64,000 nucleotides of DNA from Bacteroides sp. Lineage in GTDB: Bacteria > Bacteroidota > Bacteroidia > Bacteroidales > Muribaculaceae. The notes below the pieces were generated by a model. That model made no database searches. It saw only the letters and a program-made list of their open reading frames with translations, and was not told the origin of the DNA. The DNA lies in the NCBI GenBank assembly GCA_014802325.1, contig JAAVCK010000010.1, positions 124,001 through 188,000 on the forward strand, written 5' to 3'. Shown piece after piece: positions 1 to 64,000 of this stretch (the first letter of the stretch is position 1; every line of letters starts with the position of its first letter). The position numbers were made by a program, and so were the translations under genes.

Positions 1-35
1 CGGGTAGTAAAAATTAACCCGTTGTATATTATATA

Positions 36-78
36 AACCCTGAATGGATAACTCACTCGCGCTAGTCCATTCAGGGTT
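36..78 (-). terminator. Perfect 13-bp inverted repeat downstream of meaB
   Basis: Arms at 36-48 (AACCCTGAATGGA) and 66-78 pair perfectly around a 17-nt loop. It lies about 48 nt beyond the meaB stop codon on the minus strand, so it is a plausible transcript end. No clean T-run follows on either strand (minus strand continues ttatataatat), so intrinsic termination is uncertain. A second short repeat, CGGGT/ACCCG, sits at 1-21 at the window edge. Confidence 0.45.
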
Positions 79-125
79 GATATTCAGTGGTATTTCTATG
101 TAGCCTTCGTAGGAAAGGTTACACT

Positions 126-1226
126 CTACATTTTATTAAAGTAAGCATCGAGCACATCGCGGGCAGCGGTGAAAGAGCTTTGCTTGTTGGCCAGCACACG
201 CAGTTCCTTCTCACCAAGCATCTGCTCCACCACGGGATTGGAATAGAAGTGATCGCGGAGTCGCTCGTTGATAGTCTCATACATCCAGTAACGGGCTTGC
301 TCCAGACGGCGGCGCTCGAAATATCCGTTTTCCTTCACGAAAGCGAAGTATCGGTCAATCATATCCCACACCTCGGATATACCGAGCTCAAAATATCCGG
401 AATATGTCAGCACCTCGGGCTGCCATCCCGAAGCTGTGGGCGGAAACAGATGCAGCGCACTGCGAAACTGAGCCTGAGCCAGCCGCGCACGGTCGATATT
501 GTCACCGTCGGCCTTGTTGATTACAATACCGTCAGCCATCTCCATGATGCCGCGCTTTATGCCCTGCAATTCATCGCCCGTACCGGCAAGCTGAATGAGC
601 AGGAAGAAATCGACCATAGAGTGTACGGCAGTCTCGCTCTGACCCACACCCACAGTCTCGACAAAGATATTGTCGAATCCGGCCGCCTCACACAACACGA
701 TAGTCTCACGCGTCTTACGTGCCACACCGCCGAGCGAACCCGCCGAAGGGCTGGGACGGATGAATGCCGACGGATGCTGCGACAGTTTCTCCATACGGGT
801 CTTGTCGCCGAGAATACTGCCCTTTGTGCGCTCGCTCGAAGGGTCGATGGCCAGTACAGCCAGTTTACCCCCGTCGCGAAGCACATGGAGCCCGAATACG
901 TCGATCGAGGTGGATTTACCCGCACCCGGCACACCTGTTATACCTATACGCCGCGAATTGCCCGAGTAAGGCAGACACTTTTCGATCACCTCCTGCGCCA
1001 CTGTCTGATGCTGCGGATTAAGGCTCTCTATGAGTGTCACCGCACGCGACAGCACCGAAATATCGCCTTTCAATATGCCCTCCACAAGTTCTCCGGCCGA
1101 GGGCAGGGGCTTGCGGCGCACACGTTTCATATAAGGATTTACCACCGGTGGCTGCTTGTCAGGACCCTGATTCACATTAAGCGAGCGATAGCAGCTGTCA
1201 TTTTCGGGATGTTGTATATTATCCAT
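126..1226 (-). CDS. meaB: Methylmalonyl-CoA mutase-associated GTPase MeaB (G3E family)
   Basis: P-loop GTPase that chaperones adenosylcobalamin-dependent methylmalonyl-CoA mutase in the cytoplasm, protecting and reloading its cofactor in the succinate-propionate pathway. The 366-aa protein has a Walker A motif GVPGAGKST (residues 98-106), a switch region ETVGVGQSE (190-198) and the base-recognition motif NKAD (237-240), all diagnostic of the MeaB/ArgK branch. The length is typical for Bacteroidales, with an N-terminal extension of about 40 residues before the conserved core. The start is an ATG. The mutase genes are not next to it here. It is the last gene of its transcription unit and a hairpin follows the stop. 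Family assignment is firm; the partner is inferred from the family. Confidence 0.95.
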   Translation of the reverse strand: MDNIQHPENDSCYRSLNVNQGPDKQPPVVNPYMKRVRRKPLPSAGELVEGILKGDISVLSRAVTLIESLNPQHQTVAQEVIEKCLPYSGNSRRIGITGVPGAGKSTSIDVFGLHVLRDGGKLAVLAIDPSSERTKGSILGDKTRMEKLSQHPSAFIRPSPSAGSLGGVARKTRETIVLCEAAGFDNIFVETVGVGQSETAVHSMVDFFLLIQLAGTGDELQGIKRGIMEMADGIVINKADGDNIDRARLAQAQFRSALHLFPPTASGWQPEVLTYSGYFELGISEVWDMIDRYFAFVKENGYFERRRLEQARYWMYETINERLRDHFYSNPVVEQMLGEKELRVLANKQSSFTAARDVLDAYFNKM

Positions 1227-1312
1227 TGGAAGAAAGATATTCTAAATAATTACCTATAGTTTATCTGCGGTTGCCGTTACGCGGCAATATCTGTGGCTTT
1301 GAGAACGGATTC

Positions 1313-2383
1313 TTACTCCCCGGTGAGGCGGATCATTTCGGTAGGGTTGACCGGATCGTTGGCTATGATGGTGATACGGGCATTGAGCGGTGACAGGGGT
1401 TTGAGCGCCGATGGATCTACTGTCAACGTAACGCGGGCCGACTTGCCTTTCTTTATCTTTTTGTCAGACAGTTCTATCTTTACAGCAGGGTCAGGACAGG
1501 TTATGCTGCGGATAAGCAGCGGATCGGTGCCTGAATTAGTGATCTTGAACGTATGCACTATCTTCTTGCCTGTGCGGTCGAGCTTCCCCAGATCTATCCG
1601 CTGCTCACTCAGTGTCATGGCCGGACGCTTATCCATCTGCGCGGGTGTGAGCGTCGAAAAGTCTTCCTTGATTATAGCCACTGTCTCCACTTCCACTGCA
1701 TCAGCATCCGGGTCGGGGGCGAGTGTAAACGAGTCGGTTGTGAGACCCCATGCGTCGCTCAGGTCGGAATGCAATATGCAGCTCACCACGAATTGTTCGC
1801 CCGGCGCCACGGTCTTGGGCTCACATATCACATTGATATAGCGCGGCGCACCGGCTATGACCGGATGAAGTGTATCGGCCGACGCATTATATCCTTCGAG
1901 TGATTTCACTGCGGAATGATCCTTTATCACCGGACCGTAGGCCACGGTAGTGCCCCGCAGACGCATCGGGCCTGCCTCGACAGGGTAGCGCGATTTGAGC
2001 GTATTGCTCGCACCTATCACCGTGCCGCGTATCATGAGTGTGGTGCGCGAGCGCTCGGCATCGGTCTCCACATAGATATTTTTCTCAAACTTGCCGGGAC
2101 GGCCTTTAGGATCAAATCCCACGGTGACCACACCGGTATCGCCGGGTGCCACAGGTGCGTGAGAAAACTCAGGGCGCGTGCAGCCGCAGTTGGCGCGCGC
2201 AGCAATTATGGCTAATGGTTCCTGACCATCGTTGACAAACTTAAAGTCGCAGTACACCTTACCGAGATCTTCGTCAAAAGCCCCGAAATCGTGTATCTTC
2301 TCCAGCCAGCGCACCTGAGCCGACGTAACAAATACACCTGCCAGCACTGCCGAAAGTATAAGCACAAAGCGTCGCATGGTCAT
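1313..2383 (-). CDS. Exported DUF1573 protein (two or more Ig-like domains)
   Basis: Secreted or periplasmic 356-aa protein of unknown function. Residues 1-22 form a signal peptide (hydrophobic LILSAVLAGVFV, then TSAQ). A DUF1573 domain follows at about 25-110, with the family hallmarks HDFGAF, a CGC motif after a beta hairpin (ANCGCTRPEF) and FDPKGRPGKF. A second Ig-like DUF1573-related domain fills about 260-356 (IDLGKLDRTGKK... FKITNSG). The middle is beta-rich and unassigned. It lies only 2 bp from the smaller DUF1573 gene upstream, so the two are surely cotranscribed and may be partners or paralogues. Another in-frame ATG lies two codons downstream (2377). No biochemical role is known for this domain. 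Confidence 0.85.
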   Translation of the reverse strand: MTMRRFVLILSAVLAGVFVTSAQVRWLEKIHDFGAFDEDLGKVYCDFKFVNDGQEPLAIIAARANCGCTRPEFSHAPVAPGDTGVVTVGFDPKGRPGKFEKNIYVETDAERSRTTLMIRGTVIGASNTLKSRYPVEAGPMRLRGTTVAYGPVIKDHSAVKSLEGYNASADTLHPVIAGAPRYINVICEPKTVAPGEQFVVSCILHSDLSDAWGLTTDSFTLAPDPDADAVEVETVAIIKEDFSTLTPAQMDKRPAMTLSEQRIDLGKLDRTGKKIVHTFKITNSGTDPLLIRSITCPDPAVKIELSDKKIKKGKSARVTLTVDPSALKPLSPLNARITIIANDPVNPTEMIRLTGE

Positions 2384-2385
2384 CG

Positions 2386-2769
2386 TCAGGGTATTATAGT
2401 GCCTGAGAAAGTAAGTTTCTGTCGGGCGCTACCGGCATTTGTCCTCACCTTGACCACACGCTCAAATTCGCCCGAGCGGCCTCGCGGATCAAAAGTGATG
2501 GAGATCTCGCCGGTCTTACCTGGTTCTATGGGCATCTTGGGATACGAAGGCACGGTGCAACCGCAGCCTCCGTTGGATACCGATACCACCACCAGAGGCT
2601 TGTCGCCCGTGTTGGTAAACTTATATATTGCAGTCACCTTGCCTCCGGCTGCGCGTATAGTACCGAAATCGTGACTTACGGCATCGAATTTTATCTCGGC
2701 TTTTGATTTTGCCTCGACAGCAAAGGCCGCCATGACGACGGCAATGAGGAGAAACAGTATTTTTTTCAT
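2386..2769 (-). CDS. Small exported DUF1573 protein
   Basis: A 127-aa protein with a signal peptide (residues 1-20, ILFLLIAVVMAAFAVEA) and a single DUF1573 domain. The typical motifs are visible: HDFGTIRAAGGKV, YKFTNTGDKPL, the GGCGCTVPSYP cysteine pair and FDPRGRSGEF. The CGC motif is shared with the 356-aa protein encoded 2 bp downstream, which looks like an expanded paralogue. Predicted location is the periplasm or cell surface. It is read in one unit with the upstream aminotransferase gene (38-bp gap). Function unknown; proteins of this kind are abundant in Bacteroidota. Confidence 0.88.
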   Translation of the reverse strand: MKKILFLLIAVVMAAFAVEAKSKAEIKFDAVSHDFGTIRAAGGKVTAIYKFTNTGDKPLVVVSVSNGGCGCTVPSYPKMPIEPGKTGEISITFDPRGRSGEFERVVKVRTNAGSARQKLTFSGTIIP

Positions 2770-2807
2770 CTTACAGCAATTTGTTATTTTAATATTGATT
2801 ATACATC

Positions 2808-3995
2808 TCAGCGGTCCAAAGTGCTCACGGCCTCGCTCAACTGATCGAGCGCGGATATAATTGCGCCACGCGGGGCGGCCACATTGAAGCGCATGAATCC
2901 GTTGCCCTCGGCGCCAAACATCGCACCATCGTTGAGAGCCAGACGCGCTCGATTGACGAAGAGATCCATCAGTCCGTCATGATCCAGCCCGAGCCCACGG
3001 CAATCGAGCCATACCAGAAACGAAGCCTCGGGGATCACAGCCTTGATCACCGGCATGTTTTCCCTGCAATACTTGTCGACCGCATCTATATTGCCCTCGA
3101 TATATTTCAGAGCCTCGTCGAGCCAGTCTTCGGCATTATTATAAGCGGCCATAGTGCCTACTACGGCCATCATCATCGGTTCGCCGAACTCATTTACTTC
3201 CATCCAGTGATAAAACTCGCGGCGCAGCTCCTCGTCGGCTATCACTATCCATGAGCTTGAAAGGCCGGGGATATTGAACGTCTTCGACGGCGCACCGAGT
3301 GCTATACCGGTCTTGCGGGCCTCTTCGCAACTCTCGATATACGGATAGTGGCTGCGCCCGTGGAGCATGAGGTCGCCGTGGATTTCGTCGGATACCACTT
3401 TCACACCATATTCGTGAGCCAACCGGGCCACTGTGGCAAGCGTGTCGCGGCTCCACTGCAGGCCTATAGGGTTGTGGGGATTGCAGAGTATCATCATGGC
3501 CGGACGCTCTTGAGCAAATATCCTTTCAAGGCCTTCGAGATCCATCGAGTAATTATCGTCGGCATCACATACCAGCGGATTCTCCACCACCACACGGCCG
3601 TTACCTTCTATAAGGCGTCTGAACGGATGATACACCGGGGGCTGAATCACTATCTTGTCGCCCTGACGGGTGAAGAAGTTGATGATATAGCCGATGCCTC
3701 TGACCACACCGGGGGTAAACGTGAGCATGTCGCGCGTCACTTTCCACCCGTGGCGACGGTCAAGCCACGAGATAATCGAGTCCCAGTATTCGTCGGGCAC
3801 GGCCGCATAGCCGTATACCGGATGCGACGCACGCTTCAGAAGCGCCTCGGTGATGGATGGATGGGTGGGAAAATCCATATCGGCTATCCACATAGCCCGT
3901 ATATCGTCGCGCCCGAACATAGGCAGAAGTCCGTCGGTCTTCATGCAGCCCGTATGGCAACGGTCTATTTCTCTATCGAAATCATAGCAGTTCAT
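2808..3995 (-). CDS. patB: PatB/MalY-type PLP-dependent C-S lyase (cystathionine beta-lyase)
   Basis: Fold-type I aminotransferase-like enzyme of 395 aa that most likely cleaves cystathionine or related beta-C-S substrates to pyruvate, ammonia and a thiol. Visible motifs are WIADMDFPTHP near the N-terminus, CNPHNPIG (171-178), SDEIHGDL (202-209) and the PLP-binding lysine K238 in GAPSKTFNIPG. The MalY/PatB subclass is indicated by the WIADMDF motif and the HGDL segment. It could also act in methionine synthesis or sulfide release; the substrate cannot be read from sequence. It has its own promoter (4024-4054) and leads the two DUF1573 genes. The start is an ATG. Confidence 0.9.
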   Translation of the reverse strand: MNCYDFDREIDRCHTGCMKTDGLLPMFGRDDIRAMWIADMDFPTHPSITEALLKRASHPVYGYAAVPDEYWDSIISWLDRRHGWKVTRDMLTFTPGVVRGIGYIINFFTRQGDKIVIQPPVYHPFRRLIEGNGRVVVENPLVCDADDNYSMDLEGLERIFAQERPAMMILCNPHNPIGLQWSRDTLATVARLAHEYGVKVVSDEIHGDLMLHGRSHYPYIESCEEARKTGIALGAPSKTFNIPGLSSSWIVIADEELRREFYHWMEVNEFGEPMMMAVVGTMAAYNNAEDWLDEALKYIEGNIDAVDKYCRENMPVIKAVIPEASFLVWLDCRGLGLDHDGLMDLFVNRARLALNDGAMFGAEGNGFMRFNVAAPRGAIISALDQLSEAVSTLDR

Positions 3996-4023
3996 GGTGA
4001 TTCGGAAATTGATTTATGAATCA

Positions 4024-4054
4024 CAAAGGTAATAATTTTTACCTTAATAATCAA
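4024..4054 (-). promoter_or_regulatory. Bacteroidota-type promoter of the patB unit
   Basis: On the minus strand, TTG (4054-4052), 20 nt, then TACCTTTG (4031-4024), matching the TAnnTTTG -7 consensus of Bacteroidota. It lies 29 nt upstream of the patB start codon, giving a leader of roughly 20 nt. Confidence 0.7.
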
Positions 4055-4057
4055 TTT

Positions 4058-5131
4058 TCACTTTTTCTTGGCCGACTGTCCGAGCAGCATCACGGCTGCA
4101 CGCGAAATCAGGCCGTCGGGATGGCGCTGAATATAGCGGAATACACACCAGGGCACATAGATGCCGCTCACGAGCGAGAGCATGCTGTACGCCCACCATG
4201 GAAAGTCGGTATAGTGGCTCAATACCTGCTGACAGAGCACGTTGAGATACCACGACAGAAGGAAGATAATGTAATTGGCGCCACGCAGATGATCGAGCAC
4301 GGTGATGTGACGCTCTTCGAGTATCTTGGCCAGACTGATATTCATGGCTATGCCGCATAGCGAGCACACTACGCTGAAATCAGTATTCTCTGTGAAATAA
4401 AACAGCACCGCCCACGCTGACGCCCAGATGACGAGCACGCGAGGTGACTCCCAGCTGATCGCACGGTCGACAGCTCCACGATAGCGAGCATACACCACTC
4501 CGAGCACGAAATAAAGCGCCAGCCGGCAGGTGTCGCTGAGCGAAAACCATGTCACATGCAGGCAGTCGATCCACGGCAGAGCGCCGTAGGCCACCACAAG
4601 CGCTATATACACCACCGCTTCATTGACCCGGATCTTGCGCGACAGGAGCACTATGCCATACGTCACAACGAGTAGTGTGAAGCTCGTCTGCAAAAACCAG
4701 AAAAACGGTATGACCATGCTGTCGCTCCTCACCATACTCGCTGCAAGACTGCGCCACGACAGTTCCAGCGCATCGTCGGCCACGCCCGACATCATAGCGC
4801 GCGGCACAAACGTCACCAGCGTAAGGGTGATAAACGGTACCATGAGGCGCTTAAGTTTGCCCGACACAAATGCCGTCCAGCTTATTTTACCGCGTCGTAG
4901 CACCGTGGTGTAGCCGAGCAGCAGACCCGATACGAAAATAAACAGCGGCATTCTGAACGAATACATCATACGATATACATAGGTGGTCTTGCCTTGCATA
5001 CCGTCAGGATGCTCATGCATCGAATGTCCCAGCACCACAAGGATTATACCTATAATCTGCAGATAAGCTACAAATTTCAGAAACCCGCCGCCCGAGACCT
5101 CACGCGTGGTAGGAGTGTTGATGTTATCCAT
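4058..5131 (-). CDS. Acyltransferase 3 family membrane protein
   Basis: Integral membrane O-acyltransferase (OafA/WecH-like, 357 aa) expected to acylate a cell-surface sugar or other envelope acceptor in the cytoplasmic membrane. The N-terminal half has the family histidine motif VVLGHSMHEH (residues about 37-46) and the FRMPLFIFVSGLLLGY helix, followed by about nine further hydrophobic segments. The start ATG overlaps the end of the WbqC gene by 8 bp, so the two are translationally linked. The acceptor is unknown; WbqC proteins are found in polysaccharide loci, which suggests surface-glycan modification. This is inference. Confidence 0.85.
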   Translation of the reverse strand: MDNINTPTTREVSGGGFLKFVAYLQIIGIILVVLGHSMHEHPDGMQGKTTYVYRMMYSFRMPLFIFVSGLLLGYTTVLRRGKISWTAFVSGKLKRLMVPFITLTLVTFVPRAMMSGVADDALELSWRSLAASMVRSDSMVIPFFWFLQTSFTLLVVTYGIVLLSRKIRVNEAVVYIALVVAYGALPWIDCLHVTWFSLSDTCRLALYFVLGVVYARYRGAVDRAISWESPRVLVIWASAWAVLFYFTENTDFSVVCSLCGIAMNISLAKILEERHITVLDHLRGANYIIFLLSWYLNVLCQQVLSHYTDFPWWAYSMLSLVSGIYVPWCVFRYIQRHPDGLISRAAVMLLGQSAKKK

Positions 5132-5762
5132 GTGACTGCTTGATCATCTGCTGCAATACGAGTACTGATTCGGGTCCCATGTTGAATATCAGGTCGAGCA
5201 CTGAAAGATGAGGTATAAAGCCCAGACGCCCGGCTCTGACCTGATAGTAGGGCACGGGGGCATACGAAAATCGCGCTTCTTCCGCGAGATAGTCTGCCAC
5301 CCGGCCGCCGATACTTTCGCTCACGGGCGGCGGCAGCATGAGTATGCGTCGTATCTCGGCGTCGATCGAGGAGTCAAGTTCCACCACCGGCTGATTGTCG
5401 GCCACGAGCAGCGGAAGAAACCGTGGAGCGTAATATTCAAAATACGGAGTGCGCCCGTAGGCACTTTCGAGTGCCGTGCGGTGAACGTCGGCCCAATTAC
5501 CGTGATCCGACACTTTTATGTCGCTCCAGCGCGCCTGCGATGCCGACTCGGGCTTGGCCACGGGCACGGTAAGACGGAGCGCCCCGTTGACATCGGCTAT
5601 CACGGTGCGATGCACATCTTTCTGTCGCTTGTCAAAGCGGGCGTCAGATACCACCATCGACTGCCCGAACGAAGCTATGGCAGCGTAATAGTCGATAGTG
5701 CCGCAGTAGCGCGGCGGCACGGCAAGTGTAAGATCAGGATATACTACAAGGCGGTTGCGCAT
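5124..5762 (-). CDS. WbqC-like family protein
   Basis: A 212-aa member of the WbqC family (Pfam WbqC), found in O-antigen loci and widely in Bacteroidota next to lepB; its reaction is not established. Conserved features include the start MRNRLVVYPDLTLAVPPRYC, an ASFGQSMVVSDARFDKRQ segment, the region RWSDIKVSDHGNWADVHRTA and the motif PYFEYY. I place the start at the ATG at 5762. A longer frame from a TTG at 5789 is unlikely, because that TTG is part of the promoter -7 box (5787-5794). The downstream acyltransferase gene overlaps its end. Confidence 0.85.
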   Translation of the reverse strand: MRNRLVVYPDLTLAVPPRYCGTIDYYAAIASFGQSMVVSDARFDKRQKDVHRTVIADVNGALRLTVPVAKPESASQARWSDIKVSDHGNWADVHRTALESAYGRTPYFEYYAPRFLPLLVADNQPVVELDSSIDAEIRRILMLPPPVSESIGGRVADYLAEEARFSYAPVPYYQVRAGRLGFIPHLSVLDLIFNMGPESVLVLQQMIKQSHG

Positions 5763-5786
5763 TATATGCTGGTTATTTATATTGAG

Positions 5787-5817
5787 CAAAGGTAATAATT
5801 AATTCCCGATGCACAAA
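5787..5817 (-). promoter_or_regulatory. Promoter of the WbqC-acyltransferase operon
   Basis: Minus strand: TTTG (5817-5814), 19 nt, TACCTTTG (5794-5787). The -7 box is 25 nt upstream of the ATG at 5762, which fixes the translation start of the WbqC gene downstream of it and rules out the TTG at 5789. Confidence 0.7.
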
Positions 5818-5837
5818 ACCCACCGGCTGCCGCAACC

Positions 5838-6197
5838 TTACTTATTGGCGCTTTTCAGCCGAATCACATTTACGATTATAACCAACAGTGCAAATGCACC
5901 CGCAATCCACAGCAACTGAGCAGCCTCAGTTTTACCCGTATAGTAGTAAGTCAAGGTTCCGGATAGAGTAAGTGCGTAGGGAAAACCTAAATCGAGCAGC
6001 AGATCTTTGAGCGGTTCCGACTGAGGCACTCTGTCTTTCATGTACCATCCTATCAAAAGCCCTGCCACAGCCAACGCAAAGATCGCAACAGCTACATATT
6101 CGAGCACCTCACTCCACATCATACCTATAGTGATAAAAGGAAACACAGCGTCGATAATCACCGAACACAACACCGTAAGAGCATTAGATTTAAACAT
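5838..6197 (-). CDS. Small four-helix membrane protein, unknown function
   Basis: A 119-aa, very hydrophobic protein with four predicted membrane helices at about residues 5-27, 30-49, 67-86 and 91-111, joined by short loops. It has no signal peptide cleavage site and no motif I recognise. It sits between lepB and the WbqC gene but has its own promoter (6222-6252), and a terminator separates it from lepB, so it is a single-gene unit. The ATG start lies 25 nt after the -7 box. It may be lineage-specific. Confidence 0.7.
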   Translation of the reverse strand: MFKSNALTVLCSVIIDAVFPFITIGMMWSEVLEYVAVAIFALAVAGLLIGWYMKDRVPQSEPLKDLLLDLGFPYALTLSGTLTYYYTGKTEAAQLLWIAGAFALLVIIVNVIRLKSANK

Positions 6198-6221
6198 CGT
6201 AGTAAAATTAATAATATTCTA

Positions 6222-6252
6222 CAAAAATATCGATTTTAGACTTGAATTCAAA
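6222..6252 (-). promoter_or_regulatory. Promoter of the 119-aa membrane protein gene
   Basis: Minus strand: TTTG (6252-6249), 19 nt, TATTTTTG (6229-6222). Both boxes match the Bacteroidota consensus and the surrounding DNA is very AT-rich. Confidence 0.7.
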
Positions 6253-6290
6253 ATAAATAATAATAAATATTATAATTAATCTTACTAATT

Positions 6291-6319
6291 AAAAAAGGAC
6301 CTGCAAAAACAGATCCTTT
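6291..6319 (-). terminator. Rho-independent terminator of the leuS...lepB operon
   Basis: AAAGGA-T-CTG / CAG-G-TCCTTT stem (arms 6294-6303 and 6310-6319, one internal mismatch) with a 6-nt loop, followed on the minus strand by TTTTTTAATT. It is about 100 nt after the lepB stop codon. Confidence 0.8.
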
Positions 6320-6421
6320 ATACCTTCAACAAAATTTAATCCCAAAAATCTGGACTTTGCTGAATAGTTACCTCAATAACCCGAATAGTATAAAAAATAT
6401 TTTTCTTTCATTTCAGTCATA

Positions 6422-7891
6422 TCACTTCGACGGGTTGGCGGAAGTGAAGATACGGTTCCAACGCACTTTGTCAAGACCGCCCTTGTCCTTGTCGAAAGAT
6501 ACCAGCACAAGCTCGGGCTTACCTACTATATGGTCTTCGGGCACGAATCCCCAGTAGCGTGAGTCGAGCGAGTTGTCGCGGTTATCGCCCATCATGAAGT
6601 AATAGTCCATGGCAAAGGTATAGCTGTCGGCCGGCTCGCCGTCGATATATACCTTTCCGTCTTTGAAATAAGAGTTGAAGTGACCTTCGTAGTTGCGTAT
6701 GCAGCGGTTGTAGGTGAGCCAGTTATCGTAGGTAAGAGGTATTGTGGCACCTTTCTTTGGAATCCACAGTTCGCCATAGTCGGCTCGGGTCCATGTATCG
6801 GCTATGCCTTCGGGGAAAAGGAAGTCGCCTTCGGGTGCGGGCTGCTTCATAATCTTACCTACGAGGCCTGATGCCTCCATTTCAGCTACCATCTTGTCAG
6901 TCAATGGCGAGAGATATATGGCAGGTACAGACCCGTCAGCATTCACCGTAAAGCCCAGAGCCTCGATACCGGGCAGATCGGCCTGCGTCACGTTGATACG
7001 GTGGCGGTCGTCCTCGCTGATACCCCAGAGGTCAAACTGCGAGTCGGCCAGCGATGACGAGGCCGACTGATAGTAGTAATTAAACTGTGCGTCGGCGGGT
7101 TTCTCAATAGCTTCGCCGTCGATATAAATCACACCGTCGGTGATGCTGATGGTCTCGCCGGGTAGACCTACTGCACGCTTCACATAGTTTTCCCTGCGGT
7201 CGACGGGGCGGTATATGATCTCACCAAACTGCTCGGGATTGCCGTAGACAGTCTCGCGGCCAAACATGCGCAAGAGTGTGTAATAGTCAGGATTCTGCAT
7301 CTTGACAGCCACGGTGTCGCCCGAGGGCACATTAAACACCACAATATCGCCGCGCTCCACACTGCGAAGTCCGGGAAGGCGGTGATACTTCCACTGCGGT
7401 GTCTCGATATAACTCTTGGTATTCAAGATGGGCAGAGTATTCTGCGCCAGAGGGAAGTGGAGCGGTGTCATGGGCACGCGCGGACCGTAGACCATCTTGT
7501 TGACCCACAGATAGTCGCCCACCAGCAGCGACTTTTCAAGCGACGATGAGGGTATCTGATAGTTCTGACCGATAAACGTAAATACAAAATATACCAGCAC
7601 CAACGCATAGACGATAGCGTCGACCCAGCTCATGATGGTACGCACCGCGGCATTCTTTGATTTCTTCCACCAGGTGAAAGGAATGTAGCCGGTGATATAT
7701 ATATCAAAGAGCAGAAACCACCACAGAGCCACCCACCAGTTGCCGAGCCATGCCACCCAAAGAAAGAATATAACCGATACTATACCGAAGCGTATCCAGC
7801 GGCCGGTGGAGTTGTCTTTTACGCGCGCTATGAAATCTGCCTTAAATGATTTCTTACTATTTTCTTCCTTAACGTTATGGTCGGTGGTCAT
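6422..7891 (-). CDS. lepB: Signal peptidase I
   Basis: Membrane-bound serine/lysine peptidase (S26A) that removes signal peptides from exported proteins. The 489-aa protein has three N-terminal hydrophobic helices (about 34-50, 54-70, 88-107). The nucleophile box IPSSSLEKSLL follows, with the likely serine S117, then the general-base box YVKRAVGLPGE with K238, and the C-terminal box GDNRDNSLDSRYWGFVP. It is long compared with E. coli LepB (324 aa) because of large inserts between boxes, as is usual in Bacteroidales. I chose the ATG at 7891 (MTTDHNVKEE); a longer frame to 8065 would run into dapB and encodes unrelated residues. It is the last gene of the dapB-lepB unit. Confidence 0.95.
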   Translation of the reverse strand: MTTDHNVKEENSKKSFKADFIARVKDNSTGRWIRFGIVSVIFFLWVAWLGNWWVALWWFLLFDIYITGYIPFTWWKKSKNAAVRTIMSWVDAIVYALVLVYFVFTFIGQNYQIPSSSLEKSLLVGDYLWVNKMVYGPRVPMTPLHFPLAQNTLPILNTKSYIETPQWKYHRLPGLRSVERGDIVVFNVPSGDTVAVKMQNPDYYTLLRMFGRETVYGNPEQFGEIIYRPVDRRENYVKRAVGLPGETISITDGVIYIDGEAIEKPADAQFNYYYQSASSSLADSQFDLWGISEDDRHRINVTQADLPGIEALGFTVNADGSVPAIYLSPLTDKMVAEMEASGLVGKIMKQPAPEGDFLFPEGIADTWTRADYGELWIPKKGATIPLTYDNWLTYNRCIRNYEGHFNSYFKDGKVYIDGEPADSYTFAMDYYFMMGDNRDNSLDSRYWGFVPEDHIVGKPELVLVSFDKDKGGLDKVRWNRIFTSANPSK

Positions 7892-7911
7892 AATTCTGAC
7901 TGGTATTATTT

Positions 7912-8637
7912 TTACAAAATATTGAGAGAGCGGAGCATCTGAGTGATGGTGAATATGCCTTTGCGGCCCGCTATCCATTCGGCGGCCATCACAGCTCCGA
8001 GGGCAAAGCCGTCGCGCGAGCGGGCATCGTGGGTGATGGATATGGAGTCGACGTCCGAGGTCCACGTCACGGTATGTATGCCGGGCACTTCGCCGCGACG
8101 TTCACACTCCACCGGTATCACTCCGGCGGCCGCTTCATCCTCGCTCCACGCTGTGTAGAGGGGATCTTCATGCATTATCTGCTCAAGAAGGGTGATGGCG
8201 GTGCCCGACGGATGATCGAGTTTGTGGATGTGATGAGTCTCGCTGAGCGAAGGAGTATACTGCGGCAGACTGCTCATCATAGCTGCCAGCCGGCGGTTAA
8301 GCTCCATCATCACGTTGACACCGATAGAAAAGTTAGTGGCGGCAAGCAGAGCTCCGTCGTGAGCGGTCACAAAGTCGTCGACTTCCTGACGGCGGTCATA
8401 CCATCCGGTAGAACCGCACACCACCGGCACTCCGGCCTCTGCAGCCAGCATGATATTACGGGCAGCGGCTGCCGGGCAGGTGAACTCGATGGCAGCCTCG
8501 GCGCTGCGAAACTCATCGGTGGAAAATTTCCATTCCTCGCCGGCCTCTACCACACATACTATCTCGTGGCCGCGCTGAGTGAGAAAGCGCTCTATGGCCT
8601 TTCCCATCTTACCATATCCTATAAGAGCCGTTTTCAT
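7912..8637 (-). CDS. dapB: 4-hydroxy-tetrahydrodipicolinate reductase
   Basis: Cytoplasmic reductase of the lysine/diaminopimelate pathway. It reduces the cyclic product of DapA with NAD(P)H to give tetrahydrodipicolinate for peptidoglycan and lysine. At 241 aa it is of the short Bacteroidota type. The nucleotide-binding motif is GYGKMG (7-12), the loop CGSTGW is the substrate-domain signature, and KLDHPSGTAITL carries the catalytic lysine and the PSGTA substrate motif. Its ATG overlaps the stop of the upstream 174-aa gene by 4 bp, and lepB follows after 20 bp, so the three are cotranscribed. Confidence 0.95.
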   Translation of the reverse strand: MKTALIGYGKMGKAIERFLTQRGHEIVCVVEAGEEWKFSTDEFRSAEAAIEFTCPAAAARNIMLAAEAGVPVVCGSTGWYDRRQEVDDFVTAHDGALLAATNFSIGVNVMMELNRRLAAMMSSLPQYTPSLSETHHIHKLDHPSGTAITLLEQIMHEDPLYTAWSEDEAAAGVIPVECERRGEVPGIHTVTWTSDVDSISITHDARSRDGFALGAVMAAEWIAGRKGIFTITQMLRSLNIL

Positions 8638-9158
8638 AACATCTGCAGGGCTTGAAGGCTGTCAAGTATCTCCATGTGCGAGAGGAAGCGGCGGCTCGAT
8701 ATGGAGCGCGCGAAGTCATCGGCCACATTTTTCACACCGTAGTGCGAGAACAGACTGTTGAGGTAATTGAAATCTTTTTCAAACAGGCGGTCAAACTCGT
8801 CCTGATCCAGTCCGCAGGCGTCGCGTCCCTCATCGAAAGCCGTAGAGCGGATGAGTTTGTGAAGGTCGCTGCTCACAGTAAGACGATTCTGTACCCTGTC
8901 GCGGCACATGATGTTGGATATCAGCATCACCAGCGACAGATTATAATTATGGAGCATACGGTTCCAGGCGCTTTTGGCCGAGAATTCCGGATTACCTGAA
9001 AAGTAAAAATCGTCGCGGAGCTCAAGTATGTCATCAGGTTCGCGGTCAATGTCGATCGACGTGATATATTCCTCACCGTCAAAAGCCACAAGACCAATAG
9101 CCATGCCGGCCGCGCCATAGGCACGGTCGGCATCGTCGGTATATCTTAACGGATTCAT
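8634..9158 (-). CDS. Conserved hypothetical protein (174 aa)
   Basis: I do not recognise a named family. The protein is soluble and acidic with no signal peptide or membrane segment. Its N-terminal half looks alpha/beta (MAIGLVAFDGEEYITSIDID), and its C-terminal half is mostly helical with the patterns DEGRDACGLDQDEFDRLF and HYGVKNVADDFARSI. It is translationally coupled to dapB by a 4-bp overlap and starts 12 bp after the PorZ-like gene, so it is a middle gene of the leuS...lepB operon. Its place does not reveal its function. Confidence 0.7.
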   Translation of the reverse strand: MNPLRYTDDADRAYGAAGMAIGLVAFDGEEYITSIDIDREPDDILELRDDFYFSGNPEFSAKSAWNRMLHNYNLSLVMLISNIMCRDRVQNRLTVSSDLHKLIRSTAFDEGRDACGLDQDEFDRLFEKDFNYLNSLFSHYGVKNVADDFARSISSRRFLSHMEILDSLQALQML

Positions 9159-9170
9159 AAAAAAATCATA

Positions 9171-11594
9171 TCAGTTTACTACAAGTATTTTTGCCACAAC
9201 GTCGGCAGCCGAAGCGGCTGAATCAGCCTTGGTGGAGGCAAGCACATAGTACACACCGCTCTTTACGCGCGCACCCGAGAATGTGCAACCGTCCCACATA
9301 GCCATGCCGCCTTCCGACGAGGTTTCGGCCACCACATTCATAGCCGAGTCGCAAATCTTGATGCGCGAGTCGGCCATAAGGCCTGTGATAGTGATCCATC
9401 CGGTGTAGTCAGGCGTCACGGGATTGGGGTAAGCATATACATCGGAATAGTCCGGACGGGCGGGCGAGGAGTCAGAGCTGTACTCTGCCACACCGAAAGG
9501 AGTGGCCATGAATACTGAGTTGCTCGTGGGGTGAGCATATACGGCATATACAGTGTTTGATGGCAGGAATGAGTTTTCAGCCGTATAATGGCCCAGAATC
9601 TCGTCGCCTGAGGGGCTTACAAGATACACACCCGAGCTGGTGGTACCAATCCACTTGCGGTTGGAACTGTCCACCGAGATAGAGGTGATATTTTCCTTTT
9701 CGAGCAGATAGTCGGCCAGGTTCGTACCGTCGTTGCGGGGCACTTTGAGGTGGTTTATGCGGAAGTCGGGCGATGCGAGGTTGGCGGGATTGGTGATCTC
9801 AACCACTCCTTCAAATGTACCTATCCACACCTTGCCGTCGTGGTCTTCCACCATGCACGAGGCGAAATCAAAACTATAGTTCTTTCCGTCCTGGTCAGTA
9901 AACGAAGTGAGGAGATATGACTTGTCGTCAGTGAAATTCGAGTCAGTGCCGCGGGTATCTATGGCAAGGATAGTCGACTTATTAGGGGTGACGAGTATCA
10001 TATTGGTCTTATCAAGAGCCGTGATCACCACATCTTTCATGGAGGCCATCACATATTTCGTGGCATCCACCCAGTCAGCATAGGTGACCGACTTGATATT
10101 CTTGCGCTTGGCCGACGGCAGTACAAACAGGTATTTATCCGAGGCATGTAGTGCCACCCACAGATTGCCCGCACGGTCAAATTCCATGCGCACCACACGT
10201 GTGCCCGAACCGGCAAGGTTAGGCATAGGAGTGTTGTCCCAGTCAAATTTCATGATTTCCTGACCGTCTTTCACCGCATACACACCTTCCGTACCTGAGG
10301 CCATGAAGAGTATCGAGGGATCATCGGGGTCTTCAAGTATATAGGTGGGATTGATGAGCAGCGGGCCATTGGCATTCTGCGTATTAACCGAGCCGGCATG
10401 CTTGGCCGTGACATTTTCAACCGCTACCGATACAAACTCGCCGTCGTCATAGCGGTCAGCAAGCTGCACCAGGGTGATACCTTCACCCTGACCGCCCGAG
10501 CGGAAATTGGATCGACCGAGATTTGTGGTGAAAAATGAATTGCCGTCGGTAGAGGGGATAATGTAGGCCGGCACGTCGACTGTGGTCGACGGGGTGGGGC
10601 GGTAGCGGTCGCGAAGCACCTTGTGATTATCCTTATCGGCTATATTCCATTCGGCTATACCGGTCTTGCCTGCCACCCATACATCCTGAAGGCCTGTACG
10701 GGTATCAAAAGGATCAGTGCCGAATGCGGCCGGAAGCGTACCTTCGTTAGTCCAGTTGCCCTGCGGACATGCTATCGAGTAGATAGTACCCGAGGCATTG
10801 GCAAAATATATCTTTTCGCCGCAATTCTTGAGCGAAGTCACATTTGAGCCGGCACCTATGTAGTTGCCTTCCTGCTTCACTTCGCCGGTGGTGCGGTCAA
10901 GTCTGAACTTCTTCACAACCGACCACTCCGTGCCGCCAAACATACCGCCCTCTTCATCTACCACAGCAAATGAAGTGCAGCCAATATTGTCGTCGACACC
11001 CGGCTTGAAGTTCTCAAACTTATTGAACTTGCCGTCGCGAGGGAGCGAATACAGCTTCTTGCCCGACAGTATTACGAAATAGTCGGGAAACAGCACAATC
11101 CTGGATATATCCTTATTGAATACACCCGACTGGCGCACCTCGCGGCGCTTGGTGTCGTAGTGGACCATACCGAAGTTGGTGACCACATACATGTCGTCGC
11201 CGTCAAAAGCTATGTCATTGATCACAGGAGGTATGCTGAGAGTAGCATCCTTGATGTCGGGAAGATTGACCACCTCATCATTATCATAGAGAAGGTCAAT
11301 ATTGCCGTTGCCATAGGCCACGGCAAGAAACTTGCCGCTGTGGTTATAGAATATGTCAGACACATTCACATCCGAGAGGATATTGCTGCGGTCATAAGAG
11401 AGGGCGCCGTCGGCTTCCTTGTCATAACCGTAGAGAAATCCGGAGTTGATGTAATATACCCGTTCCTTCGCATCAACGATTTTCTTCACAGTGGGGCCAT
11501 AGACGGGATATAGTCGCCATGAGCCCACGGCAAGCTGTGCCGAAGCGTTGAATGCGATGACTGCGAGTAGAAGAGCGAGGAGTTTTTTAATCAT
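9171..11594 (-). CDS. PorZ-like beta-propeller protein with C-terminal sorting-like domain
   Basis: Exported 807-aa protein. Residues 1-19 are a signal peptide (LLALLLAVIAFNASAQ). The body is two stretches of two-component-regulator-type propeller blades (for example DDMYVVTNFGMVHYDT, AGNLWVALHAS, DGKVWIGTFEGVVEITNP, SNRKWIGTTSSGVYLV). The last ~85 residues resemble a type IX secretion C-terminal domain (AYPNPVTPDYTGWITITGL ... GVYYVLAS). Length and architecture match PorZ of Porphyromonas gingivalis, a surface protein of the T9SS attachment complex. No other T9SS gene is in the window, so a working system is not shown. The start codon overlaps the rdgB stop by 4 bp. The PorZ assignment is by architecture and needs a profile search. 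Confidence 0.7.
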   Translation of the reverse strand: MIKKLLALLLAVIAFNASAQLAVGSWRLYPVYGPTVKKIVDAKERVYYINSGFLYGYDKEADGALSYDRSNILSDVNVSDIFYNHSGKFLAVAYGNGNIDLLYDNDEVVNLPDIKDATLSIPPVINDIAFDGDDMYVVTNFGMVHYDTKRREVRQSGVFNKDISRIVLFPDYFVILSGKKLYSLPRDGKFNKFENFKPGVDDNIGCTSFAVVDEEGGMFGGTEWSVVKKFRLDRTTGEVKQEGNYIGAGSNVTSLKNCGEKIYFANASGTIYSIACPQGNWTNEGTLPAAFGTDPFDTRTGLQDVWVAGKTGIAEWNIADKDNHKVLRDRYRPTPSTTVDVPAYIIPSTDGNSFFTTNLGRSNFRSGGQGEGITLVQLADRYDDGEFVSVAVENVTAKHAGSVNTQNANGPLLINPTYILEDPDDPSILFMASGTEGVYAVKDGQEIMKFDWDNTPMPNLAGSGTRVVRMEFDRAGNLWVALHASDKYLFVLPSAKRKNIKSVTYADWVDATKYVMASMKDVVITALDKTNMILVTPNKSTILAIDTRGTDSNFTDDKSYLLTSFTDQDGKNYSFDFASCMVEDHDGKVWIGTFEGVVEITNPANLASPDFRINHLKVPRNDGTNLADYLLEKENITSISVDSSNRKWIGTTSSGVYLVSPSGDEILGHYTAENSFLPSNTVYAVYAHPTSNSVFMATPFGVAEYSSDSSPARPDYSDVYAYPNPVTPDYTGWITITGLMADSRIKICDSAMNVVAETSSEGGMAMWDGCTFSGARVKSGVYYVLASTKADSAASAADVVAKILVVN

Positions 11595-12172
11595 ATCGTT
11601 TTGCTTAATATCTTTAATAGTTCGGCCGTGGCACGTCCACGGTGAGACACAGCATTTTTCTCACCGTCGGTCATCTGTGCGAAGGTCTTGTCAAAACCTT
11701 CGGGCTGAAACACGGGATCGTAGCCGAACCCTGCCTCGCCTCGCGGTCCGTCAGTGATACTACCTTCCACCTTGCCTTCCACCACATACTCACGGCCTCC
11801 AAGCAGGAGGGCTATCACGGTCTTGAACCGCGCCGAGCGGTCAGCGACGCCCTTGAGTCGGTCGAGCAGCAGAGCCACGTTGGAAGCAGAGTCGCACTCG
11901 GGTCCGGCATATCGGGCCGAATATACACCCGGCTCACCGCCAAGTGCGTCGACCATCAGGCCGGTATCGTCAGCAAAACAGTCGTAGCCGTAATTGCTGT
12001 ATACATGCCGGGCCTTTATGAGAGCGTTGCCTTCAAGAGTGTCGGCCGTCTCGGGTATGTCGTCGTGGCAGCCTATGTCGGCAAGCGAGAGTATCTCTAT
12101 GCGGTCACCTGCTATGGCACGCAGCTCTTCGAGCTTGTGTGGATTGTTGGTGGCAAATACTATTGAACTCAT
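11591..12172 (-). CDS. rdgB: XTP/dITP diphosphatase (non-canonical purine NTP pyrophosphatase)
   Basis: House-cleaning enzyme of the Ham1/RdgB family that hydrolyses dITP, ITP and XTP to monophosphates, keeping deaminated purines out of nucleic acids. The 193-aa protein begins with the substrate-binding motif FATNNPHKLEEL and has the catalytic region DDTGLMVDALGGEPGVYSAR and GFGYDPVF. All are hallmarks of the family and the length is standard. It lies 32 bp after leuS and overlaps the PorZ-like gene by 4 bp. Confidence 0.95.
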   Translation of the reverse strand: MSSIVFATNNPHKLEELRAIAGDRIEILSLADIGCHDDIPETADTLEGNALIKARHVYSNYGYDCFADDTGLMVDALGGEPGVYSARYAGPECDSASNVALLLDRLKGVADRSARFKTVIALLLGGREYVVEGKVEGSITDGPRGEAGFGYDPVFQPEGFDKTFAQMTDGEKNAVSHRGRATAELLKILSKTI

Positions 12173-12204
12173 TGAACTATAACGAGCTGATATGGTGTCT
12201 TATT

Positions 12205-14979
12205 TTATACAACTACTATATTAACAATTTTTCCGGGAACCACGATGATCTTCTTCACCGTCTTACCTTCAAGCCACTTGGCCGCCTGCTCGTGGGTAGT
12301 GGCGAGTTTTTCCACTTCCTCGCGAGGCATGTCGGCAGGAGCCTGCACATTGAATCTCACTTTTCCGTTGAACTGCACGGCATAGTTGACCGAGTCGTCC
12401 TTCAGATATTTCTCGTCGGCTTTCATCCACGAAGCGTCGCATATGGTGGTGGTGTTGCCGAGTGCCGAGTGCCAGAGCTCTTCAGTGACGTGGGGAGCGA
12501 AGGGCGCCAGGAGTACGAGGAGTGTGGAAAGCACGTCGCGGTTGTGACACTTCTCGGCAGTAAGGGTGTTGACGCATATCATGAATGCTGCCACCGAGGT
12601 GTTGTATGAGAAGTTCTCTATATCGTCGGTCACCTTCTTTACAAGACGGTTGATGGCTTTGAGCGATTCTACCGAAGGAGCGGCATCGTCCACCAGACAG
12701 GTATCACCCTTGTAGAAGAGTGCCCAAAGTTTCTTTATGAAGCGGTGCACACCGTCGATACCGTTGGTGTCCCAGGGTTTGCTCTGTTCGAGCGGGCCGA
12801 GAAACATTTCATAGAGGCGGAGCGTGTCGGCACCGTAGCGTTCGACGATATCGTCGGGGTTGACTACGTTGAACATCGACTTCGACATCTTCTCTACCGC
12901 GTAGCCGCACACGTATTTGCCGTCTTCGAGTATAAACTCGGCATCGCGGAATTCCGGACGCCATGCGCGGAAAGCATCGAGATCGAGCACATCGTTGCTC
13001 ACGATATTTACGTCGACATGTATAGGGGTCACGTCGTAGTCCTTACGCAGGCCGGCGCTCACGAATGTGTTAGTATCCTTGATGCGATACACGAAGTTAC
13101 TGCGACCCTGGATCATGCCCTGGTTGATGAGCTTGCGGAAGGGCTCTTCCTCACATACCACTCCGAGGTCGTAGAGGAATTTATTCCAGAACCGCGAGTA
13201 GATGAGGTGGCCGGTGGCATGCTCTGTACCTCCTATATATAGGTCGACATTGCGCCAGTAGCGGTCAGCTTCTTCCGACACGAGGGCATCGTTGTTGCGC
13301 GGATCCATGTAGCGGAGATAGTAGGCCGACGAGCCTGCAAAGCCGGGCATGGTATTAAGTTCGAGCGGATAGCCATCGGGGGTAGCCCAATTTTTAGCGC
13401 GTCCCAGCGGGGGCTCGCCTTTCTCGGTGGGCAGATAGGCATCGACCTCGGGCAGAAGCAGAGGCAGGCTGCTCTCGGGCAGGAGGTGGGGGATACCGTC
13501 TTTATAGTACACGGGGAACGGTTCGCCCCAGTAACGCTGGCGGCTGAATATGGCGTCGCGCAGGCGATAGTTCACTTTCACCTTACCTATGCCTTTTTCC
13601 TCGATGAATTTCTTGGTGCGGGCTATGGCGTCTTTCACTTCGAGTCCGTTGAGGTTGAGTTCAGGGCCTTCGCTGTTGATCATCTTGCCTTCCTTGGCGT
13701 CGAAGCTCTGCTCGCTTACGTCGGCATCTTCGATGAGAGGTATGACGGGCAGATCGAAATGACGGGCAAAGGCATAGTCGCGGCTATCGTGGGCGGGCAC
13801 TGCCATGATGGCTCCCGTGCCGTAGCCGGCCAGCACATAGTCGCTCACCCATACGGGGATTTCCTTTCCGGTGAGCGGATTGATGGCCATGGCTCCGGTA
13901 AACACTCCGGTGACTTTCTTGTCGATCATGCGCTCGCGCTCGGTCTTGTGACGGATAGAGGCTATATACTCATCCACGGCCTTGCGCTGACCGGGAGTGG
14001 TGATAAGGTCTACATATTCGCTCTCGGGTGCGAGCACCATGAAGGTCACACCGAATATAGTGTCGGCACGGGTGGTGAATATGTCGAGCACCACGTCGCT
14101 GTCCTTGATGGGGAATTTCATTTCCGCACCTTCGGAGCGGCCTATCCAGTTGCGCTGGGTCTCCTTGAGCGATTCGCTCCAGTCGATAGTGTCGAGGCCG
14201 CGGAGCAGACGCTCGGCATAGGCCGACACTCTCAGACACCACTGATACATCAGTTTCTGCTCAACGGGGTATCCGCCGCGTATCGACACACCTTCGCTCA
14301 CCTCATCGTTGGCAAGCACGGTGCCGAGTTTCGGACACCAGTTTACCATCGTGTTGCCAAGGTAGGCTATGCGGTAGTTCATCAGCACGTCAGACTTCTG
14401 CTTCTCGTCCATAGCCTTCCATTCATCAGCGGTAAATGAAAGCTCCTCGCCGCATGCGGCATGAACTCCTTCGGTGCCTTTTTCATCGAAATGAGCCATG
14501 AGGGCGGTGATGGGCTCGGCACGGTCAAGAGCGGTGTCGTAGTAGCTCTCAAACATTTTCATGAACGCCCATTGTGTCCACTTGTAAAATTCAGGGTCAC
14601 ATGTGCGGATTTCGCGGCTCCAGTCGTAGCAGAATCCTATCTTGTCGAGCTGCGAGCGGTAGCGGGCTATGTTTTGGGTAGTGGTCTTTTCGGGATGCTG
14701 TCCGGTCTGTATGGCATACTGCTCCGCGGGCAGACCGTAGGCATCGTAACCCATCGGATGGAGCACGTTAAAACCGTTGAGACGTTTGTAGCGCGAGTAT
14801 ATGTCGGAAGCTATGTATCCTAACGGATGACCCACATGCAAGCCGGCTCCGGAGGGATAGGGAAACATGTCGAGCACATAGTATTTCGGACGGGAGGGAT
14901 CTATTTCGGCACGATACACATTATTGTCGCGCCAGTATTGCTGCCAGCGGCTTTCGATGTCGCGGTGATTGTATTCCAT
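12205..14979 (-). CDS. leuS: Leucine-tRNA ligase
   Basis: Class I aminoacyl-tRNA synthetase charging tRNA-Leu in the cytoplasm. The 924-aa protein has the HIGH-type signature as HVGH in [17 protein letters not shown], a large CP1 editing domain (about 220-440, including [18 protein letters not shown] and the [18 protein letters not shown] motif) and KMSKS in [14 protein letters not shown]. It is somewhat longer than the 860-aa E. coli enzyme, usual for Bacteroidota. No promoter consensus was seen immediately upstream. The 91-bp gap to nadA holds a heptamer repeat array, so the gene may be read together with nadA. Confidence 0.97.
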
Positions 14980-15020
14980 TTTTTATTTTAGAATTTAGAA
15001 TTGAAAATTTAAAATTGATA

Positions 15021-15076
15021 ATCATGAATCGTGAATCATGAATCATGAATCATAAATCATGAATGGTGAATCACGA
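15021..15076. repeat. Heptanucleotide tandem array (ATCATGA)n
   Basis: Eight consecutive 7-mers, consensus ATCATGA with one- or two-base variants (ATCGTGA, ATCATAA, ATGGTGA, ATCACGA), run from 15021 into the last codons of nadA. An AT-rich lead TTTTAGAATTTAGAATTG precedes it. A sister array with a similar AT-rich lead lies at 39204-39238 between two other genes. Confidence 0.85.
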
Positions 15077-16009
15077 GAGTGAGAGCATGCGCTCGATGGG
15101 AAGGCGGGCACGGTCGATGATAGCTTCGTCGACGCGGATCTGTGGAGTCAGGTCGCGCAGGCAGTCGCGCAGTTTTTCGAGCGTGTTGAGCTTCATGTAT
15201 GAGCACTCGTTGCATGCGCAGGTGCTGTCTGATGCCGGAGCGGGAATGAATGTCTTGCCGGGGCACTTCTTCTGCATCTCATGGAGTATGCCGCTCTCGG
15301 TGGCCACGATAAACTCTGTGGCATCACTCTCAGTGGCGTATTTCAGAAGCACGGCTGTAGAGCCTACCACATCGGCCACCATCCTCACCTGCGGACGGCA
15401 CTCGGGATGCACCAGTACGGGAGCATCGGGATGAGTTTTCTTGAGTTCGAGGATTTTTTCAAGCGAGAACTTCTCATGCACGTGGCAAGCACCGTCCCAC
15501 AGCACCATTTGCCGGCCGGTGACCGAATTGATATAGTTGCCCAAATTGCGGTCAGGCCCGAAGATAATTTTCTCGTCTTTCGGCAGTGACTCCACCACCT
15601 TCATTGCATTGCCCGAAGTGACCACAATATCGGTCAGCGCCTTCACGGCAGCCGAGGTGTTGACATAGCTTATCACCGTGTGGCCGGGATGCTCACTGAT
15701 GAAAGCCTCGAAGTCGGCAGCCGGACAACTGTCGGCCAGCGAACATCCGGCCGCGAGGTCGGGCACGAGCACCACTTTGTCGGGGCACAGTATCTTCACG
15801 GTCTCGCCCATGAAGTGCACGCCGCACATCACGATGACTTTTTCGCTCAGCTTCTCGGCTATCTGAGCCAGCGCAAGCGAGTCGCCGATAAAATCGGCTA
15901 TATCCTGAATTTCACCCTTGGCATAATAATGGGCCAGGATCACGGCGTCTCTTTCTTTCTTCAGCCGCTTGATCTCCGCGATGAGGTCGGTCCGGTTATC
16001 AACTTCCAT
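15071..16009 (-). CDS. nadA: Quinolinate synthase A
   Basis: Oxygen-sensitive 4Fe-4S enzyme condensing iminoaspartate with dihydroxyacetone phosphate to quinolinate in de novo NAD synthesis. The 312-aa protein shows the NadA repeats: AHYYAKGEIQDIADFIGDSL, MCGVHFMGETVKILCPDK, VHPECRPQVRMVADVVGST and the C-terminal CACNECSYMKLNTLEKL. Conserved cysteines in these segments are the cluster ligands by family knowledge. nadB and nadC are not adjacent. The gene borders the long gene-free region that starts at 16010. Confidence 0.95.
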   Translation of the reverse strand: MEVDNRTDLIAEIKRLKKERDAVILAHYYAKGEIQDIADFIGDSLALAQIAEKLSEKVIVMCGVHFMGETVKILCPDKVVLVPDLAAGCSLADSCPAADFEAFISEHPGHTVISYVNTSAAVKALTDIVVTSGNAMKVVESLPKDEKIIFGPDRNLGNYINSVTGRQMVLWDGACHVHEKFSLEKILELKKTHPDAPVLVHPECRPQVRMVADVVGSTAVLLKYATESDATEFIVATESGILHEMQKKCPGKTFIPAPASDSTCACNECSYMKLNTLEKLRDCLRDLTPQIRVDEAIIDRARLPIERMLSLS

Positions 16010-16016
16010 TTTTTAT

Positions 16017-16760
16017 TAATCGAAAAAAAATTTTTTAAAATAAAGAAATTTAATAGCAGAAATAATGCGTGTAAGTTTGGGTGATAACTTTCGGCGTTTT
16101 TTCTTGCTTTTACGGGTTATTGATACCCGCTCAACATTATAGCTCAGGTTTTCAACACCACCCTATACTGAGCGATAGGATGTTACACGGTTTATTTACA
16201 CTATGTTTATAAGCTGCAAAGTTAATAAATTCTTGTGTAAAAACCTTATTGAATTTGTCAAAAAGGGTAGTGAAAAGTGGGTGTATAACTATCTGTCATA
16301 ATATTTGGATGCACTCAGGGCCGGAGCGTATAGCATACCCGTCGCAATTTTGCAAGTGTAAGTTGTTGAATATTCTCAACAATTATCTACACGGTTGCTG
16401 ACACTCTTTTCTACACACTCTTTCGCTGCGGAAAATTAATAATCAATGTATTACACATAATTCACACGACTCTTTACATCTAATTTACACAGCTATCAAC
16501 ACTTTATCAACACTCTTTTCTCCTCATTTTCAGACGTTAGATTCCGCTATCAACAATGTGTAAATTACTGCTATCTACACTATCAACACCCCTGTCCGGG
16601 CATAACGCGACCAGTGTTGACAATATTTATGGCCATACGGCTATTTACACGGTTATTTACAAGTTATTGTTATGATAAATATGGTTAAATCAATGTATTA
16701 TGAATGTTATTAACATATTGTCAATACTGTTATCATCACTATTTACATGTAAAAAAGAGG
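16017..16760. other. Candidate replication origin: cluster of DnaA-box-like words
   Basis: The 1046-bp stretch between nadA and the 297-aa gene has no convincing gene but many near-DnaA boxes, almost all in the same orientation. Examples are TTATTTACAC 16192, TTATCTACAC 16383, AATTTACAC 16482, TATCAACAC 16494, TTATCAACAC 16504, TATCAACAA 16548, TATCTACAC 16572, TATCAACAC 16581, TATTTACAC 16642 and TTATTTACAA 16653, plus GTGTAAAT at 16558 on the other strand. An A/T run at 16022-16055 could be an unwinding element. Perfect TTATCCACA is absent. Genes to the left are all minus strand, as expected on the left arm, but genes immediately to the right are also minus until 25.6 kb. The origin call is inference. 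Confidence 0.4.
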
Positions 16761-16791
16761 ATGCAGAATAACGTGGTTATGCTGCATCCTC
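16751..16791 (-). terminator. Strong intrinsic terminator with no obvious gene
   Basis: Arms 16757-16766 and 16782-16791 (GAGGATGCAG/CTGCATCCTC) pair perfectly, then after one mismatch ATAAC/GTTAT pairs around a GTG loop. On the minus strand it is followed by TTTTTT. It is 265 nt past the stop of the 297-aa gene, beyond another terminator-like hairpin, so it may end a separate short transcript. Confidence 0.75.
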
Positions 16792-16944
16792 CGAGATATG
16801 GCGGGTATGGTGCATGTGCCTGCAAAGACAATATCACTGACTATATCGAAAACCCTGATTGTCCTGTCAAAATCAAGAGCAACCTCCGACCGGTCAGGTC
16901 ATCACAGGCAAGTGTAAAGTATGGCAATCAGGTCATGTCAATAA

Positions 16945-16973
16945 TTAAAAAATTTGTATAGCTTCGGCTATAC
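16945..16973 (-). terminator. Terminator-like hairpin after the 297-aa gene
   Basis: Perfect 7-bp stem GTATAGC/GCTATAC (16956-16962, 16967-16973) with a four-base loop: TTCG on the plus strand, CGAA on the minus strand. On the minus strand it is followed by AAATTTTTTAATT. It is placed about 80 nt after the stop codon at 17056. Confidence 0.6.
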
Positions 16974-17055
16974 TACATGATGTCTGAAAGAAGGCACCGC
17001 ACGTTTTCCCTGAGGGTGAGGCAGGCCATAATCCGGCTACCCCGACCCGACCATA

Positions 17056-17949
17056 TCAGTTATTTTTTCCCAGTTGTGACACCGTATCGTATATCCGTCG
17101 CAGCGACTCGGGAATGAGTATGCGCAGACTTGCAATGTAGCGCGAGCGCTTGTTGATATGTTCGGCATGGCGTGCCTGAATGAGCTGCATGTTGGCAGTC
17201 CATTCACTCAGCTCGCGGGAGTAGCGGGTGCTCTCGTTGATGGCTGACTCTTCGATAGCTTTTTTGCATTCATGTTTCATAGCGTTGAGGCGTGACTGCA
17301 CGTCGCGATACCGGGCCTGAATGCTGAAATATACATCTTCCACCACCTGCTGATCCACCGTAGGGCGGTAGGTGTAGATTAGAGTGTCGCGGCCTTTGCC
17401 TTCTACCTCGTGAGGCTTCTTGGCCTTTGCCTGAAGTTGCTCTCGGGCATCGGCAAATTCACCTCCGGGGTGGATGGCTTTTCCGAGTGTGGCGGCAAGC
17501 GCTTCGAGCGAATAGTAGCGGCATCGCTCATCGGCCGACTTACCGGCGAAATATTCATCTTCGGTAAGTGTATGGCCACGCATGGGCGCTTCTTCAAGCT
17601 CTATGCCTTGCTCCCGGGCATATTCTTCGAGTGACTGGGAGGAGGCCTCGTCGAGCAGACGCTCTTTAGCTTTTATGGCTTCGCGAAGCCACGCTATAAG
17701 TGACTTTGATTCGGCTATCAGGCGCAGCAGTTCGGGTACGCGCTCCACCTCTTTGTCGTCAGCTCCGTGGTTGAGTATATTAGGTTCTTTACCGCTTATG
17801 AGGGTCACGGAGGTGGAGTAGAGAGTCATTTCATTCAGTGTGGTCTCGATTTCGCTTATCATCTCTTTGGCGAGATTCGCGATGTGATTTGCCGACGTGG
17901 AGGTGAGTCCTTTACCGTCGGTATCAAAAAATATCATATCCTTTTTCAT
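17056..17949 (-). CDS. Uncharacterised helical protein beside the candidate origin
   Basis: No family recognised. The 297-aa protein is soluble, charged and mostly helical. Probable coiled-coil segments are at about 20-45 (HIANLAKEMISEIETTLNEM), 70-105 and 215-260 (QSRLNAMKHECKKAIEESA). A central region carries HTLTEDEYFAGKSADERCRY and DTLIYTYRPTVDQQVVEDVY. There is no signal peptide or membrane helix. It is a lone gene with a -7 box at 17974-17981 and a hairpin terminator, flanked on both sides by non-coding DNA with DnaA-box-like words and palindromes. This position is its most notable property. Confidence 0.7.
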   Translation of the reverse strand: MKKDMIFFDTDGKGLTSTSANHIANLAKEMISEIETTLNEMTLYSTSVTLISGKEPNILNHGADDKEVERVPELLRLIAESKSLIAWLREAIKAKERLLDEASSQSLEEYAREQGIELEEAPMRGHTLTEDEYFAGKSADERCRYYSLEALAATLGKAIHPGGEFADAREQLQAKAKKPHEVEGKGRDTLIYTYRPTVDQQVVEDVYFSIQARYRDVQSRLNAMKHECKKAIEESAINESTRYSRELSEWTANMQLIQARHAEHINKRSRYIASLRILIPESLRRIYDTVSQLGKNN

Positions 17950-17973
17950 AGCTTCTTAAATTTTTATACGCAG

Positions 17974-17981
17974 CAAAATTA
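17974..17981 (-). promoter_or_regulatory. -7 promoter box of the 297-aa gene
   Basis: TAATTTTG on the minus strand, 25 nt upstream of the ATG at 17949. A matching TTTG at the right distance is not present, so only the -7 element is supported. Confidence 0.45.
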
Positions 17982-18070
17982 TATACCCACTGCGCAACAT
18001 ATTTGCGCACTATGAGAAAAGTTGAGAATAATAATAAATAACGGCGATGTCGTGTGGTGGCATTAACAAC

Positions 18071-18125
18071 GTCGCCGCTTCGCGGCTTTATTGAATAGAT
18101 TGAGTTGCAATACTGTAGGGGCGCT
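18071..18125. repeat. 55-bp direct repeat, copy 1
   Basis: Starts GTCGCCGCTTCGCGGCTTTA and runs through TTGAATAGATTGA to GGGGCGCT. Copy 2 at 18387-18441 has the same length and differs at only a few positions. Each copy begins with a GCCGC..GCGGC hairpin. The block 18113-18127 (CTGTAGGGGCGCTTC) also recurs exactly at 45792-45806. Confidence 0.85.
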
Positions 18126-18228
18126 TCGCTACGCGAAGAATGGTGCGCGGCAACGACGGCGAATGATGTAAGGCAGTGCCGCGTGTACGCAGCGGCTGCA
18201 AAAAAGGGCTGGAAGCCCGATATTGTAA

Positions 18229-18251
18229 TTAACCGCGGGTGTAGCCCGCGG
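18229..18251. repeat. CCGCGGG palindrome, inverted copy
   Basis: TTAACCGCGGGTGTAGCCCG plus CGG at 18229-18251 is the exact reverse complement of 18810-18832. Each is a 7-bp perfect stem (CCGCGGG/CCCGCGG) with a 5-nt loop and a TTAA flank. Confidence 0.85.
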
Positions 18252-18273
18252 GAACGAAGCATGACATGGTAAT

Positions 18274-18332
18274 GAGCCGCGGAGCGGCGATGTTGTGTGG
18301 GCGGATTTTACGACATCGCCGCTCCGCGGCTC
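18274..18332. repeat. Perfect inverted repeat with 20-bp arms
   Basis: GAGCCGCGGAGCGGCGATGT at 18274-18293 is the exact reverse complement of 18313-18332, with a 19-nt spacer. It is non-coding. The same GCCGC/GCGGC core reappears at 18722-18777 with 16-nt arms and one mismatch. Confidence 0.9.
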
Positions 18333-18356
18333 GGAGAGATAGGTGGTGTTTCACCT

Positions 18357-18441
18357 CCGCGGGTTGCACCCGCGGTTAATTACGACGTCGCCGCTCTGCG
18401 GCTTTATTGAATAGATTGAATAGCAATCCTATATGGGCGCT
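18357..18441. repeat. CCGCGGG palindrome followed by 55-bp repeat copy 2
   Basis: The 18357-18375 palindrome lies in a 24-bp stretch (18356-18379) that is identical to 45701-45724 in the other repeat locus. The 55-bp direct repeat copy 2 follows at 18387-18441. Confidence 0.85.
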
Positions 18442-18721
18442 CCTGTGAAGCGTCCATACCGGAGAAACGGTTGATAATCAGGATTTATCTACTACTTTTT
18501 ATCGTCATCAATAATAAATAATATATATATATAATCAATGAGTAGGAGTAGTGGGTGTAAGGGATGGTGATAGTGGGGATAAATATGATGAGATCAGGTG
18601 ATTGGGTTGTAGAAAAGCAGTGGACAAGTTAAGCCAGGAATGCACGTTTAAATGCCAGGAATGTATATGAGGGAATGGCGTGGGTCAGAGTTATTGATGA
18701 GTTATCTACACTATACTTAAA

Positions 18722-18856
18722 AGCCGCGAAGCGGCAATGTCGTGTAGCGGCATTAACAACGTTGCCGCTTCGGGGCTCATAGGTTTTGGGAGGGGGGAGG
18801 GACATACCTCCGCGGGCTACACCCGCGGTTAATCACAGTATCGCCGCAAAGCGGCT
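18722..18856. repeat. Palindrome mosaic, right block
   Basis: Inverted arms 18722-18737 and 18762-18777 (one mismatch), then the CCGCGGG/CCCGCGG palindrome at 18810-18828, then a GCCGCaaaGCGGC hairpin near 18843. The order hairpin, CCGCGGG palindrome, TTAA, hairpin is the same as at 18313-18410 and 45660-45750. The rest of the 950-bp gene-free stretch 17950-18903 holds an A/T run (18508-18536) and an exact TTATCTACAC word at 18702. Confidence 0.8.
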
Positions 18857-18903
18857 CTGCTTTAAGCAGTAGAAACGTTGCTTGCCATGTATTGTGGCGT
18901 GGA

Positions 18904-20256
18904 TTATATCAATACCGGACCGTCTTTGTAGAGACGGTTGTCAAAAAATAGCGAGAAATAAATCGGGACGTATCGGATTTTCCCGTCGGTCTCCACGATA
19001 TTGCTGTTAGACAATACGTAGGCATATTTTATGCTGTATTCTTCAGTTGAGACAAATCGCGATATAGCAACGTGTCTCTTATAATCCTTACCCGATTTCA
19101 CTTCAAGAGGCACTACTGAAAGAGAGTCGAAATCGTCATATAGGAAATCTACTTCGCCGCGGGTGCGGTTGTCGTAATAATATAGTGTATTGTCATTAGC
19201 CGCCAGCTGGCAGGCCACTGCACATTCATATACCGATCCCAAGTTAATGCCGTTATCATCGTTGAGCACCGGAGTGGGGTTATTATGATAGAGAGCAGCC
19301 GTGAGGATTCCCGGGTCGTTGTAGTAGAGTTTTATCAGCTTCTTCTGCTCGGTCTCGCAAAGCGGAAATTTAGGATTGGAAATGGCATTTACACCGAGCG
19401 CGATACCCGAACTTATCAGATATTCGATTTCTTGTTCATAATCGTCAGCACGTTTACCCTTGTTGTGTTCGATGGTGTTATAAACCAGTCGTTTCTTTTT
19501 GTTTTCCATATTAGATGGAATGAGGGAATAGATGCGGGCGATTTTCAATGAGTGTTCCACGTCATATTTAGCCGCGTCGATACGATAAAGTTCGGCAATA
19601 GTATTCTGAATCGCGCGTACCTGTACCAGATCTCGTGTCTCAAGAAACTTATTTACAGCCTCGGGCAGTCCCCCTACGAGCAGGTAGCGCTTAAATAGAT
19701 TCATCACTCGGCTGTGGATACCGTCGGGTACCGTGGTAAGATTTCTGAAATGATCTCGCAGGGAGGTTATGCCGTCGCGTCCGAAATCGTTGGCAATAAG
19801 AAATTCCTCAAAATCCAGCGGATACATTTTCAGTATATCGATACTTCCTAACGGCACCGACGACGACTTTTTAAGAGTGACGCCAAGCAATGATCCGCTC
19901 GCCACGTATCTGTATCGGCTATCCTCGCGCAAAAATTTCAGTAAGGTCAAAAGATGTGGATATACCTGAATCTCATCAAGAAATATCAGTGTGTCGTTTC
20001 TATCACCCAAGGGGCGTGAGGTAAAGGCCGAGAGTGCTATATAGAAATCATCGGGAGTGTGTACTTTATCGAAAAGCCGGTCACCTTCGGAGTCGGTGAT
20101 GAGATTTATTTCAATTATATTTTTGAAATATTTGGAAGCGCAATATCTGATGATATATGACTTTCCTATCTGTCGTGCCCCGGTCACCACCAATATCTTG
20201 TCGGTATCAGAAGCGAAATAATTAGAGATAGGAGACTCGATTTTTCTATATAGCAT
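18904..20256 (-). CDS. AAA ATPase with C-terminal DUF4143 domain
   Basis: A 450-aa protein of the AAA_14/DUF4143 group, common in Bacteroidales, often in variable numbers, with no settled function. The N-terminal domain has Walker A in VVTGARQIGKSYII (about 24-37) and Walker B in LIFLDEIQVYP. The C-terminal part ends in a restriction-like motif, TRGEVDFLYDD then PLEVKSGKDYKRH, resembling the E-(V)D-ExK pattern of PD-(D/E)xK folds. It is a single gene. Its promoter overlaps three phased direct repeats (20283-20362), suggesting that the protein or a partner binds its own control region. That is inference. Confidence 0.9.
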   Translation of the reverse strand: MLYRKIESPISNYFASDTDKILVVTGARQIGKSYIIRYCASKYFKNIIEINLITDSEGDRLFDKVHTPDDFYIALSAFTSRPLGDRNDTLIFLDEIQVYPHLLTLLKFLREDSRYRYVASGSLLGVTLKKSSSVPLGSIDILKMYPLDFEEFLIANDFGRDGITSLRDHFRNLTTVPDGIHSRVMNLFKRYLLVGGLPEAVNKFLETRDLVQVRAIQNTIAELYRIDAAKYDVEHSLKIARIYSLIPSNMENKKKRLVYNTIEHNKGKRADDYEQEIEYLISSGIALGVNAISNPKFPLCETEQKKLIKLYYNDPGILTAALYHNNPTPVLNDDNGINLGSVYECAVACQLAANDNTLYYYDNRTRGEVDFLYDDFDSLSVVPLEVKSGKDYKRHVAISRFVSTEEYSIKYAYVLSNSNIVETDGKIRYVPIYFSLFFDNRLYKDGPVLI

Positions 20257-20282
20257 ATTATGAGTAATATATTTCTATATTG

Positions 20283-20362
20283 TACACTTTTCAATCCTTT
20301 TTGATAGGGCAAAAATACACTTTTCAATCCGTTTTAGCAAGGATTTTATACACTTTTCAATC
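20283..20362 (-). repeat. Three 33-bp-phased direct repeats at the ATPase promoter
   Basis: GATTGAAAAGTGTA (minus strand) occurs at 20283-20297, 20316-20330 and 20349-20362, with start-to-start spacing of exactly 33 bp (about three helical turns). The spacers differ in sequence. The array lies 26 to 106 bp upstream of the ATPase start codon and overlaps its -7 box, as an operator or iteron set would. Confidence 0.85.
20310..20340 (-). promoter_or_regulatory. Promoter of the AAA/DUF4143 gene
   Basis: Minus strand TTGC (20340-20337), 19 nt, TATTTTTG (20317-20310). The -7 box overlaps the middle phased repeat by two bases, and the first repeat lies just downstream near the expected start of transcription. 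Confidence 0.6.
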
Positions 20363-20450
20363 TGGAGGAATAAAGAAGCCGCTTGGCAGCGATATATTAA
20401 GCTGTATTATTAAGCTATATATAGTATCGCTTACTCGGGATGCAGGTGTG

Positions 20451-20849
20451 TTATACGAGATTCCTTACTATCGTGAATACGATGATGGTGGCGAGGAGGA
20501 TGAGGATAAAAGTGCGCGATACGAGTATACGGCGCAAGCGGTGGAAGCGGTCGGTAAACAGTGATGTAAGCGCCAGCAGAAGCAGTAATGGAAGTTCTAT
20601 GACAAACAGAGCGTTGAGGCGCAGGGCCTCCAGTATATGGCCGTGGAGCAGAGCATGGATGGCGCGCTGAGCTCCGCAACCCGGACAGTCAAGTCCGGTA
20701 AGAGTCTTGACGGTGCAACGGGGAAACATCGACCCTTCGGCGGCTGGGTCATAGCCGGCGTAGATATATATCAATACTATAGCGGCGATTATAGTGACCG
20801 CCGCTATAAGTATCTTGATTGGTAGAGAAGTCTCCGAAAGCCTGATCAA
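20451..20849 (-). CDS. DUF2752 membrane protein
   Basis: A small membrane protein with two or three hydrophobic helices and the DUF2752 signature CPGCGAQRAIHALLHG preceded by CTVKTLTGLDCPGCG. Function is not established. I place the start at the TTG at 20849 (132 aa), because its last bases form the stop codon of the upstream CD225 gene (TTGA overlap). An ATG at 20921 is in frame but would overlap that gene by 76 bp, encoding residues unlike the family. DUF2752 genes are often found beside CD225/DUF4339 genes in Bacteroidales, as here. Confidence 0.8.
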   Translation of the reverse strand: MIRLSETSLPIKILIAAVTIIAAIVLIYIYAGYDPAAEGSMFPRCTVKTLTGLDCPGCGAQRAIHALLHGHILEALRLNALFVIELPLLLLLALTSLFTDRFHRLRRILVSRTFILILLATIIVFTIVRNLV

Positions 20850-21400
20850 ATCTGAGATAAATATTGGATCATACCGGTGAGAGGCAAGCACATCAATCCG
20901 AGCAACAGCGAGATCAGACACCAGAGCAGAGCATTGTTTGACAGATTCTCGGCGCGTTCAAATTCGCCACGGTAAAATGCCTGCGAAACTTTCGATGAAT
21001 AGATTATCGCTACTATGCCTGTGGGGATGCAGCAGCAGATAGTCACTATGATGGCAAACGCCAGATAGGTGGAGGGCATCTTTTGCTCCCGACGGCTGTC
21101 GGCATACCACCATTCGGGCATGGCACCTGGAGTAGCGGAGGTGTGGTTGTAGCCATAGTGCGGGGTGCCCCCCGGCGGATTGGAGTGGCTTACGGGCGGG
21201 ATAGCAGATTCGCGCTGCTGCGCTGCGAAATAGTCGGCAAAGTCAACTATCAACTGAGCCTGCGCCCAGTCGGCAAGACCGTCGCGCCACACCGGAGCGG
21301 TAGGTGAGAAGCGCGGATGGACTATGATCTCGTCATACGACATTGGACCTTCATGGCGATCTCCGTCGACTATGATGTAATATTTATGCTGGTTGATCAT
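20846..21400 (-). CDS. GYF_2/DUF4339 and CD225 (dispanin-like) domain protein
   Basis: 184 aa. Residues 1-60 form a GYF_2/DUF4339 domain (KYYIIVDGDRHEGPMSYDEI ... PVWRDGLADWAQA). A low-complexity proline/histidine linker follows, and the C-terminus is a CD225/dispanin-type pair of membrane segments (YLAFAIIVTICCCIPTGIVA, NNALLWCLISLLLGLMCLPL). Bacterial CD225 proteins are membrane proteins of unknown role, possibly shaping membranes. It is the fifth gene of the purB unit, 16 bp after deoC, and its stop overlaps the start of the DUF2752 gene. Confidence 0.85.
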   Translation of the reverse strand: MINQHKYYIIVDGDRHEGPMSYDEIIVHPRFSPTAPVWRDGLADWAQAQLIVDFADYFAAQQRESAIPPVSHSNPPGGTPHYGYNHTSATPGAMPEWWYADSRREQKMPSTYLAFAIIVTICCCIPTGIVAIIYSSKVSQAFYRGEFERAENLSNNALLWCLISLLLGLMCLPLTGMIQYLSQI

Positions 21401-21416
21401 GAGTTGGAGAGGTGAA

Positions 21417-22304
21417 TCAGAAGAATTTGGTTTCTACACCGGTGATGTCGCTTAGCACGGCGTTGGCCAGACGTGATGCGCCTATGCGGAAAGTCTCGTT
21501 GGTGGCTACCCACTTGTCGCCAAGCACTGTGCGCACTATGGTGTAGTATTGCAGAGCTTCGTCGGTGGTGGCCACGCCGCCCGATACCTTGAAGCCTACC
21601 ATGCGGCCGGTCTGCTCGTAGTATTCCTTGATGCACTCACACATCACGTAGGCAGCTTCGAGCGAAGCGCCGGGATATTCCTTGCCGGTTGAGGTCTTGA
21701 GGAAGTCAGCACCCGAGTAGAGCGAGAGCACCGATGCGTCGCGGATGTCTTTGGCGGTCTTGAGTGCACCGGTCTCAAGTATGACTTTCATCAGGGCATT
21801 TCGGCAGGCGTGTTTCATTTCCTGAAGCTGGTCACATAGTTCTTCGTAGTCATGATCATAGAAGTCGCCCAGACCGAATACCACGTCGATTTCATCAGCG
21901 CCGGCCTCTACAGCGAGCGCGATTTCGGCTATCTTGACTTCGATGAAAGTCTGAGCCGAGGGGAAACTGCCGGCCACGGAAGCTATGTCGACTTCGCTCA
22001 CGTCGAGCACGGTGCGGGTAATGGGCACGAAGCAGGGATATACACACACGGCGGCCACATTGGGCAGTCCGGGATATTCTTCCTCAAATGCATTGACACG
22101 CTCCACAAAGTTGGCCACTGACTGCTGCGAGTCGGTAGACTTGAGAGTGGTGAGGTCAATGGAATTGAAGATTTTTTTCAGAGTCTCTTCATTGCGGTTT
22201 TCTTCGAGATGCTTTTCGAGGATTTCCTTCACGCGTTCGGCCACTACGGCGTCGTCGGTGGTGACGCGGGATTTCTCGATGACTTCGGTATATTTGTCTG
22301 CCAT
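21417..22304 (-). CDS. deoC: Deoxyribose-phosphate aldolase
   Basis: Class I aldolase cleaving 2-deoxyribose-5-phosphate to glyceraldehyde-3-phosphate and acetaldehyde, the last step of deoxynucleoside breakdown. The 295-aa protein has AVCVYPCFV near the front, EIDVVFGLGDF, VILETGAL and the Schiff-base lysine in DFLKTSTGKEYPGA, then KVSGGVATTDEAL. It belongs to the longer subfamily. The start is the ATG at 22304 (MADKYTEV). A longer frame to 22397 overlaps the MazG-like gene and is rejected. In the purB operon, fitting a nucleotide-metabolism theme. Confidence 0.95.
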   Translation of the reverse strand: MADKYTEVIEKSRVTTDDAVVAERVKEILEKHLEENRNEETLKKIFNSIDLTTLKSTDSQQSVANFVERVNAFEEEYPGLPNVAAVCVYPCFVPITRTVLDVSEVDIASVAGSFPSAQTFIEVKIAEIALAVEAGADEIDVVFGLGDFYDHDYEELCDQLQEMKHACRNALMKVILETGALKTAKDIRDASVLSLYSGADFLKTSTGKEYPGASLEAAYVMCECIKEYYEQTGRMVGFKVSGGVATTDEALQYYTIVRTVLGDKWVATNETFRIGASRLANAVLSDITGVETKFF

Positions 22305-22332
22305 GATGATTAATGTATTTAGTTGGTTAGAG

Positions 22333-22686
22333 TTATTTAGAATTGAGTTTGGGATTATCGCGATGGCGGGTAGCGTCGCGCTCGGTCTTTTTGGCAAGAT
22401 TGCGCGCGAATGCTTCGGTGAGGTCTATGCCGTGCTGATTGGCAATGGCTATGGTGACCCACAGAAGATCGGCAAGCTCGTCGGCAAGGTCGAGTTTCTC
22501 TCCCGGCTTGGCCGACTGGTCGCCATGGGTGCGAGCCATTATGCGTGCCACCTCGCCGGTCTCTTCGGCAAGGATAGCCATATTGGTCAGAGGCGAGAAG
22601 TAGCGCACCCCTATGGTGGTGATCCACCGGTCGACGGTGTGCTGCATTTCAGCAAGGGTGAGGGAAGGGGAGGGGGAGTTCATCAT
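22333..22686 (-). CDS. MazG-like nucleotide pyrophosphohydrolase
   Basis: A 117-aa all-alpha NTP pyrophosphohydrolase of the MazG/iMazG class that likely hydrolyses (d)NTPs to monophosphates, perhaps damaged ones. The metal-binding motifs are EETGEVARIM and DELADLLW. The single-domain size fits the MazG-like group rather than full MazG, which is encoded separately at 32061-32855. It overlaps dtd by 4 bp. The start may be either of two adjacent ATG codons. Confidence 0.88.
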   Translation of the reverse strand: MMNSPSPSLTLAEMQHTVDRWITTIGVRYFSPLTNMAILAEETGEVARIMARTHGDQSAKPGEKLDLADELADLLWVTIAIANQHGIDLTEAFARNLAKKTERDATRHRDNPKLNSK

Positions 22687-23144
22687 TCGCGGTTCTTTGA
22701 ATCTATAACAATCGTCACGGGGCCGTCGTTCACGAGCGAAACTCGCATGTCTGCGCCGAACACTCCGGTCTGCACCTTGTGGCCCGAAGGAGCGAGCTCA
22801 CGGTCAAGGGCGGCAATGAAGCGCTCATAGAGCGGCACGGCCACGTCCGGACCGGCCGCCTTGATGTAGCTCGGGCGGTTGCCGCGGGCCGTCAGCGCAT
22901 AGAGTGTAAACTGGCTTACTACGAGGAGTTCACCACCCGTGTCGAGCAGCGAGAGATTCATCACTCCGTCAGCATCGGGAAATATGCGCATCTTCACGAG
23001 CTTGCCTACGAGCCAGTCCACATCGTCGGTCGTATCGTCGGTGCGTATGCCTGCGAGTACACACAGGCCGCGGCCTATCTGTCCGACACACTTACCGTCA
23101 ATATCGACGCGGGCTTCCGATACCCGCTGCACCACGAGTTTCAT
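22683..23144 (-). CDS. dtd: D-aminoacyl-tRNA deacylase
   Basis: Removes D-amino acids wrongly attached to tRNA. The 153-aa protein is full length with the signature SQFTLYALTARGNRPSY and the C-terminal motif NDGPVTIVID (the GP motif of the cross-subunit active site). It begins MKLVVQRVSEARVDIDGKCV, as in nearly all DTDs. Its start overlaps the purB stop by 4 bp, and the MazG-like gene overlaps its end by 4 bp, so the three are translationally coupled. Confidence 0.96.
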   Translation of the reverse strand: MKLVVQRVSEARVDIDGKCVGQIGRGLCVLAGIRTDDTTDDVDWLVGKLVKMRIFPDADGVMNLSLLDTGGELLVVSQFTLYALTARGNRPSYIKAAGPDVAVPLYERFIAALDRELAPSGHKVQTGVFGADMRVSLVNDGPVTIVIDSKNRE

Positions 23145-24487
23145 TTCAGTCCGGTATAGTTGGCCGGGGTGATGGCGTGGAGTTGGGCTTTCACAGAGTC
23201 GCTTACTTCGAGAGTGTCGATAAAAGCCGAAATACTCTCGGCGGTAATGGCTGTATTCACGCGGGTGAGAGCCTTGAGAGTCTCATAGGGTTTGGGATAA
23301 CCCTCGCGGCGGAGTATGGTCTGAATAGCTTCGGCTACCACGCTCCAAGTATTGTCGAGATCGCTGTCGATAGCCTCGCGGTTGAGCAGAAGTTTGCCAA
23401 GACCTTTGAGAGTGGAAGCAAAGGCTATGAGCGAGTGAGCCATAGGAACACCTATGTTGCGAAGCACGGTAGAATCGGTGAGGTCACGTTGCAGACGCGA
23501 CACGGGAAGTTTCTGCGCCAGATGTGCGTAGATAGCATTGGCCATGCCTATGTTGCCTTCGGAGTTCTCGAAGTCGATAGGGTTCACCTTGTGGGGCATA
23601 GCCGACGAACCTACCTCGCCTTCCTTGATGCGCTGCTTGAAATACTCCATCGAGATGTAGAGCCACATATCGCGGTCGAGGTCGAGAATTATGGTATTGA
23701 TGCGGCGCAGGGCGTCGAAGAGCGCGGCAAGATTGTCGTAGTTGGATATCTGGGTGGTGTAGTCCTCGCGCACTATGCCGAGCTTTTCGCTGAGGAAACG
23801 TGCGGCAAAAGAGCGCCAGTCGATATGGGGGAACGCCACCAGATGGGCATTGAAATTACCTGTGGCACCACCAAATTTTCCGCTTATCACCACTTCGTCG
23901 AGAGTCTTCAGCTGGGCACGCAGGCGGTATACAAATACACGTATCTCTTTGCCGAGTATAGTGGGTGAAGCGGGCTGCCCGTGAGTCTTGGCGAGCATGG
24001 GTATGTCGTCCCACTCGTCGGCGCGGGCTTCGAGATGGCCTATGAGCTCGTCGAGCATCGGGCGGTATACCTCGCGCAGAGCATCGGCCACCGACATAGG
24101 TACAGAAGTATTGTTGATATCCTGCGAAGTAAGGCCGAAGTGGATATATTCCTTATATTGGCTCAGACCCATGGCATCGAAATGCTCTTTGAGGAAATAC
24201 TCCACAGCCTTTACGTCGTGGTTGGTCACACTTTCTATCTCCTTGATGCGGCGCGCATCGTCAAGCGAGAAGTTGCGGTAGATGTCGCGCAGCTGTTCAG
24301 TCGCACCGGCAGGCACCGATTCGAGTGCAGGGAGAGGTATTTCGGTAAGGGCGATGAAATATTCCACCTCCACTTTTACGCGGTAGCGGATAAGGGCGTA
24401 TTCCGAGAAAAATTCGTCAAGACGCTCGCATTTCGAGCGGTAGCGCCCGTCGACGGGCGAGATAGCGGTAAGACTTGAGAGCTGCAT
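23141..24487 (-). CDS. purB: Adenylosuccinate lyase
   Basis: Fumarase-superfamily enzyme acting twice in purine synthesis: on SAICAR and on adenylosuccinate, releasing fumarate. The 448-aa protein has the N-terminal SPVDGRY motif, the TSQDINNTS loop, the KTHGQPASPT motif with the catalytic histidine and the superfamily signature SSAMPHKVNPI. It is the first gene of an operon with dtd, a MazG-like gene, deoC and two membrane-protein genes, transcribed from the promoter at 24523-24554. Confidence 0.97.
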   Translation of the reverse strand: MQLSSLTAISPVDGRYRSKCERLDEFFSEYALIRYRVKVEVEYFIALTEIPLPALESVPAGATEQLRDIYRNFSLDDARRIKEIESVTNHDVKAVEYFLKEHFDAMGLSQYKEYIHFGLTSQDINNTSVPMSVADALREVYRPMLDELIGHLEARADEWDDIPMLAKTHGQPASPTILGKEIRVFVYRLRAQLKTLDEVVISGKFGGATGNFNAHLVAFPHIDWRSFAARFLSEKLGIVREDYTTQISNYDNLAALFDALRRINTIILDLDRDMWLYISMEYFKQRIKEGEVGSSAMPHKVNPIDFENSEGNIGMANAIYAHLAQKLPVSRLQRDLTDSTVLRNIGVPMAHSLIAFASTLKGLGKLLLNREAIDSDLDNTWSVVAEAIQTILRREGYPKPYETLKALTRVNTAITAESISAFIDTLEVSDSVKAQLHAITPANYTGLK

Positions 24488-24522
24488 GGGCTTAATGAAA
24501 GTTTACAGATTAAATTGAAATG

Positions 24523-24554
24523 CAAATGTAATCAAAATCCTCGTCCCGAGCAAA
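24523..24554 (-). promoter_or_regulatory. Promoter of the purB operon
   Basis: Minus strand: TTTG (24554-24551), 20 nt, TACATTTG (24530-24523). Both elements match the Bacteroidota consensus exactly. The -7 box is 36 nt upstream of the purB start codon. Confidence 0.75.
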
Positions 24555-24584
24555 AGATTGTATTGAGGGGGATAACTATACTGA

Positions 24585-25571
24585 TTATTTTTCTATCAAT
24601 GATCTTACTTTTTCGACTTCCGATATTAATTGCTGTTCGGTAGGAAGATATGTAAGATATTTGGAAGCAAGTATAGTATTGTTTCCTTCAGGAAGCGACA
24701 TTCTGACAAGAGTATCGTTTTTCTCCGAGCACAGTAAGATGCCTATGGTAGGATTTTCATCATTGGTTTTGATAAGACGGTCATAATAGTTCACATACAT
24801 CTGTAGTTGACCTAAGTCCTGATGTGTGGCTTTACCTGTTTTCAGTTCGATTATCACAAAGCAGCGCATGAGGCGATTATAAAACACGAGGTCGGCAAAA
24901 AATTCATCGTCTTCAATCAACAGCCGTTTCTGGCGTGCAACAAAAGTGAACCCGTTGCCTAATTCGAGAAGAAAGTCCTGCAGATGGTCAATAAGAGCTG
25001 TTTCAAGGTCATTTTCATAATATTGAGCCTTTCGTTCAAGCCCTAAAAATTCAAGAACCATGGGATCTTTTATAAACTCGGCGGCTGATTGGGGCTGTCG
25101 GTGTCCACGAGCCACAGCCATAACCGACTCTTTATCTGTGCTTAGCAAAAGACGTTCGTATAGCTGAGAATGAATCTGACGCTCCATTTCGCGTGCAGTC
25201 CAGTTATTTCGTGCGGCTTCAAGTTCGTAGTATTCACGTTTTTCTTTGTTATGTATCTGAATGAGTGCACGATATTGAGTCCAGTTGAATTGTGAACGCA
25301 GTGCGTTCACTTTTGGATATTCCAGGTAAAACTGACGGCTGAAATTCAGTTGGCGGGATGAAAATCCCATCCCGTAAGCCGGCTCAAGTTCTTTGGCAAG
25401 TTCTTTAATCAGTCCTTTACCATATTCGGCACGGCTATTGCCACCTTGTTCTTCCTCTACAATTCGTTGTCCAATATACCAGTACATCTGCACGCGGCAG
25501 AAGTCAACCGATCGCGTGGCATTTGCACGTGACTGCTCGATTATATGTTTGATGTCATTAATTAGATTCAT
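24585..25571 (-). CDS. YhcG-type PDDEXK nuclease family protein (DUF1016)
   Basis: 328 aa. The N-terminal half is the DUF1016_N helical domain (YWYIGQRIVEEEQ ... GFSSRQLNFSRQFYLEYP, WTQYRALIQI). The C-terminal half is the YhcG PD-(D/E)xK nuclease domain, with DEFFADLVFYN and VIIELKTGKATHQDLGQL supplying the D and ExK catalytic residues. Members occur alone or as hitchhikers in type I restriction and defence loci. Here no methylase or other restriction gene is nearby. Its exact role in the cell is not established. Confidence 0.9.
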   Translation of the reverse strand: MNLINDIKHIIEQSRANATRSVDFCRVQMYWYIGQRIVEEEQGGNSRAEYGKGLIKELAKELEPAYGMGFSSRQLNFSRQFYLEYPKVNALRSQFNWTQYRALIQIHNKEKREYYELEAARNNWTAREMERQIHSQLYERLLLSTDKESVMAVARGHRQPQSAAEFIKDPMVLEFLGLERKAQYYENDLETALIDHLQDFLLELGNGFTFVARQKRLLIEDDEFFADLVFYNRLMRCFVIIELKTGKATHQDLGQLQMYVNYYDRLIKTNDENPTIGILLCSEKNDTLVRMSLPEGNNTILASKYLTYLPTEQQLISEVEKVRSLIEK

Positions 25572-25590
25572 ATTGAAATCATTTCATCCG

Positions 25591-25598
25591 CAAAGATA
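25591..25598 (-). promoter_or_regulatory. -7 box of the YhcG-type gene
   Basis: TATCTTTG on the minus strand, 20 nt upstream of the ATG at 25571. No good TTTG is seen at the usual distance, so support is from one element only. Confidence 0.45.
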
Positions 25599-25622
25599 GG
25601 GATTTATACTATAAAAAATTAG

Positions 25623-27308
<1,686 letters not shown>

Positions 27309-27357
27309 CGATTTACCATAACCACGATAAAACCATCACTCATCCTTTTTTACAGCA

Positions 27358-29448
27358 ATGGATAAAAACACCTTACTCGGACTTCTGCTGATGGCAGCCG
27401 TAATATTGGGATTCTCCTATCTCAACCGACCTTCGCCTGAAGAACTCGAACGCCAGCGTCAGGAGCAGCTCGCCATGCAGGAAGCCGAACAGCAGAGAGC
27501 CACTTCCTCCGATCTACTTACAGTTGACTCTATCAATCAAGCCGAGACGGCTACCATCATCAATACCGTGCGCGAGCTCGGCATAGCTGACTCCACCGGC
27601 TGCCGCACGCTCAATGTGCGCAATCTTCACCTCACCCTTGCAGCCGACGGTGCGTTGGGCGGATACGTGAAGGCTGCGGGAACTGAAGTGCCCATGACCG
27701 AAATCACAGCCAACCGCTGGGATGACATAAAGCCCTCAATAGCACGCGAGGCTGTGGAGAATCTTCGCAACGGTCTGCGCGAGGCGGCCAAGTATCGCGG
27801 ATTTGCACGTTATCTCGACGGCGACTCCACCACCGTAGAACTTGCCAATGACAAGATCTGTCTTGAGATAGCCAACAAGGGCGGTGTGATCTCGCGCGCC
27901 ACTCTGCGTGACTATGAAAGTTATGACTCCACTGCACTCACACTGCTTTCGCCCGAGACTGACTCCTACGGATTCACCCTCACCTCGTCGACACAGCGCT
28001 TCGATACCCGCGAGTTTTATTTCAACCCCGTGCAGGTCAACGACTCCACCGTGGAGATGAGCCTCGACCTTGGCGACGGTGCCGTGTGGGCACTGCGCTA
28101 TACACTGCTCCCCGGCAGCTATCTGGTGAAACTCGACGTGCTCCAGCGCGGCATGACTGCCATTATACCTTCGTCGGTGGCTTCGATGGAGTTTGCATGG
28201 AACGAGAAGATGCGCCGCAACGAGGCCGGTCGTGTTTTCGAGCAGCGTAACTCAGGTCTTTACTATATGTTTATCGACGGCGATGTAGACAATCTCTCCG
28301 AAAACAGCACCAAGAAAAAAGAATTTACCGACAAGATTAAGTGGGTGGGCTATAAGAACCAGTTCTTTTCGGCCGTGATAATGGCCCGCACCAACTTCAA
28401 TTCGGCCAATCTCAGCTCCACCATACTTGACGATAATGAGAAATTCATCAAGGAACTCTCGTCGGAGATGACTATGGATTACTCGCCCGCACTGGCCAAT
28501 CCGGCATCGTTCACCTTCTACCTCGGCCCCAACCTTTACCCGCTCATGAGCGAGGTAAGCGAGGAGGTTTATCCGGGTGAAGACATGCACCTCACCAAGG
28601 TGATACCTCTTGGCTGGCCTATCTTCCGCTGGATAAATACTCTGATTGTGATACCCGTGTTCACATTCCTGGGCAAGTATATATCCAACTACGGTATCAT
28701 AATACTCCTTCTCACCATCTTCATAAAGCTCATCCTCTTCCCCTTCACATACAAGAGCTATCTCTCGCAGGCCAAGATGCGTCTGCTCACACCCGAGATC
28801 AACGCTATCAACGAGAAGTATCCAGGCAACGAAAACGCCATGAAACGCCAGCAGGAAACCATGGCACTCTACTCGCGTGCGGGCGCCAATCCTCTGTCGG
28901 GCTGTCTGCCCATGCTTCTCCAGATGCCTATACTTGTGGCGATGTTCAGCTTCTTCCCCTCGGCTATAGAACTGCGCGGCGAGCACTTCCTCTGGGCAAA
29001 GGATCTTTCCGCTCCTGACGCCATAATTTCGTGGCACACCCATATCCCGTTCATATCCTCTACGTTCGGCAATCACATCTCCCTGTTCTGTCTGCTGATG
29101 ACTATCACCAATATCATCTACAGCAAGATCAACATGGCAAGCCAGCCCTCGCAGTCGGGCATGCCCGGGATGAAGTGGATGATATATCTCATGCCGGTGA
29201 TGTTCCTTTTCATCTTCAATAACTACGCCGCCGGTCTGAGCTACTATTACTTCCTTTCGCTCCTTATCACCATTCTTCAGACCTACATCATGCGTCGCTT
29301 CGTGTCAGAAGACAAGATGCGCGCCCAGATGGCCGAGAATGCCCGCAAGCCCAAGAAAAAATCAGGCTTCATGGCACGCCTTGAAGAGGCACAGCGTCAG
29401 CAGCAGGCCGCACTGCGCGAACAGCAGAAAAAGAATCGCCGCCGCTGA
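27358..29448 (+). CDS. yidC: Membrane protein insertase YidC
   Basis: Oxa1/YidC-family insertase that integrates and folds inner-membrane proteins with or without SecYEG. The 696-aa protein has an N-terminal anchor (TLLGLLLMAAVILGFSYL, residues 4-21), a charged low-complexity linker rich in E/Q, a large periplasmic domain (about 70-430) and the C-terminal five-helix insertase core with FTYKSYLSQAKMRLL and GANPLSGCLPMLLQMPILVA. The C-terminus is a basic coiled tail (RQQQAALREQQKKNRRR), likely ribosome-binding. It is longer than many relatives because of the periplasmic part. A terminator follows. Confidence 0.96.
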   Translation: MDKNTLLGLLLMAAVILGFSYLNRPSPEELERQRQEQLAMQEAEQQRATSSDLLTVDSINQAETATIINTVRELGIADSTGCRTLNVRNLHLTLAADGALGGYVKAAGTEVPMTEITANRWDDIKPSIAREAVENLRNGLREAAKYRGFARYLDGDSTTVELANDKICLEIANKGGVISRATLRDYESYDSTALTLLSPETDSYGFTLTSSTQRFDTREFYFNPVQVNDSTVEMSLDLGDGAVWALRYTLLPGSYLVKLDVLQRGMTAIIPSSVASMEFAWNEKMRRNEAGRVFEQRNSGLYYMFIDGDVDNLSENSTKKKEFTDKIKWVGYKNQFFSAVIMARTNFNSANLSSTILDDNEKFIKELSSEMTMDYSPALANPASFTFYLGPNLYPLMSEVSEEVYPGEDMHLTKVIPLGWPIFRWINTLIVIPVFTFLGKYISNYGIIILLLTIFIKLILFPFTYKSYLSQAKMRLLTPEINAINEKYPGNENAMKRQQETMALYSRAGANPLSGCLPMLLQMPILVAMFSFFPSAIELRGEHFLWAKDLSAPDAIISWHTHIPFISSTFGNHISLFCLLMTITNIIYSKINMASQPSQSGMPGMKWMIYLMPVMFLFIFNNYAAGLSYYYFLSLLITILQTYIMRRFVSEDKMRAQMAENARKPKKKSGFMARLEEAQRQQQAALREQQKKNRRR

Positions 29449-29472
29449 CACATACTCAGGCATAATTGATTA

Positions 29473-29510
29473 TTACCGGCATCGTCCTTCATAGAGGATG
29501 ATGCCGGTAA
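29473..29510 (+). terminator. Terminator of pyrG-yidC
   Basis: 15-bp stem: TTACCGGCATC/GATGCCGGTAA (29473-29483, 29500-29510) plus an inner GTCC/GGAT with one G-U pair; the sequence then reads AGATTTTG. It is 24 nt after the yidC stop codon. Confidence 0.8.
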
Positions 29511-29554
29511 AGATTTTGTGGGTGCGTAGATTTTATTTTTAGGTGTAAATTTTG

Positions 29555-29562
29555 TATATTTG
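29555..29562 (+). promoter_or_regulatory. -7 box of the DsbD operon
   Basis: TATATTTG at 29555-29562, 34 nt upstream of the ATG at 29597, in T-rich DNA. The -33 region is T-rich without an exact TTTG. Confidence 0.5.
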
Positions 29563-29596
29563 CATGATAATTATCAAGAAATTCATTATTTCAGAT

Positions 29597-30079
29597 ATGA
29601 AAAGATATATACTTATACTCGCCTGTGTGGTAGCAGCCGCTATGGGAATAGCTCTTCGCGCTCAGGCTCCCGAATCGCCCATACGGTGGCGTATGTCAGT
29701 AAAGATGACTTCGGCTACCGAAGGAGTGGTGACCCTCAAGGCCACAGTGGCTCCGGGCTGGCATCTTTATTCCACCACACTTCCGTCGAGCGACGGTCCG
29801 CGTCCTACGGTGATCACATTCTCCCATCCCACCTCTATGACCTTTACTTCACCTCTCAAGGCTTCGGCTGCGGTGGTGGAAAAGGACGATCCTATGTTTG
29901 GCGTGCGTCTTGCCTGGTGGGATACCGATGTTACATTTACCCGGCAGTTTACCACCACGTCAGCCGACGCTCCCGGTAAGGTGGATGTCAAGGTGACTTT
30001 CATGGGTTGCAACGACGAGACCTGTCTGCCCCCCGCCACTGTTGAGTTGTCACGAACCGTAAAACCATTCGCAAAATAA
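29597..30079 (+). CDS. Stand-alone DsbD N-terminal (alpha) domain protein
   Basis: Periplasmic 160-aa protein consisting of a signal peptide (residues 1-22, ILILACVVAAAMGIALRAQ) and one DsbD-alpha Ig-like domain. Its motifs PIRWRMSVK, APGWHLYSTTLP, DGPRPT and FMGCNDETCLPP parallel those at the N-terminus of the full DsbD encoded next (PIRW, KGWHLYGMTLP, GGPRPT, FQGCDDSACMAP). The paired cysteines in GCxxxxC correspond to the redox pair that passes electrons to periplasmic partners. The start is the ATG at 29597; upstream residues in the same frame overlap the promoter. The stop shares one base with the next ATG. Confidence 0.85.
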   Translation: MKRYILILACVVAAAMGIALRAQAPESPIRWRMSVKMTSATEGVVTLKATVAPGWHLYSTTLPSSDGPRPTVITFSHPTSMTFTSPLKASAAVVEKDDPMFGVRLAWWDTDVTFTRQFTTTSADAPGKVDVKVTFMGCNDETCLPPATVELSRTVKPFAK

Positions 30080-32064
30080 TGAACCGTATCCTTAAGGCTT
30101 TAACGCTAATATTTATGTCGGTGCTGTCGCTCAATGCGGCGGCACAGCTTGTCAATCCCATACGCTGGACTTCAAATGTAAAAAACATATCGTCGACAGA
30201 GGCTGAACTGGTGTTTCACGCATCGGTCGACAAGGGCTGGCATCTTTACGGTATGACCTTGCCCGACGGCGGTCCGCGTCCCACGCATTTTGAATTTACC
30301 ACCCTGAAGGGTTGTAAGCTCTCAGGCGACGTGACACCGTCGGTGGCTCCTATCACCAAGGTCGACATGGTGTTTCACCTCGAACTCTCGTGGTGGGAAA
30401 GCGATGTGACGTTCACTCAGAAACTCCATATCACCGACCCCGACGCCTGGCACGCTGCCGGCTACATCTCATTTCAGGGATGCGACGACAGTGCCTGCAT
30501 GGCTCCCACCAAGGAGGCATTTGACTTTGCCGGACACGCTTCAGCACCTGCCGAGGATGACTCCGACCCTGTAGCCGAGACTCCTGCCGTGGTAAAAACG
30601 ACCGCTTCATCGGCCGACGAAGCGGCATGGTGGGCACCTGTCACCCTCCCCAAAGCCGGCGACACCGATCCCACGGCCTCGGGCGACTTGTCGGGCAGCA
30701 GCATGTGGTATATCTTTTTCTGGGGATTCATGGGCGGTCTGCTCGCGCTTATGACTCCGTGCGTGTGGCCCATGATACCGCTTACAGTGAGCTTCTTCCT
30801 CAAAAAGACCTCATCACGTTCGCGCTCCATACGCGATGCTGCCATATATGGCGCGTCCATCATAGTGATATACCTGCTTCTCGGCTTGGCTATCACGCTG
30901 ATATTCGGAGCAAGCAAGCTGAATGAACTCTCAACCAACGCCGTGTTCAATCTGCTTTTCTTCGGACTGCTCGTGGTGTTTGCCATCTCGTTTTTCGGAG
31001 CATTTGACATCACGCTTCCCTCGAAGTGGAGCAACTCTATGGATGGAGCTGTGGAGCGCACCAGCGGCATGCTGAGCATATTCTTTATGGCCTTTACTCT
31101 CGCGCTTGTATCATTTTCGTGCACCGGTCCCATTATAGGCACGCTGCTCGTGGAGGCAGCCACCATGAACGATATCACCGGCCCGGCCGTAGGAATGGGT
31201 GCTTTTGCGCTGGCTCTCGCCATACCGTTCACATTGTTTGCCATATTTCCCTCGTGGCTTAAAAGTATGCCGCGCTCGGGCGGATGGCTCAATTCGGTCA
31301 AGGTGGTGCTCGGATTCCTTGAACTGGCGCTTTCGCTGAAATTTCTCTCGGTGGCTGACCTGGCTTACGGGTGGGGTATACTCGACCGCGAGGTATTCAT
31401 ATCGCTGTGGGTGATGATATTCGTGTTGCTTGGTCTGTATCTGCTCGGCAAGCTGCGTTTCAGCCATGACTCCGAGCTCGACCACGTGTCGCTGCCGCGC
31501 TTCTTCCTTGCCCTTGCGTCGCTCAGTTTCGCCGTATATCTTGTGCCCGGTCTGTGGGGAGCTCCACTCAAAGGAGTGAGTGCATTTGTGCCCCCGCTCT
31601 ACACTCAGGATCTCAATCTCTATGCCGGCGGACAGTTCCGCGAGTTTAGCGACTATGACGAAGGCATGCGATTTGCAGCACAGAATAATCGCCCCGTGCT
31701 CATCGACTTCTCGGGACACGGCTGCGTAAATTGCCGCAAAATGGAGGGAGCCGTGTTTGACACTCAGGAAGTGAGCGGTATCATCCGTGAAAATTTCGTA
31801 CTGATAAAACTTATGGTCGACGAGCGCCGTGACCTTCCGCAGCCCGTCACTGTAGATGAAAACGGCCGCAAGGTCACACTTGAGACCGTGGGCGAGAAGT
31901 GGAGCTATCTCCAGCGCAGCAAGTTCGGCGCCAATACCCAGCCTTTCTACGTGATACTTGACAATCAGGGTCAGCCGCTCAACCATGCATATTCCTACGA
32001 CGAAAATGTGGCCAAGTTTGTAGACTGGCTTCAGGCCGGAGTAGATAATTATCTCAAAAAATGA
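30079..32064 (+). CDS. dsbD: Thiol:disulfide interchange protein DsbD
   Basis: Membrane electron conduit bringing reducing power from cytoplasmic thioredoxin to periplasmic dithiols. The 661-aa protein has a signal peptide (1-23), an alpha domain with GCDDSAC (about 135), a linker, an eight-helix DsbD/CcdA-like core carrying the redox cysteines in LMTPCVWPMIPLTVSFFLKK and FSCTGPIIGTLL, and a C-terminal thioredoxin-like domain with CVNC in DFSGHGCVNCRKMEG. All three redox pairs are present. It is translationally coupled to a second copy of its own alpha domain upstream and overlaps mazG by 4 bp. Confidence 0.95.
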   Translation: MNRILKALTLIFMSVLSLNAAAQLVNPIRWTSNVKNISSTEAELVFHASVDKGWHLYGMTLPDGGPRPTHFEFTTLKGCKLSGDVTPSVAPITKVDMVFHLELSWWESDVTFTQKLHITDPDAWHAAGYISFQGCDDSACMAPTKEAFDFAGHASAPAEDDSDPVAETPAVVKTTASSADEAAWWAPVTLPKAGDTDPTASGDLSGSSMWYIFFWGFMGGLLALMTPCVWPMIPLTVSFFLKKTSSRSRSIRDAAIYGASIIVIYLLLGLAITLIFGASKLNELSTNAVFNLLFFGLLVVFAISFFGAFDITLPSKWSNSMDGAVERTSGMLSIFFMAFTLALVSFSCTGPIIGTLLVEAATMNDITGPAVGMGAFALALAIPFTLFAIFPSWLKSMPRSGGWLNSVKVVLGFLELALSLKFLSVADLAYGWGILDREVFISLWVMIFVLLGLYLLGKLRFSHDSELDHVSLPRFFLALASLSFAVYLVPGLWGAPLKGVSAFVPPLYTQDLNLYAGGQFREFSDYDEGMRFAAQNNRPVLIDFSGHGCVNCRKMEGAVFDTQEVSGIIRENFVLIKLMVDERRDLPQPVTVDENGRKVTLETVGEKWSYLQRSKFGANTQPFYVILDNQGQPLNHAYSYDENVAKFVDWLQAGVDNYLKK

Positions 32065-32855
32065 AATCACGACAGGAAAAAATCGAGGCCTTGGGCCGTG
32101 TGATTGATACACTTGACATCCTGAGGGTGAAGTGCCCGTGGGATGCCAAGCAGACCAATGAGTCGCTGCGCCCCAATACGATAGAAGAGGTATACGAACT
32201 CTGCGATGCCCTCATAGCGTCTGACAACGCAAATATCCGCAAGGAGCTCGGCGACGTGCTGCTCCACGTGCTTTTCTATGCCAAGATTGGCGAGGAGAGC
32301 GGTGCTTTCGATATAGCCGATGTGGCCGATGCCCTCAATGAGAAACTAATATTCCGTCATCCTCACGTGTTTGGCCAGACTAAGGTCGACTCTACCGACG
32401 AAGTGCTTCAGAACTGGGAACAGCTCAAGCTGAAGGAGAAGGGCGGTAACCGCTCGGTGCTTTCCGGTGTGCCCAAGGCACTCCCGGCTATGATTAAGGC
32501 TGACCGCATACAGGAGAAAGCCGCTAACGTGGGCTTTGACTGGACCTCGCGCGAGCAGGTTTGGGATAAGGTTAAAGAGGAGGTCGAAGAGTTTGCTCAG
32601 GCCTCTCGCTCAGGCTCGGCCGACGATATGGAGGAGGAGATGGGCGACGTGCTTTTCAGCATCATCAATGCCGCTCGACTCTATCATATCAATCCCGAGA
32701 ATGCACTTGAAAAGACCAACCGCAAGTTTATCTCGCGCTTCAATCATATCGAAAGCCGCGCCCGGGAGATGGGCGTGGAGCTTAAGGATATGACTCTGGA
32801 GCAGATGGACAAGCTATGGAATGAGGCCAAGGCAATCGAGAAACAGGCAAAGTGA
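32061..32855 (+). CDS. mazG: Nucleoside triphosphate pyrophosphohydrolase MazG
   Basis: 264-aa two-domain MazG that hydrolyses NTPs to NMPs and pyrophosphate. The first domain starts with ILRVKCPWDAKQTNESL and carries KELGDVLLHVLFYA; the second carries KEEVEEF and EEMGDVLFSIINAARL. The metal-binding ExxE/D motifs are intact in both. It overlaps dsbD by 4 bp and shares one base with the next gene, so it lies in the middle of a compact operon. Confidence 0.95.
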   Translation: MKSRQEKIEALGRVIDTLDILRVKCPWDAKQTNESLRPNTIEEVYELCDALIASDNANIRKELGDVLLHVLFYAKIGEESGAFDIADVADALNEKLIFRHPHVFGQTKVDSTDEVLQNWEQLKLKEKGGNRSVLSGVPKALPAMIKADRIQEKAANVGFDWTSREQVWDKVKEEVEEFAQASRSGSADDMEEEMGDVLFSIINAARLYHINPENALEKTNRKFISRFNHIESRAREMGVELKDMTLEQMDKLWNEAKAIEKQAK

Positions 32856-33283
32856 TGAAGATATCCCGCAACGTTTTGCTCCGTCTCACACTCGCCGTGG
32901 CTGCTCTCGTGGCTATGGCCTGCACTGCTTATACTTATAGCGGTGTTAAGCGCAATTATGTGTCGGCTCCGGCCGGTGCTTCCGAACCTATCGCATTTAC
33001 CGTCGACAGCATAGATTTCCGCAAGGATCTCACCCGTGTCTACGGCCGACTGACAGGTGCACCCCACACATCCAACCGTATTGACGACGCCACACTTTAT
33101 ACTCCTGCCGGAGCGTTTGAGGCCACTGATATCGACGGTGTGGACTTCCGCCGGTATTTCCAGTGGGAAGACGATGGCGAGATAGCGATAGAGATAGATT
33201 TCCCGCGCGTAAAGAGCGTGAAGACTGTCACGTTTACCACCGTGCGCGGCAAGGCAACCATTAATATCGCTCCAGCTCCATGA
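32855..33283 (+). CDS. Small exported protein, unknown function
   Basis: 142 aa, beginning at the ATG whose A is the last base of the mazG stop (TGATG). A GTG one codon earlier is less likely. Residues 1-24 form an export signal (LLRLTLAVAALVAMAC); AMAC could be a lipobox but is not canonical. The mature part looks like one beta-rich domain with PIAFTVDSIDFRKDLTRVYG and VKTVTFTTVRGKATI. No family recognised. Its 3' end overlaps topB by 4 bp. Confidence 0.75.
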   Translation: MKISRNVLLRLTLAVAALVAMACTAYTYSGVKRNYVSAPAGASEPIAFTVDSIDFRKDLTRVYGRLTGAPHTSNRIDDATLYTPAGAFEATDIDGVDFRRYFQWEDDGEIAIEIDFPRVKSVKTVTFTTVRGKATINIAPAP

Positions 33284-35328
33284 TAGTGTGTATCACCGAG
33301 AAACCGTCGGTGGCACGCGATATAGCTTCTATACTTGGTGCTACTGCCGACCGTCGCGGCTTCTACGAGGGCAACGGCTACTGCGTCACGTGGACATTCG
33401 GCCATCTGTGTACGCTAAAGGAGCCGGCCGACTATACCGAAGCATGGAAGCGATGGTCGCTCGGAGTGCTGCCGATGCTCCCTGCCAAGTTCGGTATCAA
33501 ACTCATTGACCAGGAAAGCATCAAGCGGCAATTTAATGTGATAGAGACTCTCGTGTCGAAAGCCGATAAGGTGATAAACTGCGGCGATGCCGGGCAGGAG
33601 GGTGAACTGATTCAGCGGTGGGTCATGCAGAAAGCCGGAGTAAAGTGCCCGGTGGAGAGACTGTGGATCTCATCGCTTACCGACGAATCCATACGAGAGG
33701 GATTTTCAAAACTTCGCCCCGAGGCTGACTTCAATAATCTGTATCATGCAGGACTGTCACGCGCTATCGGCGACTGGATTCTGGGTCTCAATGCCACGCG
33801 CCTGTATACGCTGAAATACTCGGTGCCGGGTTCGGTGCTGTCGATAGGACGAGTTCAGACTCCTACGCTGGCGCTGATAGTAAAGCGGCATTTCGAGATA
33901 GTAAATTTCAAGCCGGAGGATTACTGGGAACTGAAAACCATCTACCGCGCCACTACCTTCAATGCCACCGCCGGCCGATTCTCCTCTGAAGAAGCCGCTG
34001 CCGAGGCTCTCGCCACAATTACGGACAAGCCGCTCGTGATAACCGGTGTGACCGAGAAGAAAGGTACTGAGGCTCCCCCGCGACTGTTTGACCTTACGTC
34101 GCTTCAGGTGGAGTGCAACCGCAAGTGGGGCTGGAGTGCCGAGGAGACTCTACGCCTCATTCAGACCCTCTATGAAAAGAAGGTGACCACATATCCGCGT
34201 GTCGACACCACGTATCTCTCCGATGATATCTATCCGAAAGTGCCCGACATACTTCGCAGCATGACTCCGTATGCCTCGCTGACCGCTCCGGTACTTGCTG
34301 CTAAGATTCCGAAGTCGAAAAAGATATTTGACAACTCCAAGGTGACCGACCACCACGCCATCATACCCACGGGTCAGTCGCCCAAGGTGCTTGTGGGCGA
34401 GGAGCGCAAGCTGTATCATCTCATAGCCCTGCGCTTCATAGCTGCTTTCTATCCTGACTGCTGCTTCATGTCTACGACGGTAGATGCTAAGGTGGAAAAT
34501 GTGCCGTTCCGCGCCACAGGCAAGGTGATCACCACCCCCGGGTGGCGTGACGTATATGGTGGGAATACCGATGCACAGCCGTCGGAAGACTCCATATTGC
34601 CCGCATTTACCGAGGGTGAGAGCGGTCCTCATGAACCGTCGCTGCTCAAGAAGGCTACGCAGCCCCCAAAGTATTATACCGAGGGCACACTGCTGCGCGC
34701 TATGGAGAGTGCCGGCAAGACTGTCGACGACGAGGAGCTGCGCGATGCCATGAAGGAGAACGGTATAGGCCGCCCGTCGACCCGCGCAGCCATAATCGAG
34801 ACTCTGTTCAAGCGCCGCTACCTGGTGAGAAACCGCAAGTCGATCGATGCCACTCAGGCGGGTATCGACCTCATAGCCACCATTCACGACGAACTGCTTA
34901 AAAGCGCCAAGATGACGGGTCTATGGGAAAACAAGCTCCGCCGCATAGAGCGCGGCGACTACTCGGCCGCTCAGTTTATCAACGAACTGAAAGAGCAGAT
35001 TTCAGCCATAGTGATTAATGTGTTGAGCGACAATTCGGGTTCGCGCATCATAGTCGACAACGAGGAAAAAAAGGTGAAGAATAAGAAAGGTAAGTCATCT
35101 GACGAGTCGGCTGCTCCTGCCAAGAAGCGAGCCACACGCACCACACGTCTCGACCAGATAGAATGTCCCGAGTGCGGTCAGGGCCATATACTGAAAGGTC
35201 GCGCTGCCTATGGATGCAGCCGCTTCCGCGAGGGATGCTCCATGCGGCTTGATTTCGCGACTTATTCGCCCGAACTTACTCCTGCCAAATTAAAGAAACT
35301 TATAGCCACACAATATAAAAAACAATGA
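33280..35328 (+). CDS. topB: DNA topoisomerase III (type IA)
   Basis: Relaxes and decatenates DNA by single-strand passage. The 682-aa protein has the Toprim start CITEKPSVARDIASILG with the acidic cluster NCGDAGQEGELIQRW, the active-site tyrosine in TTYPRVDTTYLSDDIYP, the SIGRVQTPTLALI and GIGRPSTRAAIIETL motifs, a lysine-rich linker and a C-terminal zinc-finger-like CPECGQGHILKGRAAYGC. Bacteroidales carry several topB copies, some on mobile elements; this one is in a housekeeping operon with no mobility genes. Its stop overlaps the next small gene (ATGA). Confidence 0.94.
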   Translation: MIVCITEKPSVARDIASILGATADRRGFYEGNGYCVTWTFGHLCTLKEPADYTEAWKRWSLGVLPMLPAKFGIKLIDQESIKRQFNVIETLVSKADKVINCGDAGQEGELIQRWVMQKAGVKCPVERLWISSLTDESIREGFSKLRPEADFNNLYHAGLSRAIGDWILGLNATRLYTLKYSVPGSVLSIGRVQTPTLALIVKRHFEIVNFKPEDYWELKTIYRATTFNATAGRFSSEEAAAEALATITDKPLVITGVTEKKGTEAPPRLFDLTSLQVECNRKWGWSAEETLRLIQTLYEKKVTTYPRVDTTYLSDDIYPKVPDILRSMTPYASLTAPVLAAKIPKSKKIFDNSKVTDHHAIIPTGQSPKVLVGEERKLYHLIALRFIAAFYPDCCFMSTTVDAKVENVPFRATGKVITTPGWRDVYGGNTDAQPSEDSILPAFTEGESGPHEPSLLKKATQPPKYYTEGTLLRAMESAGKTVDDEELRDAMKENGIGRPSTRAAIIETLFKRRYLVRNRKSIDATQAGIDLIATIHDELLKSAKMTGLWENKLRRIERGDYSAAQFINELKEQISAIVINVLSDNSGSRIIVDNEEKKVKNKKGKSSDESAAPAKKRATRTTRLDQIECPECGQGHILKGRAAYGCSRFREGCSMRLDFATYSPELTPAKLKKLIATQYKKQ

Positions 35329-35492
35329 ATACCATCGTGCAGACAGTCATAACAGTAATAGTGGTCGTCGCTGCCGTGGCCTATGCAGTGATCCGCTTCG
35401 TGCGCCGCAAGAGCGATGATACATGCAGCTCTTGCGACGGCTGTCCGCTGATGGAGAAATGTGATAAACCCCGTAATACCCGCCGCTCATGA
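35325..35492 (+). CDS. 55-aa membrane peptide with Cys-rich tail (FeoB-associated type)
   Basis: A short gene coupled at both ends by ATGA overlaps with topB and the phosphatase gene. The product has one N-terminal membrane helix (about 4-24, VQTVITVIVVVAAVAYAVI), a basic stop-transfer (RFVRRK) and the tail CSSCDGCPLMEKC with four cysteines. This layout matches the small FeoB-associated Cys-rich membrane proteins. No feoA or feoB gene is near, so an iron role is only suggested. Translation from both junctions and the intact motif make it a real gene. Confidence 0.75.
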   Translation: MNTIVQTVITVIVVVAAVAYAVIRFVRRKSDDTCSSCDGCPLMEKCDKPRNTRRS

Positions 35493-35995
35493 ACAGATCA
35501 TCTGATTCTACCACGCCGCTCCGCCGCATACTCTTCGTCTGTCTCGGTAATATATGCCGCTCACCGGCTGCCGAGGGTGTGTTTCGTGACATAGTGACCC
35601 GTCAGGGCAACCCTGCGGAATGGACTATTGATTCGGCCGGAACGGGAGGTTACCACACGGGCGATCTGCCCGACAGCCGCATGCGTATCCATGCCCGCCG
35701 TCGCGGCTATGAGCTGACCCACCGTGCCCGCAAGGTCACCGAGAGCGACTTTGACGACTTCGACCTTATAGTAGGTATGGATAACTCCAATGTGGCCAAT
35801 CTCCGCCGCCTCGCACCCTCACCCGAGGCTGAGAAAAAAGTAGTGCCTATGGCCGAATTTATCGGCAAGGCCATGCGGTATGATTACGTACCCGATCCCT
35901 ACTACGAGGGCGCCGAGGGATTTGAGCTCGTGCTCGACCTGCTGGAAGACGGCTGCCAAAATCTGTATAACACCTTAACCAACCTTGAAAAATGA
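35489..35995 (+). CDS. Low-molecular-weight protein-tyrosine phosphatase
   Basis: 168-aa cytoplasmic phosphatase. The catalytic P-loop is VCLGNICRSPAAEG (C(x)5R(S/T), cysteine near residue 15), and the general-acid loop is VPDPYYEGAEGF with the conserved DP. Substrates may be phosphotyrosine in proteins or small phosphomolecules; there is no tyrosine kinase or polysaccharide gene next to it. It is coupled by 4-bp overlaps to the 55-aa gene before it and cdd after it. Confidence 0.93.
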   Translation: MNRSSDSTTPLRRILFVCLGNICRSPAAEGVFRDIVTRQGNPAEWTIDSAGTGGYHTGDLPDSRMRIHARRRGYELTHRARKVTESDFDDFDLIVGMDNSNVANLRRLAPSPEAEKKVVPMAEFIGKAMRYDYVPDPYYEGAEGFELVLDLLEDGCQNLYNTLTNLEK

Positions 35996-36465
35996 GAACA
36001 TTCGACATCGTGACACCTCTGAAAGCCGTGAAATTCGACGAGCTTTCCATTCAGGAGCAGAACCTCGTGGAGATAGCCCGCGACGCTACTTACCGCTCGT
36101 ATGCACCTTATAGTCATTTTCGCGTAGGCGCTGCCATATTGCTTGAAAACGGTGAGATAGTGCCGGGCTCCAATCAGGAAAACGTAGCTTTTCCTTCGGG
36201 CACATGCGCCGAGCGCACAGCTTGCTTTTTCGCCCACTCCCAGTATCCTGATCAGGCATTCAAGGCCATAGCTATCGCCGCACGCGGAGTCGACGAGCTT
36301 CCTTTAGCGTCGCCCATAGCCCCTTGTGGAGCTTGCCGCCAGTCGCTTCTCGAATACGAGATGCTGGCCGGCCACGACGTAAAAGTATTGCTCGTGGGTA
36401 GAGATGAAATTTTCATACTTCCGTCCGTAAAGTCACTGCTGCCCTTGGCTTTCACGGAGTTTTAA
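35992..36465 (+). CDS. cdd: Cytidine deaminase
   Basis: Zinc enzyme deaminating cytidine and deoxycytidine to uridine and deoxyuridine in pyrimidine salvage. The 157-aa protein has SYAPYSHFRVGAAILLENG, the zinc/proton-shuttle motif GTCAERTACFFA and the second zinc motif APCGACRQSLLEYE. Size fits the homotetrameric short class. It is the last gene of the plus-strand operon and is followed by a terminator shared with mutS. Confidence 0.95.
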   Translation: MRTFDIVTPLKAVKFDELSIQEQNLVEIARDATYRSYAPYSHFRVGAAILLENGEIVPGSNQENVAFPSGTCAERTACFFAHSQYPDQAFKAIAIAARGVDELPLASPIAPCGACRQSLLEYEMLAGHDVKVLLVGRDEIFILPSVKSLLPLAFTEF

Positions 36466-36474
36466 GACAAGTAG

Positions 36475-36518
36475 GACGGTCAGGACAACCGAGATTGAAT
36501 TCTCATGCCCTGACCGTC
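36475..36518. terminator. Bidirectional terminator between cdd and mutS
   Basis: GACGGTCAGG (36475-36484) pairs perfectly with CCTGACCGTC (36509-36518); ATTTTTCG follows on the plus strand. The two flanking genes converge on it. Confidence 0.75.
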
Positions 36519-36536
36519 ATTTTTCGTTAATATCTA

Positions 36537-39155
36537 TCACTTACCGGTGAGAAGCTGACGGATGGAGTGGAGCTTGTAGAGGGCGGCCATAGGTGTGAGA
36601 TTATCTATATCAAGGCCGAGTATCTCGTCGCGCAGCGATGAGAGCAGCGGATCGTCGAGCTGAAAGAACGATAGCTGCACGCCCTCTTCCATTTCCGGCA
36701 TGGCAGCCAGCGCAGGAGCAGCGTCGCTTCCGGTCGATGCATTTGCTTTTTCGAGATGGTGAAGCACCGTGTCGGCGCGTTCCACTATAGAGCGGGGCAT
36801 ACCGGCCAGTCGCGCCACGTGGATACCGAAGCTGTGCTCCGAGCCGCCGCGGGCGAGTTTGCGCAGGAATACCACTTTTCCGTCGATTTCCTTGACTGAT
36901 ACATTGTAGTTGACCACGCGGGCGAGTTTGCCTTCCATCTCGTTGAGCTCGTGGTAGTGTGTGGCAAACAGGGTCTTGGGTCGCATATCTCCGCTCTCGT
37001 GGATATGCTCGACGATGGCCCATGCTATCGATATACCGTCGTAGGTGGAAGTGCCGCGTCCCAATTCGTCAAACAGTATGAGCGAGCGTCGGCTCATATT
37101 GTTGAGTATCGAGGCGGCTTCGTTCATCTCCACCATAAATGTCGACTCGCCGAGCGATATGTTGTCGCTTGCCCCGACGCGGGTGAATATCTTGTCGACC
37201 ACTCCGATGCGTGCACTTTCGGCAGCCACGAAGCATCCCATCTGAGCCATTAGCACGTTGAGAGCCGTCTGGCGCAGCAGGGCAGATTTACCCGACATGT
37301 TGGGTCCGGTGAGCATCATGATCTGCGTCTCATCGTTGGAGAGGTTGACAGAGTTGGTGATATACGGCTCTCCGGCGGGCAGCTCTTTCTCTATTACGGG
37401 GTGGCGCGCCTCGGTGAGCGACAGTATGAGCGAATCGTCGACTACCGGACGGTTATAGCGGTTTTCGATAGCCACGCGGGTGAAGGAGTTGAACACGTCG
37501 AGTTGGGCTATGAGGCGTGCGTCAAGGAGCAGAGCCGGTATGTAGTCGGCCAGAGCATTGATAAGATCGGTGAACACCCGCTGCTCTATGATGGCTATAC
37601 GGTCTTGCGCGCCCAGTATCTTTTCCTCATATTCCTTAAGTTCGGGAGTGATGTATCGCTCGGCATTTACGAGAGTCTGCTTGCGTATCCATTCGGCCGG
37701 TACTTTATCGCGGTGGGTGTTGGTGACCTCGATATAGTAGCCGAATACATTATTGTAGCCCACTTTAAGCGACGATATGCCGGTGGCTTCGCTTTCGCGC
37801 TGCTGTATGCGCAGCAGATAGTCCTTGCCCGAGCGTGCTATAGACCGCAGTTCGTCGAGTTCATCGTCTACGCCGGGGCGAATTACGTCGCCGCGGTTGA
37901 GGGCTACCGGTGCATCGTCGGCGATCTCGCGTGCTATGCGGTCGTGTATGCCGGTGCAGGGGTTGAGCTGTTCGCCGATGGCGCGGAGAGCCTGATCAGA
38001 CGATTGCTCGCACAGCGCTTTGACCGGACCTATACATGATAGGGCATTTTTGATCTGCACCACCTCGCGGGGATTGGCTCGTCCGGCAGCCACTTTAGCC
38101 ACGAGACGTTCGAGGTCGCCTATCCTCGCCAGATGTTCGCGGAGTTCCTCGCGGCCTTCGGGATCGCGGAAGAAGTGCTCTACGATGTCGAGTCGCTTGT
38201 TGATTTCCACCGGATCCTTTAGCGGGAAGAGCATCCATCGGCGCAACATGCGGGCTCCCATCGGGCTAACGGTGCGGTCGAGCACGTCGAGCAGACTTTT
38301 GCCCTCCTCGTTGAGAGCCTGGATGAGTTCGAGATTGCGTATGGTAAATCGGTCGAGCCTCACATACTTTTCCTCTTCTATGAGCGCCAGGCGGGTGATG
38401 TGGGCAGTGCGGGTGTGCTGGGTGATGTCGAGATAGTGCAGTATAGCGCCCGAAGCTATCAGGGCTTCATGGAGGCCGTGGAGTCCGAATCCTTTCAGCG
38501 AAGCGGTCTCAAACTGCTTCAGAAGTCGGTCACGGGCGCTGTCGGCGGTGAAAATCCAGTCGTCGAGCTCGAAGTAAAGATAGTTTTCCGACGTCATATC
38601 CTGCATGCGCGACTTATTGCCGCGCTCTATCAGCACCTCCTTAGGCGCGAAGTTGGCAAGCAGTTTGGCTATGTAGTCGGCCGAACCCTCGGCCGTGAGA
38701 AATTCTCCTGTCGATATGTCGAGAAAGGCCACGCCCGTGCGGTCTTTACCGATATGGACGGCGGCCAGAAAATTGTTTTCGCGATGGTTGAGCACATTGT
38801 CGTTGATCGACACACCCGGTGTGATGAGCTCGGTGATACCTCGCTTAACGAGTTTCTTAGTGGTCTTGGGGTCTTCGAGTTGCTCGCATATAGCCACACG
38901 CTTGCCCGCCCTCACGAGTTTGGGTAGATAAGTGTCGAGTGCGTGATGAGGAAATCCTGCCAGTTCCACGTATTGGGCCGAACCGTTGGCGCGGCGAGTA
39001 AGCGTGATACCGAGAATTTCTGACGCGGCTATGGCATCGTCGGAGAACGTCTCGTAGAAGTCGCCCACGCGGAATAGCAGTATAGCATCAGGATGCTTGG
39101 CTTTCATGGCCGCATACTGTTTCATCAGCGGGGTCTCGACTATTTTTTTTGCCAC
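36537..39155 (-). CDS. mutS: DNA mismatch repair protein MutS
   Basis: Recognises base mismatches and short loops, then recruits MutL. The 872-aa protein has the mismatch-reading Phe-x-Glu in RVGDFYETF near the N-terminus, the connector, lever and clamp domains, and the ABC-type ATPase with Walker [17 protein letters not shown], Walker [17 protein letters not shown] and the HYHELNEME motif. Translation begins at a GTG at 39155 ((M)[13 protein letters not shown]), the only start consistent with the conserved N-terminus. It is separated from the upstream GT9 gene by a heptamer-repeat spacer. Confidence 0.97.
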
Positions 39156-39203
39156 TATTTTTAGAATTTAAAAATTAGAATGGAGTATTTTCTTGTGATC
39201 CCA

Positions 39204-39238
39204 ATCATGCATCATGAATCATGCATCATGAATCATAA
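39204..39238. repeat. Second ATCATGA heptamer array
   Basis: Five 7-mers: ATCATGC, ATCATGA, ATCATGC, ATCATGA, ATCATAA, between the mutS start and the GT9 stop. An AT-rich TTTTTAGAATTTAAAAATTA lead lies at its left, as in the array at 15021-15076. Confidence 0.85.
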
Positions 39239-39244
39239 ATCAAT

Positions 39245-40312
39245 TCAGAGGTGTCTGCTGACTTTATCTATGATGATCTGCGGAGCTATTCCGGCCAGAC
39301 AGTGATAGTCGGCCCGATGGCAGGGCTTGTCGCCAAACACCGAGCACGGGCGGCACGTCATGGAGAGCTGCACTATATCAGAGTCGGCCTGACGCCATCC
39401 TCTGAATCCGCAGTAGGGGTGAGTGGCACCCCAGATGCTGACCACCGGAGTGCGTACGAGCGACGCGAGATGCATGTTGGCCGAGTCCATTGACACCATT
39501 ACATCAAGATGGCTGAGCAGAGAAAGCTCTACCGCAAAGCCGTGGCGCTTCGATGCGAGCGATACGGTGTGGGGAAAGCGAGCCGCCCAGTCGCCGAGCA
39601 CATCGGCCTCTTCCTTGCCACCGCCGAAAAGAAATATCTTCACGGAGGGCATAGCGGCGAAATGATCCACTACCTTTTCCATAAGATGGAGAGGGTAGAT
39701 CTTGCCCTTGTGTTTGGCAAATGGTGCTATGCCAATCCACTTTTCGCCGGGAGCTTTGGGCGGGGTGATTTCGGCAAACAGGTCGACCGGTCCTCCACCT
39801 TCCGGATATAGGGAGTTGAATCTGTTTTCCACCACCAGGCCGAGGCGATAGAATACCTCGCGGTAGCGGGCGCGCTGCGAGGTGAGCGGCAGCATTACCT
39901 TGTTGGTCGATCGGGTGAGGCTGCGTTTTTGAGAGCGGCCCTTGTTGAGGCGCGCCACACGTATGCCGCCCAGGCGTGCACGCAAGTCAAGTATGTGAGT
40001 TCGGAGCACATCGTGGAGATCGGCTACGGCATCGAAGTCATATTCACGCCTCAGATCGCCATACAGGCGGTTGACGCCGGTCAGCCCCTTGTATCTCGGA
40101 TCGTTGAGGTCGATGCCCCTGACGGTGACGTTGGCAGGGGGATTGACAAACATACCTGTCATTGACGAGCGGGTCACAAAGATAAATTGCGTGGCCGGGT
40201 TACACAGGGCCACGCTATAGAGCACCGGGATGGTCATTGCTACGTCGCCCAGTGCCGAAAACCGCGTGACCAGCACGCGGCGCGGAGTATTGTCAGCGCT
40301 TTTGTGCGCCAT
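39245..40312 (-). CDS. Glycosyltransferase family 9 (heptosyltransferase-like)
   Basis: GT-B fold transferase of 355 aa, likely adding a heptose or related sugar to lipid A-core or another envelope glycan on the cytoplasmic face of the membrane. The N-terminal donor/acceptor motif is RFSALGDVAMTIPVLY, and the C-terminal donor site has SMDSANMHLASLVRTPVVSIWGATHP-type sequence. The DUF4254 gene overlaps its start by 20 bp; this pair is common in Bacteroidales. The sugar and acceptor are not deducible. Confidence 0.9.
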   Translation of the reverse strand: MAHKSADNTPRRVLVTRFSALGDVAMTIPVLYSVALCNPATQFIFVTRSSMTGMFVNPPANVTVRGIDLNDPRYKGLTGVNRLYGDLRREYDFDAVADLHDVLRTHILDLRARLGGIRVARLNKGRSQKRSLTRSTNKVMLPLTSQRARYREVFYRLGLVVENRFNSLYPEGGGPVDLFAEITPPKAPGEKWIGIAPFAKHKGKIYPLHLMEKVVDHFAAMPSVKIFLFGGGKEEADVLGDWAARFPHTVSLASKRHGFAVELSLLSHLDVMVSMDSANMHLASLVRTPVVSIWGATHPYCGFRGWRQADSDIVQLSMTCRPCSVFGDKPCHRADYHCLAGIAPQIIIDKVSRHL

Positions 40313-40904
40313 AGAGCACGGGGTTGGTCGACGGATCGTTATACATCTTCATCTGGCGGTATACCTTCATGTATTTGTGTCCGGTCTCTATATCGGCCAG
40401 AAGATCGTCAATAGCCGCGATCAGGTCGGCGCGCTGCTCCAGGAGCACGTTGAGTTTGGCCTGACAGCGGGCCACGTGTTCGGCCGACGCATCGGGGCGA
40501 TTGACCTCGGCGAGCATGTGGTAGATCTTGACAGCGAGAATCGACAGGCGGTCGAGAGCCCAAGCCGGGCTTTCGGTATTGATCTTAGCCTCGGACAGAG
40601 GCTCCACGCCGGCATATTTATCGAGGAAATAGGTGTCGAGCTGCTCCACCATATCGGTGCGCACCTGATTGGAGCGGTCGATGCGGCGCTTGAGTTCGAG
40701 AGCTGCCACGGGATCTATCTGCGGATCACGTATTATATCTTCAAGATGCCACTGCACTACGTCGATCCAGTTTTTCTCAAACAGCGTATGCTCCACCGAG
40801 CCTTCGGGATAAGGGTTGGGGCAGGGAGTGTCGACATTATCAGTCACGTGATATGCTTTGGTGGCTTCTTCAAAAATATCGAAGCTCTTTTTTGCAAAAT
40901 TCAT
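40293..40904 (-). CDS. DUF4254 domain protein
   Basis: 203-aa soluble, helical protein with the DUF4254 features FEEATKAYHVTDNVDTPCPNP, EKNWIDVVQWHLEDIIRDP and DRLSILAVKIYHM. The function is unknown, but the gene regularly precedes or overlaps glycosyltransferase 9 genes in Bacteroidota, as here by 20 bp. A role in the same envelope-glycan pathway is therefore plausible. It starts the operon downstream of the promoter at 40932-40963. Confidence 0.85.
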   Translation of the reverse strand: MNFAKKSFDIFEEATKAYHVTDNVDTPCPNPYPEGSVEHTLFEKNWIDVVQWHLEDIIRDPQIDPVAALELKRRIDRSNQVRTDMVEQLDTYFLDKYAGVEPLSEAKINTESPAWALDRLSILAVKIYHMLAEVNRPDASAEHVARCQAKLNVLLEQRADLIAAIDDLLADIETGHKYMKVYRQMKMYNDPSTNPVLYGAQKR

Positions 40905-40931
40905 ATTGGGGATATAGATTGGTTAGTTACG

Positions 40932-40963
40932 CAAAAATACTCAACCCCCGCCAATCCTCCAAA
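40932..40963 (-). promoter_or_regulatory. Promoter of the DUF4254-GT9 operon
   Basis: Minus strand: TTTG (40963-40960), 20 nt, TATTTTTG (40939-40932), both exact. The -7 box is 28 nt upstream of the DUF4254 start codon. Confidence 0.75.
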
Positions 40964-41106
40964 TATTTGAGAGAAAAAAGGAGTGGGTAATTACTAATTT
41001 ATTGACTGTAAAGCTATAGAAAAAAAGTTCTATAGAAGAATTTTTCTATAAGACTAATAATTGGTCGGAATATCGGGTGTGTGTGGGATGAGGTATTAAT
41101 ACGGCA

Positions 41107-41262
41107 GAAGGCCGCGGAGTGCGCGGCCTTCAAGAGAATGATAGATTACATTTTCAATTCCAATTTCCTTATTACCCCGAGGCGGGGACGACTCTCGTCG
41201 GCCAGCCGGGTGTGTTGTTAAAATCGTGTTGTTTCTAATTTTAATTATCCGATTGCAAAATT
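41107..41262 (-). ncRNA. Possible small RNA in the DUF4254-frdC spacer
   Basis: The 629-bp spacer 40905-41533 has no gene. On the minus strand a -7 box TAATTTTG (41262-41255) is followed by hairpins GACGA/TCGTC and CCCCG/CGGGG (41175-41205) and ends at a perfect 10-bp hairpin GAAGGCCGCG/CGCGGCCTTC (41107-41131). No open frame lies between. The order promoter, structured body, final hairpin suggests a ~140-nt RNA, but the -33 box is weak and there is no T-run. Confidence 0.25.
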
Positions 41263-41404
41263 ATAAAGTATTTTCCAAGCCTGTAATACCCTAAAATGAG
41301 TAAATATAGACGCGGGGCGAGGGGTGGGGTAACTAAAATGTGGTATATATGGGGAGATCAGGCAAGAATAAGCAATAAAATTTAAGGAATTTTTTCTTTA
41401 TTTA

Positions 41405-41435
41405 TTGCAAAGGAGTCGAATTTTCAATACCTTTG
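41405..41435 (+). promoter_or_regulatory. Promoter of the frdCAB operon
   Basis: TTG (41405-41407), 20 nt, TACCTTTG (41428-41435). The -7 box is 98 nt upstream of the frdC ATG, leaving a leader of about 90 nt. Confidence 0.75.
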
Positions 41436-41533
41436 CAGTGCCGTGGCGCTGCGCAGCAGCAGTGGCGGCAGGTAAAAGAGAAATTTCAATAAATCAATTT
41501 CAATATCCTTTTTAAATTTTTAAAGTAACTACT

Positions 41534-42505
41534 ATGTGGTTAACATGTTCATCTGTAGGACGTAAGCTCGTGATGGCTATCACGGGCGCCTGTCTTGTCC
41601 TCTTTGTCACGTTTCACTGCCTGATGAATGGAGTTGCGCTATTCTGGCCCTCGGGCTACAACGCAGTGTGTGAATTCTTAGGCGCCAACTGGTATGCGCT
41701 TGTCGCTACCGTAGGTCTTGCCGCCCTCTTCATCATCCACATCATCTATGCTTTGTGGCTGACAGTACAAAACCGTAACGCCCGCGGCAATGACCGCTAC
41801 GCCGTGACCGCTACCCCCAAGGGTGTGGAATGGTCGTCGCAGAACATGCTCGTGCTCGGTATCGTAGTGCTTGCATTTCTTGTAGTGCACCTGATCCAGT
41901 TCTGGGCCAAGATGCAGCTTCAGGAACTCCTCGGCACCGAGTATGTACACGACGGCGTGGAAGTAGCTCCCGCTGCCGGTACGCTCTTCATCCACCTCGC
42001 TTTCTCACAGGTATGGACTCCGATCGTATACATCATCGGTTTTGTAGCTCTCTGGTTTCATATGAATCACGGCTTCTGGTCGATGTTTCAGACTGCCGGC
42101 TGGGACAATGACACCTGGCTTCCCCGCCTTAAGTGCATCTCATGTTGGTGGACTACCATCGTAGTGGGCCTTTTCATCGCTCAGGCCATTGTGTTCACCG
42201 TGCGTGCCAACACCAATGATTTCGAGACTGAATACAAAGAATATCTTGAGTACAAGGCATCGGAATATGCCCTTTCGACCGACGATTTCAACGCCGGCTT
42301 CCCCTTCTCCGCTCCCGGCTGCGCCGGCCAGGCTGGCTGCGCCGCCGAGTCTACAGAGTGTGGTGCCAAGACCTGCTCACCTGCCGCTTGCGGTAAGGAA
42401 GTGTGCCAAGGCCCCGAATGTTCGCCCGCTGTTTGCGGCAAGGAGTCTTGCAAAGGCGCGCAGTGCGACACCGAGGCATGCGGAAATCCCGGCTGTGCGA
42501 AGTAA
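41534..42505 (+). CDS. frdC: Succinate dehydrogenase/fumarate reductase cytochrome b subunit with Cys-pentad tail
   Basis: Membrane anchor of the quinol:fumarate reductase/succinate dehydrogenase complex, binding heme b and quinone. The first ~225 residues contain five membrane helices (about 15-35, 50-70, 100-120, 145-175, 200-222), as in the Bacteroides-type single-subunit cytochrome b. The protein is 323 aa, about 90 longer than expected. After a hydrophilic stretch, residues 262-323 hold 12 cysteines, ten of them in a strict C-x4-C register (CSPAACGKEVCQGPEC, CSPAVCGKESCKGAQC). The tail is in frame and uses the same codon style as its neighbours. Its function is unknown; metal or cluster binding is a guess. 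Confidence 0.93.
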   Translation: MWLTCSSVGRKLVMAITGACLVLFVTFHCLMNGVALFWPSGYNAVCEFLGANWYALVATVGLAALFIIHIIYALWLTVQNRNARGNDRYAVTATPKGVEWSSQNMLVLGIVVLAFLVVHLIQFWAKMQLQELLGTEYVHDGVEVAPAAGTLFIHLAFSQVWTPIVYIIGFVALWFHMNHGFWSMFQTAGWDNDTWLPRLKCISCWWTTIVVGLFIAQAIVFTVRANTNDFETEYKEYLEYKASEYALSTDDFNAGFPFSAPGCAGQAGCAAESTECGAKTCSPAACGKEVCQGPECSPAVCGKESCKGAQCDTEACGNPGCAK

Positions 42506-42569
42506 GCATTGTCATCCCACTTCACTTTTTACTATTTCAACTCAAACACTATCACACATCTATTAAGAT

Positions 42570-44597
42570 ATGGCAGATATAAAGAATCTCGATGGGATGA
42601 TCGATTCTACCCCCATCATGAAGGATTTTGCCGACATCGAATCCTCCAAGCTACCTGAATATCAGATAGACTCCAAGATACCCGAGGGACCGCTCGCGCA
42701 GAAGTGGACCAACTACAAGGCCCACCAGAAGCTCGTCAATCCCGCCAACAAGCGCAACCTCGACATCATAGTCGTAGGTACCGGTCTTGCCGGTGCATCG
42801 GCTGCCTCAACTCTTGCCGAACTGGGCTTCAACGTGTGGAACTTCTGTATCCAGGATTCTCCCCGTCGCGCTCACTCGATCGCCGCTCAGGGCGGTATCA
42901 ACGCCGCTAAGGATTATCAGAACGACGGCGACTCGGTATACCGTCTGTTTTACGACACGGTAAAGGGCGGTGACTTCCGTTCGCGCGAGGCCAACGTATA
43001 CCGTCTGGCCGAGGTGTCCAACAATATCATTGACCAGTGCGTGCAGCAGGGTGTACCTTTCGCCCGCGAGTACGGCGGTCTGCTCGCCAACCGCTCATTC
43101 GGCGGCGCGCAGGTATCGCGTACGTTCTACGCCAAAGGTCAGACCGGCCAGCAGCTCCTGCTGGGTGCATACTCGTCGCTCAACCGTCAGATCGAGAAGG
43201 GTCAGGTGCGCTCGTTCAACCGTCGCGAAATGCTTGACCTTGTGATCATCGACGGCCGTGCCCGCGGTATCATCGTGCGCAATCTCATCACCGGTGAACT
43301 TGAGCGCTATGCCGCTCACGCTGTGGTGCTGGCTACCGGTGGCTACGGCCGCACATTCTTCCTTTCGACCAACGCTATGGGCTGCAACGGCTCGGCTGCC
43401 ATCCAGGCTTTCCGCCGCGGCGCATACCTTGCCAATCTCGCCTTCACTCAGATCCACCCCACCTGTATTCCCGTGCACGGCGAAGATCAGTCGAAGCTCA
43501 CGCTCATGAGCGAGTCGCTCCGCAACGATGGCCGCATCTGGGTTCCCGCCAAGAAGGAAGATGCCGAAGCTATCCGCGCCGGCAAAAAGAAACCTACCGA
43601 TATCCCCGACGAAGACCGCGACTTCTATCTCGAACGCCGCTACCCGGCATTCGGTAACCTCTGTCCCCGCGACATCGCTTCGCGTGCCGCCAAGGAGCGC
43701 TGCGACGCCGGATTCGGTGTAGGTACGGGCAACGCCGTATATCTCGACTTCAAGTATGCCATCGAGCGTCTGGGCGAGGATGTGGTACGTGACCGCTACG
43801 GCAATCTCTTCGACATGTATCAGATGATCTCCGATGATAATCCCTACGAGACTCCCATGATGATATTCCCCGCATCGCACTACACCATGGGCGGTATCTG
43901 GGTTGACTACGAGCTTCAGACCTCGATCAAGGGTCTCTTCGCTATCGGCGAATGTAACTTCTCTGATCACGGTGCAAACCGTCTGGGCGCATCGGCTCTC
44001 ATGCAGGGTCTTGCCGACGGTTACTTCGTGCTCCCCTACACTATGCAGAACTATCTTGCCGATCAGATCAAGGTGAAACATCCCGGCACGGATCATCCCG
44101 AGTTTGATAAAGTGGAGAAAGAGGTGCGTGACCGTATAGCCCGCCTGATGAACATCAAGGGTACCAAGTCGCCCGATCAGATCCACAAGCGTCTCGGCCA
44201 CGTGATGTGGAACCTCGTAGGTATGGGTCGCACACTTCAGAGCCTCGTGAAAGCTACTGAGGAGATAGCTGACGTGCGCAAGGAATTCTACAGCGACCTC
44301 CGCATCGTGGGCAGCGCCGACGATCTCAACACCGAGCTCGAAAAGGCTCTCCGCCTCGAAGACTTCCTCGAAATGGCCCGCATGATGGCTATTGACGCCC
44401 TCAACCGCAACGAATCGTGCGGCGCTCACTTCCGTGAGGAATACCAGACTGCCGACGGCGAGGCTGCCCGCAACGATAAGGACTATATGTACGTATCGTG
44501 CTGGAAGTACACCGGCGACAACGAGCGTCCCATCCTGCTCAAGGAGCCCCTCAACTACGAGGAAATCCAGGTACAGACCCGTAACTATAAATCCTGA
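42570..44597 (+). CDS. frdA: Fumarate reductase/succinate dehydrogenase flavoprotein subunit
   Basis: Catalytic subunit interconverting succinate and fumarate; in gut Bacteroidales it mainly reduces fumarate on the way to succinate and propionate. The 675-aa protein has the FAD-binding motif [15 protein letters not shown] (67-80) and covalent-FAD histidine H102 in [15 protein letters not shown]. The active-site segments include [11 protein letters not shown] and [20 protein letters not shown]. An N-terminal extension of about 30 residues precedes the usual [20 protein letters not shown] start. It lies 64 bp after frdC and 50 bp before frdB. Confidence 0.97.
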
Positions 44598-44647
44598 CGC
44601 TGAACGTCATAATTCAAATTCCTTACTCACATTTTTGAATATCCGAT

Positions 44648-45403
44648 ATGGAATCTACTATAAATGTAAATCTCAGAATTTGGCGCCAGCGTGGCCCCAA
44701 AGAACCCGGTAAGCTCGTTGACTACCGCGTGGAAAACGTATCCACCGGTTCGAGCTTCCTCGAAATGCTCGACATGCTCAATCAGCAGCTCGTAGAGAAG
44801 GGCGAAGAGCCTGTGGTGTTTGACAGCGACTGCCGCGAAGGTATCTGCGGCATGTGCTCGCTCTACATCAACGGACACCCCCACGGCCCCGTGCAGGGCA
44901 TCACTACCTGCCAGCTCCATATGCGTAAGTTTCACAACGAGGAGACCATCACCATCGAGCCCTGGCGTTCGGCAGCGTTCCCCATCGTGCGCGACCTCAT
45001 GGTTGACCGCAACGCTTTCGACAAGATCCAGCAGGCCGGCGGCTATGTATCGTTCAACTGCGGAGGCGCTCAGGATGCCAACAATCTCCCCATCTCCAAG
45101 GAAGTAGCCGACATAGCTATGGACTCGGCCACCTGTATAGGTTGCGGCGCCTGCGTGGCAGCTTGCAAAAACGGTTCGGCCATGCTCTTTGTCAGCGCCA
45201 AGGTTAGCCAGTTTGCCCTCCTGCCCCAGGGTCAGGTAGAGCGCGCGCGTCGTGCCCGCAAGATGGTGGCCCGCATGGACGAACTCGGTTTCGGTAACTG
45301 CACCAACACCGGTGCCTGCGCCGCCGAGTGCCCCAAGAACGTACCTCTGAGCAACATCGCCCGCCTCAACCGCGAGTTTATCAAAGCCAAGCTCAAAGAC
45401 TGA
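44648..45403 (+). CDS. frdB: Fumarate reductase/succinate dehydrogenase iron-sulfur subunit
   Basis: Electron-transfer subunit linking flavin to heme/quinone. The 251-aa protein has the 2Fe-2S ligands in [19 protein letters not shown] with a later cysteine (TTCQ), then [14 protein letters not shown] and [17 protein letters not shown] for the 4Fe-4S and 3Fe-4S clusters. All expected cysteines are present. It is the last gene of the frdCAB operon and is followed 21 bp later by a perfect terminator hairpin. Confidence 0.97.
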
Positions 45404-45424
45404 TTCATCCCCTCCCTATAACCG

Positions 45425-45458
45425 ATCGCCCGGCCTGCACAGCACGCCGGGCGATTTT
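45425..45458 (+). terminator. Terminator of frdCAB
   Basis: Perfect 10-bp stem ATCGCCCGGC/GCCGGGCGAT (45425-45434, 45446-45455) with an 11-nt loop, then TTTTGCG. It starts 22 nt after the frdB stop codon. Confidence 0.85.
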
Positions 45459-45478
45459 GCGTTGTGTTGACTGAGGAT

Positions 45479-46010
45479 GGTAATTTAGTAGGGACATCGC
45501 TCCGCGATGTTTCTAATAACAGCATAAAGGTAATATCTGTGCGTATGTCGTCGAACCACGCCGCCGCGACTTCAGCGATGAATGATGTATAACCCGAGGA
45601 GCGTCCGCCAACCGATCGTTGAGCAGCGACCTCGTCCCAGTTCATAATTTAGAAAAACGACATCCGTGCTCCGCAGCTCATAGGTTTTTTCATTCATCTG
45701 TCCGCGGGTTGCACCCGCGGTTAACCACGACATCGGGCCTCCGGCCCTCATTTCCTATCTTTTTGGTGGCCCGACGGCATACCGACATCATCTGTAGGGG
45801 CGCTTCCTCAGGAGCGCCCGGCGGTGCAAAATGGTAATTTCCGCATAACTGAAAAGCAGTCTCTACATCTGATGTTCAGCGATTTACTCTTTTGCAATCC
45901 TCCAATACAAAGCAAAGCTCTATCCCTACATCTTGAGATTACATTATTGCTCTGCCGGGGCGTCTTGAGGAACGCCCCCTACAGGTGTCTCCTAAATTGA
46001 GTGGTCAATA
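45479..46010. repeat. Palindrome mosaic, second locus
   Basis: Gene-free DNA between frdB and the luxR-type gene sharing modules with 18.0-18.9 kb: ACATCGCTCCGCGATGT near 45487, the CCGCGGG palindrome at 45702-45720 within 24 bp identical to 18356-18379, CTGTAGGGGCGCTTC at 45792-45806 identical to 18113-18127, and a GGGGCGTcttgaggAACGCCCC hairpin near 45960. No reading frame is convincing. Confidence 0.8.
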
Positions 46011-46029
46011 GGGAGTTGCCTAAAACAGG

Positions 46030-46563
46030 TCAGATGTCGCTTTCGGATACGTAGCCGTTCATCACGGCGTAGATGCCGAGGCCTGAGATGCTTTTTATGC
46101 CGAGCTTGGCGGTGATGTTTTTGCGGTGGGTGAGCACGGTGTTGATGCTGATGGAGAGCCGGTCGGCAATCTCTTTGTTGATACAGCCGCGGGCGAGCAG
46201 GCGAAGCACGTCGATCTCGCGCTGCGAGAGGGTGGACTGTTCGACAGCCGGCGCCGGGAGCGACGAGAGGATTTCTTGAATGCGTTCGAGAAGTGCTTCA
46301 GAGCCGAGCGTGGGGTCGATGGTGAGAAATGTGTCAGAGGCATATGCGGTGACCACAGCCGTGGTCTTGCGCCTCGGGGCGAAAAAGGCCGAGTGCTCCA
46401 CCACTGCGTCGGCATCGGCTATCCATAATGCGGGTTCGGTGTCGGGCGGAGAAGCGGGCGACACGCTTACTACCGAGGCATCGGTGATAATGCCCAGCAG
46501 ACGCCTGAGACCTTCGGAGCGGAGGGTGTCGCGGCTTACTATTGCTATGGAGCGGCGTTTCAT
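46030..46563 (-). CDS. LuxR-type transcriptional regulator with degenerate receiver-like domain
   Basis: 177 aa. The C-terminal LuxR/GerE helix-turn-helix is clear: LSQREIDVLRLLARGCINKEIADRLSISINTVLTHRKNITAKLGI (in parts, residues about 112-157). The N-terminal 100 residues resemble a response-regulator receiver only loosely: the expected phosphate-site acidic pocket is not obvious, and the segment ends in a serine/proline linker. It overlaps the degenerate hemerythrin-like gene by 4 bp, so the pair is probably one regulatory module. Target genes are unknown. Confidence 0.85.
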   Translation of the reverse strand: MKRRSIAIVSRDTLRSEGLRRLLGIITDASVVSVSPASPPDTEPALWIADADAVVEHSAFFAPRRKTTAVVTAYASDTFLTIDPTLGSEALLERIQEILSSLPAPAVEQSTLSQREIDVLRLLARGCINKEIADRLSISINTVLTHRKNITAKLGIKSISGLGIYAVMNGYVSESDI

Positions 46564-47243
46564 CGCTTGGAGGCGAGCGCGAGAGCTGCCGGACGCAGTA
46601 TGAGGTTACGTATACGGTTGTTCTTGCTCAGGTCGGAGCGGAGGCCGTCGACGGCCACTACGGTGGCATAGCACAGGTTGGGGTCGTAGTGACCCGATAT
46701 GTTTCTCACTATCATGCTGAGCAGGTCGGCGAGCATCTCCTCTACGGCTTCGGCGGCAGCTGTGTCCACGGCGGGGGTATCACATTCACCGCCTTCGCCC
46801 GAGGCCAGCGAGCGCAGGGTGGGGAAGAGGGAGCGCATGTCGGAGTCGATGAGAGCCATGAGGTCGGTCTTGGCTTTGTCAAACAGGCGGCGCAGCAGCG
46901 TCAGGCTCGAATTGTCAGGGCCCGATGCTACGAGAGCGTTGAAGTGTCGCTCGATATTGGGTATCTGGAAGTGGAGATAGTAGCGGTCAGTGAGTTCGAG
47001 ATAGCTCAGCATGGTGGGCATGTCGACGCGGCTGAGCGCGTTGGCCGGGAAGTAGTCGCGGCAGGCAAACGTGTTGATTATCGTAAGCAGAAAGTCGGCC
47101 GAAAGGTGGTGAGCCCCGGCTACCTCCGCTACTGACCTGTCGTCGGTGCCGAGGGCTATGCCCAGACGGTTGATGACAGGGATTATCGAGGGGTCGGCGA
47201 GTATCACCTCGCTCAGCGGTGTATCGGTAGAGATTATTTTCAT
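46560..47243 (-). CDS. RIC/hemerythrin-like protein with apparently lost metal ligands
   Basis: 228 aa from the ATG at 47243 (MKIISTDTPLSEVILADPSI); a GTG start at 47288 would overlap the cyclo-ligase gene. The N-terminal 60 residues resemble the DUF542 part of ScdA/RIC iron-centre repair proteins (VINRLGIALGTDDRSVAEV), without its cysteine pair. The rest is a helical bundle like hemerythrin, but the last helix reads LSKNNRIRNLILRP where RIC proteins have HIHLENNILFP-like ligands, so iron binding is doubtful. It may sense or scaffold rather than carry oxygen or NO. It is coupled to the LuxR-type regulator by a 4-bp overlap. Confidence 0.65.
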   Translation of the reverse strand: MKIISTDTPLSEVILADPSIIPVINRLGIALGTDDRSVAEVAGAHHLSADFLLTIINTFACRDYFPANALSRVDMPTMLSYLELTDRYYLHFQIPNIERHFNALVASGPDNSSLTLLRRLFDKAKTDLMALIDSDMRSLFPTLRSLASGEGGECDTPAVDTAAAEAVEEMLADLLSMIVRNISGHYDPNLCYATVVAVDGLRSDLSKNNRIRNLILRPAALALASKR

Positions 47244-47284
47244 GACTTCGGATAGGGGGTGGTGGCGGGAGAGAGGCGGTGAGA

Positions 47285-47836
47285 TCACTTGCGGCGCACC
47301 ACTATGTAGCCGCTCTCGGTGATAACGGCATCCATCATCACGTCGTGAGGCTCTACCGGGACTTCGTCGACAAGCTGGAAGTCATAGCCCACACCTATCT
47401 TAACGGCGCGGGTCGATGCGAGGAGTCTGTCGTAGTAGCCACGGCCACGGCCCAGACGGGCACCTCGGCGGTCATAGGCCACTCCGGGTGTGATGATGAG
47501 CTCTATCTCATCGATCGAGGTGAGGTCGTCACCTGTGGGTTCTTCGATGTGAAATGATCCGAGGGCGAGGCGCTGGCTGTCATAGGGGAGGATTTCGAGA
47601 TTCACACCGTTGACACGCGGCAAGAAGAAGCGTTTGCGTCCGCTCCACTTGGCTATGAACTCGCGGGTTGACAGCTCGTCGGGGAGGGAGTGATACATGA
47701 GAATGTTGCCGGCCAGTATAAACTCGGCCGTCTGCTCAAGCAGGCCGAACACGCGGGCAGCTGCCTGCGTCTTGTCGTGTTCGGTCAGGAGAGTCTTGCG
47801 TGCCTTTACGTGGCGGCGGATATCGTCTTTGTTCAT
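47285..47836 (-). CDS. 5-formyltetrahydrofolate cyclo-ligase
   Basis: ATP-dependent enzyme converting 5-formyl-THF to 5,10-methenyl-THF, returning stored folate to one-carbon metabolism. The 183-aa protein has the family motifs MYHSLPDELSTREF, LPRVNGVNLEILPY, FHIEEPTGDD and the signature GVAYDRRGARLGRGRGYYDRLL. It lies 33 bp after the S41 protease gene and 41 bp before the hemerythrin-like gene, all on the minus strand. Confidence 0.93.
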   Translation of the reverse strand: MNKDDIRRHVKARKTLLTEHDKTQAAARVFGLLEQTAEFILAGNILMYHSLPDELSTREFIAKWSGRKRFFLPRVNGVNLEILPYDSQRLALGSFHIEEPTGDDLTSIDEIELIITPGVAYDRRGARLGRGRGYYDRLLASTRAVKIGVGYDFQLVDEVPVEPHDVMMDAVITESGYIVVRRK

Positions 47837-47869
47837 GTCGGTAGAGAGATTACTGATTAATCTGAGAGT

Positions 47870-49510
47870 TTATTCGGTAGACTCGTCATCCTGCCCTGGC
47901 GTGAGCGGAAATGCGGCTTCGCCGCGGCTCAGAGCGTCGAGCGCCTCGGCTACAGTGGGGTCGGTATCGTTGAATACCTCGTAGTAGGCCTCGGTGCCGA
48001 GAATGTTGCGGGTGATGAGAGCTTTCAGATTGTCAACAATCAAGTCGCGCGATTGGTTTATGTAGCCCATTCTCACCGGTACGCCTTCACGCATGGTGTA
48101 TTGCACGAATTCACTCAGAAGAGCGCCGTCGGAAGGCAGCATGTCGAGTAGATCGGCAGCCGTGGAGGCTTGGGAGAGGTGTGCACGGTTGGTGTCCGTG
48201 TAGGTGAATGTAAACTTGTGGAAGAGTCCGCGGTTGATCACGTCGAGATACCACGAGGTGATACCGGATGTGTCGTTGGGCACGAATATGTCGGGCATTA
48301 TGCCGCCGCCGCCATACACTTCGCGGCCATGAAGGGTGGTGAATATCAGGGAGCGGTCGAGCTTTATGCTGTCGGCCGAGTAAAATTCGCCGTGTGAGTA
48401 GCGCTCGTTTAGTTCATTGTCGTAGTCCACGCCGGGCGCATATGTCTTCTGTATGCATCGGCCCGAGGGGGTGTAGTAGCGGGCCACGGTGAGGCGTATG
48501 GCGCTGCTGTCGGGGAGTTCGTGCTGATGCTGCACAAGTCCCTTGCCAAACGATCTGCGGCCTATCACGAGACCGCGGTCGTTGTCTTGAATAGCGCCCG
48601 AAAGTATCTCGCTGGCGCTGGCTGTGAGCTCGTCGATGAGCACCACCACTTCGCATCCGCGCAGAGCGCCCGTGCCGTCGGCCACCGTAGCGGCATTGTT
48701 GGCATCCTTGCGGCCTCGCATGGCTACGATGGGCTCGCCCGGACCTAAAAATTCGTTGGCTATGAGCACGGCCGGCTCCATGTATCCGCCGCCGTTGCCG
48801 CGCAGGTCTATCACGAAAGCCTGAGCCCCTGCGGCGCGCAGGTTGATGGCGGCGGTGATAAACTCGGCGAATGTGTTGGCCCCGAATTTATTGATATGTA
48901 TGTAGCCCGCTGAGTCGGTGATCATATAAGCGGCGTCGACAGTGTTGACGGGTATGTCGCCGCGGGTGATCTCAAATGTGAGCGAGCCTTTCACGCCCGG
49001 ACGAATCACATCCACCTTTACCACCGAACCGCGCTCGCCGCGCAGCGACTTCAGCACACGGCTCTGCGGCCAGTTGCGTCCGGCTGCTATCGAGTCGTCG
49101 ATGGCTATGATGCGGTCGCCGGCCATTATGCCCACTTTTTCCGAGGGTCCGCCGGGTATTACCTCAAGCACGTTGATGGTGTCGCCCATCATATTGAATT
49201 GTATACCCACGCCTGAGAACGAGCCGCCCAGATCGTCGTTGACCTGCTGCAGATCTTCGGCAGGGATATAGGTGGAGTGGGGGTCGAGATGCGACAGCAG
49301 ATCAGGTATCGACACTTCGAGCAGACTGTCGATGTCGACGCTGTCCACGTAGTTATCGTCCACAAGCCCGAGTATCGCGTCGAGCTTGGCACGCGAAGCG
49401 GAGTCATACCTGTCGGAAAACAGATATTTTCCCAACCACAGTCCTGCAATCAGGGCCACGGCCACCACGAGGGGAAGCCATACGGCCGTTTTGCGTAAAT
49501 TCTGATTCAT
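47870..49510 (-). CDS. S41-family C-terminal processing peptidase with PDZ domain
   Basis: 546-aa envelope protease. Residues 9-30 are a membrane anchor or signal (VWLPLVVAVALIAGLWLGKYL). A PDZ domain follows at about 85-165 (GVGIQFNMMGDTINVLEVIPGG). The S41 catalytic domain has the Ser nucleophile in LTASASEILSGAIQDNDRG and the lysine in RRSFGKGLVQHQ. It probably trims or degrades periplasmic or lipoprotein substrates. It is in one operon with dCMP deaminase upstream and folate and regulator genes downstream. Confidence 0.94.
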   Translation of the reverse strand: MNQNLRKTAVWLPLVVAVALIAGLWLGKYLFSDRYDSASRAKLDAILGLVDDNYVDSVDIDSLLEVSIPDLLSHLDPHSTYIPAEDLQQVNDDLGGSFSGVGIQFNMMGDTINVLEVIPGGPSEKVGIMAGDRIIAIDDSIAAGRNWPQSRVLKSLRGERGSVVKVDVIRPGVKGSLTFEITRGDIPVNTVDAAYMITDSAGYIHINKFGANTFAEFITAAINLRAAGAQAFVIDLRGNGGGYMEPAVLIANEFLGPGEPIVAMRGRKDANNAATVADGTGALRGCEVVVLIDELTASASEILSGAIQDNDRGLVIGRRSFGKGLVQHQHELPDSSAIRLTVARYYTPSGRCIQKTYAPGVDYDNELNERYSHGEFYSADSIKLDRSLIFTTLHGREVYGGGGIMPDIFVPNDTSGITSWYLDVINRGLFHKFTFTYTDTNRAHLSQASTAADLLDMLPSDGALLSEFVQYTMREGVPVRMGYINQSRDLIVDNLKALITRNILGTEAYYEVFNDTDPTVAEALDALSRGEAAFPLTPGQDDESTE

Positions 49511-49587
49511 CTATGTATAAAAAAGAGCTTTTTGATTTTATTCTGACGGAAAGAAGTATTGGAATCGTGAGGGAGCCCCGGGGCGCG

Positions 49588-50016
49588 TCACTCAATATCC
49601 TCGATGTGGCAGCATTCCACACCGGCGCGGGCAAGCAGGTCTATGCCGTCGGTTATGCGGTAGAGCTCATTGAACACCACCCGCTTTATACCGGCCTGAA
49701 TGATGAGTTTGGCGCAGTCCACGCATGGCGAGGCGGTGATATAGAGCGTAGCGCCGTCGCTCGAATTATTGCTTCGGGCCACCTTGGTGATGGCGTTGGC
49801 CTCGGCGTGGAGCACGTAGCTTTTGGTAAGCCCGCTTTCGTCCTCGCAGACGTTTTCAAATCCCGCCGGAGTGCCGTTGAATCCGTCGGAGATTATGGCG
49901 CGGTCTTTGACCAGAAGCGCGCCCACCTTGCGGCGCACGCAATATGAATTTTCGGCCCATATGCGGGCCATGCGCAGATAGCGTCGGTCGAGTACCTCAC
50001 GTTTATCCATATACAT
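49588..50016 (-). CDS. Deoxycytidylate (dCMP) deaminase
   Basis: Zinc-dependent deaminase converting dCMP to dUMP for thymidylate synthesis. The 142-aa protein has the substrate region GFNGTPAGFENVCEDE, the zinc motif HAEANAI and the second motif SPCVDCAKLI. The first ATG (50016) and an ATG two codons on (50010, MDKREVLDRRYLRM, closer to relatives) are both possible. It is first in a minus-strand operon behind the -7 box at 50031-50038. Confidence 0.93.
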   Translation of the reverse strand: MYMDKREVLDRRYLRMARIWAENSYCVRRKVGALLVKDRAIISDGFNGTPAGFENVCEDESGLTKSYVLHAEANAITKVARSNNSSDGATLYITASPCVDCAKLIIQAGIKRVVFNELYRITDGIDLLARAGVECCHIEDIE

Positions 50017-50030
50017 GAATTAATTGTGCG

Positions 50031-50038
50031 CAAAGATA
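50031..50038 (-). promoter_or_regulatory. -7 box of the dCMP deaminase operon
   Basis: TATCTTTG on the minus strand, 14-20 nt upstream of the possible start codons. A TTTG at 50061-50064 lies 22 nt away, slightly far. Confidence 0.5.
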
Positions 50039-50184
50039 CTCAATTTCCACTATTTCCCACCAAAAAACCGCAATATTTTAAGGCTCTTCGACACCGGGTG
50101 GCGTGATGATTGACTTTTTTTGCCGGGGGAGTGCACAATTTTAACATTTACGGCGTTATATAGTTATACATCAATCATAAAATT

Positions 50185-51072
50185 ATGAATAAATCATCTC
50201 TGATAATCGGAATAATGGCTGTAATGTCTCTCGGCTCGTGCTCTACGATCAATAACATAATCCACCGTCAGGCAAAGGATACGCCTGCTCCTGCGGCACC
50301 CGTGGCGCCCGTGACCGAGACTACCGTGGTATCGTCAAATCAGTCGGTGAAAACCATTTCGGGCAAGTGGGCGCTTATAGAAATCAATGGCCGTGAGCTT
50401 ACCATCAACGGCGATAACAGACCTACGTTTACATTCACGGCTGCTCCAGATGTGGCCGGTGCTGTGAGTCTGATAGCCTTTAATGGCTGCAATTATCTCA
50501 ACGGCACTTATCTGGTAGGCGAGAATAAACTCGTGCCGCAGAGCGAGATTATCTCTTCGCTCATGGCTTGTCCCGACGCTCCGTATGAATACGAGGTGAA
50601 TCAGGCTCTTGCTAAAGTATCGGAATACAGTGTGGAGCGTGTGGACGGTATGTCGACGCTCAAGCTGATGGACGATTCAGGCCGTGTGGTGATGGTGCTC
50701 AGAAATCATACGCTGTCGTATCTAAACGGTGCATGGAAGGTGCTCCGCATCGACAACAAGACTGTTCCCTCCTCGGCTGATGTGAGGGTGGTGATCGACA
50801 TACAGTCGCGCACCATACATGGCAATGCGGGGTGTAATCTGCTCAACGGTGAGATATTGCTTAATCTCGATGTGCCTGCCGGAATAGAGTTTGGCAATCT
50901 GCGCACCACGCGTATGACGTGTCCCGATATTGAGACTGAGCAGGCATTTCTGATAGCGCTTGAGCAGGTGAAGGCGGCTGCGAATGTCGATGGCGATCAT
51001 GCCTCGCTGCTCAATGATAAGGATGAAGTGCTGGTGTCGCTCGAACGCATTGATCCCGCTACTATGGAGTGA
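50185..51072 (+). CDS. Lipoprotein with two META (HslJ-like) domains
   Basis: 295-aa predicted lipoprotein: signal with lipobox MSLGSC (Cys19), a proline/alanine-rich linker, then two META domains of about 115 residues each. The first contains GKWALIEINGRELTI and FNGCNYLNGTYLV, the second AWKVLRIDNKTVP and GNAGCNLLNGEILL. META domains occur in HslJ and heat-shock or antibiotic-tolerance related surface proteins; the exact function is unknown. It is a single plus-strand gene between two minus-strand units. I saw no consensus promoter. Confidence 0.9.
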   Translation: MNKSSLIIGIMAVMSLGSCSTINNIIHRQAKDTPAPAAPVAPVTETTVVSSNQSVKTISGKWALIEINGRELTINGDNRPTFTFTAAPDVAGAVSLIAFNGCNYLNGTYLVGENKLVPQSEIISSLMACPDAPYEYEVNQALAKVSEYSVERVDGMSTLKLMDDSGRVVMVLRNHTLSYLNGAWKVLRIDNKTVPSSADVRVVIDIQSRTIHGNAGCNLLNGEILLNLDVPAGIEFGNLRTTRMTCPDIETEQAFLIALEQVKAAANVDGDHASLLNDKDEVLVSLERIDPATME

Positions 51073-51125
51073 GGTGTGTGTGATTTTGAATTTTTTTGAT
51101 TTTCAATCTCCCTATATAAAATAAA

Positions 51126-51159
51126 AAATGGAGAGTCGGGTGATTCCGATTCTCCATTT
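51126..51159. terminator. Terminator between the META gene and ino1
   Basis: 14-bp stem AAATGGAGA-G-TCGG/CCGA-T-TCTCCATTT (one G-U pair, 51126-51139 and 51146-51159). On the minus strand it is followed by TTTTTTATTTTA, so it mainly ends the inositol-phosphate synthase transcript, and it can also serve the convergent META gene. Confidence 0.8.
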
Positions 51160-51191
51160 CCTTTATCATTTCCCCCGAGGGGATGAGTGTA

Positions 51192-52520
51192 TTAGTCGAT
51201 TTCCTCGTCGGCTTCGTAACCGCCCATTTCGCGGATGGCGTTTTTGAGCATGGTATACTGCTGGTAGAGGTTGTTGACGGGAACTTCGTCGACGGTATAG
51301 TCGTGCATAGGGCTCTTGAGATAGAAGCTGAGCCAGCGCTGAGTGCCATACCAGCCGGCGCGAGCGGCGAGGTCGCTCAGGAGCACGAGGTCAAGGCAGA
51401 GGGGAGCTGCGAGGATAGAGTCGCGGCAGAGGAAGTTGATCTTGATCTGCATGGGATAGCCCATCCAGCCGAAGATGTCGATGTTGTCCCAGCCTTCCTT
51501 GTTGTCGTTGCGGGGAGGATAGTAGTTGATACGTACCTTGTGGTAGTAGCCCTGGTGAGTACCGTGGTCAGCGCCATAGAGGTCGGGCTGATTTTCGGGC
51601 ACGAGGATTGATTCGAGTGTAGAGAGCTTCGATACCTCCTTGGTGCGGAAGTTGGCGGGTTCGTCGAGCACGAGACCGTCGCGGTTGCCGAGGATGTTTG
51701 TAGAGAACCAACCGCTCAGGCCGAGGCAGCGGGTGCCGATGATGGGAGCGAAGCCTGACTTAACGAGAGTCTGACCGGTCTTGAAGTCCTTGCCGGCGAT
51801 AGGCATTTTGGTCTTCTCGGCGAGTTCCCACATAGCGGGGATGTCGACAGTGGTGTTGGGGGCACCCATGATGAAGGGAGCACCTTCGGTAAGGGCTGCG
51901 TAGGCGTAGCACATCGAGGGGGCGATGTTGGCGGTATCGTTGGCCTTCATTGCTGCCTCAAGGTCGGCGAGGGTGTAGTGTACGTCTTTGTTGACGGGCA
52001 CGTAAACTTCGGTCGAAGCTGCCCAGAGCACTACCACGCGGTCGCAGTTGTTTTCTTTCTTGAAGTTGCGTATATCCTCGCGGAGTTTCTCCACCATTTC
52101 CCAGCGGGTCTTGGCGTCCATCACGTTGTCGCCGTCGAGACGTGAAGCGTAGTTCTTGTCGAAAGCGGCTTTCATGGGGACGATCTTTTCAAGCTCGTCC
52201 TTAACGGGAAGGATGTCCTTTTCCTTAAGCACCTCGCAGTTCATGGCGCTTTCAAAAGCGTTGGCGGGGTATACGTCCCAGGCGCCGAATACTATATCGT
52301 TGAGATCGGTGATGGGAACGATTTCGTTGTAGGGGAGGTATTTTTTATCAGCTCCCTTTCCTACACGGATTTTGTCGTACTGAGTCATCGAGCCGACAGG
52401 CTTGGTGAGGCCCTTGCGGGTCATGAGTACGCCGGTCATAAAAGTAGAGGACACTGCTCCGAGGCCCACTACGAGCACGCCGAGACGGCCGGTTGCGGGT
52501 TTAACGTCGGTTTTCTTCAT
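51192..52520 (-). CDS. Inositol-3-phosphate synthase (MIPS)
   Basis: NAD-dependent enzyme converting glucose-6-phosphate to myo-inositol-phosphate, the first step toward inositol lipids (phosphatidylinositol, inositol phosphoceramide) in Bacteroidales. The 442-aa protein has the Rossmann motif VLVVGLGAVSSTFMTGVLM, the NCDRVVVLWAASTEVYVP region, GKDFKTGQTLVKSGFAPIIG and the GWFSTNILGNRDGLVL segment with conserved active-site lysines. It stands alone here: the later synthase and phosphatase genes of inositol lipid synthesis are not adjacent. A possible -7 box TACTTTTG is at 52615-52608. Confidence 0.93.
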   Translation of the reverse strand: MKKTDVKPATGRLGVLVVGLGAVSSTFMTGVLMTRKGLTKPVGSMTQYDKIRVGKGADKKYLPYNEIVPITDLNDIVFGAWDVYPANAFESAMNCEVLKEKDILPVKDELEKIVPMKAAFDKNYASRLDGDNVMDAKTRWEMVEKLREDIRNFKKENNCDRVVVLWAASTEVYVPVNKDVHYTLADLEAAMKANDTANIAPSMCYAYAALTEGAPFIMGAPNTTVDIPAMWELAEKTKMPIAGKDFKTGQTLVKSGFAPIIGTRCLGLSGWFSTNILGNRDGLVLDEPANFRTKEVSKLSTLESILVPENQPDLYGADHGTHQGYYHKVRINYYPPRNDNKEGWDNIDIFGWMGYPMQIKINFLCRDSILAAPLCLDLVLLSDLAARAGWYGTQRWLSFYLKSPMHDYTVDEVPVNNLYQQYTMLKNAIREMGGYEADEEID

Positions 52521-52887
52521 GTTTTCTAAGGTTGAAACTATTATTATATTAATGTATTATCGCATAGTGGTGACTGCCGCCAAGGGCTTGTTCACTGAAA
52601 TTGCCGTCAAAAGTACTGCTATTTTTTATAATTGTAAAATTTTTAATATTGTAATTTTAGTCATGTTTGCTAAATATAGTTAAAGAATCATCCATTGTGA
52701 TAAATAACACAAAATTGGGAGTTGAAGAGATGGTTAAAAGTAAATGAATGTTAATTGGGATATATCGCACGCTCGTGATAGGGTCTGCGTCGCGACATGC
52801 CGACGGGCTCCGATTATACGGGAGGAGTGGGCTGCTTATGAGAGTTCTTAAAAAACTGAAAGTGAAGGAAAAATATTTGTGGAAATG

Positions 52888-52919
52888 TTTGGTAGTTAGG
52901 AAAATAAGTTGTAATTTTG
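52888..52919 (+). promoter_or_regulatory. Promoter of the str-S10-spc ribosomal supercluster
   Basis: TTTG (52888-52891), 20 nt, TAATTTTG (52912-52919), a near-ideal Bacteroidota promoter. The expected leader to rpsL is about 140 nt and contains the hairpins GTCC/GGAC (52940-52953) and CGATCTG/CAGGTCG (52959-52977). The 544-bp spacer 52521-53064 holds nothing else I can support except the ino1 upstream region. Confidence 0.8.
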
Positions 52920-53064
52920 CAACGCTTTAAGAGTATTGCGTCCGCTCGTGGACTGTAACGATCTGATTGTCAGGTCGATGGGTTTGTGCGGCGTGTGCTT
53001 TTGAGATCTGAAAAAAGAAACGTAAATCGAATAATAAACATAAAGTATAACTAAAACAACTAAG

Positions 53065-53448
53065 ATGCCTACTATTCAGCAATTAGTAAGAAAAGGACGT
53101 GTAGCCCTCGAAGACAAGAGCAAGTCTCCCGCTCTCGACAGCTGTCCCCAGCGTCGTGGCGTGTGTGTACGTGTCTACACCACCACCCCCAAGAAACCTA
53201 ACTCGGCAATGCGTAAGGTAGCCCGTGTACGCCTCACCAACGGTAAGGAAGTCAACAGCTACATCCCCGGCGAAGGTCACAACCTTCAGGAGCACTCGAT
53301 CGTGCTTGTACGCGGTGGTCGTGTTAAGGATCTCCCCGGTGTGCGCTATCACATTGTCCGCGGTACTCTCGATACCTCCGGTGTCAAGGATCGCACTCAG
53401 CGTCGCTCCAAGTATGGTGCAAAACGCCCCAAGGCTGCTAAGAAATAA
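53065..53448 (+). CDS. rpsL: 30S ribosomal protein S12
   Basis: Decoding-centre protein of the small subunit, 127 aa, full length. It has the universally conserved [21 protein letters not shown] block with the streptomycin-site lysine and the [20 protein letters not shown] block. First gene of the ribosomal supercluster, behind the promoter at 52888-52919. The 211-bp gap to rpsG is long for this cluster and structured. Confidence 0.98.
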
Positions 53449-53562
53449 TTAAGCAGGATAGACTGAAAAGCGTTACCGTTTCTTTTCTTAACTATCAATT
53501 CAAAAACAGAGTAAATTAACCTCGTTTTTGTGATTGGACAGGCTAAATCAAAAGGTTGAGTA

Positions 53563-53608
53563 AGCCCTCCGGAGCGGTCAGAGGACCGCGAAACTTCAAT
53601 CAAGGGCT
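53563..53608 (+). promoter_or_regulatory. Structured element in the S12-S7 intercistronic spacer
   Basis: The mRNA can form an outer helix AGCCCT/AGGGCT (53563-53568, 53603-53608) enclosing a perfect inner hairpin GCGGTC-AGAG-GACCGC (53574-53589). It lies 52 nt upstream of the rpsG start. In E. coli the S12-S7 spacer is the target of S7 feedback repression; a similar role here is inferred from position only. Confidence 0.4.
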
Positions 53609-53659
53609 GAAGATGAAGATGCAGCAACCAAGCAACAAAAACAAAACATTTCTAAAACA

Positions 53660-54136
53660 ATGAGAAAGGCTAAGCCCAAAAAGCGGGTAATTCTCCCCGA
53701 TCCCGTGTTTCACGATGTAAGAGTGTCAAAGTTCGTCAACCACCTTATGTATGACGGCAAGAAGAACACTTCCTACACTATTTTCTATACGGCTCTCGAA
53801 CTTGTGAAAGCCAAGATGCCCAACAACGAGGAAACCGCCCTCGAAATCTGGAAAAAAGCCCTCGAAAACGTCACTCCCCAGGTGGAAGTAAAGTCGCGCC
53901 GAGTAGGTGGTGCCACATTCCAGGTCCCCACTGAAATCCGTCCCGACCGTAAAGAATCAATCTCAATGAAAAACCTTATCCTCTATGCTCGCCGCCGCGG
54001 AGGTAAGACCATGGCTGAAAAGCTCGCCGCTGAAATCGTCGACGCTTTCAATGACCAGGGTGGCGCATTCAAGCGTAAGGAAGATATGCACAAGATGGCC
54101 GAGGCCAACCGCGCATTCGCTCATTTCCGTTTCTGA
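53660..54136 (+). CDS. rpsG: 30S ribosomal protein S7
   Basis: 16S rRNA 3'-domain assembly initiator and head protein of the small subunit, 158 aa, complete. It has [19 protein letters not shown], the [12 protein letters not shown] segment, the [20 protein letters not shown] hairpin and the C-terminal [20 protein letters not shown]. Second gene of the str part, 48 bp before fusA. It may regulate its own mRNA through the spacer upstream. Confidence 0.98.
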
Positions 54137-54183
54137 GATTCTGATTAACACATATAATAATATTACACATAATCAGCACATAA

Positions 54184-56310
<2,127 letters not shown>

Positions 56311-56345
56311 TTAATTCCAGTCAATAAATCAATCAACCCTATAAG

Positions 56346-56651
56346 ATGGACCAAACAATCAGAATCAAACTCAAATCCTACGACTACAACCTCGTAGACA
56401 AGTCGGCTGAGAAGATTGTGAAGACAGTTAAAGCCACCGGTGCAGTGATCTCAGGCCCCATCCCCCTGCCTACTCACCGCCGCATCTTCACCGTCAACCG
56501 CTCAACTTTCGTTAACAAGAAATCGCGCGAGCAGTTCCAGCTTTCGAGCTACAAACGCCTCATCGACATCCACAACTCTACTTCAAAGACTGTGGACGCT
56601 CTGATGAAGCTCGAACTCCCCTCAGGTGTGGAAGTAGAGATCAAAGTCTGA
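56346..56651 (+). CDS. rpsJ: 30S ribosomal protein S10
   Basis: 101-aa small-subunit head protein, also the NusE antitermination factor. Motifs are [20 protein letters not shown] and the [21 protein letters not shown] loop. It is full length and starts the S10 part directly after fusA, with no tuf in between (35-bp gap). Confidence 0.98.
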
Positions 56652-56717
56652 TTCCTCTCACAATACAAAATCCGTAAAATTACAATAAGATTTTAACCAT
56701 TTTAATACAACAGAGAA

Positions 56718-57332
56718 ATGCCAGGATTAATAGGAAAAAAAATCGGAATGACATCCGTTTTCAGTGCCGACGGCAAAAACGTGCCGTGCACTGTTATCGA
56801 AGTAGGTCCCTGCGTCGTTACTCAGATCAAGACTGCCGACACTGACGGCTATGAAGCAGTGCAGCTTGGCTTCCAGGAAAAGAAAGAGAAGCACACCACC
56901 GCTCCCATGGCAGGTCACTTCAAGAAGGCAGGAGTAGCTCCGCAGCGTCACTTGGCCGAGTTCAAAGGTTTCGAGGAAGTAAACCTCGGCGACACTATCA
57001 CTGTCGACCTCTTCACTGAAAACGATTTCGTCGACATACAGGGTGTGTCGAAAGGTAAAGGATTCCAGGGCGTTGTTAAGCGTCACGGCTTCGGTGGTGT
57101 AGGCCAGGCTACCCACGGTCAGCACAACCGTCTGCGCGCTCCCGGTTCGGTAGGTGCCTGCTCTTATCCCGCTAAGGTGTTCAAGGGCATGCGTATGGCC
57201 GGCCAGATGGGCAACCAGAACGTCACTATCCAAAACCTCCAAGTAGTTAAAATCCTCCCCGAGCACAACCTCATGCTGATCAAAGGCTCAGTGCCCGGAA
57301 GCAAAGGTTCAATCTTAATAATCGAGAAATAA
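56718..57332 (+). CDS. rplC: 50S ribosomal protein L3
   Basis: 204-aa assembly-initiator protein whose extension reaches the peptidyl-transferase centre. It begins [16 protein letters not shown] and contains the [33 protein letters not shown] and [18 protein letters not shown] blocks. The stop codon shares its final A with the rplD start (TAATG), so the two are translationally coupled. Confidence 0.98.
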
Positions 57333-57952
57333 TGGAACTCGCAATTTACAACATACAAGGTCAGGACACCGGCCGCAAAGCAACACTCAATGACGAAGTA
57401 TTTGCTATCGATGCTAACGAGCAAGCCGTTTATCTCGATGTTAAGCAATACCTCGCCAACCAGCGCCAGGGTACTCACAAATCTAAAGAACGTTCGGAAG
57501 TTTCAGGCTCTACCCGCAAGCTCCACAAGCAGAAGGGTGGCGGCGGCAGCCGTATCGGTGACATCAACTCACCCGTGCTCGTCGGTGGTGGACGCGTTTT
57601 TGGTCCCCGTCCCCGCGACTATCGCTTCAAGCTCAACAAGAAGGTGAAGCAGCTCGCACGCCGCAGCGCTCTGACTTACAAAGTTCAGGATTCGCAGATC
57701 ATCGTAGTGGAAAACTTCACTTTCGACGCTCCCAAAACTAAAGATTTCGTAAATTTTGCTAAAAATCTTAAAGTTGACGGAAAGAAAGTGCTTGTCGTTT
57801 TACCCTCTCGCGATAATAATGTAACTTTGTCAGCCCGTAACGTACCTGATGCCGACACCATCTGCGCTGCCGACATCAATACCTATGCGCTCATGAACTC
57901 AAACGCCATCGTCCTCACCGAAGATGCACTTGAGCTCATCAATAAACTTTAA
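57332..57952 (+). CDS. rplD: 50S ribosomal protein L4
   Basis: 206-aa protein lining the peptide exit tunnel. The tunnel loop block [20 protein letters not shown] and the conserved [19 protein letters not shown] segment are present. In E. coli L4 represses the S10 operon; no equivalent leader site is evident here, since rpsJ follows fusA directly. Coupled to rplC by one base. Confidence 0.97.
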
Positions 57953-57989
57953 TAACCCCGTGAGAAAATTATAACGGCACAACAACACA

Positions 57990-58280
57990 ATGGAAATCTC
58001 AATCACCCCCATCGTAACCGAGAAAGCCAACAAGATCTCGGAAAAGTACAACCGCTACACTTTCCGCGTTTCTCCCGAGGCCAACAAGTATCAGATCAAA
58101 GCCCTCGTAGAGGAACTCTACGGTGTGAAAGTGACTCGCGTCAACACCATGAATGTCCGCGCCAAAAACAAATCGCGCTGGACTAAGAGCGGTCTGCTCC
58201 GTGGCAACACCACTGCATGGAAAAAGGCTCTCGTCACTGTAGCCGAAGGTCAGTCAATCGACTTCTATAGCAATATCTAA
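57990..58280 (+). CDS. rplW: 50S ribosomal protein L23
   Basis: 96-aa protein at the tunnel exit, docking site for trigger factor and SRP. It begins [21 protein letters not shown] and contains the [21 protein letters not shown] core. Full length, 37 bp after rplD and only 5 bp before rplB. Confidence 0.97.
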
Positions 58281-58285
58281 ATAAA

Positions 58286-59113
58286 ATGGCAGTAAGAAAA
58301 TTCAAGCCCACTACCCCCGGGCAGAGACACAAAATTATCGGTGTATTCAAGGGTACAATCACTGCTACAACACCGGAAAAATCCCTTACAGTCGGGAAAC
58401 GTGCCTCAGGCGGCCGCAACAACGAAGGCCACCTCACCAACCGCTACCTCGGTGGCGGACACAAGCGTAAATTCCGTATCATCGACTTTAAGAGAACCAA
58501 GGACGGAATTCCCGCAGTAGTTAAATCCATCGAATACGATCCTAACCGCTCGGCTCGCATCGCTCTTCTCTACTATGTAGACGGTGCTAAGGCCTACATC
58601 ATCGCCCCCAACGGCCTCGAAGTAGGTGCCACAGTGGTTTCCGGTCCCGACGCAGCTCCCGAAGTAGGAAATGCGCTCCCCCTCAGCAAAATCCCCGTCG
58701 GTACACTCATTCACAATATCGAGCTCCGTCCCGGTCAGGGTGCTTTCATGGCACGCTCAGCCGGTACGTTCGCACAGCTCGTTTCTCGTGAAGGCGACTA
58801 CGTGATTATCAAATTACCTTCAGGCGAAACCCGCAAGATCCTCGCCGCCTGCAAAGCTACCGTAGGTGTCGTAGGAAACTCGGAGCACTCACTTGAGCGC
58901 TCAGGTAAAGCCGGACGTTCTCGCTGGCTCGGACGCCGTCCCCGCAACCGCGGTGTTGTTATGAACCCTGTAGATCACCCCATGGGTGGTGGTGAAGGCC
59001 GTGCATCCGGTGGTCATCCCCGCTCGCGCAAGGGTCTTTACTCTAAGGGTCTCAAGACACGTGCGCCCAAGAAGCAATCGTCTAAGTACATTGTCGAAAG
59101 ACGTAAAAAGTAA
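58286..59113 (+). CDS. rplB: 50S ribosomal protein L2
   Basis: 275-aa protein needed for subunit joining and peptidyl transfer. It contains [19 protein letters not shown], the [16 protein letters not shown] segment and the C-terminal [20 protein letters not shown] motif with the conserved histidine. Complete, 21 bp before rpsS. Confidence 0.98.
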
Positions 59114-59134
59114 CCTGATTAATTTGAAACACTT

Positions 59135-59404
59135 ATGAGTCGTTCACTTAAAAAAGGCCCCTTCATCAGCGTCAAGCTTGAGAAGAAAGTTGCCGCCATG
59201 GAAGAATCCGGTAAAAAGACCGTTATCAAGACATGGTCGCGCGCTTCGATGATTGCCCCCGAATTCGTAGGCCACACTTTCGCAGTTCACAACGGCAACA
59301 AGTTTATTCCCGTTTATGTCACCGAGAACATGGTAGGTCACAAGCTGGGCGAATTTGCCCCCACCCGTACCTTCCGCGGTCACTCCGGCAATAAGAAGAA
59401 ATAA
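59135..59404 (+). CDS. rpsS: 30S ribosomal protein S19
   Basis: 89-aa head protein of the small subunit contacting the tRNA region. It starts [19 protein letters not shown] and contains [20 protein letters not shown] and [20 protein letters not shown]. Complete and in the canonical position between rplB and rplV. Confidence 0.98.
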
Positions 59405-59448
59405 ACCCAAGCCACATCTATCAAACTGACAAAAATCTACCAAATAAA

Positions 59449-59853
59449 ATGGGTGTAAGAAAAAGAAATTCAGCCGACATCAGAAAAGAACGTCAGAAGA
59501 CTATCGCGTTTGCCAAGCTGACAAATATCCCCACCTCGCCCCGCAAGATGCGCCTCGTTGCTGATCTCGTGCGCGGTGTCGAAGTCAACAAGGCCCTCGG
59601 CATTCTCAAATTCTCTAATAAAGAAGCTGCCGCTCGTCTGGAAAAACTTCTCCGTTCGGCCATCGCTAACTGGGAAGCCAAAAACGAGCGCAAGGCCGAC
59701 GCCGGCGAGCTTTACGTGACTACAATCTACGTAAACTGCGCGCCTATGCTCAAGCGCCTCCGTCCCGCTCCCCAGGGTCGTGGCTACCGTATCCGCAAAC
59801 GTGCCAATCACGTAACCCTGATTGTCGACACTAAAGAAAACAAAAACGCTTAA
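59449..59853 (+). CDS. rplV: 50S ribosomal protein L22
   Basis: 134-aa protein with a hairpin in the exit tunnel. It contains the [20 protein letters not shown] core and the tunnel hairpin [20 protein letters not shown]. The N-terminus ([16 protein letters not shown]) is extended by about 20 residues compared with E. coli, as is usual in Bacteroidota. Confidence 0.97.
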
Positions 59854-59866
59854 AACGCTTATATAA

Positions 59867-60601
59867 ATGGGACAAAAAGTAAACCCGATCAGCAATCGAT
59901 TAGGAGTAATTCGCGGCTGGGACTCCAACTGGTATGGCGGTAAGAAATACGGCGATACCCTCCTCGAAGACTCAAAACTCCGCAAATACCTCAACGTTCG
60001 TCTCGCAAAATCAAGCGTATCACGTATCGTTATCGAGCGCACAATGAAGCTCATCACTATCACCGTCTGCACCTCCCGCCCCGGTCTGATCATCGGTAAG
60101 GGTGGCTCGGAAGTTGATAAACTCAAGGAAGAGCTTAAGAAAATCACCGACAAGGACATCCAGATCAATATCTACGAAGTAAAACGCCCCGAGCTCGACG
60201 CTCAGATCGTAGCTTCCACTATCGCACGCCAGATCGAAGGCAAGATCGCCTACCGCCGCGCTGTTAAGATGGCTATCGCTGCCACCATGCGCTCAGGTGC
60301 CGAAGGTATCAAGATCCAGATCTCAGGCCGTCTCAACGGCGCTGAAATGGCTCGCTCGGAAATGTTCAAGGAAGGCCGTACTCCCCTCCACACTCTCCGT
60401 GCCGACATCGACTACGCTCTTGTAGAAGCTCACACCAAGGTAGGTGTGATCGGCGTAAAAGTTTGGATCTGCCGCGGCGAAGTTTACGGCAAGCGTGATC
60501 TCGCCCCCAACTACACCGCTGCACAGAAGGAATCCCGCCCTGCCGGCGCTCCCTCGGGCAACCGTCGCGGTGGCTTCCGTAAATCTAAAAACAACCGTTA
60601 A
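59867..60601 (+). CDS. rpsC: 30S ribosomal protein S3
   Basis: 244-aa mRNA-entry protein. It contains the [20 protein letters not shown] start, the KH motif [19 protein letters not shown] and the [20 protein letters not shown] segment. The C-terminus is basic and glycine-rich ([14 protein letters not shown]). Complete, 13 bp after rplV. Confidence 0.98.
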
Positions 60602-60622
60602 ACCGTCAACTGATTACCGAAA

Positions 60623-61054
60623 ATGTTACAACCTAAGAAAACAAAATTCCGCCGCGCCCAAAAAGGTCGCATGAAAGGAAACGCTCAGCGTGGCAACCAG
60701 CTGGCATTCGGTTCTTTTGGTATCAAGACCCTCGAATCGAAATGGATTACCGGTCGTCAGATCGAGGCTGCCCGTATCGCTGTGACACGTCACATGCAGC
60801 GTCAGGGTCAGATCTGGATCCGTATCTTCCCCGATAAGCCTATCACTAAGAAGCCTGCCGAAGTCCGCATGGGTAAAGGTAAGGGTAACCCCGAAGGATA
60901 TGTAGCGCCCGTTACTCCCGGCCGCATCCTCATCGAAGTAGAAGGTGTACCCTTCGAAGTCGCTAAGGAAGCACTCCGTCTGGCCGCTCAGAAACTTCCC
61001 GTAACCACAAAATTCATCGTGCGTCGTGACTACGACCCCACTCAAAACGTCTAA
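60623..61054 (+). CDS. rplP: 50S ribosomal protein L16
   Basis: 143-aa protein near the A-site tRNA elbow. Conserved blocks are [60 protein letters not shown]. Complete, 6 bp before rpmC. Confidence 0.98.
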
Positions 61055-61060
61055 GTCCAC

Positions 61061-61258
61061 ATGAAACAAGAAGAAATCAAAGAAATGCCCACCCAGGACC
61101 TTCGCGATCGCCTGGTGGAAATGCAGAAAGACTACGCACAGCTTAAAATCAACCATGCCATTTCGCCTCTGGACAGCCCCGCCAAGATCACTGCGGCACG
61201 CAAAGATATCGCACGTGTTAAAACCGAGCTCCGCCAGCGCGAACTCAACAACAAATAA
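61061..61258 (+). CDS. rpmC: 50S ribosomal protein L29
   Basis: 65-aa two-helix protein near the tunnel exit. It begins MKQEEIKEMPTQDLRDRLVE and ends with the typical ARVKTELRQRELNNK helix. Complete and in the standard L16-L29-S17 order. Confidence 0.96.
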   Translation: MKQEEIKEMPTQDLRDRLVEMQKDYAQLKINHAISPLDSPAKITAARKDIARVKTELRQRELNNK

Positions 61259-61279
61259 TCTATTCCAAAATCAACCGAC

Positions 61280-61537
61280 ATGGAAAAAAGAAATCTCCGC
61301 AAAGAGCGAATTGGCGTAGTCTCTTCCAATCGTGGCGACAAGACTATCACCGTCACCATCAAGTGGAAAGAAAAGCACCCCATCTACGGTAAATTCGTGA
61401 ATAAAACTAAAAAATACCACGCCCACGACGAAAACAACGAATGTCAGGTAGGCGACACCGTACGTCTCATGGAGACCCGTCCCCTCAGCAAGACAAAACG
61501 TTGGAGACTCGTAGAAATCATCGAAAAAGTAAAATAA
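61280..61537 (+). CDS. rpsQ: 30S ribosomal protein S17
   Basis: 85-aa OB-fold rRNA-binding protein. It contains [39 protein letters not shown] and the [20 protein letters not shown] block. The next gene starts 1 bp after its stop. Confidence 0.98.
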
Positions 61538-61538
61538 T

Positions 61539-61907
61539 ATGATACAGACTGAAAGCCGACTCACAGTCGCCGATAACTCCGGCGCAAAAGAAGCACTCTG
61601 CATCCACGTGCTCGGTGGCACCGGCCGTCGTTACGCTTCGGTAGGTGACATCATCGTTGTCTCCGTCAAGAGTGTCATCCCCTCTTCCGACGTTAAGAAA
61701 GGTACAGTTTCTAAGGCTGTTGTCGTTCGCACCAAGAAGGAAATCCGTCGTCCCGACGGCTCTTACATCCGCTTCGACGACAATGCCTGCGTGCTTCTCA
61801 ACAACGCCGGCGAACTCCGCGGAACCCGTATCTTCGGCCCCGTTGCCCGCGAGCTCCGTGCCGCCAACCAGATGAAGATCGTTTCTCTCGCACCCGAAGT
61901 CCTCTAA
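61539..61907 (+). CDS. rplN: 50S ribosomal protein L14
   Basis: 122-aa intersubunit-bridge protein. It begins [20 protein letters not shown] and has the [20 protein letters not shown] and [20 protein letters not shown] blocks. Complete; starts right after rpsQ. Confidence 0.98.
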
Positions 61908-61926
61908 CTTTCACCACACTACAACA

Positions 61927-62247
61927 ATGAGCAAAAATCACATAAAAAAAGGCGATATTGTCCGCGTGATCTCAGGTGAGGACCGCGGCAAAGAAGGCCG
62001 TGTGCTCAAGGTTCTGACCTCTAAGCAGCGTGCCATCGTCGAAGGCATCAACATGGTTACCAAAGCCACCAAGCCTTCAGCCAAGTACCCCGAAGGTGGC
62101 CTCATAAAGATGGAAGCCCCTATCCACATCTCTAACATCGCCCTTATCGATCCCAAATCAGGCAAGCCCACCCGCGTGTCGATCCGCCGAACCGAAGACG
62201 GCAAGTGCGTGCGCATCGCTAAAAAATCAGGAGAGGAAATCAAATGA
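61927..62247 (+). CDS. rplX: 50S ribosomal protein L24
   Basis: 106-aa assembly-initiator protein with the KOW motif in [20 protein letters not shown]. The segment [20 protein letters not shown] follows. It overlaps rplE by 4 bp (ATGA), so the two are translationally coupled. Confidence 0.97.
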
Positions 62248-62795
62248 GCAACAAGACTGTAAAAACCGACTATCAGGAAAGAATAGTCCCCGCCCTTACC
62301 GAGAAGTTCAGCTACACTACACCCATGCAGGTGCCCAAGCTGAAGAAAATCGTAATCAACCAGGGCCTTGGAGCTGCCACTCAGGACAAGAAGCTCATCG
62401 AGACCGCTATCAACGAGCTCACTGCCATCACCGGTCAGAAAGCCGTGGCAACCCTTTCCCGCAAGGACATCTCTAACTTCAAGCTCCGTAAGAAGATGCC
62501 TATCGGCGTGATGGTGACCCTCCGCCGCGAGAAAATGTATGAATTCCTTGAGCGTCTCATCCGTGTAGCCCTTCCCCGTATCCGCGACTTCAAGGGTATC
62601 GAAGGCAAGCTCGACGGCCGTGGTAACTACACCCTCGGTATCACTGAGCAGATCATCTTCCCCGAGATCAACATCGACGCCATCAACAAGCTCATGGGTA
62701 TGAACATCACTTTCGTGACTTCAGCCAATACCGATGAAGAAGGCTACGAGCTCCTCAAGCAATTCGGTCTCCCCTTCAAAAACGCTAAAAACTAA
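62244..62795 (+). CDS. rplE: 50S ribosomal protein L5
   Basis: 183-aa central-protuberance protein binding 5S rRNA. It contains [40 protein letters not shown] and the [19 protein letters not shown] block. Complete, coupled to rplX. Confidence 0.98.
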
Positions 62796-62803
62796 ATTCT
62801 ACT

Positions 62804-63073
62804 ATGGCAAAAGAATCAATGAAAGCGCGCGAGGTAAAACGTGCAAAGCTCGTTGCCCGCTACGCCAAGAAGAAAGCCGAACTCAAAGCCGCCGGCGACT
62901 ATGAAGCCCTCCAGCTTCTCCCCAAAAACGCCTCGGCCGTTCGTCTGCACAACCGCTGCTCCATCACCGGACGTCCCAAAGGATACATGCGCCAGTTTGG
63001 TATCTCGCGTATCCAGTTCCGCGAAATGGCATCGGCCGGCCTCATCCCCGGTGTGAAGAAGGCTTCCTGGTAA
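62804..63073 (+). CDS. rpsN: 30S ribosomal protein S14 (zinc-independent type)
   Basis: 89-aa head protein. It begins [20 protein letters not shown] and contains [20 protein letters not shown]. It lacks the CxxC zinc-ribbon pairs, so it is the C-minus long form. A 222-bp gap follows before rpsH, unlike the few-bp spacing elsewhere in the cluster. Confidence 0.97.
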
Positions 63074-63295
63074 TCACCCGCCCGCTTCTGTAATTTTTTC
63101 TCTGAATACTGACCCTCACGGATTCCGGCTTGAGTAACGTTAACTCATCGGCGCGCCTTCAACCTTCCTTAATGAACCCGGCCGCGCCGCCGGCTCCATC
63201 CTCTCCCTCTTTTCTCGACCACCAATCATTCGACCCCAAAAAGTCAAATTAAATATTGTTAGGAATCCCCCTGATCAATTTAAATTAAAACTACA

Positions 63296-63694
63296 ATGAC
63301 AGATCCTATTGCAGACTATCTCACAAGATTGAGAAACGCGATCAAAGCCAACCACCGTGTGGTAGAGATTCCCGCCTCAAACTTGAAAAAGGAGATAACC
63401 AAAATCCTTTTCGAACAAGGATACATCCTCAACTACAAGTTCATCGAAGGCGAGAACCCCGCAGGTACTATAAAGATCGCCCTCAAGTATGATCCCATCG
63501 ACAAAGTGAACGCCATCAAGTCTCTTGAGCGCGTATCACGTCCCGGTCTCCGCCGCTACACCGGCTACAAGGACATGCCCCGCGTCCTCAACGGACTCGG
63601 TATCGCCATCCTCTCTACCAGCCACGGCGTGATGACCAACAAGAAGGCCCGCGAACTCAAGGTGGGCGGTGAAGTATTATGTTACGTTTACTAA
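63296..63694 (+). CDS. rpsH: 30S ribosomal protein S8
   Basis: 132-aa central-domain assembly protein and, in E. coli, translational repressor of the spc operon. It begins MTDPIADYLTRLRNAIKANH and ends with GIAILSTSHGVMTNKKAREL and VGGEVLCYVY. Preceded by the 222-bp spacer 63074-63295, which has no gene. Confidence 0.98.
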   Translation: MTDPIADYLTRLRNAIKANHRVVEIPASNLKKEITKILFEQGYILNYKFIEGENPAGTIKIALKYDPIDKVNAIKSLERVSRPGLRRYTGYKDMPRVLNGLGIAILSTSHGVMTNKKARELKVGGEVLCYVY

Positions 63695-63713
63695 TCAGAA
63701 AGGAGCAACAACA

Positions 63714-64000
63714 ATGTCACGTATAGGTAAAGCACCCATCACACTCCCTGCAAAGGTTGAAGTAACCGTTGCCCCCGACAACACCGTCACTGTCAAAGGC
63801 CCCAAAGGTACACTCACTCAGAAAGTCAATGAAGATCTCACCGTCAAGGTTGAAGACGGTCACCTCGTGATCACTCGTCCCTCTGACGACCGCGAACACC
63901 GCGCCCAGCACGGTCTCTATCGCGCTCTTCTCCACAACATGGTGGTAGGCGTTTCTGAAGGATACCGCAAAGAAATGGAACTCATCGGCGTCGGTTTCCG
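63714..64000 (+). CDS. rplF: 50S ribosomal protein L6 (5' part, runs off the window)
   Basis: Starts at the ATG at 63714 (MSRIGKAPITLPAKVEVTVA) and stays open to the window end, about 95 codons or half of the ~180-aa protein. It contains the VKGPKGTLTQKVNEDLTVKV and HGLYRALLHNMVVGVSEGYR segments of L6. Position after rpsH is canonical. Confidence 0.97.
   Translation, partial: MSRIGKAPITLPAKVEVTVAPDNTVTVKGPKGTLTQKVNEDLTVKVEDGHLVITRPSDDREHRAQHGLYRALLHNMVVGVSEGYRKEMELIGVGF

Follow-up and report, generated by a model that had tools for sequence, protein, structure and literature searches.

The window, a 64,000-nucleotide stretch of Bacteroides sp. (Muribaculaceae) contig JAAVCK010000010.1 (positions 124,001 to 188,000), contains a fumarate reductase operon in which the reading frame of the cytochrome b subunit, FrdC, continues past its five-helix membrane anchor into a long cysteine-rich tail. 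The features of the locus, in window coordinates, are:

41534–42505, + strand: frdC, 323 amino acids by translation
41534–42205, + strand: FrdC core, residues 1–224, with five transmembrane helices (TIGR02046, conserved columns and AlphaFold2 model)
42206–42319, + strand: linker from the predicted outer end of helix 5 to the array, residues 225–262 (sequence and model)
42320–42496, + strand: cysteine array, residues 263–321, 12 cysteines (sequence)
42359–42496, + strand: regular part of the array, residues 276–321, ten cysteines in nine C-x4-C steps (sequence)
42374–42418, + strand: copy 1 of a 15-residue (45-nt) unit of three pentads, residues 281–295 (nucleotide comparison)
42419–42463, + strand: copy 2 of the 15-residue unit, residues 296–310 (nucleotide comparison)
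42570–44597, + strand: frdA, flavoprotein subunit, same operon (NF005749, 1131.4 bits)
44648–45403, + strand: frdB, iron-sulfur subunit, same operon (NF005746, 415.5 bits)

Upstream of frdC on the opposite strand, a heptosyltransferase-like gene (Glyco_transf_9) overlaps a DUF4254 gene (39245–40904, − strand), and the genes next after frdB (46030–47288, − strand) encode a LuxR-type regulator (GerE) and a 242-residue protein, which gave no Pfam match up to E 5 and the start of which we take, by eye, to resemble iron-centre repair (RIC/ScdA) proteins. The window also encodes, at 29552–32064 on the + strand, a DsbD_N-domain protein and, after it, a full DsbD (DsbD_N, DsbD_TM and thioredoxin domains), through which electrons reach the periplasm. 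Elsewhere in the same genome (G000:C16; L235, 903–1931, − strand) lies the gene of a VKOR-domain protein (Pfam VKOR, E 9.5e-12), with an N-terminus that is Peptidase_C39-like at a score just below the cut-off; VKOR matches occur in 20 of the 27 genomes of the genus.

FrdC matches the SdhC/FrdC (b558) family TIGR02046 over residues 6–223 with 189.8 bits (cut-off 96, E 4.6e-56), and it shares the features of membership in that family: a score above the cut-off, four conserved histidines and adjoining frdA and frdB genes. The broader Pfam model Sdh_cyt scored 18.7 bits, below its cut-off of 25.8. His28, His69, His119, His176 and His179 are invariant in all 99 aligned FrdC proteins, and the first four of these are, by analogy, probably the ligands of two bis-His hemes b. 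The AlphaFold2 model of FrdC matches subunit C of the Wolinella and D. gigas quinol:fumarate reductases (QFR), as judged by comparison of the top Foldseek chains, and contains helices at residues 195–227 and 230–242. Mean pLDDT is 84 at residues 241–250 and 54 at residues 251–260, and ten-residue means within the array (residues 261–320) lie between 45 and 63, values that could be caused by disorder or by a thin, unalignable alignment; we infer from the model that the tail is disordered and flexible. The homologous structures, the charge bias, the model and the count of five helices with the N-terminus inside together suggest that the tail is probably periplasmic and positioned away from FrdA and FrdB. 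The original prediction had placed it next to these two subunits and had raised a role as a cluster-delivery arm; since the periplasm is the side to which the evidence points, delivery of clusters to FrdB would be implausible and was dismissed on sidedness.

Translation places 12 cysteines among the final 62 residues of FrdC (42317–42502), in agreement with the original prediction, and the stop codon lies just beyond that span at 42503–42505. The cysteines occupy positions 263, 269, 276, 281, 286, 291, 296, 301, 306, 311, 316 and 321, the last ten being spaced exactly five residues apart in nine C-x4-C intervals. When the same 62 residues were shuffled 200,000 times, the longest C-x4-C run was 5, reached in four shuffles, versus the 9 observed, which excludes chance as the source of the spacing and bears out the periodicity first reported. 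No two of the 12 cysteines stand at a distance of 2 or 3 (CxC, CxxC), and the tail contains neither histidine nor Cys-Pro. The proposed internal duplication is also seen in the DNA: the two 15-residue copies are identical at 30 of 45 nucleotides, their codons comprising 4 that are the same, 6 synonymous and 5 non-synonymous, and the highest in-frame 45-nt pair within the FrdC core reaches 25 of 45, so that the array has grown at least partly by duplication. A third block, at residue 311, is not recognisable as a copy in its DNA (15/39 and 17/39 nucleotides versus the other blocks). The tail extends past the usual end of cytochrome b subunits, as had been claimed, with the TIGR02046 match stopping at residue 223, and searches with it gave no Pfam match at E 1 and a single weak match among solved structures (a TGF-beta receptor, E 0.4); a known domain was dismissed on these results.

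The reading frame is unbroken, with GC3 of 0.66 in the tail and 0.65 in the body, consistent with the native codons first noted. The two closest relatives, 92% and 91% identical over aligned parts, have the same type of tail with 14 and 16 cysteines, so that a tail missing from every close relative, the outcome which the original prediction had named as evidence against itself, was not observed. Because relatives carry similar tails and the tail evolves in frame as coding sequence, a frameshift or misassembly is very unlikely.

The window's own genome has one copy of frdC. Of the genomes searched, 26 of 27 in the genus, 368 of 397 in the family and 267 of 295 in the order carry the gene. We inspected 183 distinct FrdC proteins, 118 from Muribaculaceae and 65 from other families of the order. 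The search for cysteine tails among Muribaculaceae homologues, suggested as a check at the outset, found them in 47 of 116 distinct FrdC, with a further 59 having long cysteine-poor tails and 10 short ends; this sample is biased to the window's relatives, its loci having been found by similarity to the window or picked among the best matches listed. Long cysteine-rich tails were defined as having at least 20 residues, at least 3 cysteines and at least 5% cysteine; identical proteins were merged, and L026, which ends at a contig edge, and two proteins with unknown residues were left out. One of the carriers is in culture as a type strain, Paramuribaculum intestinale DSM 100749 (L061); its tail contains both cysteine and histidine, and its protein is the same as that of L039. 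Two divergent Muribaculaceae genera (32 FrdC) have no long cysteine tail: the 23 proteins of the first have no long tail, though 9 have cysteine within the last eight residues, and the 9 of the second have short or cysteine-free ends. Such a tail therefore marks only part of Muribaculaceae. One FrdC from another family of the order (L172, 277–1098, − strand) has its own CDKP-type array, apparently independent of those in Muribaculaceae.

Another large group of Muribaculaceae carries a cysteine-poor, glutamine-rich FrdC extension of about 100 or more residues, many with a single cysteine in a QCPD/QCPE motif (L065, L077, L080, L087, L089, L113, L114, L118 and L230 are examples of the group); four of these long cysteine-poor tails gave no Pfam match of note. 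Five records titled Lachnoclostridium, Lachnospiraceae, Staphylococcus, Paenibacillus and Pseudoflavonifractor (L055, L070, L093, L094, L111) have a Muribaculaceae-type frdC, identical in L055, L093 and L094 to proteins from the window's genus, so that the names of these five metagenome-assembled genomes look wrong.

Within the window, frdC alone contains 50-residue stretches with at least 7 cysteines, and a search of its own genome with the tail found frdC alone at E 10. The same search across the genus gave 17 hits at E 10: four lie in FrdC (G000, G020, G021 and G005) and 13 are weak (E 0.014–1.19), many in short or interrupted frames; this search overlooked cysteine tails of other FrdC of the genus, and other genes may likewise carry arrays.

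The arrays are built from differing repeat units, among them CEKA, CDKA, CENA, CKKQD, CASDN, CAGEQN, CDGTVE, CPNGP and CTGNHEG. On a quick maximum-likelihood tree of the core (181 rows), the cysteine-rich tail requires at least 13 changes, 9 of them forced by starred branches, and the regular array at least 15, of which 8 are forced, the changes being gains or losses rather than gains alone; arrays of differing repeat units came and went repeatedly. Spacing was pooled over 48 tails, which include L220, a protein classed as a short end among the 116. Distances of 5 between cysteines are strongly enriched (129 observed versus 31.7 in shuffles), with 60 versus 37.8 at distance 4 and 54 versus 26.7 at distance 6, whereas CxC (5 versus 53 expected) and CC (28 versus 62) are avoided and CxxC shows no enrichment (36 versus 44.6). 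At least three equal successive steps occur in 23 of the 48 tails, compared with a shuffle mean of 1.6 and maximum of 6. The number of cysteines is odd in 22 of the 48, at least three histidines are present in 6, and proline directly after cysteine is two-fold enriched in the arrays.

The cysteines of the arrays are under purifying selection in close pairs while the spacers drift. In seven close, well-aligned pairs, pN/pS was 0.023 for the cysteine codons of the array (54 codons) and 0.35 for the other array codons (235 codons), with a value of 0.050 for the FrdC core, and identical residues numbered 53 of 54 for cysteine and 188 of 235 for the others (Fisher p = 2.6e-4). These pairs were hand-picked from a list of ten, with L002/L003 in place of L001/L002 and with L004/L011, L003/L032 and L009/L015 excluded for arrays that do not align; use of L001/L002 instead of L002/L003 gave pN/pS of 0.099 versus 0.40 (p = 9e-4). 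Over the whole tail in the automatic ten pairs, three of which have badly aligning arrays, 62 of 81 cysteines and 432 of 574 other residues were the same, a tally without difference. Taken together, we read the constraint in seven pairs and the null result in ten as indicating that cysteines are retained for as long as an array persists, while entire arrays get replaced.

Cysteine is also enriched at the end of FrdC in the other families of the order, where the protein stops just past helix 5 in 64 of 65 cases (L172 being excluded from the 64 for its long tail). The last eight residues of those 64 proteins are 12.1% cysteine versus 1.2% in the body, 33 having at least one cysteine there and 20 at least two; examples are SLCCGAAC (L129), SLCCSGCCL (L130) and FCSCCCTGCC (L184). 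Among 70 FrdC/SdhC from the phylum outside the order the corresponding figures are 0.5% and 0.6%, with one cysteine in 3 of the 70; both the order and the phylum samples lean to better-scoring matches. Because the enrichment is present in the order and not in the rest of the phylum, a cysteine preference at the FrdC end looks like an order-level trait, elaborated in part of Muribaculaceae. The short ends belong to the same gene and the same site after helix 5, though they comprise few residues, often with CC or CxxC, and have no long C-x4-C array.

FrdC thus belongs to a known family, and the cysteine-array tail is a new addition to it: compared with the TIGR02046 anchors of the diheme quinol:fumarate reductases of Wolinella, D. 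gigas and B. thetaiotaomicron, the window's FrdC has about 99 more residues after helix 5, the array included. The B. thetaiotaomicron genes frdCAB are reported to yield active enzyme in E. coli without frd and sdh (PMC5210497). CxC is typical of metallothioneins. The tail resembles these proteins in being rich in cysteine with little else conserved, and differs from them in that CxC is avoided in the arrays, neither CxC nor CxxC occurs in the window's tail and the array forms part of a larger protein. A thioredoxin-like site is likewise lacking, as judged by the absence of CxxC among the window's tail cysteines and of a Pfam match to the tail. SlyD and H. pylori HspA carry Cys/His-rich C-terminal extensions (PMC7840056). 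The likeness to FrdC lies in a cysteine-rich tail of variable length on a housekeeping protein, with histidine in some relatives, and does not extend to a demonstrated sequence relation; the SlyD and HspA tails are cytoplasmic and borne by a prolyl isomerase or GroES, whereas that of FrdC is probably periplasmic, on a respiratory anchor, and in the window is a regular C-x4-C array free of histidine. Since Pfam found no FKBP or GroES domain in FrdC, the tail may work like those of SlyD and HspA but FrdC is not a member of either group. Full-text searches of open-licence papers, judged by title and opening of the abstract, gave no description of an FrdC cysteine tail, and passages of a Prevotella QFR modelling paper mention no tail (PMC10739449).

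Judged from sequence, metal binding and thiol redox chemistry are the best candidates for the function of the tail, the former tentatively preferred and the latter only slightly less likely. The tail may be a flexible thiol arm, hanging from the periplasmic end of FrdC helix 5 in the anchor of the membrane quinol:fumarate reductase, with cysteine thiolates that would ligate soft or borderline metal ions (Zn, Cu, Ni or Fe), assisted in some relatives by histidine and carboxylates. On its quinol-oxidising face the membrane complex would thereby gain a sleeve that sequesters or buffers metal, and the short cysteine-rich ends of the order would be a minimal form of the same device. Retention of cysteine with free spacers, variable lengths and the independent entry of histidine into several arrays point in this direction; the avoidance of CxC and lack of CxxC enrichment, which do not favor compact thiolate sites, speak the other way, as do the histidine-free tail of the window, the cytoplasmic location of the SlyD and HspA precedents and the ten-pair tally, in which cysteines are retained no better than other tail residues. 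The VKOR-domain protein of the genome also suggests an oxidising periplasm in which free thiolates may not last. That protein and the DsbD of the window are the kind of partners expected if the tail were instead a periplasmic thiol-disulfide reservoir, trading electrons with a VKOR-type oxidase (menaquinone) and a DsbD-type reductase and buffering oxidants or electrophiles near the quinol site of an enzyme that oxidises menaquinol. The spacing favors such a reservoir over a metal arm, as enriched distances of 4–6 with CxC and CC avoided suit independent or locally bridging thiols rather than metal clusters, and cytochrome bd, found in 25 of 27 genus genomes including the window's own, indicates that oxygen is probably met. 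Neither system tracks the tail, however: VKOR is present in 8 and cytochrome bd in all 9 of nine tail-less genus members, so both were rejected as predictors of it, and no partner is linked to the tail. B. thetaiotaomicron Frd is reported to generate no ROS (PMC5210497), so that protection from ROS at this site would be less needed. We rank metal binding above the reservoir, because the histidines of several arrays, which the reservoir leaves unexplained, want explaining and odd cysteine counts are common.

Disulfide cross-linking of complexes to each other or to envelope partners would suit a flexible arm with many cysteines, odd in number in nearly half of the tails, and the multimers seen with purified H. 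pylori SlyD are ascribed by the authors of the study to disulfides of its cysteine-rich tail (PMC7840056). With no known partner and without the sequence conservation expected of a docking site, we consider cross-linking unlikely. A disordered end that is tolerated could also have grown neutrally as repeats duplicated, its cysteines being incidental; such growth would account for the duplicated unit, the wide variation in lengths and units, the ten short ends among the 116 family proteins, the two genera lacking a long cysteine tail and the ten-pair tally in which cysteine is no better kept than other residues. It is made improbable by the far stronger constraint on cysteine codons than on their neighbours in well-aligned pairs, by regular runs far above shuffle expectation that arise from differing units, each with about one cysteine per 4–7 residues, and by the cysteine enrichment at the same site in tail-less members of the order. 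Bacteroidales rely on external heme and Cys-Pro is a heme motif, so that a tail catching periplasmic heme and passing it to apo-FrdC could be envisaged, given the four invariant probable heme-ligand histidines and the two-fold enrichment of proline after cysteine. The window's tail has no Cys-Pro, CxxCH is present in none of 47 tails (with one C-x4-CH, in L212) and the same heme-ligand histidines are retained in tail-less relatives; heme capture is accordingly the least probable of these explanations, and covalent heme of the c-type cytochrome kind was ruled out by the lack of CxxCH.

Gut Bacteroidales use fumarate reductase as their main respiratory sink, and the enzyme's anchor is regarded as a plain five-helix heme protein. 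Our comparisons suggest that selection retains cysteine at the probable periplasmic end of FrdC, as short ends in half of the order members sampled and as long arrays of differing units within part of a single family. Should the arms bind metals, as we tentatively favor, an abundant respiratory complex would also serve as a metal sleeve of the envelope; if they perform redox chemistry, fumarate respiration would be linked to periplasmic thiol chemistry. A bolder and quite unlikely proposal is a Bacteroidales quinol-side module, consisting of a periplasmic cysteine site at the end of helix 5 with polythiol arrays in part of Muribaculaceae, that would exchange electrons between periplasmic thiols (or metals bound by them) and either the menaquinone pool or the distal heme; if true, periplasmic thiol chemistry would be wired directly to fumarate respiration. 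Whichever chemistry applies, the same problem seems to have been answered time and again by new repeat units, so that comparison can serve to test the function of these tails.
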